A DNA stretch of 39,678 nt from Nanobdellota archaeon (GTDB lineage: Archaea; Nanobdellota; Nanobdellia; Woesearchaeales; WJIZ01): assembly GCA_030647105.1 (NCBI GenBank), contig JAUSJW010000003.1:1-39678 (forward strand), given 5' to 3'. Both the position numbers and the translations under genes were made by a program. The notes under the pieces were generated by a model. The model had not been told where the DNA came from, made no database searches, and saw only the letters and a program-made list of their open reading frames with translations. Positions 1 to 39,678 of this stretch are shown one piece after another. Each line of letters opens with the position of its first letter. Position 1 is the first letter of the stretch.

Positions 1-1
1 G

Positions 2-559
2 GTCCTTCCCGCCTACCTCGTCGGCAGGGAAGTCGAGCAGAACACGCGCTTCAATATTACGCGTTCCATGCTTGTGCCATCCGGTGAGGGCTATGTTATC
101 AACCCGCTTTCCTCTGGCGCGTCGTACTTCTTCACCAACCGCGAACAGCAAGGAAAGGTCGAGCTCTTCATGAACCCGGAGGAATCCCCGTCACGAAAGG
201 CTCTCGAGAACATCCAGCAGGTCGCCCAGAAACGCCGTCTCGACCTCGTCGTCCATTTCCTCAAGCCAGCGGCGCAGAACCTTGTCTGCGTCAAAGAACT
301 CGAGCCTGAGAAATTGCAGCCCTTCCTCAGCTGCCTGGAGAAAGATGAGACTGAAAAGTGCTACGCGAATTACCAAATCAACCAGCAGGAAGTCGAGTCC
401 TGCGATGACGCGTCGATTCTCGCGAGCGACGCCCAGCGCGCCAAAGCCTTCTACATCAACACCGCTCCTGTCTTCGTCTTCAGCAACCAATACAAGAAAG
501 GTGGCTCATTAAGCCCTGAATTGCTAGAAGAAGCGTTCTGCAGCGTCAACGCCTGCTAA
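2..559 (+). CDS. C-terminal part of a Cys-containing, possibly thioredoxin-fold protein; runs off the left edge
   Basis: Frame is open from base 2 (VLPAYLVGREVEQNTRFNITRSMLVPSG...) to the stop at 559. The true start lies outside the window. Family assignment is weak. Confidence 0.6.
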   Translation, partial: VLPAYLVGREVEQNTRFNITRSMLVPSGEGYVINPLSSGASYFFTNREQQGKVELFMNPEESPSRKALENIQQVAQKRRLDLVVHFLKPAAQNLVCVKELEPEKLQPFLSCLEKDETEKCYANYQINQQEVESCDDASILASDAQRAKAFYINTAPVFVFSNQYKKGGSLSPELLEEAFCSVNAC

Positions 560-1124
560 TTCCTTTTTTTCTTACTACATAGATGAACGTCGTAACATTA
601 TCCTGCTTGTCGCCGATGTTGCTATCGAGTATCTGAAGCCCATACATGGTCATGCCCATGATGCTCCCTACCGCGGCTACGTTGAGAAGTCTTCCATCGT
701 GGATGTCTCGCATCGCTTTTGCCGTGCTTTCAACTGCGATGCGTTCGGCGGAGGGATAGTTCGCTCCAAGATAGAGTTCACACTCGCGCAACGCCGTGTC
801 CTTCGAGCGAATTTCGGTGATATCCGAACGGCTTGCGTCAGGATGGATGCCGAGCGCAAGACAGATGTCCAAGTCGTGGCTATACTTTCTAGTAAACGTT
901 TCCCTCTCCTTCATCCTCCTTATGGTTTCCCCATAATCGCCGGCGATGCTGTTGCGAAACGGAACAACACCACCTTCCACCGTTTTACTGTCAACGGCGT
1001 CAAAGACCTCATCAATGGAACCGAGTGGAACCTTTTCAATATTATGCCTGCCGAGCCTCGCGGTAAACAGTTCAACCGCTTGCTGGGTGTAGGTTCCAGC
1101 GGGTCCCAAATAACCGATTCTCAT
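546..1124 (-). CDS. Prephenate dehydratase-like domain protein, no ACT domain
   Basis: MRIGYLGPAGTYTQQA, VPFRNSIAGDYGETI, ESTAKAM and QDNVTTFIYV match the order of PDT motifs (GPxGTFSxxA, VPIENSxxG, STAxA, TRF), with substitutions. Confidence 0.8.
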   Translation of the reverse strand: MRIGYLGPAGTYTQQAVELFTARLGRHNIEKVPLGSIDEVFDAVDSKTVEGGVVPFRNSIAGDYGETIRRMKERETFTRKYSHDLDICLALGIHPDASRSDITEIRSKDTALRECELYLGANYPSAERIAVESTAKAMRDIHDGRLLNVAAVGSIMGMTMYGLQILDSNIGDKQDNVTTFIYVVRKKGISRR

Positions 1125-1175
1125 GAGAGAAAGGAATCAAAAGGAGAATATAAACGTAAGGAAAAAATAAAAAAA

Positions 1176-2441
1176 TTAAAGCTCGTTCGCCGTGAGCAAT
1201 TCAACACGCGTCTCGTCCTGGCCGACATGGCTGTCCATGCCAATCAGGATTTTGACGTCCGCGCGCTCGCAGCTTCTGACAAGCTCCTTCTCGATGGAGC
1301 CGTCGAACACAACCGCGTACACGCCGCGGCCCATGCTCTTCAATGTCGGCTCAAGCTCGGTCAAGGGCACCTTGCCAAGAACTGCCAGTTTGTCGTCCAA
1401 AACCTGCGCTCCGCGGGTTCCAACCAGGCTTTCAAGCATCTCGGAGAACGCTTTCTTCTGCTCCTCGGTCAGCTCCTTCCTTTTCAGGGGCTGCTGCTGG
1501 AGAGGCGCGCGCATAGGCGGTTGCTGCTGCATCATTGGAGGTCTTCCCGGTGGCATCGGCCTGGCGGAACCAAAGGGCTTGCGCGCCCCGCCGTTCGGGC
1601 CTTCTTTGTTGCCGATTTCCATCAGCGCCTGTTCGCCAGAGACGCGCGCTCGTAGGGAGTTGTGGATTTCCTTCTTGGTGATTTCCTCAACTTCCTTGCC
1701 GTCCGGCGCTTTCGTCACGAAATCCACTTCAGCGCGTGCAGTCACTTCCTTGATAATCAGGCTACCGCCCCTATCACCGTCAGTGAACAGCGTAACCGTC
1801 TTCTCCTTGCATAAAGGAATCAGGCTTTCAGGCATGTTGGTGCCGTTCATGGCCACCGCGTTCTTGAATCCGTGCTTCAAAAGATTGATGACATCAGCCC
1901 GGCCTTCGACCAGGATGATTTCATCGCTCTCTTCAATCGCGGGTCCGGCGGGCAATTTCTCAGGCCCCCATTCCGTGATTTCCATGACGCGGACAGAATA
2001 CGCGACCTCGTCAGCCAGTTCCTGGCTGTCGGGAATCGAGGATTCCATGAGGTTCTTGAGCAGTTGTTTAGCGCGCTCAATGACCTGCTTCCTTTTGCTA
2101 ATGCGAACATCGTCAATCTTCTCAATAATTAGATGCGAGTTGCAGGGTCCAATGCGCTGGATAATCTCCAAAGCCGCCGCGATAATCGCGGTCTCAGCCT
2201 TGTCCAGAGAACTCGGAACAAGGATTTTGCCCGAGGTCTTGCCTGCTTTGGTATCAGTATTGACCTCAATGCGGCCAATCCTTCCTGAACGCTGCAGTTC
2301 CCGTAATTCAAGGTCTGCTCCGAGAAGTCCTTCTGTCTGTCCGAAGATGGCTCCGATGACGTCAGGTCGGTCGACCACACCATCGATTGTGATGTTTGCT
2401 TGAATGATATATTTTGCTGAAACTGGGCTGACTTTTCCCAT
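1176..2441 (-). CDS. dnaG: Archaeal DnaG-type primase (Toprim)
   Basis: N-terminus MGKVSPVSAKYIIQANITIDGVVDRPDVIGAIFGQTEGLLG and Toprim segment EIILVEGRADVINLLKHG...LFTDGDRGG are typical of archaeal DnaG. SD AGGTGA upstream. Confidence 0.97.
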   Translation of the reverse strand: MGKVSPVSAKYIIQANITIDGVVDRPDVIGAIFGQTEGLLGADLELRELQRSGRIGRIEVNTDTKAGKTSGKILVPSSLDKAETAIIAAALEIIQRIGPCNSHLIIEKIDDVRISKRKQVIERAKQLLKNLMESSIPDSQELADEVAYSVRVMEITEWGPEKLPAGPAIEESDEIILVEGRADVINLLKHGFKNAVAMNGTNMPESLIPLCKEKTVTLFTDGDRGGSLIIKEVTARAEVDFVTKAPDGKEVEEITKKEIHNSLRARVSGEQALMEIGNKEGPNGGARKPFGSARPMPPGRPPMMQQQPPMRAPLQQQPLKRKELTEEQKKAFSEMLESLVGTRGAQVLDDKLAVLGKVPLTELEPTLKSMGRGVYAVVFDGSIEKELVRSCERADVKILIGMDSHVGQDETRVELLTANEL

Positions 2442-2483
2442 AGTGGTTCACCTTGTGCTTGTAGAAAACGAGGGAAAAAATGG

Positions 2484-2580
2484 AGCCCGCCACTAACTCC
2501 CAAACTCATGGCTTGCCGTTGATTAGACGTCCCTTGCGGGGATTTTAGCGTAGCTCCTTTGAGTACTCTCGTGGCAGGCT
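2484..2580 (-). ncRNA. Candidate structured RNA or leader element upstream of dnaG
   Basis: Minus-strand closing stem AGCCUGCCAC/GUGGCGGGCU (10 bp, one U·G), internal ACUCAAA/UUUGGGAGU and ACG..UCCC-CGCAA-GGGA-CGU helices, followed by CCATTTTTTCCC. Confidence 0.4.
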
Positions 2581-2689
2581 TTTATGAACATGATAATCCC
2601 AATAGTTTTCTACTGATATCCGCATAGAAGTCAAACGAGGTATAAAAAGGTTTGGATTATGAATTAATTTCTATATAGAAAAAATAGGT

Positions 2690-3082
2690 TTACTCCTCTA
2701 ATATCCCAAGAAGCAGACCGTACGCTAGAACATGGCGCGTCTTTGGAAGCCCCCCTAACAAAGGGAGCGCCAAGTCAAACACACGTTCTGCGATACTAAG
2801 CGTTGTGACTTCTCGGTCGCTTCCGCTCATCAGGCTGCCAATGTCTGCTCCTACCCCTCCTCTTCCAATCCAGACACCCCCTGCTTGGAGGCGTGTGATA
2901 TCAGGCAGACTACTTCCATCAGTGGTGCGCGCATAGGGCCCAAGAACAATATCTCTTAACGGAACATACAAAACTCGCCGTGAGGCATCTCCTTCAAGAG
3001 GCACCCTCAATCGTTCTGGAAGCGTATGAGAACCCAAGCCGACAAGGTAGGCAGGCAATAATCTGTTATCGTTCTCAACCAT
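2690..3082 (-). CDS. Hypothetical protein (start MVENDNRLLPAYLVGLGSH)
   Basis: Open frame. The ORF-track start at 3211 overlaps kbl. The ATG at 3082 lies about 20-25 nt downstream of a GCCTTATAAGGC TATA-like palindrome. Confidence 0.6.
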   Translation of the reverse strand: MVENDNRLLPAYLVGLGSHTLPERLRVPLEGDASRRVLYVPLRDIVLGPYARTTDGSSLPDITRLQAGGVWIGRGGVGADIGSLMSGSDREVTTLSIAERVFDLALPLLGGLPKTRHVLAYGLLLGILEE

Positions 3083-3152
3083 ATTAAAGGAGAGGGCTTC
3101 CTGCCTTATAAGGCTGCTTGAGAACTGACAAAGCCAACTAGAGCGGCATACT

Positions 3153-4409
3153 TCATCCAAGAACTCCCGTCTTCTTTCCAGCCCGAACAGCAGCGGAAAC
3201 AAACTCTTCAATATCCTTCTCTGTATGCGCGGCGGAAATCTGCACGCGAATCTCGTCCCGACCAGCCGTCACAACCGGATACGACAGGTTCGTCGCGATG
3301 AATCCTTCCTCAAAGAGCGCCTTCGCGAAGTTTCTGCACTTGACGCTCTCGCCAATCAGGAGCGGCTGGACCGCGTGAATAGAGTCAGCAGCAAAAGCAA
3401 ATCCGGCTTCTTTCATCTTCTTCTTGAAAGAAGCGATATTCGCGTGCAGCTTCTCAATAAACTTCTTCCCTTCAGCACTATCAACCAGTTTTACCGAAGC
3501 CAATCCAGCTCCAGCAGTGCCAGGAGAAATCGAATTAGAATAGATATACGTCGGAGACGCCTCACGCAGGTAATCAATCATCAGCTTGTCGCTCACAACA
3601 TACCCACCGTCCGCTCCAAATCCTTTTCCAAGAGTCCCAATCAATAAGTCGCAGCGAGCAGAACAAAACTCTTCAACCCCCCTTCCACTTTTTCCAAAGG
3701 CGCCGATGCCATGGCTGTCGTCCACAATCGTCACAACACCTTCCTCAAACTCCTTTTCAAAAGATTTCGCGATGTCGCAGAACTTCTTCAAGTCTTGATA
3801 TTCTCCGAGCATGGAAAAGATCCCATCAGTAACTGCGACAACCCGCTTGAACTTCCCCTTGTTCTCATCAAGAATCCGTCTGAAGTCCTCTAAATCCAGA
3901 TGCTTGAACACTAGCCTGTTTTCTTTAGGCAAGTTAGCGACCCGAATCCCGTCAATAATGCACCGATGATTCAACTCATCCGAAACTACAAGCGTGTTGT
4001 CAGACACTTTTGTATCCTTCGCCTGGCCTTTAATCATGCATTGAATAACCGCCATGCTCGTCGCGAACGCGGAAGAAAACACCATACCCGATTCCCGGTG
4101 ATGAAACGCGGCAAGCGCAGATTCCAGCTCCTTGTGCACTTTCAAAGTACCGGAAATGAAGCGGACAGCTCCCGGTCCTGTTCCAAAGTGCCGTGATGCC
4201 TCCTCCTCTCCTTTTCTCAACGTTTCATGGAATCGCAATCCTAAATAGTCATTCGAGTTGAAGATAGAATACTTCTTTCCTTTAATCAATGCTTTAGGCG
4301 CGTGCCCGGCTTCATGCGAAAATCCCTCGAAAACCAGCTCCTCGCGTTTCGTCGTCCCAGCAGAATCAACTCTCGCCAATTCAGCTTGTAAGGTCTCGCG
4401 GAGACTCAT
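3153..4409 (-). CDS. kbl: Glycine C-acetyltransferase / 2-amino-3-ketobutyrate CoA ligase (PLP-dependent alpha-oxoamine synthase)
   Basis: NSNDYLGL, GTGPGAVRFISGT, DELNHRCIIDGIR, VDDSHGIGAFGKSGRG, GTLGKGFGADGGYV motifs. Confidence 0.93.
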   Translation of the reverse strand: MSLRETLQAELARVDSAGTTKREELVFEGFSHEAGHAPKALIKGKKYSIFNSNDYLGLRFHETLRKGEEEASRHFGTGPGAVRFISGTLKVHKELESALAAFHHRESGMVFSSAFATSMAVIQCMIKGQAKDTKVSDNTLVVSDELNHRCIIDGIRVANLPKENRLVFKHLDLEDFRRILDENKGKFKRVVAVTDGIFSMLGEYQDLKKFCDIAKSFEKEFEEGVVTIVDDSHGIGAFGKSGRGVEEFCSARCDLLIGTLGKGFGADGGYVVSDKLMIDYLREASPTYIYSNSISPGTAGAGLASVKLVDSAEGKKFIEKLHANIASFKKKMKEAGFAFAADSIHAVQPLLIGESVKCRNFAKALFEEGFIATNLSYPVVTAGRDEIRVQISAAHTEKDIEEFVSAAVRAGKKTGVLG

Positions 4410-5359
4410 TTGCGTATCCCTAGCTTCTTCTTGAGCTCCTTAATCATGATGGTAGTCATCTCAGCCACTCCGTATGTATGCTTCCAGCCCCAGTCCTTGC
4501 GCGCCTGGCTGTCGTCAACACTCTGCGGCCAGGAATCGGCGATTTTCTGCCGGGCGTCAGGCACATACGTGCACGTGAACTTTGGCAGGTGCTTTTTCAC
4601 TTCAGCTGCGAGTTCAGCGGCCGAGAAGCTGATGGCCGCGAGGTTGTAGCTCGTGCGCACCGCGATTTTTTCGACTGGCGCTTCCATAAGCTTGATGGTG
4701 CCCTCGATGGCGTCGTCCATGTACATCATGGGAAGGATCGTATCGGGGCGCACGAAACACTCGTATTTCCCTTTCTGGAGCGCGTCGTAGAAAATTCCAA
4801 CCGCGTAATCCGTCGTTCCGCCGCCTGGCGGCGCCTTGTAGCTGATGAGGCCGGGATAGCGCAAGCTGCGCACGTCCAGGCCGTATTTATGGTGATAATA
4901 TTGGCATAGGAGTTCCCCAGAAACCTTAGTCACGCCATACATAGTCGTCGGCTCGAGAATTGTGTGCTGGGGCGTGTTGACGCGCGGTGTCGTGGGTCCG
5001 AACGCTGCGATGGAGCTCGGCCAAAACACTTTCTTTAGCTTGTGCTTCACAGCGAGGTCAAGGACAATCTTCAGGCTTTTCACGTTGAGCCGCCAGGCGT
5101 TGTCTGGATTCTTCTCACCGCTCGCGGAAAGCAGGGACGCGAGATGGTAAACCGTGTCTACCTGGTTGTGCACAATGAGGCTCTCAATCTCTCCTTTGTC
5201 GGTGGCGTCGCAAATCTCGTACGGCTCCATCTCCTCGGGAGGGTGAGGCTCACGAATATCGACGGCGATGATATTCTCTCTGCCGTATTTCGCCCTCAGG
5301 GCGGGAACAAGCTCAGAGCCAATCTGCCCAAAAGCGCCAATGACGAGGGTTTTTGCCAT
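4406..5359 (-). CDS. NAD-dependent epimerase/dehydratase family, probable L-threonine 3-dehydrogenase (UDP-galactose-epimerase-like TDH)
   Basis: GAFGQIGSELVPAL Rossmann motif, MYGVTKVSGE (YxxxK). Overlaps kbl by ATGA, as expected for threonine catabolism. Confidence 0.88.
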   Translation of the reverse strand: MAKTLVIGAFGQIGSELVPALRAKYGRENIIAVDIREPHPPEEMEPYEICDATDKGEIESLIVHNQVDTVYHLASLLSASGEKNPDNAWRLNVKSLKIVLDLAVKHKLKKVFWPSSIAAFGPTTPRVNTPQHTILEPTTMYGVTKVSGELLCQYYHHKYGLDVRSLRYPGLISYKAPPGGGTTDYAVGIFYDALQKGKYECFVRPDTILPMMYMDDAIEGTIKLMEAPVEKIAVRTSYNLAAISFSAAELAAEVKKHLPKFTCTYVPDARQKIADSWPQSVDDSQARKDWGWKHTYGVAEMTTIMIKELKKKLGIRK

Positions 5360-5477
5360 TCAAGGCTACAAAGTGGCTCGATTTTTAAAGATATTGGCGA
5401 AACTAGGCCTGGGCTGGGGATATGAGGGTACTAGGGAAACGAAGCACGATTAAGAGCATCTCAATCATTTAGAAAAA

Positions 5478-5511
5478 CCCTAAAGAGACCCCCGAAGGGG
5501 CCCCCTTAGGG
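5478..5511. repeat. Nested inverted repeat CCCTAA-AGAGA-CCCCCGAAGGGG-CCCCC-TTAGGG
   Basis: Read directly in the sequence between the TDH-like gene and the RIO1 gene. Confidence 0.7.
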
Positions 5512-5613
5512 AAAAAGAGGTAATCCTTTTGTAGAAGGCGCTTCTATATAAATGTTTCTTTTATGACACCATTCTTGAGTGGTTTCTATGAGTTTTCATT
5601 CTTGTGTGAAGTC

Positions 5614-5644
5614 GTAAAGGGACGAAGCCTCTGAGTCCCTTTAC
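5614..5644. repeat. Perfect 10-bp inverted repeat GTAAAGGGAC-(11)-GTCCCTTTAC
   Basis: Both arms read directly. Located upstream of the rio1 TATA box (CTTTTATAAG). Confidence 0.85.
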
Positions 5645-5698
5645 CGCTTCCCCCTATTCGCTATACTTTTATAAGCCGTATCCACACTCATCAAGAAC

Positions 5699-6451
5699 AT
5701 GACTCAGGACAAGTTCAAGACGATGCACAATGTCTTTGATAATTTCACCAATCTCACGCTCTTCAAGCTCATCTCCCAAGGCCACTTCGAGGGCCTCGAA
5801 GGCCCCGTAAGCATTGGCAAGGAGGCCAACATCTTCACGGCCAAGAAAGGAGACGGGAAAGTTATCGTGAAAATCTATCGCCTGGAAGCGTGCGACTTCA
5901 ATCGCATGTATGACTATATCAAGGAAGACTCGCGCTATATCAACCTCAAAGGAAAAAAGCGAAAAATCATCTTCGCCTGGGTACAGCGCGAGTTCCGCAA
6001 CCTCATGAAGGCCAGAGAAGCGGGTGTCCGTGTTCCAACGCCGCTCACCTTCGCCAACAACATCCTGGTCCTCGAGATGATTGGCCAAGCGGAACCCGCG
6101 TCAAAATTGAAAGATGAGGTTCCCAAAGACAAGCAGGCCTTCCTGGACGCTATCCTAGACAATATGGCTCTGCTCAACAAGGCAGGCCTTGTCCACGCCG
6201 ACCTCTCCCCCTTCAACATCCTCAACGATAGGGAAAAGCCCGTCTTCATCGATTTCTCCCAGTGCACACCACTTGACTCCACCCGATTCGAGGAATTCCT
6301 CACCCGCGACCTGCGCAACATCCACACGTTCTTCAAAAAGGTCGGCCTTGATGTGGATATCGAGGAAATGCGCGCGAAAGTAACACGATTCCAGAGGCCA
6401 GAGACCAAGAAGGAGCTTCGCAGGACCGCGCTCTCAGCCAGCTCCCAGTAA
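5699..6451 (+). CDS. rio1: RIO1-family serine kinase
   Basis: ISQGHFEGLEGPVSIGKEANIFTAKK, VKIYRLEACDFNRMYDYI, LVHADLSPFNIL, FIDFSQ are RIO1 signatures. Confidence 0.95.
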   Translation: MTQDKFKTMHNVFDNFTNLTLFKLISQGHFEGLEGPVSIGKEANIFTAKKGDGKVIVKIYRLEACDFNRMYDYIKEDSRYINLKGKKRKIIFAWVQREFRNLMKAREAGVRVPTPLTFANNILVLEMIGQAEPASKLKDEVPKDKQAFLDAILDNMALLNKAGLVHADLSPFNILNDREKPVFIDFSQCTPLDSTRFEEFLTRDLRNIHTFFKKVGLDVDIEEMRAKVTRFQRPETKKELRRTALSASSQ

Positions 6452-6489
6452 AACTAAAGATATAAAAACGCCCCGCCGTTTTCAAAACC

Positions 6490-7044
6490 ATGGAAAATCT
6501 CCGTACCGAGCTCAAGATTCCGAGGGAACGCATCGCTGTTCTTATCGGAAAGGACGGCGCTATCAAGAGCGAGATAGAGGAGAATACCAAGACCAATCTC
6601 GAGATTGACTCAAAGGAAGGTGATATTTTCATCACCGGACCCGACGGCCTCGGCATCTACACCGCGAAGGAAATCGTAACGGCGATAGGGAGAGGATTCA
6701 ATCCGGAAATCGCGATGCTCCTTCTCAAGGTCGATTACGCGTTCGAGAATCTCAGCCTCCAGGAATATATGGGCAAGTCTAAGGACGCCATCCAACGGGT
6801 CAAGGGCCGCATCATCGGCTCCGAAGGCAAGACGAGAAAGCATATCGAGGAGCTCACCGAGACATCCATCTCAGTCTTCGGCAAGACAGTCTCCATCATC
6901 GGCGAGATTCAGAGCGTCATCGTGGCGAGGCGCGCCGTGGAGATGCTCATCGAGGGCTCGACGCACAGTTCAGTCTACAAGTGGCTCGAGCGCAAGCATC
7001 GCGAGCTTAAGCGGGCGGAGGCGGCCGAAAGATGGCAGAAGTGA
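6490..7044 (+). CDS. KH-domain RNA-processing protein (Pno1/Dim2-like)
   Basis: [27 protein letters not shown] and [23 protein letters not shown] motifs. Follows rio1, a common archaeal gene order. Confidence 0.93.
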
Positions 7045-8675
7045 ATACCAAGGCGCACGAGCTGGCCTTGAAGCAGCGTGAAATTGGCGTTGCGGAGTTC
7101 TTCGCGAGAAATCGTCACTTATTGGGCTTTGACAACAAGCGAAAGGCCCTGATGACCGCGGTCAAGGAAGCGGTCGACAACAGCTTAGACGCGTGCGAGG
7201 AAGCCGATATCCTTCCGGAAGTGATTGTTGACATCGTCGACCTAGGCAACGAGCGCTTCCGCGTCGTCATCGAAGACAACGGCCCCGGCATCATCAAGAA
7301 GCAGATTCCCAATATCTTCGCCCGCCTTCTGTACGGCAGCAAGTTCTTCAAATTAAGTCAGTCCCGCGGTCAGCAGGGCATCGGAATTTCCGCAGCTGTC
7401 ATGTACGGCCAGCTCACAACTGGAAAGGCCGCGAAGATTATCTCGAAGATTCACCCCGATGAGCCCGCGCATTATTACGAGCTCCAGCTGGATACCCAGC
7501 AGAACCGCCCGGAAATCCTCAAGGAAGAGACGCGCGAGTGGAAAAAGGACCACGGCACAAGGGTCGAAATCGAGCTCGAAGGCTCGTATATTCAAGGCAG
7601 CCAGAGCATCGATGAGTATCTCAAGGAAACAGCCATCGTCAACCCGCACGTCACGATTATCTACACGAATCCGAAAGCGGAACAGTTCGTCTTCGCGAGA
7701 GCCTCCGAGGAGAAGCCCAAAAAGCCGGTGGAAATCAAGCCCCACCCCTATGGTGTGGAACTCGGCGTCATGCAGACCATGCTCAAGCAGACAGACGCGA
7801 AGACGCTCAAGAGTTTTATGATGAACTCTTTCGAGCGCGTTGGCGACACGACCGCGAAGCAGATTTGCGAGAACTCCGCCCTCCTTCCCGAAACCAAGCC
7901 AGACAATATGTCCCGTGAGATGGTCGAGAAGCTCGTTGAGGGCATCAAGAAGACCAGAATCATGGCCCCTCCCACAGACTGTATCTCACCTTTGGGCGCT
8001 GAACTGTTGGAAAAGGGCCTGAGAAAGGAAATCAACGCGGAATTCTACGCTGCCGTGACCCGGGCGCCGGAAGTCTATCGTGGAAACCCATTCGTCATCG
8101 AAGTCGGCGTCGCCTATGGGGGAGAGCAGCCAGCTGACCAGCCCGTACGATTGATGCGCTACGCCAATCGAGTTCCGCTCCTCTACCAGCAAGGCGCCTG
8201 CGCCGTAACAAAAGCGCTGATGGCGACGAACTGGAAGGCGTATGGCATGCAGCAGAGCCGCGGCGCCTTGCCCGTCGGACCCGCGACCGTTGTCGTGAGC
8301 ATCGCTTCGGTCTGGGTCCCCTTTACTTCGGAAAGCAAGGAAGCTGTCGCTCATTATCCTGAAATCTTGAAGGAAGTCACCCTCGCGCTCCAGGACTTAG
8401 GCCGCCGATTAGGTTCCTATGTCGGCAAGAAGCACCGTATTTTAGCCGAAGGCAAGAAGCGCGACTACATCCAGCGCTTCATCCCACACGTCGCTGAAGC
8501 GTTGAAAGAGCTCATCGGCATCAAGGACACAAAGAAAGTCGAGGACATCCTCTACGAAATCCTTGAGCACACCCGTGGCGAATTAGAAGAAATCGGCGTG
8601 GACAATCCTGAGTATGACGAGAGCCTCGCGAAGATAGGCAAGGACGAGAAAGAGGAGGAGAGTTACGATGACTAA
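7032..8675 (+). CDS. top6B: DNA topoisomerase VI subunit B
   Basis: GHKL ATPase motifs [29 protein letters not shown]. Confidence 0.97.
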
Positions 8676-9765
8676 GCCCGCGCCAAAGCCGGTCGTGGAG
8701 AAAATCGAGGATGTCGCGACCGAAATCTACCAGACAATTCTCAAAAAGCAGCAGCCCCAGCTCAAGATGCCGCTGCGCGCCCTCACCAACGTCAAGTACG
8801 ACCCCAAGGAGGGCTACTTTGAATTAATCGACAAGACTAAGACCAGAACGCTCACCGCTTCCTCCGTAAAAACCTTCGCGCAAACGCTCAGGATGATGGC
8901 GCTCTCAAAGCAGCTCGTCGCAACGGACGACATCGCGACCAAGAGGGAAGCGTATTACGTCAGCAAGAACTGGGACGACGCCCGCTTCATGAGCCAGCCG
9001 GAATCTGACGCGGTCATGGACGACGTGGAATCCATGATGCTTGTCAACCGCGAGCAGATTGGCTTCATCCCCGAAGAAAAAGGCGGAGAAATCGCGGGCC
9101 AGCTCATCGTTATCGACAAGGACACCGATACGGGAAAAGAATTGCGCATCGATTGCACCAAGTTCGGCTCTGGTTCCTACTCTATCCCCAGTTCCGTAGA
9201 GAGCCTCAAGTTCGAGACGAAAGCGAAGTTCATACTCGCGATTGAAACGGCAGGTATGTTCCAGCGCCTCGTCAAGCACAACTATTGGAAGAAGGCGAAT
9301 TGCATTCTCATCTCCTTAGGAGGCGTTCCGACACGGGCCTGCCGAAGATTCATCCGCCGCTTAAGCGACGAAATCAAGCTGCCCGTGTATGTCTTCACCG
9401 ACGGAGACCCTTACGGATACGCGAATATCTACAGAACACTCAAAGTCGGCTCCGGGAACGCGGCGCACATCAACCAGTATTTCTGCGTGCCAAACGCGCA
9501 GTTCATCGGCGTGACGCCGCAGGACATCATCGACTACAAGCTTCCAACGCACCCGCTCAAGGATGTCGACGTCAAGAGAATTAAGGACGCCATCAAAAAC
9601 GACCCCTTCATCCAGCACTTCAAGCCCTGGCAGAAAGCCATGAACCAGATGGTGGCGATGAAGGTGCGTGCGGAGCAGCAGGCCCTCGCGAAGTGGGGAT
9701 TGAACTTTGTCATCGACAAGTACTTGCCAGACAAGATGGCGAATCCCAAGACGTGGCTGCCTTAG
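8668..9765 (+). CDS. top6A: DNA topoisomerase VI subunit A (Spo11-like)
   Basis: [11 protein letters not shown] (catalytic Tyr region) and Toprim [20 protein letters not shown]. Overlaps top6B. Confidence 0.97.
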
Positions 9766-9801
9766 GAATTTTTTATTCTTCTTAGAATTCTCTTACAGGC
9801 C

Positions 9802-9820
9802 TGGAATTTTTTTGTCAGGA
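9802..9820 (+). promoter_or_regulatory. Promoter-proximal repeat copy 1: TGGAATTTTTTTGTCAGGA
   Basis: 18/19 identical to 10445-10463. Ends 34 nt before the ATG at 9854, followed by TATA-like TTTTATAG. Confidence 0.7.
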
Positions 9821-9853
9821 TTCATTTTATAGCATCACGCATTTTTCTAAGTC

Positions 9854-10438
9854 ATGCCAAGAACGTTTTACCAGCCTCCATGGGAGATTCGCCAAGAAGA
9901 TATCCGAGATTTAGAAGATGCGCTCACCCGTCTTGTTTCAGGAGCGCCTCCGCCTAGACGAATCAGAAGAAGCCGTCCACATAATATTTTTACAGAATTT
10001 GAAGTGAAGGTGATGCAGGAGCTCAAGGGCACTCGTGAGTTCCCTCCAGCCGGATGGATAACCTATGATCTCGCGTTCCATCAAGAGGGGGAACCGTATC
10101 TTCTTCTTAGAGGGTGGACTCCCAGTTTCTCCTTTGAAAAGGCAGGATTCAAAAAAGAATACGAGATTGAATTGCTCCAAATTGGTACTCCTCATGTAGA
10201 TGAAGGGGGAACAAGGTACAAATCAGTCACTCAAGAAGAACTAGAATTTGGACGACTGCACGCGGGAAGCGAAAAACTCTATGATGATCATCGCTCTGAA
10301 ATTCAAAGGGCCTACACAGATTTGAATCAGAGGGGAGTCGAGTTCATTGTCTTTCGCACCTATCGCGGCTGGCCCGCGTGCTGGGACAGCTTGCATTTCT
10401 ACTCCCTGGATGCTTTCAAGGATATCCAAGGCAAATAG
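9854..10438 (+). CDS. Hypothetical protein
   Basis: Open frame with its own TATA-like element. No recognisable family. Confidence 0.75.
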   Translation: MPRTFYQPPWEIRQEDIRDLEDALTRLVSGAPPPRRIRRSRPHNIFTEFEVKVMQELKGTREFPPAGWITYDLAFHQEGEPYLLLRGWTPSFSFEKAGFKKEYEIELLQIGTPHVDEGGTRYKSVTQEELEFGRLHAGSEKLYDDHRSEIQRAYTDLNQRGVEFIVFRTYRGWPACWDSLHFYSLDAFKDIQGK

Positions 10439-10444
10439 TCCTTT

Positions 10445-10463
10445 TGGAATTTTTCTGTCAGGA
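10445..10463 (+). promoter_or_regulatory. Promoter-proximal repeat copy 2: TGGAATTTTTCTGTCAGGA
   Basis: 18/19 identical to 9802-9820. Ends 34 nt before the ATG at 10497, followed by ATTTAAG. Confidence 0.7.
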
Positions 10464-10496
10464 GATTATTTAAGAAAGAATTCGTTCTCAAGGAGG

Positions 10497-11708
10497 ATGA
10501 AACCGCAAGTCTATTATCCCGTGCATGAGGCAGGGCGTATCCGTAAGCCAGATAAGATTGAGGAACAAATAGCTCTTAGCGTAGCCGCATATATTCTCAG
10601 TATCAGTCCTACTGCAAGATTCGACTTAAGCGTCAACGGTGGATGGAGGGACAAAAAGCCAGTGCTCTTCTTAGGGGGAAACGTCTCAGGGGAAGTATGC
10701 GATACGCCCAATTTCTATAAGGGGTTAGAATTCGCCGCTAGGAGGATTTACTGCTCATTGTATTCTGATCAGGCTCTGCAAACGGTTGTCTTCGCTATCA
10801 ATTCGCAGACTGCAGATCTTGCTAGAAATATCGAGCGGGAAGGAAAAGTGGGGGATACCGGAGAAGCCGTAGCAGTTGCGTATAGGCACACTCCCTATCG
10901 CTTGCCTGTAGAGCGCACTCTCGCTTCAGGATTGGTGAGGCTTTTTGATGAAATCTATGCTAATCACGGCGCAGTGCCGAGAGAGTTTTCGTCTGTTGTA
11001 GGTAGCGCAGAATTTTACGAGCTCAGGGGAGATGGAAAAATAGGAGTCAGAGCAAGCTATGAAGGGGCAAAGTTCCGAGATGTGCGGAAAATTATTCTTG
11101 CTTTGCAGCATGGCTCTGAAAACAAGGTGGAATACGTAAGGGAACTCGCTAGAAAAATAACGGAGAGATACCTATACCTTTTCTCGGAGAGAATGGGTCT
11201 GCAATTAGGAACGCCTGAGATTGTGGTCAATAATTGTGGGCCATTCACCAACGGAGGATGGCGCACCGACCACGGGAGTCGGGAGGCTAAGCCCCATATG
11301 CAGGCGTTCGGGTCTTGGGGCTGTCTTGAGGATTCTTTGTTGGGGGAAGACCCTTCAAAACCAGGTCTCACCGCGACATTAGCAGCTCGCTGGATTGCAG
11401 TTCAGACCGTAGTCGCAGGGGTCGTTCCCTTTGTAAGGGTGCAGCTCGAGTATACTATCGGGAAGCAGACTCTTGATGCCGTTTTAGTTAACACGCTCGG
11501 AGATGGAGATGAACAGGAACGCGCGCAAAGATGGGTTAATGAACGATTTAAAACAGCAGACTTGACACTGGACTCTTTCATCGACCGCTTCGGGCTTCGA
11601 GAACCTAAGACCTATGAACGGATTCTCAGGAATGGCGGGGACCTTTTTGATGACTGCAACTTGCCTTTTTTCGATGACTCCCAATTACCCTGGAACCGAG
11701 CGGAGTAA
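10497..11708 (+). CDS. Divergent S-adenosylmethionine synthetase (bacterial MetK) fold protein, probably catalytically altered
   Basis: [18 protein letters not shown] ~ [47 protein letters not shown] ~ [56 protein letters not shown] ~ [27 protein letters not shown]; terminal LPWNR ~ FPWEK. ATG chosen after AAGGAGG; the track start at 10347 overlaps the upstream gene. Confidence 0.8.
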   Translation: [403 protein letters not shown]

Positions 11709-11722
11709 AAATAAAAAGAAAA

Positions 11723-11818
11723 TGACCCTGGTGGGATTTGAACCCACGACCTACAGCTTAGAAGGCTCTAGCGGAAAATTGCTTTTCAGTCGCCCTATCC
11801 AGGCTAGGCTACAGGGCC
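11723..11818 (-). tRNA. tRNA-Arg(UCU) with an intron at 11768-11788
   Basis: Reverse complement GGCCCTG TA GCCTAGCCTGGATAGGGC G AC[21-nt intron]AGC CTTCTAA GCTGT AGGTC GTGGG TTCAAAT CCCAC CAGGGTC A. All four arms pair after intron removal. Confidence 0.93.
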
Positions 11819-11899
11819 ATGCGCCTTCAGAACCTTCCTTCTTTTTTAAACCTTCTTAACGCAAACCATATAAAAGCACCCTGTTTCTAAGCATACAAG

Positions 11900-12619
11900 A
11901 TGAAGAAAGTCCTCTTCGAGCATTCCGGCAAGAAGTACTACGTGAACGACATCTCACAAGACTATCACACTCAGTTTGGATTCTTTAAAGCCGCAGACCT
12001 CAAGAAGAAGCCTGGCACAGTCATCGAGACGAACACAGGCGTCAAAGCGACGATTGGCAATCCCTTCTTCGCTGATATGTACAGAAAAATACAGCGCGGC
12101 GCGCAAATCGTCCCCTTGAAAGATTTAGGCGTTGTCATCGCGAAGACCGGCATGGGAAAAGACGCGGTAGTTGTAGACGCGGGTTCAGGCTCCGGCGCCT
12201 GCGCTCTCTTCTTCGCCCACGTCGCGAAGAAAGTAACGACCTACGAAATCCGGGAAGACTTCTACAAGATTGTCAAAAAGAACATCGAAGACCTGGAAAT
12301 GAAGAATTGTACAATCAAGCTTAAGGACGTCAAATTAGGCATCGACGAGAAGAATGTCGACATCGTCTTCTACGACCTTCCAGACCCCTGGCAGGCGTTA
12401 GACGCCGCGAAAAAAGCCCTCAAAGTCGGCGGCTTCCTCGTCTCCTACTCTCCAACGGTCCCGCAGGTCATGGACTTTGTGAAATCGTTAGAAGGCTTCA
12501 CTCATCTGGAAACCATCGAAATCCTCGAGCGCCAGTGGGAAGTCATTGAAAGAAAAGTGCGCCCCCTCTCGCAGCAGATTGGGCATTCTGGCTTCCTTAC
12601 TTTCGCGCGGAAGATGTGA
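11900..12619 (+). CDS. trmI: tRNA (adenine-N1)-methyltransferase, TrmI-like
   Basis: GRKYYV-like N-terminus, VVDAGSGSGACALFFAHV SAM motif, DIVFYDLPDPWQAL, SYSPTVPQV. Confidence 0.9.
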   Translation: MKKVLFEHSGKKYYVNDISQDYHTQFGFFKAADLKKKPGTVIETNTGVKATIGNPFFADMYRKIQRGAQIVPLKDLGVVIAKTGMGKDAVVVDAGSGSGACALFFAHVAKKVTTYEIREDFYKIVKKNIEDLEMKNCTIKLKDVKLGIDEKNVDIVFYDLPDPWQALDAAKKALKVGGFLVSYSPTVPQVMDFVKSLEGFTHLETIEILERQWEVIERKVRPLSQQIGHSGFLTFARKM

Positions 12620-13568
12620 CCGTTTCTCCCGGCAAATAAATCTGCTTTAGCGTGTATTCAAACCGGTGGAAGCGCGAGCTGTGAATCTCCCGAGGGAAAC
12701 GTTTTCTAAACTCTTCAGTCACCTTCTTCATCTCAGAAGCATTAGCAACAGCAATCTCAATCTCAAGGTCAGGCCCACCGATTGTGCGCATCCGGTAGAC
12801 AACATTCTTGTGCTGCTTCGCGTATTCCTCCATCTCGGAAAGCCGCGACAAGTCATTGAGGTAAAAATCAATCTTGTAAAACTCAACCCCTATCTTCTCA
12901 GCGTCAATCAGCGCGTAATATCCGATGACAATGCCTTCCTGTTCCAGTTGTCGAATCCGGTAGATGGCTCCTTTGGGTGTGAGTCCGACTCTTTTGGCAA
13001 TCGCCGTCACAGGCATGCGCGCGTCTTCGGTGAGCGCCCTCAAAACCTCATAGTCTTTTGCGTCATAGTCCGCCTTCCCACCCCGCCCGATGACCAGCTC
13101 AGCGCGGGAAGGCTTCTCGACCAGGAACTTCATGGGGTAATGAATCATCTCCACGCTCTCGTAGACCTCATAGCGCAAGATATGCTTTCTATACCTCGCG
13201 AGGAAGGAAAACCACCTCTTTGAGAACTCCGGAATCTCTTTCACCCAGACGTAGAAGGCGATGTCAATCTCCCCTTCGAATTTTACCGTCCACATGAAAA
13301 GCGGGTCTTCTCGTAAGAACGCGTAAATCTCCTTTTCCGTTTCAGGACTGATATTCTGCCACTTGACATAGATGCGCAGCGCGTCGTAGCCGAGCTTGCG
13401 CCAGTCGATGACGGCGTGCGTGCTTTTCAGCACCCCGTTCTTCGCGAGCTGCTCCGCCCGGTAGCGCGCGACCTGCTTCGAAACGCCGATTTTCTTCGCA
13501 AGCTGTGAATACGTCTGCCGCGCGTTCCAGTGCAGCTCATAGAGCAGCTTCTTGTAAGTTTTATCCAT
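12597..13568 (-). CDS. Lrp/AsnC-family transcriptional regulator with two HTH segments
   Basis: MDKTYKKLLYELHWNARQTYSQLAKKIGVSKQVARYR and KDYEVLRALTEDARMPVTAIAKRVGLTPKGAIYRIRQLEQEGII. Start reset to the ATG at 13568. Confidence 0.88.
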   Translation of the reverse strand: MDKTYKKLLYELHWNARQTYSQLAKKIGVSKQVARYRAEQLAKNGVLKSTHAVIDWRKLGYDALRIYVKWQNISPETEKEIYAFLREDPLFMWTVKFEGEIDIAFYVWVKEIPEFSKRWFSFLARYRKHILRYEVYESVEMIHYPMKFLVEKPSRAELVIGRGGKADYDAKDYEVLRALTEDARMPVTAIAKRVGLTPKGAIYRIRQLEQEGIVIGYYALIDAEKIGVEFYKIDFYLNDLSRLSEMEEYAKQHKNVVYRMRTIGGPDLEIEIAVANASEMKKVTEEFRKRFPREIHSSRFHRFEYTLKQIYLPGETVTSSARK

Positions 13569-13692
13569 AATTTCACCAAAAATGGACTTTATCTTATAAT
13601 TCTTTTCATTTTGACAAAAAAAGAAGAACATAATTTAATATAATTTATTGTATTTTCAACACTCTATGATAGTTACAGAATGGTGAACCAAG

Positions 13693-14541
13693 ATGGCACT
13701 GATTACACGATTCCAAATTGAACGTCCAGGCTTTGAGCATCTCGTTTTTAGCGAGAGCACAAGCAGGAAGTGGACGGACATGGATAATGGGGGTATTGTC
13801 GCTCCGGACGCTGTGCGCTTTGCCCGCGAGAAAGGGGGTGTACTTCCGAGCGTGCAGGAGGCAGCAGCCTTTAGCATGGAAGCTTACAGTAGAGATTGGA
13901 TGAAGGAAGAAGGCATCTATGGAGCTATCACCCGGTCAGCGACGCTCTATTTTGTTGAAGGAGGAAAAACATACCTTGCGATAGACGACCATCCTGACCC
14001 GGCTCAGAATCTTGTCATGAGATACGCTCGGCAAGGGGGAAAATTAAACTCGAAGAATACGCCCTTGCTCTTGGATAGGGGCGAAGTCGCAGACGCCATC
14101 AAGCGCGCTGAAAGGGATGCAAGACTCCATGAGATTCCAGACACAGGACTCAATCATGAGCACGTGTCTACCGACGACTTAAGCCTTTGCGAGCTGGATA
14201 AGCCGATTGAGGAGTACCCTCACTTCACAAGGAACACCTATGTGAGCTCCTTCTTAGGAGACATCACAGAGGACTATGCGCGTTTCATAACCCCTCGATG
14301 TAATTCAGCGGCAGTCGCTCTGAACCATCCGCATAAGTACCAACGTGGGCAGGAGAAGGGCAGTGAATTCTCAATCAGAAAGCTCGTAGGCGACCAGGTG
14401 CTTGTCAGCGTCGTCATCTTAGATGATATAGTGGGCTCTCCAGGCATCATGGACTGGCACGGATTTCAGCATCTCAGCTCCGCGAGGGCAGTCTACAACG
14501 CAAGAGAGTGGTCGAGAGAGACCGCACCAAAGGTGAAATAA
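13693..14541 (+). CDS. Hypothetical protein, tandem paralogue 1
   Basis: Shares QIERPGFEHLVFSES, LPSVQEAAAFSMEAYSRDW and AITRSATLYFVEGGKTYLAIDD with the next gene. Confidence 0.8.
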   Translation: MALITRFQIERPGFEHLVFSESTSRKWTDMDNGGIVAPDAVRFAREKGGVLPSVQEAAAFSMEAYSRDWMKEEGIYGAITRSATLYFVEGGKTYLAIDDHPDPAQNLVMRYARQGGKLNSKNTPLLLDRGEVADAIKRAERDARLHEIPDTGLNHEHVSTDDLSLCELDKPIEEYPHFTRNTYVSSFLGDITEDYARFITPRCNSAAVALNHPHKYQRGQEKGSEFSIRKLVGDQVLVSVVILDDIVGSPGIMDWHGFQHLSSARAVYNAREWSRETAPKVK

Positions 14542-14542
14542 G

Positions 14543-15421
14543 ATGGCAGTTAAGCAAATCCTTCCAGACCAGTTCACAATTGAACGGCCGGGATTCGAAC
14601 GAGTATTTTTCACGCAGAGCTCTCGCAGACAGTATGTAGGCCCCTCTTACGATGGGGTTCGAATGTGGGAAGCGAGAAAGTTCATGTGGAGAACTTCCGG
14701 AAGCCAGGACGCCCTTCCGAGTGTTCGCGAGGAAGCGGCCTATCGCGTCGAAGCATATGCGCCTGAATGGGCGCGTTCAGAAGGCGCGATGAATAGCCTG
14801 ACCCGAACCGCGAACCTCTACTTCATGAATCGAGGAAAAGTCTATGTCGCCGTAGACGACAAAATGAAGCGCTATCTCAAGCAGTTCGAAAAAGAGACAG
14901 GCGAGCATGGGAAGCAAAAGCTCTACAAAGGCAACCTGATTATGCGCTGTTCTGTCGACCAGATGGCAAAGACGTTCTGGGAAAATAACCAATGGACAGC
15001 CGAGCGCAGAGAAGTGCGTGACGTCCTCGAGAAGGCGGCGGATTTGGGCAGGGTGTACCGGCTGACAGATCGCGTGCGGGAATTCGACTTAAAATCCTCG
15101 GGCGGCGTTGAAGCCTTCGCGGCGGACAAAGCCGTGCGCGCGTATTTCGGCGACCTGGCGGAAGAATATGCGAGAATGGGGGCCATCGAAACAGCAGAAA
15201 TCAGGCTGCTGGAACCAAGAAAAGGCTCCTACCGCCAGGCACCGGAGAATTTTGAGGAGAATCTTGCGGATGGAAAGGTCGTCATTCGCGCGGTAACCCT
15301 CGGCGGGCTAAGAAGTCCGGGAGTACATGATGATTATAATTTTGAGGAGAGGGCGCTAGCAAGAATCATCTTCCATCCAGATTACCATCGCCCTCTCGAG
15401 TTTCCATCACAGAAGAAGTAA
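14543..15421 (+). CDS. Hypothetical protein, tandem paralogue 2
   Basis: TIERPGFERVFFTQS, LPSVREEAAYRVEAYAPEW and SLTRTANLYFMNRGKVYVAVDD align with the previous gene. Confidence 0.8.
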   Translation: MAVKQILPDQFTIERPGFERVFFTQSSRRQYVGPSYDGVRMWEARKFMWRTSGSQDALPSVREEAAYRVEAYAPEWARSEGAMNSLTRTANLYFMNRGKVYVAVDDKMKRYLKQFEKETGEHGKQKLYKGNLIMRCSVDQMAKTFWENNQWTAERREVRDVLEKAADLGRVYRLTDRVREFDLKSSGGVEAFAADKAVRAYFGDLAEEYARMGAIETAEIRLLEPRKGSYRQAPENFEENLADGKVVIRAVTLGGLRSPGVHDDYNFEERALARIIFHPDYHRPLEFPSQKK

Positions 15422-15422
15422 T

Positions 15423-15884
15423 CTAAAAAAACATCCCGTACACGCGCTCGTCCTCGCCGTCGTAATAGTGCGATTTCAAAGACGTCTCGTGCTTCATGCC
15501 CATTTTTTCATAGAACGCGTGCGCTCGTTTGTTCGACTCGTGCGTGAGCAAAAAGAGCTTCCTGAATCGGCATCCTTCTTTCTTGTAAGCGTTCTGCGCG
15601 TCGTCCACCAGGGCGGAGAACAAGTGCCCGGAAACCCCCTTCCCCTGGTATTCAGGCAGCACCGCAATCCTGTCCAGCTCTACCAATCCATGCTTTGACA
15701 GCCCATGCATATACCAAGAGACAAACCCCGCAATCTTGCCGTTGATGTCAGCGACAATGAAATGGCGGCCCTGCTTGCGTTCCCGCAGGAACGCTTCGCG
15801 CGCGTCATCCGTAGTATCCAGGTTGTAGCTCGCCTTAAGCACTTTTGCGATGCCTTCCGCGTCCGAAGCTTTTGCGGGTCTCAT
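15423..15884 (-). CDS. GNAT-family N-acetyltransferase
   Basis: RIAVLPEYQGKGVSGHLFSALVDDA and HAFYEKMGMKHE motifs. Confidence 0.9.
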   Translation of the reverse strand: MRPAKASDAEGIAKVLKASYNLDTTDDAREAFLRERKQGRHFIVADINGKIAGFVSWYMHGLSKHGLVELDRIAVLPEYQGKGVSGHLFSALVDDAQNAYKKEGCRFRKLFLLTHESNKRAHAFYEKMGMKHETSLKSHYYDGEDERVYGMFF

Positions 15885-17695
15885 TCAACCGTCACGCTCT
15901 TCGCTAAATTCTTGGGCTTGTCGGGGTCGAAGCCGCGTGCCGTAGCCGCGTAATAAGAGAGCAGCTGCAGCGGAAGCACGGCAAGGAGAGGATTCAATAA
16001 ATAAGAGTTCCGTGGAACATAAATCACTTCGTTGGCCAAGCGCTTAATCTCCGTATCTCCCTTCGAAGCGATGGCGATGATGTGACCGCCGCGCGCCTTC
16101 ACTTCTTGGATGTTGCTGAGAACTTTCTTGTACGTCCTATCATCTTTGGTCACGACAACCACGACCGGCATCTCCTTATCAACTAACGCGATGGGGCCGT
16201 GCTTCATCTCCGCCGCGGGATATCCTTCAGCGTGGACGTAGCTTACTTCCTTGAGTTTCAAAGCTCCTTCAAGCGCGATGGGATAATTGATTCCCCTTCC
16301 AAGATACAGCGCGTTGCGCTTCTTCGCGAACTTCTTCGCCAGCGTCTTAACACTGTCGTGCTCGTCGAGAATCTGCTGCATCTGCAAAGGTAGCAATCGT
16401 AAATCCCGGACTCGGTTGCGCACCTGCTGCTCATCGAGAAGGCCGTTCTTGCGTCCTAAAAACATGGTAAGCAAATAGAGTACGATGACCTGGCCCACGA
16501 ACGCTTTCGTGCTTGCCACTCCAATTTCCGGCCCTGCCTTGGTATAAATGACCGAGTCCGCCTCGCGCGCAATCGAACTTCCAAGCGCGTTGACAATCGC
16601 CAGCACGCGCGCTCCTTTCTTCTTGGCCTCGCGCATCGCCGCGAGAGTGTCAGCGGTCTCCCCACTCTGTGAAATCGCGAGCACCAAGGTTCCTGGCTCT
16701 ATAATCGGGTCCCGATACCTAAACTCGGAGGCGTATTCCACTTCAACCGGAATCTTCGCCACTTCCTCGAGCATGAATTCGCCAATCAAGCCGGAGTGCC
16801 AGCTGGTCCCGCAGGCGACGATGATGATGCGCTTCACGTCCCCGAGCTGTTCAGCGGCTTCTAAAGTGACTCTTCCTTCCCCAATCCGCCCTTCAATCGT
16901 TTCCGTCACAACCTGGGGCTGCTCGAAGATTTCCTTGAGCATGAAATGAGGATAGCCGCCTTTCTCGGCTTTCTTCTCGTCCCAAGTAATTGTATGCGTT
17001 TCAGGCTTGAGCTTTCCACCGTCCTTGCCAAAGAGCTCAACGCCCGTAGCGGTAAGCACCACGACCTCCTGGTTCTTGAGATACACGACTTTGCGGGTAT
17101 GCGCCAGGATGGCGGGAACGTCAGAGGCGACAAAATTCTCACCCTTGCCAACGCCAATGATGAGCGGGCTCTCATTGCGCGTCGCCACGAGGGTCCCTGG
17201 CTCCTTAGCTGAGATAACCGCCAGAGAATACGCGCCTTCCAGCTGAACCACCGCGTTCTGCACCGCTTCCTTCAAGCTGCCGGCATACAAAGAATCGACC
17301 AGATGCGCCACGACTTCAGTGTCTGTCTCGCTCTGGAAGGCATAGCCTTGCGATTGAAGCTTCTTTTTGAGTTCTGAGAAATTCTCGATGATGCCGTTGT
17401 GAACCAGGGAAATCTGGTGCTTTGGGCTCACATGCGGGTGCGCGTTCTTCTGCGTTACCCCTCCATGTGTCGCCCATCTGCAATGCGCGATGCCAATCGT
17501 GCCAACCGCCAAGCTTAGGCCAATCTTCTTCTCAATCGCTTCTATTTTTCCAATATCCTTGCGGATTTCGATTGCGCCGTCATGGACAGTCGCGATGCCT
17601 GCGGAGTCATAGCCCCGATACTCGAGCTTGCGAAGTCCCTCTATCAGTAAGGGCCCCGCCTGCCGCGTTCCGATATACCCTACGATGCCGCACAT
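15881..17695 (-). CDS. glmS: Glutamine-fructose-6-phosphate aminotransferase (isomerizing)
   Basis: MCGIVGYIGTRQAGPLLIEGLRKLEYRGYDSAG, two SIS domains, C-terminus PKNLAKSVTVE. Confidence 0.98.
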   Translation of the reverse strand: MCGIVGYIGTRQAGPLLIEGLRKLEYRGYDSAGIATVHDGAIEIRKDIGKIEAIEKKIGLSLAVGTIGIAHCRWATHGGVTQKNAHPHVSPKHQISLVHNGIIENFSELKKKLQSQGYAFQSETDTEVVAHLVDSLYAGSLKEAVQNAVVQLEGAYSLAVISAKEPGTLVATRNESPLIIGVGKGENFVASDVPAILAHTRKVVYLKNQEVVVLTATGVELFGKDGGKLKPETHTITWDEKKAEKGGYPHFMLKEIFEQPQVVTETIEGRIGEGRVTLEAAEQLGDVKRIIIVACGTSWHSGLIGEFMLEEVAKIPVEVEYASEFRYRDPIIEPGTLVLAISQSGETADTLAAMREAKKKGARVLAIVNALGSSIAREADSVIYTKAGPEIGVASTKAFVGQVIVLYLLTMFLGRKNGLLDEQQVRNRVRDLRLLPLQMQQILDEHDSVKTLAKKFAKKRNALYLGRGINYPIALEGALKLKEVSYVHAEGYPAAEMKHGPIALVDKEMPVVVVVTKDDRTYKKVLSNIQEVKARGGHIIAIASKGDTEIKRLANEVIYVPRNSYLLNPLLAVLPLQLLSYYAATARGFDPDKPKNLAKSVTVE

Positions 17696-17742
17696 AAGAA
17701 AGATAACTTCTCCGGTCTATTTAAACCTTGCCGACTTGGAGC

Positions 17743-19497
17743 TCAGGCAGTATAATAATACTTCTTGCTCGATTTCTGCTCCCGATCCAGAACCGACCCT
17801 TCTTTGTTGATGCGCGGCCTTCCGGAATCAGGGTCCCGCCTGAATGTCAAAGCGAGTTCAGTCAGGAATCTGGTCATGCCTTCGCCCATCGGGAACGGCC
17901 CCGTCGCCATCCCGAAGATTGCGGGCTGGCCCTCGAACACCATGAGTTTCTCGCTCAAATAGTCAAGGAAGAGCAGGTCGTGGTCGACCACCATGCAGCT
18001 CTTGCCCCGCAGGTCCATGAAGTCGCGAATCAGTTTCGAGACAATCAGTCTCTGCTCGACGTCAAGGTACGCCGAAGGCTCGTCTAACAGATAAACATCA
18101 GCCTCTTTCGCAAGGCAAATCGCGATGGCTACGCGCTGCAATTCCCCGCCAGAAAGCTCGTTGATTTTGCGCGTAAAAAGAAACGTCAGGCCAAGGGGCT
18201 CTACGACTTGTGTATTATGCTTCGCGATGGCGTCCTGCAGCACGTTCTCCACGAGCTCATCAGAGGAGCTATCCAGATACTGCGGTTTGTAGCTGACCTT
18301 AATGGACGTATCAATCTCTCCCGCGTCTGGCTTGTCCACTCCCGCGAGAATCTTCACAAAACTTGTTTTTCCCGTCCCGTTCTCGCCCAGGATTCCAATG
18401 ATGTCCTTGCGGTGAATGCTCCCAAAAGCGGACTCGAGCGAGAACCTTCCAAGCTTCTTTTTGATTCCTGTCCAGCTCACCTGCACCGTACTTTCACCGC
18501 GCCGCGCCTCAGCTCGCTCCTTGAACGTGATGGCCTTGTCGCGGAAGCGCATATTCTCATCCCGCAAAAACCCGGACAGGTAAATGTTGATGCCGTTGCG
18601 CGTGCTCTTTATCTTGGAGCAGATGCCGTACACCCCTTCTTTGCCATAGAGCAGGTAAATCATCTCAGTCATGTAGTCCAGAATAATCAAGTCGTGCTCG
18701 ACCACCATGACAGCGGTCTTTTCGTCCGCGAGGTCCCGGATGAACCTGCTCACGTTCAGGCGCTGCTTGATGTCGAGGTAGCTCGAAGGCTCGTCGAAGA
18801 AGTACACGTCAGCCTTTCTGAGCACCGTCGCGGCGATAGCCACCCGTTGCAATTCTCCGCCGGAAACCTTGGAAACGTCGTTGTCAAGCACATGCTCCAA
18901 ATCGAGAATCTTCACAATCTGCGCGAACTGCCCCTTCTCGTCCACACGTTCAAGCAGCTGCCGAACAGTTCCTTTCGTCGCTTTCGGAATCAAATCGACT
19001 TGCTGAGGTTTGTAGCTTACCCGAATCGTCTTGTTCTTGAGCCGCTCAAGGTAATCTTGGGCCTCGCTGCCCTTGAAATAAGAAATCAAGTCGTCATAAG
19101 TAGCTTCGGTCGTTCCGCCTAAATTCGGCATGAACTGCCCAGAAAGAATTTTTAGGGCAGTCGACTTTCCAATGCCATTCCGACCGAGAATGCCTACTAC
19201 TTTTCCGAAGAGCGGCACGGGGAGGTTATACAGATGGAACCCGTTCTGCCCGTAGCGGTGGATGGGCTTGGAAGCGAGCTCGTCCGGCAGGTTGATGATG
19301 TGGATGCTGCCTGGAGTCGAGCGGTTGACGCAGATGCCGCAGCCGATGCACATCTTTTCGTCGATATTGATTTTCTTGTCTAGGGGAGAAATAGTAATGC
19401 ACGGCTCTCCCTTCCGGTTCACCGGGCAGAGATTGACCATTAACTCGGACTCGTAGGGGTTGAAAAGGTCCCGGTTCACGACAGCGATTCTGGGCAT
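17743..19497 (-). CDS. ABCE1/Rli1 ribosome recycling ATPase
   Basis: MPRIAVVNRDLF..CPVNRKGEPCI...CIGCGICVNRSTPGSIHIINLP Fe-S domain, twin ABC cassettes. Start reset to the ATG at 19497. Confidence 0.97.
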   Translation of the reverse strand: MPRIAVVNRDLFNPYESELMVNLCPVNRKGEPCITISPLDKKINIDEKMCIGCGICVNRSTPGSIHIINLPDELASKPIHRYGQNGFHLYNLPVPLFGKVVGILGRNGIGKSTALKILSGQFMPNLGGTTEATYDDLISYFKGSEAQDYLERLKNKTIRVSYKPQQVDLIPKATKGTVRQLLERVDEKGQFAQIVKILDLEHVLDNDVSKVSGGELQRVAIAATVLRKADVYFFDEPSSYLDIKQRLNVSRFIRDLADEKTAVMVVEHDLIILDYMTEMIYLLYGKEGVYGICSKIKSTRNGINIYLSGFLRDENMRFRDKAITFKERAEARRGESTVQVSWTGIKKKLGRFSLESAFGSIHRKDIIGILGENGTGKTSFVKILAGVDKPDAGEIDTSIKVSYKPQYLDSSSDELVENVLQDAIAKHNTQVVEPLGLTFLFTRKINELSGGELQRVAIAICLAKEADVYLLDEPSAYLDVEQRLIVSKLIRDFMDLRGKSCMVVDHDLLFLDYLSEKLMVFEGQPAIFGMATGPFPMGEGMTRFLTELALTFRRDPDSGRPRINKEGSVLDREQKSSKKYYYTA

Positions 19498-19627
19498 AGC
19501 TCTCACTAATTTTATTTTGTTTTTAAAGGTTGGTATCGTATTGTGTACACTACTAAAAACAAGAATCTTCCACAATAAGACGTGTTTTCATAAGAAAAAG
19601 GAGCCGTTCTCCTTATTTAATTCTTTT

Positions 19628-19761
19628 CTAATGGGCGACACTAGTTTCGCATATATAGTGCGAGGCATAAATAATTGAGCAATGCTGCCCCGCGCTATAT
19701 ACGGAGGAAGCAACAATTCCAATCAGTTATTTGCTTCCGACAGTATCCTTCCGCCCATTAG
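19628..19761 (+). ncRNA. Candidate three-helix structured RNA
   Basis: P1 CTAATGGGCG/CGCCCATTAG (10 bp), P2 TATATAGTGCG/CGCGCTATATA (11 bp, one U·G on + strand), P3 GGAAGCAA/TTGCTTCC (8 bp). Confidence 0.5.
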
Positions 19762-19764
19762 ATT

Positions 19765-19811
19765 TGGAGGACAAACCAAATGTCTATACCCTACTTTTGT
19801 CCTCCATTTTT
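19765..19811 (+). terminator. Hairpin plus T tract: TGGAGGACAAA-(20)-TTTGTCCTCCA-TTTTT
   Basis: Perfect 11-bp stem (19765-19775 / 19796-19806) followed by TTTTT. Terminator function is inferred. Confidence 0.5.
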
Positions 19812-19933
19812 CCTAAGGAGCCACGAGAGGCAGGGGCCAAGGATGAAGGTCTTTTGTTATAGCAACCTTTCTTCATCATTTGGTTGTTATTCTCTACCTC
19901 ACGCTTATATCTCGGGTTACCTTTGCAATAAGC

Positions 19934-20362
19934 ATGGATGAAAAAAGCGCGATTAAAAAAGACGTTCCAGCAGGAGTAAAAACCGTCTCGGTGATGTACT
20001 TTATCCTTGGAGCCTTCGGGCTTATCCCTCTTGGTGTAGTTTTACTAATCGGCGCCTTTGTGAACTCTATGGTTAGCGCTTCGTTTATTCTGGTAGCAAT
20101 TATCTTCTTAGTTTTAGTTGTCCTAGATATCTCTGTGGGTGTAGGCTTATGGAAGGGAAAACCGTGGGCTAGAACTACCGCATTAACCTTCTCGGGGTTA
20201 GGGCTTATTGGAATGATTATCGGAATAGTCCAAATGATTCAAGGAAACAATGCCTTCGCGTTAATGCCGAGCAAGATATCCTTCTTTGCGAGTTCCTCGC
20301 TCCTTATTATAAGCGGATTGTATCTGCTCCTGAATAAAAACGTGAAGAAAGCGTTTGCTTAA
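19934..20362 (+). CDS. Small membrane protein with about four predicted TM segments
   Basis: Hydrophobic runs MYFILGAFGLIPLGVVLLIGAFV, ASFILVAIIFLVLVVLDISVGVGLW, LTFSGLGLIGMIIGIVQMI, SLLIISGLYLLL. Start reset to the ATG at 19934. Confidence 0.8.
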   Translation: MDEKSAIKKDVPAGVKTVSVMYFILGAFGLIPLGVVLLIGAFVNSMVSASFILVAIIFLVLVVLDISVGVGLWKGKPWARTTALTFSGLGLIGMIIGIVQMIQGNNAFALMPSKISFFASSSLLIISGLYLLLNKNVKKAFA

Positions 20363-20374
20363 TGAATTGCTTTT

Positions 20375-21358
20375 TTAGCCCACAACATATTGCGGTGCAG
20401 GTACGGGAGTTCCATTAGATACAAAATGGCGTTCTAATTCCTGTTTAGCAATCGCGGTAAACTGGGCGTCAAGCTTGTTTCTGCAAATCATATTGGCCGC
20501 GATATTTCCGAAATCTACCATAGTATACCCCAACCTCAACGCAAGGCGCAGAGTCGTTTGGTAATCGACGACCTGTGAGGGTATGCCTAAATTATGACGT
20601 ATTTTCGCGGCGATAGCAGAGCTATATTCTACAACATCCGCATCGGTAAATGTCCATGCCGCCGCGGGGTCAAAGTCCAAGTTCATAGCGCTTGCGTATT
20701 CTCGCTGTGCGGCCGCATCCAGCTCACCGAGCCGGGTCCAGGTATTATAGAGCACTCCGCCTCGTTTGTTGAGCCTAACTGCCCTATCAATGGGCGTCTC
20801 TGGATGGAAATACGGGTCATGTGTTAGCACAGAAATATCAATGTCTGTCACAATGGTTCCGAGATCTAGCAGAACAAGGTCTCCGGTTGCCGTGCAGCCA
20901 TGGTTCTCTATCTTGTTGTCGTAGGCGTATGCGCCCCGTTGAAGAATCTGAATGGAGGTTTCAGCTAGGCCCATTGCCAATAAGACAACATCCTCAATGT
21001 TTTCAGCCTCTTTAAGCTGAGCAAAGCGGACATTCAGGGGGACTTCTTTTTCTTGGACAACTGCTGTTTTGCCATGTACTCGGTTGCCTTGGTATCTTAG
21101 GGAAATATCGGACACCAGTGATGTTGGCGGGACGAGGCCCCCTAGCCGTTCCATGGCGGTATGATATCCTTTTACCGTCAAATCCTCTTCGATAGCTCCC
21201 CCCTTTAGAACCTTCACCACAAACGGAAGAGGGGGTTTTACATAGACATTAGTCTGAAATCCAGAAGTGTCTACATCGCGATTCTTGAAATTAGTACCCT
21301 GAAGCAACCACACCAATGCATCTCTGGAAATGGGAAACTCTTCCGCACGTGGTGTCAT
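20375..21358 (-). CDS. Hypothetical protein, possibly a divergent kinase-like fold
   Basis: PFVVKVLKGG (Lys), ENHGCTATGDLVLLDLGTI resembles degenerate catalytic loop plus DxG. Tentative. Confidence 0.6.
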   Translation of the reverse strand: MTPRAEEFPISRDALVWLLQGTNFKNRDVDTSGFQTNVYVKPPLPFVVKVLKGGAIEEDLTVKGYHTAMERLGGLVPPTSLVSDISLRYQGNRVHGKTAVVQEKEVPLNVRFAQLKEAENIEDVVLLAMGLAETSIQILQRGAYAYDNKIENHGCTATGDLVLLDLGTIVTDIDISVLTHDPYFHPETPIDRAVRLNKRGGVLYNTWTRLGELDAAAQREYASAMNLDFDPAAAWTFTDADVVEYSSAIAAKIRHNLGIPSQVVDYQTTLRLALRLGYTMVDFGNIAANMICRNKLDAQFTAIAKQELERHFVSNGTPVPAPQYVVG

Positions 21359-21394
21359 GACAGACGGGAGCCTTTTTTAATTTAAGAAACTTAC

Positions 21395-22390
21395 CTATTC
21401 CCACTTCAGCGATCCGCCTGTCTGGTATTCAGTCACCCGCGTCTCAAAGAAGTTCTTCTCCTTCGACAAATCAACGCTCTGCGACATCCAGGGGAACGGA
21501 TTTTCAGTCCCATACTGCTTGGGCAGCCCAATGCGCTCAAACCGCCTGTCAGCGATGTACTCGACATAATCAATGAACTGCTGAGCGTTAATCCCGAGGA
21601 GTCCTTCCGGGCAGGCGTCAATCGCGTACTTCTTCTCAAGTTCAACGCTCTTCTTAATCAGCGAAATCAATTCCTTCTGGAACGCAGGAGTCCAAATCTC
21701 CTCGTTCTCAGCCTTAATCGTGTTAATCAAGTCGCAGCCGAAAGCTAAATGCAGGCTTTCATCGCGCATGATGTACTCAAACTGCTCGCCGATGCCGACC
21801 ATCTTGTTCATGCGTTTCAAAGCGAGCATCATCGCGAAACCGGCGTAAAAATAAATGCCCTCCATAATCACATAAAAGCCCACCAAATCGTGCACGAACT
21901 TGCGGATGTTCTCCATCCCGTCTGTCGTGAACGTGGGGTCAAAGACGCTCTTTGTCAAATCAACGACATAGTCATCCTTGTCCTTGATAGCTGGAACCTT
22001 CATGTACATCGTATAAATCTCATCCGGATCCAAACCAAGCGTATCACAGCAATAAATGAACGTGTCCGTGTGCACCGCTTCCTCGTACGCCTGTCTTAAC
22101 AAATACTGCCTGCATTCAGGATTCGTGACGTGCGAATACACCGCCAATACAATATTATTCGCCGTCAAACTCTCAGCCGTGGAAAAGAACCCGAGATTAT
22201 ACAAAATCATCCGCTTCTCGGCAGGAGTCAGCACCTTGTCGCTCTTCCACTGCTCGACATCTTTCTGCATGCCCACTTCTTCAGGCGTCCAGTTATTAGC
22301 GACGCCCGACTTGTAATGCTCTCTCGCCCACAAATATTTCATAGGCAGAATCTTGTTCGGATCGGTCTTGGGGCTGTTGATGATTCCCAT
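21395..22390 (-). CDS. nrdB: Ribonucleoside-diphosphate reductase small subunit, class Ic-like
   Basis: AESLTANN, EEAVHTDTFIY, MEGIYFYAGFA, MRDESLHLAFG carry the diiron-carboxylate ligands; Phe at the usual radical-Tyr position. Confidence 0.95.
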   Translation of the reverse strand: MGIINSPKTDPNKILPMKYLWAREHYKSGVANNWTPEEVGMQKDVEQWKSDKVLTPAEKRMILYNLGFFSTAESLTANNIVLAVYSHVTNPECRQYLLRQAYEEAVHTDTFIYCCDTLGLDPDEIYTMYMKVPAIKDKDDYVVDLTKSVFDPTFTTDGMENIRKFVHDLVGFYVIMEGIYFYAGFAMMLALKRMNKMVGIGEQFEYIMRDESLHLAFGCDLINTIKAENEEIWTPAFQKELISLIKKSVELEKKYAIDACPEGLLGINAQQFIDYVEYIADRRFERIGLPKQYGTENPFPWMSQSVDLSKEKNFFETRVTEYQTGGSLKWE

Positions 22391-25155
22391 TACTGGCAGG
22401 CCTCGCAGAGCGCGTCGCTGGCGATGATGACTTTGGGTTTCGGAGCAATCTCTTCTTTGGGCTCCTCCGCCGCTTTGTATTCTCTTTTTTGCGTAAATCC
22501 GTATTTGCCCGCGTCCAGCGTGCTCTTCTCAATCTGGCTGGCAGCAAGAGTCCTGAGGTAGTACGTCGTCTTCAGGCCGCATCTCCACGCCATGAAATAC
22601 ACATCGTTGAGCTTCTTTCCCGACGTGCCTTCAAGGAAGATGTTGTGGCTCTGGCTCTGGTCAATCCACTTCGCGCGAGCCGCTGTCAATCGAATCAGCC
22701 ATTCCGCGTCAATCTCAAAGGCTTCTTTGTATTTGTCCTTGAGCTTTTGCGGGATGCCGGCAATCAATTTTAAGTTTCCGTCATAATACTTGAGCTGCTC
22801 GAGCATCTCGTCGTTCCAGAGCCCCAATTTTCGCAAGTCCTCGATAAGATACTTGTTCACAAGGGTGAACTCGCCAGAGATGTTGCTCTTGACGTAGATA
22901 TTCTTGTAGATGGGTTCGATGCACGGGAAGCAGCCCGAAATGTTCGAAATCGTGGCTGTCGGCGCGATGGCCATGCAATTGCTGTTGCGCATGCCGTGCG
23001 TTTTGACATGTTCTCTTAAGGGAGTCCAGTCCATGCTCATCTCCTTCGAGACATCGAGAGGCAACCCTCTCTCCGCTTCCAGCAGCGCCAAGGTATCGTA
23101 AGGGAAAATTCCGCGGTCCCACTTCGAGCCTTTGTAGCTCTGGTAAGTGCCCTTCTCCTTGGCGAGCCGCGAACTAGCTAAAATGGTGTGATAAGAGATG
23201 AACTCCATCAGCTGGTCGGAAAACGTCAAAGCGTCCTGCGATTCGAACGAGATGTCGAGCTTGAACAGAGCGTCCTGGAATCCCATGATACCAAGGCCGA
23301 CAGGCCGGTGCCTCATGTTCGAGGTCTGCGCCTCTACCGTGGGATAATAGTTGAGGTCAACCACGTTGTCGAGCATTCGCATCGCGACAGCCACGGTGTC
23401 AGAGAGCAATTCCGTGTTGAGCTTGCCGTCCGTGACGTGCCTCTCCAAATTGATGGAGCCCAGGTTGCACACCGCGGTCTCGTCTTTTGACGTGTTCAGC
23501 GTAATCTCCGTGCACAGGTTTGAGCTGTGAATGACTCCCACGTGATCCTGCGGCGAGCGGATGTTGCACGGGTCCTTGAACGTAATCCAGGGATGGCCGG
23601 TCTCAAAGAGCATGGTGAGCATCTTCTTCCACATCTTCGCCGCCTCGACGACCTTGAACTTCTTGATTTCCCCGCGCATCGCCATCGCTTCGTAGTGCGC
23701 GTACCTTTCCTCGAACTTCTTCCCATAGCTATCGTGCAAATCTTTCACTTCGTTTGGAGAGAAGAGCGTCCACTTCCCATTCTCGGACACGCGCTTCATG
23801 AAAAGGTCAGGCACCCAGTTCGCCGTGTTCATGTCGTGCGTTCTGCGCCTTTCATCGCCGGTATTCTTCCTCAAATCCAGGAAATCCTCGATGTCGAGGT
23901 GCCACGTCTCCAAATACGCGCAGGTAGCCCCTCTCCTTTTGCCAGATCTGTTGATTGCGACAGTGACATCGTTCGCGATTTTGAGGAAGGGAATAACGCC
24001 CTGGCTTTCAACATTCGTACTTTTAATATACGCACCCGTCGCGCGAATAGGCGTCCAGTCGTTTCCAAGCCCGCCGGACCATTTCGAAAGCTGCGCGTGG
24101 TCGCCGAGCGACTTGAAGATATGTGTCAGGTCGTCAAGCACCGTTGTCAGGTAGCAGGAGCTCAATTGGGGATGCATCAGACCCGAATGGAACAGCGTGG
24201 GGGTCGAGGACACAAAGCGCAAAGTCGAAAGCACTCCATAAAACTCGGCGGCTTTCTCCTCTTTGTTTTGCTCCTGGAGCGCGAGGCCCATGGCGACGCG
24301 CATCCAAAACGCCTGCGGAAGCTCGATATGCTTGTCTTCGAGCTTGATGAAGTAGCGCTCGTAGAGGGTCTGAACGCCGATGTACTCGAAGAGGTCGTCC
24401 CGCTCCGTGCGTAGGCCCTCTGAAAGCTTGCGCAAATCGAAATCAAGCATCTTGGGATCCATTAGGCCCGACTGCACGGCTTTCTTGATGCCGCTGATAA
24501 AGGCGTCCCGGTAGGCGATGTCCAATAATTCAGGTGAGATGCTCCTGCCGATGACCTCTTTATAGATACGCTGCTGGTAGAGCCTTGCCGCGACCTTGCT
24601 GTAGGAAGGGTCTTTCTCGATAAATGGCACGGTCGCGAAGATGAGCGCTTTCTCTATCTCCTCGGTCGTGACTCCGTCATAGATGTTCTTGATGAGCTCC
24701 CTGGAGATAAGGCCCGGGTCGATGCTCTTCTCATACCCCTGGCTGACGCGCTCAATCGTGTGCCTGACCTTATGGAGGTCAAAGAGCACGGTTCTCCCGT
24801 CTCGCTTTCTGACCGTGAGCCTGCCCAGCTTCGCCTTCTCGACCATGCGCTCCTTCTGCTCCTCGCGCATGCGCTGGCGGTCCGCGCGGTAGATGATGTA
24901 GGCCTTCGCGATTTCGTAGAGGCCGTTCTTGACCAGGTGCTTTTCGACAATGTCCTGGACGTTCTCGACATTGGGATGGAAGTCTACAAACCGGTTGGAA
25001 ATCTCATCGGTGATGGCGTTCACCATCTGTTCGACACGCTCTTCAGGCACCGGCTCGCCAACAGCCTTGGTGGCTTTCCTGATGGCGTTGCGGATGCGCT
25101 CCGTGTCGAAGTTCACAACTTCCCCTGTCCGTTTGACGACTTTCAATTCTGGCAT
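22390..25155 (-). CDS. nrdA: Ribonucleoside-diphosphate reductase large subunit with two N-terminal ATP-cone domains
   Basis: LKVVKRTGEVVNFDTERIRNAIRKA and LTVRKRDGRTVLFDLHKVRHTIERV ATP-cones; SSCYLTTVLDDL, NLCTEITLNTS, C-terminal CEACQ. Confidence 0.96.
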   Translation of the reverse strand: MPELKVVKRTGEVVNFDTERIRNAIRKATKAVGEPVPEERVEQMVNAITDEISNRFVDFHPNVENVQDIVEKHLVKNGLYEIAKAYIIYRADRQRMREEQKERMVEKAKLGRLTVRKRDGRTVLFDLHKVRHTIERVSQGYEKSIDPGLISRELIKNIYDGVTTEEIEKALIFATVPFIEKDPSYSKVAARLYQQRIYKEVIGRSISPELLDIAYRDAFISGIKKAVQSGLMDPKMLDFDLRKLSEGLRTERDDLFEYIGVQTLYERYFIKLEDKHIELPQAFWMRVAMGLALQEQNKEEKAAEFYGVLSTLRFVSSTPTLFHSGLMHPQLSSCYLTTVLDDLTHIFKSLGDHAQLSKWSGGLGNDWTPIRATGAYIKSTNVESQGVIPFLKIANDVTVAINRSGKRRGATCAYLETWHLDIEDFLDLRKNTGDERRRTHDMNTANWVPDLFMKRVSENGKWTLFSPNEVKDLHDSYGKKFEERYAHYEAMAMRGEIKKFKVVEAAKMWKKMLTMLFETGHPWITFKDPCNIRSPQDHVGVIHSSNLCTEITLNTSKDETAVCNLGSINLERHVTDGKLNTELLSDTVAVAMRMLDNVVDLNYYPTVEAQTSNMRHRPVGLGIMGFQDALFKLDISFESQDALTFSDQLMEFISYHTILASSRLAKEKGTYQSYKGSKWDRGIFPYDTLALLEAERGLPLDVSKEMSMDWTPLREHVKTHGMRNSNCMAIAPTATISNISGCFPCIEPIYKNIYVKSNISGEFTLVNKYLIEDLRKLGLWNDEMLEQLKYYDGNLKLIAGIPQKLKDKYKEAFEIDAEWLIRLTAARAKWIDQSQSHNIFLEGTSGKKLNDVYFMAWRCGLKTTYYLRTLAASQIEKSTLDAGKYGFTQKREYKAAEEPKEEIAPKPKVIIASDALCEACQ

Positions 25156-25167
25156 GCGTTTCCCTCT

Positions 25168-25614
25168 TTAGGTTCTCAACAACACTTTCAGTTCCTTCCT
25201 GAACTGTTCCACGTCTTCGAATTCGCGGTACACCGCGGCGAACCGGATATAAGCAATTTTATCCAGCTGTTTGAGCTTTGACATCACCAGCTCTCCAATG
25301 GCGCGGCTCGTAATTTCACGATTGTCCTTCTGCTTCAAATCAAGCTCGATTTGGTCGGCCATGCGCTCAATCTCAATAGTCTTGATGGGTCGCTTCTGGC
25401 ACGGCAAAAGGATGCTCTTGATGAGTTTGCCGCGGTCAAAGGACTCCCTTCTCCCGTCCTTCTTGATAACGACCAAGTCATCGATTTCAGCCTGCTCATA
25501 CGTAGTATAGCGCTTCTCGCACTTGAGGCACTCACGGCGCCGACGAACCGAACTTTCAGACTCGCGGCTGTCCACAACTTTGGTCTCAGGGTGCTGGCAG
25601 TAGGGGCATTGCAT
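25168..25614 (-). CDS. nrdR: Transcriptional regulator NrdR (zinc ribbon plus ATP-cone)
   Basis: MQCPYCQHPETKVVDSRESESSVRRRRECLKCEKRYTTYEQAE. Start reset to the ATG at 25614. Confidence 0.96.
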   Translation of the reverse strand: MQCPYCQHPETKVVDSRESESSVRRRRECLKCEKRYTTYEQAEIDDLVVIKKDGRRESFDRGKLIKSILLPCQKRPIKTIEIERMADQIELDLKQKDNREITSRAIGELVMSKLKQLDKIAYIRFAAVYREFEDVEQFRKELKVLLRT

Positions 25615-25615
25615 G

Positions 25616-25662
25616 GTTCTAGATATAGTGCCCGATTTGTCGACGGACACTACCTCTTGTTC
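25616..25662. promoter_or_regulatory. Candidate tandem NrdR boxes GTTCTAGATATAGTGC (25616-25631) and ACACTACCTCTTGTTC (25647-25662)
   Basis: Each matches about 11/16 of the recalled consensus acaCwAtATaTwGtgt. Starts are 31 bp apart, upstream of nrdR. Confidence 0.5.
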
Positions 25663-25712
25663 AGTTTTCAGTATTTAAGGCTTTCGTTATTTACGGAACA
25701 AACACACCATAG

Positions 25713-25741
25713 GTTGGGGCTTATCGGAAATCCGACCCAAC
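25713..25741. repeat. Bulged hairpin GTTGGG-GCTTA-TCGG-AAAT-CCGA-CCCAAC
   Basis: Read directly in the nrdR upstream intergenic region. Confidence 0.65.
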
Positions 25742-25978
25742 ATCTTGTCTTTTTACGGCTCAAGTTGGTTTATATACTTTGTGGCACTCCAATAGTTATA
25801 TCGGAGCTAGTGAAAACATCTTTTTTCGGGCGTTTTAGCACGACAGTGGCAGGTTCTGAGCAACTAGGGAGTGAAAAAATCCGCCACAATCTCATACCAA
25901 AACTGGGTGAATTTTAAACTTCAAAACCCCACTTTTGAAGTGATACTTTTTTATACTAAACCGCATTCAAAACCCCAG

Positions 25979-26134
25979 ATGAAATGCGACCTTTGTTCCT
26001 CCAAGATTCAAGAGACCTTCCTGAACAAGATGCTGGGCACCCAAATCAAGGTGAGCGGCAAGAAGAAGCTCGTGTGCTTCGAATGCCAGAAGAAGTTCCC
26101 GACAAAAGAAGCGCTTGTGAAACAGTTGTCGTAA
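25979..26134 (+). CDS. Small zinc-ribbon/zinc-finger protein (51 aa)
   Basis: MKCDLCSSKIQETFLNKMLGTQIKVSGKKKLVCFECQKKFPTKEALVKQLS, two CxxC pairs. TATA-like TTTTTATAC about 30 nt upstream. Confidence 0.75.
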   Translation: MKCDLCSSKIQETFLNKMLGTQIKVSGKKKLVCFECQKKFPTKEALVKQLS

Positions 26135-26178
26135 CGTATCTGTATTATTTATATATCAAAACGTATTCGTAAACCTCT

Positions 26179-26985
26179 ATGTTATCAGAGGCTCCAGTCA
26201 GGTACCAATTCGACAAAGGAAGAGTCATCGTATCCACCGGCGGGCGATGTCCCGTGGGGTGTCAGTACTGTTATACCTATTCTCCTTCATTCGTAGGGTT
26301 CCCCGAGAGAGAACCTGGACAGGTCGTCGCTGACCTAAGAGCAAATGCAGGTAAGTTTCAGCTAGTTCAGTTAGGATATGACACTGAACTCTTCCTTCCT
26401 GGAAAAGTGGACTCAACATTGCAACTGATGAGGGGAATAGCGGGCATGGGGAAAGATATCTCCTTTGCCACAAGGATGGTCTTGACCCCCCCCACAATAG
26501 ACGCGCTAGCGGATATCTATGCCGGAATGAGGGGCAATAACTCGGTTCTGGTCGCTTTTGAGTCCATTATCGGATACGAGACCGCAAGAAAGTTCGAGCG
26601 CAATGCTCCAGACCCCGAAGAAAGAGTCAAGACCGTACATCGGCTTCATGAGCGCGGAATACCCACGTTTGTTTACGTCCGCCCGCTCATGCCTGTCGTA
26701 ACTGACACAGAAATTGCGCGCCTTTTCGCCGAAACAGAGGGGCATTGTTTAGGCCGCATCGTTGGACCGATGATATACCAACGAGAAATAGCTGAACGAC
26801 TATTTGGAGTTACGGCAGATGAACGAGCGGTGATGCCTTGGGCATTAGACCAACGCGAATGGAATGTTCATCTCGACAAGCGAATCAGGTCATTGATGGC
26901 CTCCAGAGGCGCTTTCTTCCGATCTCAGGATGCGGTCAATTTCGCGCGTCTGTCAATCGGGCTCGAAGCGCGGGTTTGGGCTTAA
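26179..26985 (+). CDS. Radical SAM protein
   Basis: GGRCPVGCQYCYTY contains the CxxxCxxC cluster motif. Confidence 0.88.
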   Translation: MLSEAPVRYQFDKGRVIVSTGGRCPVGCQYCYTYSPSFVGFPEREPGQVVADLRANAGKFQLVQLGYDTELFLPGKVDSTLQLMRGIAGMGKDISFATRMVLTPPTIDALADIYAGMRGNNSVLVAFESIIGYETARKFERNAPDPEERVKTVHRLHERGIPTFVYVRPLMPVVTDTEIARLFAETEGHCLGRIVGPMIYQREIAERLFGVTADERAVMPWALDQREWNVHLDKRIRSLMASRGAFFRSQDAVNFARLSIGLEARVWA

Positions 26986-27033
26986 TACTCTGCCACAAAA
27001 ACCTTTATAAGAAGCCCAGAACTCTCAAGCTAT

Positions 27034-27144
27034 GCCCCTGTGGCGCAGTAGTAGCGCGTCTGCCTCGTATTGGACAGCATCCTCTCTTTCAGGACCAGTT
27101 CAGAAGTAAGCAGAAGGTCGGGAGTGCGAATCTCCCCGGGGGCA
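27034..27144 (+). tRNA. tRNA-Thr(CGU) with a 39-nt intron in the anticodon loop
   Basis: GCCCCTG TG GCGCAGTAGTAGCGC G TCTGC CTCGTA[27070-27108]A GCAGA AGGTC GGGAG TGCGAAT CTCCC CGGGGGC A. All arms pair. Confidence 0.9.
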
Positions 27145-27165
27145 TAAGGAGCTCTTCACGCTTTC

Positions 27166-28422
27166 TTAATCTCTATTGGTTGTCTGACGTATGAACCGGG
27201 CGTTCTCGCGCAGAGTCGCAATGTCGCTTCTTCCTTCCACGTTTGCTCCGGCGTAGCTCATGCTGGAGCGTATCCCACCTTGAAAATCAAAGAGGACGCG
27301 ATCTGTGGACCCCAAGATAGGCATCCAACGATCAAGCCCCTCGGGCGCTTCGGCGCCCCTACATCCTCGTTGTTCTCTTGCGTACTGACTAGCGCTTCCA
27401 TAGACATGTACAATCCCTTCTCTTCTTCTTTCTTCAAAGTGCGCGCTCTTGTCTGTTCGTCCAAGGAGCGTGCCCATCATCAGCGCATCCGCACCTGCCG
27501 CAAGATAGCACGCACCGATACCAGAATTTGAAATGCCCCCATCTCCAACGAGGAATGCTTTTTTTGAGCTAAAATACTTAACAACAAGAGATACGAAATA
27601 AATTCCTGAAATCATGGGCATCCCGGCCCAGGTCTCGCGACTTGTCGAGCACTGCTGTCCCGGTCCTATCCCTACCTTGATTCCGTCAGCTCCGGCCTCG
27701 AGAAGTTCATAGGCGGCCATCGCAGTGACAACATTTCCAACGACTAGGAGGGTATCAAGTTGATTATCCTTGATATATTTTCGCGCAAGACGAACGGCGC
27801 CGCCGGTTTCAGAACCTCGTTCCACCATGCCGGGATAAAGTCCATGGGGGGCATCAATGACAATCATGTCGATTCCGGCGTCAAGAAGTCTTGGCATTCG
27901 TTCCGAGAAACCATTAAGCGAGGGCACCGCGGCAGCGACAAGCAATCGACCATCTTTGGTCGCAGGCACACTTGTTGCGCTCCTATAACTAAGGGGAGTG
28001 GTAGGGGCTGATTTGACTGCGTCGATTTCACGTAACTGGGTTTCAATATCTCCGAACTGGTGAAGTACTGCCAATCCGCCCATTTGACCAAACAGAATCG
28101 CGAACTCCGCGTCAACGACGAAATCCATATTGGCGGCGAGTACGGGAAAGGGGAGCTTTAATCCACCCAGAGTTGTGGTGGTATCGGTGTCGCTTCTGCT
28201 GTGAGTACCGTAACAGGAAACCAGTTTTATATCGGCAGGAGACAGAGCGCCTTGGTGATTAAGAAACTCGAGCCAGACCAGCTGGCCTAACTTATAGCTA
28301 TCTCTCGCGTCTGCCTCTGTCTGCATCTCACCCGTGAGCGTCCAAACTCCGCTTTCTTTTACAATACCCAGGCGCTCGCGATCTTTCTGCATCAGCTCCG
28401 CAAGAGTATCATCTAACCCCAT
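27166..28422 (-). CDS. IMP dehydrogenase/GMP reductase family protein without CBS domains
   Basis: PFPVLAANMDFVVDAEFAI, DGIKVGIGPGQQCSTSRE, VGDGGISNSG, GADALMMGTLLGRT. Confidence 0.9.
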   Translation of the reverse strand: MGLDDTLAELMQKDRERLGIVKESGVWTLTGEMQTEADARDSYKLGQLVWLEFLNHQGALSPADIKLVSCYGTHSRSDTDTTTTLGGLKLPFPVLAANMDFVVDAEFAILFGQMGGLAVLHQFGDIETQLREIDAVKSAPTTPLSYRSATSVPATKDGRLLVAAAVPSLNGFSERMPRLLDAGIDMIVIDAPHGLYPGMVERGSETGGAVRLARKYIKDNQLDTLLVVGNVVTAMAAYELLEAGADGIKVGIGPGQQCSTSRETWAGMPMISGIYFVSLVVKYFSSKKAFLVGDGGISNSGIGACYLAAGADALMMGTLLGRTDKSAHFEERRREGIVHVYGSASQYAREQRGCRGAEAPEGLDRWMPILGSTDRVLFDFQGGIRSSMSYAGANVEGRSDIATLRENARFIRQTTNRD

Positions 28423-28500
28423 GCCTCTCGAGAATGCTTTATGATATAAAAAGCTGACTTATCTCTCTTTTCTGCGTACAATCCCCCCAACCTCTTCCGC

Positions 28501-28629
28501 ATGGAGCTCTCGCGGTTCTGGCGCTTATTGTATTATGTCACCGAAGACGAAACCAAAATCGTTTCTGTGGTATTCGAAATCTGCAGTCATGAAGCGTACG
28601 ACGGAATCTTCGGGTATCGCAAGAATTAA
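28501..28629 (+). pseudogene. Possible truncated RelE/ParE-like toxin C-terminus
   Basis: MELSRFWRLLYYVTEDETKIVSVVFEICSHEAYDGIFGYRKN. Frame open only back to 28450, too short for a complete RelE fold. Confidence 0.35.
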
Positions 28630-28661
28630 GGATGTCTATTTTTTTGTACAAATGTACCACA

Positions 28662-31454
28662 TTACACTAAGTTTACCTTCCCATACTTCCCCTCAAACGC
28701 CTTCACGCACTTCGGAGAATTCTTCAAAATGCGTTTGATGGTATTCACGACCGAAGGCGTCTTCTTCGCGTCGAGAGTCTTCAGGACATCGACGAGAATC
28801 TTCGCGACATCAGCATGGTACTCGCCCTCCATCTGGTCGATGGCCCCAAAGGTGGTCAGCAGCCGGCCGGTGGTGTACTCGTTAATCGGCGACAATTTCT
28901 TCAGAATCTCAGTCAGGTACTCTCTTCCGGAATCTGTCTGCAGTGATGTCCTGCGATTCGCGCAGAACGACCCGTACAGCGCGCGCTGGTCGTTTGTCTG
29001 CTCAATCCTGAAATTCGGTGACTTCTCAATCCGCTTCATGATTCCGATGCAGTCGTCGCTGTCATTCCCGCCCGCAATACCCAAAAACGACTCCCAGCTC
29101 ACAAGGCTCTTCTTGGCTTGCGCTTCAAACGCTTCCAGAACTGCCATCTTGTCCTTCGCCGAGCTGTTGAGGTACAAAGAGAACGCCGAGTTCCTGTCGG
29201 TCGCGCAACTTCCTTGCGCAATCTGCTTTTTGAGAATCGCGTGAACATGAGGAGTATCCAATTTGGAGAGCAGCCCAAGCGCTGTGTTCTTCACCTGTCT
29301 CGCCTTAATCATCCGAACTTGCTTTTCGACGTATGTTCCTTGAGGCTTAACGTTAGCGTACGCGGAGTACATCTTGAGCAGCTCTTTTTCATGCAGCGTT
29401 CCAATCCGTGTGAGAATCTGTTTGCGCGCGTCATACAGCTTCTGGTACGCGTGCCGGTATCTATTATCCTCGACAGATTCGAAAATAGCGATAATCTGCG
29501 GCCCCACGCTGTCCATCAGGCGTTTATCGGAAAGGAGCGAAAAATATAGCGAAGTGAACCGATTGCCAACCTCTTTCTTCCCCTCGATAAGCTCAAGTTT
29601 CTCCTTGTCAGCGAGGCGGTAGAACGCGAGGTACCGGTTCACGATGTCCGAATCCTTCATCGCCTGCAGGTAAAGCTCCTCATCGCTCGCGTCAGAGGCC
29701 GCCTTTCCATAGAACGACCCGCTGCGATTTAGGGAAAGAAATCCTACAGGCCGCTTCACGGCGTCAAAGAGCATCTCCTGCTCCGGTTTCTGCATCCACA
29801 CGCTCTGCTCCTGGATGTCTTTTCCAGTAGCGTCGACAACAGCGGCGGTAATCGGAAACTCCCAGCGCTTCTTGCCCTTCTGCTTCAGGCGTAGTGTTAG
29901 TTTCCCTTTAGACGTAAGCGTCTTCGCTTCAACAATAGGGTATCCTGTCTGCTTGAGCCACAGCCGGGCCATCTCAGTAAGTTTCAATCCCGAAACTTCT
30001 TCCATCGCTTCCACCCACTGCTGGCGCGACGCGTTGGCGTGCTGGTAGCGCGAATGGTAGAGGTGCAGTCCTTTCGCGAATTTCTCCTTTCCGAGCAGCG
30101 TCTCAATCATGCGCACGAATTCAGGCGCCTTCACGTAGGTCATGCCCGTAATCAGCTCGTTGGGGTCGTTGAATCCCTCAGGCTCAATCGGCATGCTCGC
30201 GGCGCTCTCGTCTAAACTAAAGGTGCCACCGACAGGCGCCAGCAAGTCCTGCACCGTATCCAACCTCGAGTAGTCTTCTCCGAAAAGGAACGCATGGTAT
30301 TTCGTCTCGATGAATACTGTCACAGCCTCGTTGAGCCAGATTTCAAAGGGCGAGCGTCCGGTCACTTCGCTTCCGTTTAGATTATGATAAAACTCGTGCA
30401 CCTTGACCCGAATCATGTATTCGAACGCGCCGTCCGACATCTCCGAAAAAGGCATAATCCGATTGGTCGTAATCGTCGTGTTTCCTACATTTTCCATGCC
30501 GCCGAAATCAGAGTTCTGCATCCCGATTTCGCGGTACACGGTCCCTGTATATTGATAGCCTGACGCAATCTTCTTGACTTTTTCTCGTAATTCCTCCCTT
30601 ATTCTTGTCACGTCCTTCCCTTCTTTCTTAAGCTGTTCCCGTTTTTCAACCAGCGACTTTAGCTCATGCCTCAATTCCAAATTCGTATACATCTCAGGGC
30701 CTGTAAACAAGTAAATCCAGAGGATGCCGTCGTGCAGGATGTCAAGCGCGTGTTCAGCCGCTTCCTTATCGTTTCCCGGCGGCACGAGCAGCTCAAGAAG
30801 GAACTTCTTGCCGTCTGGATACTCGAACTCTCGCGTGAAAGAAGCGTACGTTCCGCACCCCAAAAAGAAGAGATACGTCGCCATCGGCGTCACGGCGTTG
30901 TCATAGCGTATCCTGTCCCTCCCTTTTCCAGCACTCTCCCGGGGAATGGACACATCACCATTCGTCAAAAGATGAGTATACCTCGAATCCGCGATAATCG
31001 TCGTCTTGTACGTGCACTTCGCCGTCATGTCGTCGATGCACGGCACAATCCTTTGAAATCCCCACTGCTGGCACTGGGTAATCAACTGGCACGGCGCGTT
31101 CTTCGGCGTCTCGTCATAATACAGGCCCTCGAGAACATTCTTGGTCGGCCTGCACGTCGTCTCTGTATGAATCGTGAACGATTTCCCCTTCTTCACTGGA
31201 TTCTTGAACTTAATTTTCAAAAGGTCCTTATCTTTATCATAAGAGAATTCGACATCCTCGCAGTCGCACTCGACCGCGTGAATTTTAAGCTCCTTCGCGT
31301 TCAGCTCCATCTCTTTCAAATCAATCTTAGCGGTGAGGTGAATGTCGGAACTGACATGCGTCTCCTTCTCGTGCATGTCGAACACCAGATCCATATGCTC
31401 GACGTTGACTTTCAAAGCCCCGAAATCCTCCGGAGTGAACTTGAATTCGCGCAT
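28662..31454 (-). CDS. M1-family (aminopeptidase N-like) zinc metallopeptidase
   Basis: GGMENVGN (GAMEN position), VHEFYHNLNG (HExxH), WLNEAVTVFIE. Confidence 0.93.
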   Translation of the reverse strand: MREFKFTPEDFGALKVNVEHMDLVFDMHEKETHVSSDIHLTAKIDLKEMELNAKELKIHAVECDCEDVEFSYDKDKDLLKIKFKNPVKKGKSFTIHTETTCRPTKNVLEGLYYDETPKNAPCQLITQCQQWGFQRIVPCIDDMTAKCTYKTTIIADSRYTHLLTNGDVSIPRESAGKGRDRIRYDNAVTPMATYLFFLGCGTYASFTREFEYPDGKKFLLELLVPPGNDKEAAEHALDILHDGILWIYLFTGPEMYTNLELRHELKSLVEKREQLKKEGKDVTRIREELREKVKKIASGYQYTGTVYREIGMQNSDFGGMENVGNTTITTNRIMPFSEMSDGAFEYMIRVKVHEFYHNLNGSEVTGRSPFEIWLNEAVTVFIETKYHAFLFGEDYSRLDTVQDLLAPVGGTFSLDESAASMPIEPEGFNDPNELITGMTYVKAPEFVRMIETLLGKEKFAKGLHLYHSRYQHANASRQQWVEAMEEVSGLKLTEMARLWLKQTGYPIVEAKTLTSKGKLTLRLKQKGKKRWEFPITAAVVDATGKDIQEQSVWMQKPEQEMLFDAVKRPVGFLSLNRSGSFYGKAASDASDEELYLQAMKDSDIVNRYLAFYRLADKEKLELIEGKKEVGNRFTSLYFSLLSDKRLMDSVGPQIIAIFESVEDNRYRHAYQKLYDARKQILTRIGTLHEKELLKMYSAYANVKPQGTYVEKQVRMIKARQVKNTALGLLSKLDTPHVHAILKKQIAQGSCATDRNSAFSLYLNSSAKDKMAVLEAFEAQAKKSLVSWESFLGIAGGNDSDDCIGIMKRIEKSPNFRIEQTNDQRALYGSFCANRRTSLQTDSGREYLTEILKKLSPINEYTTGRLLTTFGAIDQMEGEYHADVAKILVDVLKTLDAKKTPSVVNTIKRILKNSPKCVKAFEGKYGKVNLV

Positions 31455-31506
31455 GGAAAGAGTTCAGACTGCCCCTCTTATATAGTTTGCGCACTGATTC
31501 GCGAAT

Positions 31507-31956
31507 CTACTCTCTAGGGGGTCTTTCCAGCGCATATGCAACCATGGCCCTGATATGATACTCCTTTTCCTTCTGAGATAAAGGAAGAATATCGGCAAAT
31601 ATAGCGTCTCTGTAATGATCACTAATCATTCTGCGCATACAATGGACCTGAGAGGGAGAGAGCTCCTCTTGAGTTTCCCTAACTGAAGCACTATAAATCG
31701 TCTTCACCAAGGCATCTATTCTCCACTTACCTAACGCTTTCTGAAACTGTTGTTGACCTTGGTTGTCTGATGCAAGGAGTCTGCTCAATGGGCCTTCACG
31801 TGCTTCTTCTAGGAGCACCACATAATCAATATCGCCATGGCTATGATCTAGGAAGCGGACTCGGCCCGCCATTTGATCCAGATAATTCCCACGAGAAGCA
31901 AGGGCCGGATCAGGATCCGCTAGCCAGACTACAGTTTTCCCTCCAATGTGTACCAT
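31507..31956 (-). CDS. Hypothetical protein, tandem family member 3
   Basis: KTVVWLADPDPAL..DYVVLLEE..FQKALGKW..IRAMVAYALERPP parallels the two upstream genes. SD AGGTGA. Confidence 0.75.
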   Translation of the reverse strand: MVHIGGKTVVWLADPDPALASRGNYLDQMAGRVRFLDHSHGDIDYVVLLEEAREGPLSRLLASDNQGQQQFQKALGKWRIDALVKTIYSASVRETQEELSPSQVHCMRRMISDHYRDAIFADILPLSQKEKEYHIRAMVAYALERPPRE

Positions 31957-31959
31957 TGT

Positions 31960-32439
31960 TCACCTTTTATCAGGAGCGGGTGTGAGCGCATAAGCGACTA
32001 TCCCATGGAGGTCGGTTATTACACTCAGTGGCGCACGCAGGGTCCCGGGGGTGAGCCGCCTCTTGTAGAACTCAGGTCTCACGACCGATTGAGGATCCAC
32101 GGCACTAGCATATGCATGGATAGCCATCATAGCGGAAGATACATCTCGACCTCCATACCCCTCTTTGTGGCCCATACATAGAATGATGTGTCTAACAAAT
32201 ACATCAAGACCGCTTTCTGTTAAGGCCCTTTGGAAAAAATCCGTCGTACGTGGGACTACAGTCGTATCGCCCATATCGAACTTCTCCCTAACCCCGCTCA
32301 ACAATAACGCATAGGGTGGTAAGCCTTGGGTTTCTGTATACTCCTTAATGCCAAGAGCCATCTCTCCCATGAAGAGAGGCGAAGTGATGGGCGCAAGTGT
32401 TTGTCTGTATTGCACCAGCGCTACTTTTTCTTCTGCCAT
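31960..32439 (-). CDS. Hypothetical protein, tandem family member 2
   Basis: KVALVQYRQTLAP..YALLLSGVRE..FFQRALTESGLDVFVR..HGIVAYALTPAPDK. SD GAGGTGA. Confidence 0.75.
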   Translation of the reverse strand: MAEEKVALVQYRQTLAPITSPLFMGEMALGIKEYTETQGLPPYALLLSGVREKFDMGDTTVVPRTTDFFQRALTESGLDVFVRHIILCMGHKEGYGGRDVSSAMMAIHAYASAVDPQSVVRPEFYKRRLTPGTLRAPLSVITDLHGIVAYALTPAPDKR

Positions 32440-32443
32440 TTTT

Positions 32444-32905
32444 TCACCTCATTGTAGCTTGCGCAGGAGCCAAAAGCGTAACCGGAACTATCGGCGCGCG
32501 CGTAAGCGCGTAAACGCCTATCCCATATACTACCGGGTCTTTCACGTCGTAATTTTGGAAACTTTCGATCCCCTGGTCGGTGTCTCCGCGAACTGCCAGA
32601 GCCGCGCAGTGAAATGGCATTCCCAGTGGCCTTGTATCCATACCCAAGCCTAGCTCCCTAATTTGGACATTCTGTCCACCTTCTCTTAATGCACTCTGGA
32701 ATTCTTGCGTCCAGGTAGCTAGATACTCCGCAGCCGGATTATAAACCTCCCCACTACGTCCACTCATTACCGCGACATAGTCAATCGGTCCACATCGATC
32801 CCACGCCAAAACCTCTTCCGCCATCTTTCTTTTGAAATCGGGCTGGTCTATCGCATGCTCTGTATCTAAAAGCCACAGCAATGTTTTTTCTCTCGGTTCA
32901 CCCAT
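32444..32905 (-). CDS. Hypothetical protein, tandem family member 1
   Basis: KTLLWLLDTEHAI..DYVAVMSGRS..FQSALREGGQNVQIR..YGIGVYALTRAP. ATG at 32905 preferred over the GTG at 32914, which lies within AGGTGA. Confidence 0.75.
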   Translation of the reverse strand: MGEPREKTLLWLLDTEHAIDQPDFKRKMAEEVLAWDRCGPIDYVAVMSGRSGEVYNPAAEYLATWTQEFQSALREGGQNVQIRELGLGMDTRPLGMPFHCAALAVRGDTDQGIESFQNYDVKDPVVYGIGVYALTRAPIVPVTLLAPAQATMR

Positions 32906-33017
32906 CTGTTTCACCTATTTGTAACCACTAGTAGATAGTAGCTTATATTTATAGAAGAAGCCCCCCTAAGGGGGAAACTAACAGAAGTTTTTTATAGCCG
33001 GCAAGACGCGCATATCC

Positions 33018-33773
33018 ATGAATCTCTCCGAACTCAGAAACATCGGCCTTACCGAAGGAGAGCTCAAAATCTACGGCGCACTTTTGGAGCATGGCGAGGC
33101 CACGCGCCAGGAACTCACAAAAAGGTCCGGCATCAGCTCATCAAAAATCTATGAAGTAGCGAACCATCTGGCAGCCAAGGGTCTCATTTCCATGGTAAAG
33201 AAGAACGACGTGCTCCATTTCAGCGCCGCGAATCCAGGCAGGCTGGAAAGCTTCCTCCAGAAGAAAGAAGAGGAGCTGAGTAAAGAGCGTGATATCGTAA
33301 AGAATCTGCTCCCAACGTTGCAGATGCGATATCTGGATGCGAGCGAAGAAGCGAATGTTGAAGTTTTCTATGGCTGGGAAGGCATGGAGACTGCCTTCGA
33401 CGACCTCGCAAACGCTCTCGGACCGAAAGATAAAAGCGAAGTCTTCGGCGCTTCCAAGGGTTATGATAACCAGCAGGCCGATATCTTCTTCAGCCGATTT
33501 TACCAGAAAAAACGAAAGAAAGGCTTTGCCACAAAAATAATCTTTAATGAGGATATGCGTGGCAGCCCCCGTATTGATCTCTTCAAGCAAGCGCCAAACC
33601 AATGCAGGTTCCTTCATCAGGACACGTATACAGAAATAAACACCTACAAAAAGGTCGTGCTCTTTGTCATGCTCCTTAAGAAACCGATTGTCATCCGGAT
33701 TACAAGCGAAGAAGCCGCTAACTCCTTTAGAACTTATTTTGAATCATTGTGGAAACAAGCGAGCGCGAAGTGA
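33018..33773 (+). CDS. TrmB-family transcriptional regulator
   Basis: LRNIGLTEGELKIYGALLEHGEATRQELTKRSGISSSKIYEVANHLAAKGLI plus coiled-coil and C-terminal effector-like domain. Confidence 0.9.
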   Translation: MNLSELRNIGLTEGELKIYGALLEHGEATRQELTKRSGISSSKIYEVANHLAAKGLISMVKKNDVLHFSAANPGRLESFLQKKEEELSKERDIVKNLLPTLQMRYLDASEEANVEVFYGWEGMETAFDDLANALGPKDKSEVFGASKGYDNQQADIFFSRFYQKKRKKGFATKIIFNEDMRGSPRIDLFKQAPNQCRFLHQDTYTEINTYKKVVLFVMLLKKPIVIRITSEEAANSFRTYFESLWKQASAK

Positions 33774-33781
33774 CTCTTTCT

Positions 33782-34993
33782 CTATTCATACCTTAAACTC
33801 TCAACCGGCCTCAGCGCCGCGGCTTGTTTCGCGGGCAGAATCCCCGACACCGCCCCGACTAAGAACGCGAACCCAATACATCCGAACGTCAGATACCAAG
33901 GGAAGACGGGCTTCAAAAGCGCGAAGCCGGATGCCGCGGCGGCGGCCCCTCCGACGCTCGCGACCATCCACCCAAGAAGCACTCCAAGAACCCCTCCGAC
34001 AAGTCCCAAAAACCCAGACTCGAAGATGAACACCAGCAAAATAGTGTGATTCGCCGCGCCAATCGCCTTCATGATGCCAATCTCTTTCGTCCGCTCGAGC
34101 ACCGCCGTATACATCGTGTTCATGATATTCACACCGGCGACAATCACGGAAATCAGGCCGATAAGATAGAGGATGCCCTTGAGCACGTTGATGATGGCGT
34201 TGAAAGTTGCGAGCGCATCCGCGAATGTCTGGACAAAGAAATCCTCCTTGCCTTCCTCCTGCCCCTTGTGCTTGCGCAATCTTTCCGTGATGCGGTCCGC
34301 GAGCTCCTCAGCAGGCGTATCAGCAGACGCGCGCACAACCATCCAGCCGTACGTATCTTTGGTTTCAGGATACAACTCCTCAAACCCCTCCTTGGAGATG
34401 TAGATGTTCGCGTCATCGCTTGGGTTGCCCACCTCGCTGTAGAACCCGACGACCTTGAGCTCCTTCCCGTTCAGTTCAATCGTATCCCCGACAGAAATCT
34501 TCTTCTTGAACACTTTTTGAGGGAGCTGATAATTGTAGCCCAGTGCGACCGCGTCGGTCTCTCCCTTGCGCAGTTGCCTTCCCGCTACCACATGCGTCGC
34601 GAAGGTCTGGCTGACCAGCTCTTCCTGTTTGAGGTCGAAGCCAATCAGGTACCGGTACTTTTGCTCATCCTTCCAAGCAATCTTCCCGGCTTTCATGTAG
34701 AGCGGCGCGACCTCGTCCGTGCCCCGGATTTTCGAGATGAACTCCGCGTCGTCCTGAGTCAGCTGGAAATTCTCGTCCGTGCCCGGAGCGCCGATGCCTC
34801 TCGCCTGAACAAATAGCTTGTCAACGCCGGCCTCTTCCGCGAGGCTGTCCACGTACGCCTGAAGGCCCAGACCAAAGCTCACGAGCGCGTAGATGGCCAT
34901 GATACCAATGAGGATGGAGAGCGAGGTCAGAAGGCTCCTCGTCTTCCTGTGCGCGAGATTAGAGAGCGAATACTTGAAGATGTCAAGGTTCAT
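33782..34993 (-). CDS. MacB/FtsX-type ABC transporter permease 1
   Basis: RKTRSLLTSLSILIGIMAIYAL, periplasmic core, MYTAVLERTKEIGIMKAIGA. Confidence 0.93.
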   Translation of the reverse strand: MNLDIFKYSLSNLAHRKTRSLLTSLSILIGIMAIYALVSFGLGLQAYVDSLAEEAGVDKLFVQARGIGAPGTDENFQLTQDDAEFISKIRGTDEVAPLYMKAGKIAWKDEQKYRYLIGFDLKQEELVSQTFATHVVAGRQLRKGETDAVALGYNYQLPQKVFKKKISVGDTIELNGKELKVVGFYSEVGNPSDDANIYISKEGFEELYPETKDTYGWMVVRASADTPAEELADRITERLRKHKGQEEGKEDFFVQTFADALATFNAIINVLKGILYLIGLISVIVAGVNIMNTMYTAVLERTKEIGIMKAIGAANHTILLVFIFESGFLGLVGGVLGVLLGWMVASVGGAAAAASGFALLKPVFPWYLTFGCIGFAFLVGAVSGILPAKQAAALRPVESLRYE

Positions 34994-35024
34994 TGAGAAA
35001 TCAGCCTCCGTGAACCTTCAATCA

Positions 35025-36251
35025 TCATTTGATGAACCTCAGCGCGTCAACGGGGTTTTTCCTGGCCGCTTTCATCGCGGGAAAGATTCCGGCGAATAAT
35101 CCGAGGCTAAAGGAGAATAGCAGCGCTCCGAAGATAAGGCCGAGGCTCACCTGCGCCTGAATCAGTTCGGAGCCAAGGAAAATCCCGCCGAGGAACGCGA
35201 GGCCATAAGCTAGTCCAAGCCCCAGCAGCACGCCGACAACTCCCCCCAATAGGCCCAGCAATCCCGATTCGATGAAGAAGAGGATGAAAATCATGCTGTT
35301 CTTCGCGCCAACGGCCTTCATGATGCCAATCTCTTTCGTCCGCTCGAGAACTGCTGTGTACATCGTGTTCAAAATCCCGATTCCGCCGACCACAATCGAG
35401 ATGCTCGCGATGATATAGACGAAAAGCTGCACCGCGAAGAGCGTGCTGTTCAGCGTGTCGAGCGTTTGCTGCGGCGAGCTCACTTCGAAATCCTCCTCGC
35501 CCTTGTCCACGCCCCGCTCCTTGCGCAGCAGGGTCTCGAGGTTCTCTTTCACAGTTTCGACGTTCTTGACGTCGCCAACCTTCACGGCAATCAGGTTCAC
35601 GGTCTCATCGCCCTGCCGGAAGAGGTCTTTGAGCTCCCCTTCGTTGATGGCGACTGAGCCGTCGAAAATGAAGCTGCCTTTCTTTTTGAGAATCCCGACG
35701 ACATCAAAATCATGCCCCTGGAACGAGAAGGCGTCGCCGACGCGCATTGCCCTGCCAAACATCTCCTTCTCAGCGAAGTCCGCTCCCACGACCACCTTGC
35801 CGCGGTCGCCGTCCTTGAGCGCCCGCCCTTGTTCGACTTCGAGGTTGAGCATGCGCTCGAACGTTTTCCTGTCCTGCCCTTCGGGGACGCTGTAGGCCAT
35901 CCCGATGCTCTGCCGGTCGTTGAACTCGAACGTTCCCGATTCCAGATAGCGATTGAAGGCTGCCTCAACTCCAGAAATACGCGCCACCTTGTCTACCAGC
36001 TTGTCGGTGAGGGGCGTCACGACAGCGGTCCCTGGAGGCCCCGCGAAATTGAGGCCGGAAGCCTGGACGCTTAAGACATCGGGGCCGAGGAATCCGAATT
36101 GACCGCTAATCGCCGTGCGCAATCCCTCGCCCAGGCCGATAAGCGAGACGACGGTCGCGATGCCGATGAAAATCCCAATCATCGTCAGGTACGTTCGCGT
36201 CTTTCTTTTCGTCAGGCTGTTCGAGGCGAGCTTGAGATAGTCAAGCAGCAT
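35025..36251 (-). CDS. MacB/FtsX-type ABC transporter permease 2
   Basis: MLLDYLKLASNSLTKRKTRTYLTMIGIFIGIATVVSL, MYTAVLERTKEIGIMKAVGA. Start reset to 36251. Confidence 0.93.
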   Translation of the reverse strand: MLLDYLKLASNSLTKRKTRTYLTMIGIFIGIATVVSLIGLGEGLRTAISGQFGFLGPDVLSVQASGLNFAGPPGTAVVTPLTDKLVDKVARISGVEAAFNRYLESGTFEFNDRQSIGMAYSVPEGQDRKTFERMLNLEVEQGRALKDGDRGKVVVGADFAEKEMFGRAMRVGDAFSFQGHDFDVVGILKKKGSFIFDGSVAINEGELKDLFRQGDETVNLIAVKVGDVKNVETVKENLETLLRKERGVDKGEEDFEVSSPQQTLDTLNSTLFAVQLFVYIIASISIVVGGIGILNTMYTAVLERTKEIGIMKAVGAKNSMIFILFFIESGLLGLLGGVVGVLLGLGLAYGLAFLGGIFLGSELIQAQVSLGLIFGALLFSFSLGLFAGIFPAMKAARKNPVDALRFIK

Positions 36252-37482
36252 GATGCTTCTTCTTCCTCTTGCGGTGGATGTAGAACGCCACGCCTGCGCC
36301 GATGATGAGGATGACAATAAGTACACCCACCCACGCGCTGCCTCCCTGGCGCTTGGTATCGGTTCGCGCGCTTAGAACCACGTCGCGCTCATAGAGCTTC
36401 CCGTTGGCGTCGCGGTACTCAGCGTGCAGGGGCAGGTCGATGGTTCCATCTTTCCCGTCGGTGACAAGAATCGGGAACTCTGCGGTCTCGTAGTCGTCCG
36501 AGTCCAGTTCGCCGATGTAGACCTCTTTGTTTCCGAGCAGGTCAAACTCCTGCGTCTCCTTCAGGGTAACAGTCAGGAACTTGACGTCGCTAAAGCCCTT
36601 GTTCACGAACTTGAAGGCTATCGTCCCCTCGGCTCCCCGTTTGGCGGTCGAGCTGTCAATGCTGATACTGACATCCGGCGCGGCGTCCACGACCAACCCC
36701 ACAATCCCTATTCGGGTGGAATTCTTTCCAGAGGTATCCGCGTAGCCGAGCGTGAATGGCACCTTGTAAGCTTGGGAAGCGGCGTCCGCGTCCGTGAAGA
36801 GGTCGAAGGAGAGCGTCGCGCTCTTGCCCGCGTCGATGCGGTTCAGCGTTTTTTCGTTGCTCGAGCCGATAGGAGTGAACGGCAAAGTCTTTTCCGTGAA
36901 CCCTGTCGTGCTCGTATACACTTTATAGAGCTCGAGGTTGAGTTTCACGTCTGTAATCGCCGACCCGGCGAAATTGTCGATGGTGAACACAACCTTGCTT
37001 GTGCTTCCAGGAGCCAGCGGGGAAGGGGAGGCGGATATTTTGCTGATGCCAACAGCGGCCTGTCGAGAGCGCACGGTCAGAGGATAATCGCCTTCCTTCA
37101 CCCAGGGGCCGTTCGCGAAGCGATACCAGAGCTCAATTTCATTTTCACCGGGCGCCGCGCTGGCGTCCACAAGAAGCGTGAACTTCACGCGCACTCCTAA
37201 ATCCGCGGTCTGCCGGGAAGCGAGCGTGCCGATGCGCTTCGCGCCTTGGCTTGCGTCGTACAGCGTGAAGGGGTATTTGGGCACGACCTTCACTTCCATG
37301 TCGCGGGCGGGCTCCCCGCCGTCGTTCTCGACGCGGAACTGCACGTCCACCGTATCTCCAGGCGCGGCGGGGTCTGGCTCCTGATTGATGAGTGTTGCGT
37401 TGATGTCGGGGCTGCTGATGATCGCGGCTTGCGCCGTGACTGCCATAAGCAGTATCAGTACTACTATTCCAAATGGTTTCAT
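36241..37482 (-). CDS. Secreted/anchored protein with CARDB/NEW3-like repeats and a C-terminal TM segment
   Basis: Signal peptide MKPFGIVVLILLMAVTAQAA, repeated beta-rich segments (PAAPGDTVDVQFRVENDGGEPARDMEVKV), C-terminal GVLIVILIIGAGVAFYIHRKRKKK. Confidence 0.85.
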   Translation of the reverse strand: MKPFGIVVLILLMAVTAQAAIISSPDINATLINQEPDPAAPGDTVDVQFRVENDGGEPARDMEVKVVPKYPFTLYDASQGAKRIGTLASRQTADLGVRVKFTLLVDASAAPGENEIELWYRFANGPWVKEGDYPLTVRSRQAAVGISKISASPSPLAPGSTSKVVFTIDNFAGSAITDVKLNLELYKVYTSTTGFTEKTLPFTPIGSSNEKTLNRIDAGKSATLSFDLFTDADAASQAYKVPFTLGYADTSGKNSTRIGIVGLVVDAAPDVSISIDSSTAKRGAEGTIAFKFVNKGFSDVKFLTVTLKETQEFDLLGNKEVYIGELDSDDYETAEFPILVTDGKDGTIDLPLHAEYRDANGKLYERDVVLSARTDTKRQGGSAWVGVLIVILIIGAGVAFYIHRKRKKKHHAA

Positions 37483-38165
37483 CGTTTTTCCCTCTTAAGG
37501 ACTTGTCCGTCTTTCAGGAACTCGATGCGGTCCGCGTTTCGGGCGGTGGCCTCATCGTGCGTCACTAGGATAATCGTTCTTCCCTCTTTCTCGTGCAATT
37601 TGCGCAAAAAATCCATCACCGTGTGCCCCGTTTTCGAATCCAGATTGCCCGTCGGCTCGTCAGCGAGGATGACTTCGGGGTCGTTCGCCAGGCTCCGCGC
37701 GATAGCGACGCGCTGCTGCTGCCCGCCGGAAAGCTCCGTCGGCTTGTGGTGCATCCGCTCTCCCAATTCGACAAGCTCGAGGAGCTGCCTTGCTTTCGCG
37801 AGCCTCTTCTCTTTTGGGATGTTCTGGAACACCATGGGCAGAGCCACGTTCTCCAGCGCCGTCAGCGTGTTGATGAGGTTGAACTGCTGAAAGATGAATC
37901 CGATTTTCTTGCCGCGGATGCGCGCGAGCTGGCTTTCCGACATCAGCGCGATGTCCTTTCCTTCGAGAAAAATGTGTCCGCGTGTGGGAACGTCAAGGCA
38001 GCCAATCATGTTCATCGCCGTGCTCTTGCCGCTTCCGGAAGGCCCCATGATGGCGACGAATTCGCCCTGCCCAACCTTGAAATCAAGCCCTTTGAGCGCA
38101 GGCACTTCAACGTCTCCCATCTTGTAAATCTTCCAGACATCGGCAAGCTCAAGGATGGTTTTCAT
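37479..38165 (-). CDS. ABC transporter ATPase (LolD/MacB type)
   Basis: GPSGSGKST Walker A, LSGGQQQRVAIARSL, ILADEPTGNLD. Confidence 0.96.
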   Translation of the reverse strand: MKTILELADVWKIYKMGDVEVPALKGLDFKVGQGEFVAIMGPSGSGKSTAMNMIGCLDVPTRGHIFLEGKDIALMSESQLARIRGKKIGFIFQQFNLINTLTALENVALPMVFQNIPKEKRLAKARQLLELVELGERMHHKPTELSGGQQQRVAIARSLANDPEVILADEPTGNLDSKTGHTVMDFLRKLHEKEGRTIILVTHDEATARNADRIEFLKDGQVLKREKR

Positions 38166-38281
38166 GACTGGTAATGGGTTCCCCCCACCCTTAAATACCT
38201 TGCTCTCGATTTAAGCTTTTCGCCAGCGGGAACAAGGAAAAAAATCAAGAGAAAAAAGAAGAAAAATTCTAAAAAAAGCGT

Positions 38282-39676
38282 TTACGAGGAGCCGCTGGCG
38301 AACAGCTTCGCGAACCAGTTCATCACTTTTTGCAGGAAGCCCTGGCTGACGCATTGGCTGTTGACGCACAGGTTGCTGCCACATTCGTAGCTGTTCTGGC
38401 AGCTCGCGTCGCCCTCCTTCTGCGCGCTCATGCCGTTGAAGGCGTCGCAGTAGCGCTTCTCACCGTTCGCGATGCGCGTGCCGATGGGCAGGCATCTGCC
38501 GTCGACAAAGCACCCGTCGCAGGTCGCCTTGATTTGCGCTTCATCAGTCTCCTTGACACAAATCCATGCGTTGCCTCCCTCAGGCAAGTCGTATCCGGTG
38601 AACTGTAAATCCAGTCCCGCTACCGTTTGCCGCTTGCCAAGCGAAAGCTCGGCGCTTTCCCTGCCGCCGGTTCCTGAAACAACAACCTTGATACCATCGT
38701 CTTCAAAATCATCGACCGTGAGGCCATAGGTCCCTTGAATCACGGCGCCGGGAATCTCAAGTTGTCCGGTAACGGTTCTGCTCTCTCCTTCCTTCCAAGG
38801 CCGCATGCCGTCGCACCAGTTGGGGCGCTCGGGAGTCTGGGGGGGCATGATTTTTATGGGGGGAGTTCTGCCACTTCCAGTATCGGAATCCCTGCACAAT
38901 CCATCATACGCAACTTTTACCCCGCCGTCTCTCGAAGCGACACAGGCGTTGCAGTAGCTCTTCTCGTCAGTCCCACAAACGCCAGGGCAATCAGCGGTGC
39001 AAATTGTCCTTTGATCGCATGCGCCTTTGCTGACCGTTCTGATTCCCGCCGCTTTAGCCATGCATGCGTTCGAATAGGTCTTGCCGTCAGACCCGCAGAC
39101 CGGATCGTAATCTGTGGTGCAGACGATGCTGGGGTTGGGGGTCGGGGCTTCCTTGCCTTGGGCGCGCTTGATGGCGTCAATGAAGACGTTCAGTTGCACA
39201 GCTCCGCTGACCTTCTCGCCGTTGATGAAGAAGGCGGGCGTTCCGTCCACGCCAGCTTTCTGGCCCTTGCGAATGTCCGCGTCTACGGTCGCGGCAGTGC
39301 TGCTGTCTGAGATGCAGGACTGGAATTTCTGGGTATCAAGTCCAGCATCTTTCGCGTAATCAAGCAAGTCCTCATCAGAAAGCTCATCCTGGTTCTCGAA
39401 GAGCCGGTCCGCGTACTTGTGGAGTCGGCCCTGCTGTTCCGCGCACTCGGATGCGATGGCCGCTGCCCTCGCCCGCGGATGTATCTCTGACAGGGGGAAG
39501 TGAATCATATTGAAGCTTACTAGGCCTGTGTCCAGATACTTTTCCTTCACCGTAGGATACACATCTTCATACCAGCGAGCGCAGTAGGGGCACTCGAAGT
39601 CGACAAACATGTCTATGGTCACGAAACTCACGGGCGTCGTGGACACTTCTTTTCGGCACTCGCCGTCGCGGCACAC
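38282..39676 (-). CDS. DsbA-like thiol oxidoreductase domain fused to two Kazal-like repeats; runs off the right edge
   Basis: FVDFECPYCARWYEDVYP (CPYC), GTPAFFINGEKVSGA; CTTDYDPVCGSDGKTYSNACMAKAAGIRTVSKGAC and CTADCPGVCGTDEKSYCNACVASRDGGVKVAYDGLC. Confidence 0.85.
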   Translation of the reverse strand: MCRDGECRKEVSTTPVSFVTIDMFVDFECPYCARWYEDVYPTVKEKYLDTGLVSFNMIHFPLSEIHPRARAAAIASECAEQQGRLHKYADRLFENQDELSDEDLLDYAKDAGLDTQKFQSCISDSSTAATVDADIRKGQKAGVDGTPAFFINGEKVSGAVQLNVFIDAIKRAQGKEAPTPNPSIVCTTDYDPVCGSDGKTYSNACMAKAAGIRTVSKGACDQRTICTADCPGVCGTDEKSYCNACVASRDGGVKVAYDGLCRDSDTGSGRTPPIKIMPPQTPERPNWCDGMRPWKEGESRTVTGQLEIPGAVIQGTYGLTVDDFEDDGIKVVVSGTGGRESAELSLGKRQTVAGLDLQFTGYDLPEGGNAWICVKETDEAQIKATCDGCFVDGRCLPIGTRIANGEKRYCDAFNGMSAQKEGDASCQNSYECGSNLCVNSQCVSQGFLQKVMNWFAKLFASGSS

Positions 39677-39678
39677 CA

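Follow-up and report, generated by a model that had tools for sequence, protein, structure and literature searches.

One question raised by the intergenic segment at positions 19628–19761 of the window (the whole 39,678-nucleotide stretch of archaeal DNA analysed here) is whether its marked folding reflects an RNA or a mobile DNA element. A preliminary description had favoured an unexplained three-helix RNA of the plus strand, with a MITE as the alternative. We conclude that the segment almost certainly represents two nested IS630-type MITEs from a family present in Woesearchaeota, one element (B) lying in the first loop of the other (A), which takes one false candidate off the list of new archaeal RNAs.

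Locus and fold of the segment

The segment is located between two divergent genes. The upstream gene (17743–19497, minus strand) encodes an ABC ATPase with two ABC_tran domains, consistent with the ABCE1 assignment made previously, and the downstream gene (about 19940–20362, plus strand) encodes a small protein for which the Pfam search gave no match. The minimum-energy structure obtained with RNAfold for the 134 nt comprised the outer stem and both inner stems, with one T·G pair in 19652–19662/19691–19701; the three stems of the preliminary description were thus reproduced with their coordinates. The energy of this structure was −47.2 kcal/mol (z −6.2); shuffled sequences averaged −27.6 kcal/mol, and none of 200 shuffles equalled it. 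Since the minus strand of 19628–19761 folds equally well (−53.8 kcal/mol, z −6.1), the strength of the fold is uninformative about the strand.

Nothing was returned for the segment by Rfam 15 at the gathering score, in agreement with the initial statement that no RNA family was recognised, and the window plus 20 related loci gave tRNAs only. A permissive Rfam search of the segment produced only chance-level matches, such as DLEU2_5. The tRNA genes of the window (11722–11819, minus strand, and 27034–27144, plus strand) were matched over 96 and 111 nt, a length that suggests introns.

Elements A and B and their family

The stems of the segment were compared with sequences of the window's own 1.1-Mb archaeal assembly (G000) and of a congener, Candidatus Woesearchaeota isolate RIFCSPLOWO2_01_FULL_53_31 (G001). 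B alone is present as five further copies (87–93% identity) at unrelated G001 loci; the edges of these copies are always TATAG and AGTAT, and the outer stem is absent around all five. Further sites in G000 and G001 in turn carry the outer stem with a second hairpin (GGAGGACAGAA..TTCTGTCCTCC) after it, and lack B. When the 92 nt at 19654–19745 were removed from the window, a 93-nt A was obtained that aligns end to end with eight other A copies from both genomes, its loop reading CGCATATCCTTCCGCC, where intact A copies have CGCATATGTTTTCGCC or similar. Because this deletion restores a normal A, the three-way junction is explained by insertion of B into the loop of the first hairpin of A, and the insert boundary falls within that loop. 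The outer stem belongs to one dispersed repeat and the inner stems to another, and the junction is therefore found at this locus only. The 134-nt segment corresponds to the first half of a longer element, interrupted by the insert; the second hairpin of that element (19765–19775/19796–19806) belongs with the outer stem (Table 1).

A scan of the genome collection with the B pattern gave matches in the congener only, and a scan of IMG/VR gave none for B and 14, possibly due to chance, for a 17-nt A pattern. A degenerate second B-like copy (E 1e-4) is located in the window's own genome at L144:501-593 (G000:C87:662-754).

Table 1. Positions in the window of the two assigned elements, their hairpin arms and the empty target site
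Feature	Sequence	Position	Strand	Basis or remark
Element A, assigned as IS630-type MITE, 93 nt without insert		19628..19806	+	B sits in loop of hairpin 1; excision restores A
A hairpin 1, left (outer) arm	CTAATGGGCG	19628..19637	+	RNAfold
A hairpin 1, right (inner) arm	CGCCCATTAG	19752..19761	+	RNAfold
A hairpin 2, left arm	TGGAGGACAAA	19765..19775	+	RNAfold of A minus B
A hairpin 2, right arm, terminal inverted repeat	TTTGTCCTCCA	19796..19806	+	G001:C76 copy: AATAGTGGAGGACAGAAGTAACGCATA, minus strand
Element B, assigned as IS630-type MITE, 92-nt block		19654..19745	+	Deletion restores A
B hairpin 1, outer arm	TATATAGTGCG	19652..19662	+	RNAfold
B hairpin 1, inner arm	CGCGCTATATA	19691..19701	+	RNAfold
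B hairpin 2, inner arm	GGAAGCAA	19706..19713	+	RNAfold
B hairpin 2, outer arm	TTGCTTCC	19731..19738	+	RNAfold
Empty TA target, orthologue of G001 B-copy site (L207:2293-2388)		31508..31509	-	Filled/empty comparison

A covariance model built from the six B copies only also detected an A copy in the window's genome (E 2e-8), and gave matches in 59 of the 288 genomes of the order (Candidatus Woesearchaeota), about a fifth of the sample. In a phylum-wide sample, matches were limited to this order and one family of the same class. As expected of an IS630/Tc1-mariner-type MITE, the elements of the family are shorter than 200 bp (90–98 nt), non-coding, multicopy and dispersed, with most copies intergenic, and their twin-hairpin plan was visible in a sequence-only alignment of 38 elements: TATAG, a 12-bp stem, a loop with AAATAATTGA and an inner arm ending in CTATAT are followed by a second 12-bp stem, a loop with TCAATTATTT and a terminal CTATA. 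The two hairpins are homologous in inverted orientation, which gives the element its terminal inverted repeats; these read TATAGYnnnnGRACnYAAATAATTGA at both ends. The 10-bp terminal inverted repeats noted in the preliminary description, with no target-site duplication, were correctly related to a MITE, but they form hairpin 1 of A, and TA duplications are present in other copies.

Roughly 40 loci of the element were found in G252, together with versions of about 190 nt (L265-L268) that have four successive hairpins; in L268 a further 92-nt-type element lies within an inner hairpin, which represents repeated nesting. A tandem at L124:501-689 consists of two elements separated by one nucleotide, whose halves are characteristic of different subfamilies; this suggests an exchange of hairpins between elements. 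Several copies (L122 and L119 in G252, L095 in G258) are located at contig ends or close to them, which would be expected of repeats that break assemblies; hence, copy numbers are probably underestimated.

Insertion at TA and IS630 partners

Insertion was analysed in two filled/empty pairs. In the first, the empty site GAATC-TA-C on the minus strand of the window corresponds to GAATC-TA-(90 nt, B)-TA-C in G001:C16. In the second, GAAC-TA-AACT in G242:C46 corresponds to GAAC-TA-(90-nt element)-TA-AACT in G252:C100, an exact TA duplication. The empty site of this second pair lies in the second hairpin of the G242:C46 element, so the G252 case is an element inside an element in another genus; being independent of the window, it gives direct support for the nesting at the window locus. 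In the window, the left junction of B is TA (19654–19655) and the right junction is TC (19746–19747), the latter being TA in four of the six copies and TC in the window copy and one other; the TA duplication is consequently deduced there from the other copies. Synteny between the window and G001 ends at the start of ABCE1, and no empty site for A plus B was readable at the orthologous position. The many dispersed copies and the TA duplications at filled/empty sites, observations that the preliminary description had named as refuting its RNA, support the MITE that it had offered as its second choice.

Three short minus-strand reading frames at 31510–33374 of the window are absent from the orthologous G001 site bearing a B copy, a local gene gain or loss adjoining that insertion.

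DDE_3 (IS630-family) genes were detected in 29 of the 288 genomes of the order, namely in 13 of the 59 element-bearing genomes versus 16 of the 229 others (Fisher p 0.0024, phylogeny ignored). Autonomous IS630 elements of about 1.0–1.1 kb, in which HTH_32/33 and DDE_3 are encoded by different reading frames, have ends such as TAGTCAGCGACATAAGTAATTAGA. A matrix was built from 173 MITE ends, with IS630 ends excluded, and about 6,800 positions were scored at each locus. For the GACA-type IS630 elements, at least one end ranked 1–3 and both ends nearly always 1–4, with weaker ranks for L240 and a few single IS630 ends; the ends of L227 and L228, IS630 elements of another clade, do not match the matrix and act as a negative control. 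The right end of A in G001:C76 (AATAGTGGAGGACAGAAGTAACGCATAGAG) and an IS630 end in L232 (TATAGTTAGCGACATAAGTAACGCATGAAG) are identical at 22 of 30 positions, counted by eye, and in G229 a variant inner motif, GACATAAATAwTTATA, is common to the element and IS630. A and B belong to one dispersed family with inverted-repeat ends that inserts at TA with duplication, and autonomous IS630 elements of the order have similar ends.

An intact IS630 whose ends are exactly those of B (TATAGTGCAGGACAAAAATAATTGAGCA) was found in neither G000 nor G001, and no DDE_3 match was present in G000, which is 89% complete. Contig C58 of G001 (L235) has two DDE_3 matches, one of them interrupted by an in-frame stop, as well as a sequence resembling an end, TATAGCAAAAGACACAAATTGTTAGA, of another, though related, type; L235 is a possible decayed autonomous partner. 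An IS630-family (DDE_3) transposase acting in trans is predicted to bind the inverted repeats at their inner part; it would then excise the element at its TAs and paste it into another TA, at times one within an older element, in an AT-rich loop or linker. An IS630-type MITE family is recorded here across Woesearchaeota, with candidate autonomous partners of matching ends; a literature search for MITEs in Woesearchaeota or DPANN found no description.

Stem covariation and alternative readings

Two-sided compensatory changes were observed in 14 of the 15 consensus pairs, and arms of the same element paired at 10.7 and 9.9 of 12 positions, versus 7.4 and 7.1 with swapped arms. Such strong compensatory change is counted against the MITE reading, as is the fact that a pure terminal-repeat model needs no inner arms. 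Together with the strong fold and the complementarity of loops 1 and 2, these results favour a functional structured RNA, in which the transcribed unit would be either the whole 134 nt or the single 96-nt element, and the hairpins with their complementary loops would act as RNA. We consider this very improbable. Selection on an RNA of one strand predicts an excess of G·U on that strand, whereas a DNA-level process does not, and the imperfect pair cells comprised 27 G·U and 28 A·C, out of about 2,080 cells counted in 95 elements. Since both are equally frequent, the stem covariation does not indicate a plus-strand RNA. The preliminary description had taken one U·G pair as favouring the plus strand, an argument that fails family-wide; it had also proposed covariation as a check on the RNA, and the compensatory changes proved to be strong, but the lack of strand bias speaks against RNA as their cause. 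In addition, the three-way junction is confined to the site at which B entered A, and the copies are dispersed, with TA duplications and no Rfam match. The main reading first given, a three-helix plus-strand RNA, is thus replaced by separate dispersed repeats without strand bias. The complementarity of the loops, barely higher within elements (8.4 of 10) than between them (7.7–7.9), arises because the loops belong to inverted repeats; a kissing-loop RNA was rejected, given that inverted repeats account for the complementary loops.

Still less probable is a REPIN/BIME-type element that a Y1 tyrosine transposase (RAYT, PF01797) would mobilise in the form of single-stranded DNA. The likeness lies in the inverted hairpin pair of about 100 nt, dispersed in intergenic DNA, and PF01797 is commoner in element-bearing genomes (30/59 versus 71/229); however, that group would not be expected to show TA duplication or IS630-type ends, and none of the 20 PF01797 loci scanned has its Y1 transposase gene flanked by the hairpins or element ends, with one faint match about 1 kb from the gene. 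The least probable reading is that A and B are unrelated, convergent hairpins and that the wider family was produced artefactually by too permissive a covariance model. The model does derive from six near-identical copies, its first-pass scores are capped, and palindromes match both strands, but the conserved ends (TATAG..CTATA) and the inner motif appear in the 38-element alignment as well, and the ends recur in autonomous IS630 elements left out of the matrix. Unlikely, although less so than the foregoing, is that each half (TATAG..stem..loop..stem'..CTATA) constitutes a TA-bounded unit with an inner arm that mirrors the outer end, combined in twos or fours (the latter as in the versions of about 190 nt in G252), and that the hairpin, not just the linear repeat, is needed by the IS630 transposase or by a cell process acting on extruded hairpins. 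If true, this would be a structure-dependent form of IS630-type transposition.

For the nested MITEs, we infer that the likeliest cause of the stem covariation is template switching during replication, which creates and repairs hairpins and mimics compensatory mutation (PMC8794818). The IS630 ends examined form no such hairpins, and the inner arms are therefore a feature of the MITEs; they were probably made, and matched to the outer arms, by template switching at the inverted repeat and not by RNA selection. The hairpins may have a role in transposition, or occasional effects on transcripts such as those reported for Correia elements (PMC10969869). Nesting of mobile elements can thus yield a three-way junction that looks convincing, and textbook-like compensatory changes can come from a dispersed DNA element; the twin-hairpin layout with freely covarying stems provides a natural test of the extent to which RNA covariation can be imitated by template switching alone.

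By analogy, this kind of element is already well known from RUP with IS630-Spn1, and the twin-hairpin layout can be regarded as a variant. RUP (repeat unit of pneumococcus) is about 107 bp, intergenic and non-coding, with a TA target, and its ends resemble those of IS630-Spn1, the IS630-family element thought to mobilise it (PMC2229807, PMC3049150). The Woesearchaeota elements are likewise small, intergenic and non-coding, with a TA target and IS630-like ends; unlike RUP, they have an archaeal host, each end forms a separate 12-bp hairpin whose inner arm covaries, and the stem sequences vary widely between families. Correia ends also begin with TATAG(T/C)GG, and in the Correia hairpin the two ends pair with each other, whereas each end of the Woesearchaeota element folds on itself and the host domain is different. 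Correia and NEMIS elements of Neisseria (about 107 and 155 bp) have 24–26-bp terminal inverted repeats, terminal TA and stable stem-loops (PMC2229807, PMC3049150), and terminal inverted repeats, TA termini and stem-loops are shared by the Woesearchaeota elements. In the SPRITE clusters of Streptococcus pneumoniae, for which no significant similarity to pneumococcal IS ends was reported (PMC3049150), small repeats are inserted into one another (PMC10969869); the Woesearchaeota elements are similarly nested, but belong to a different family and have different ends.
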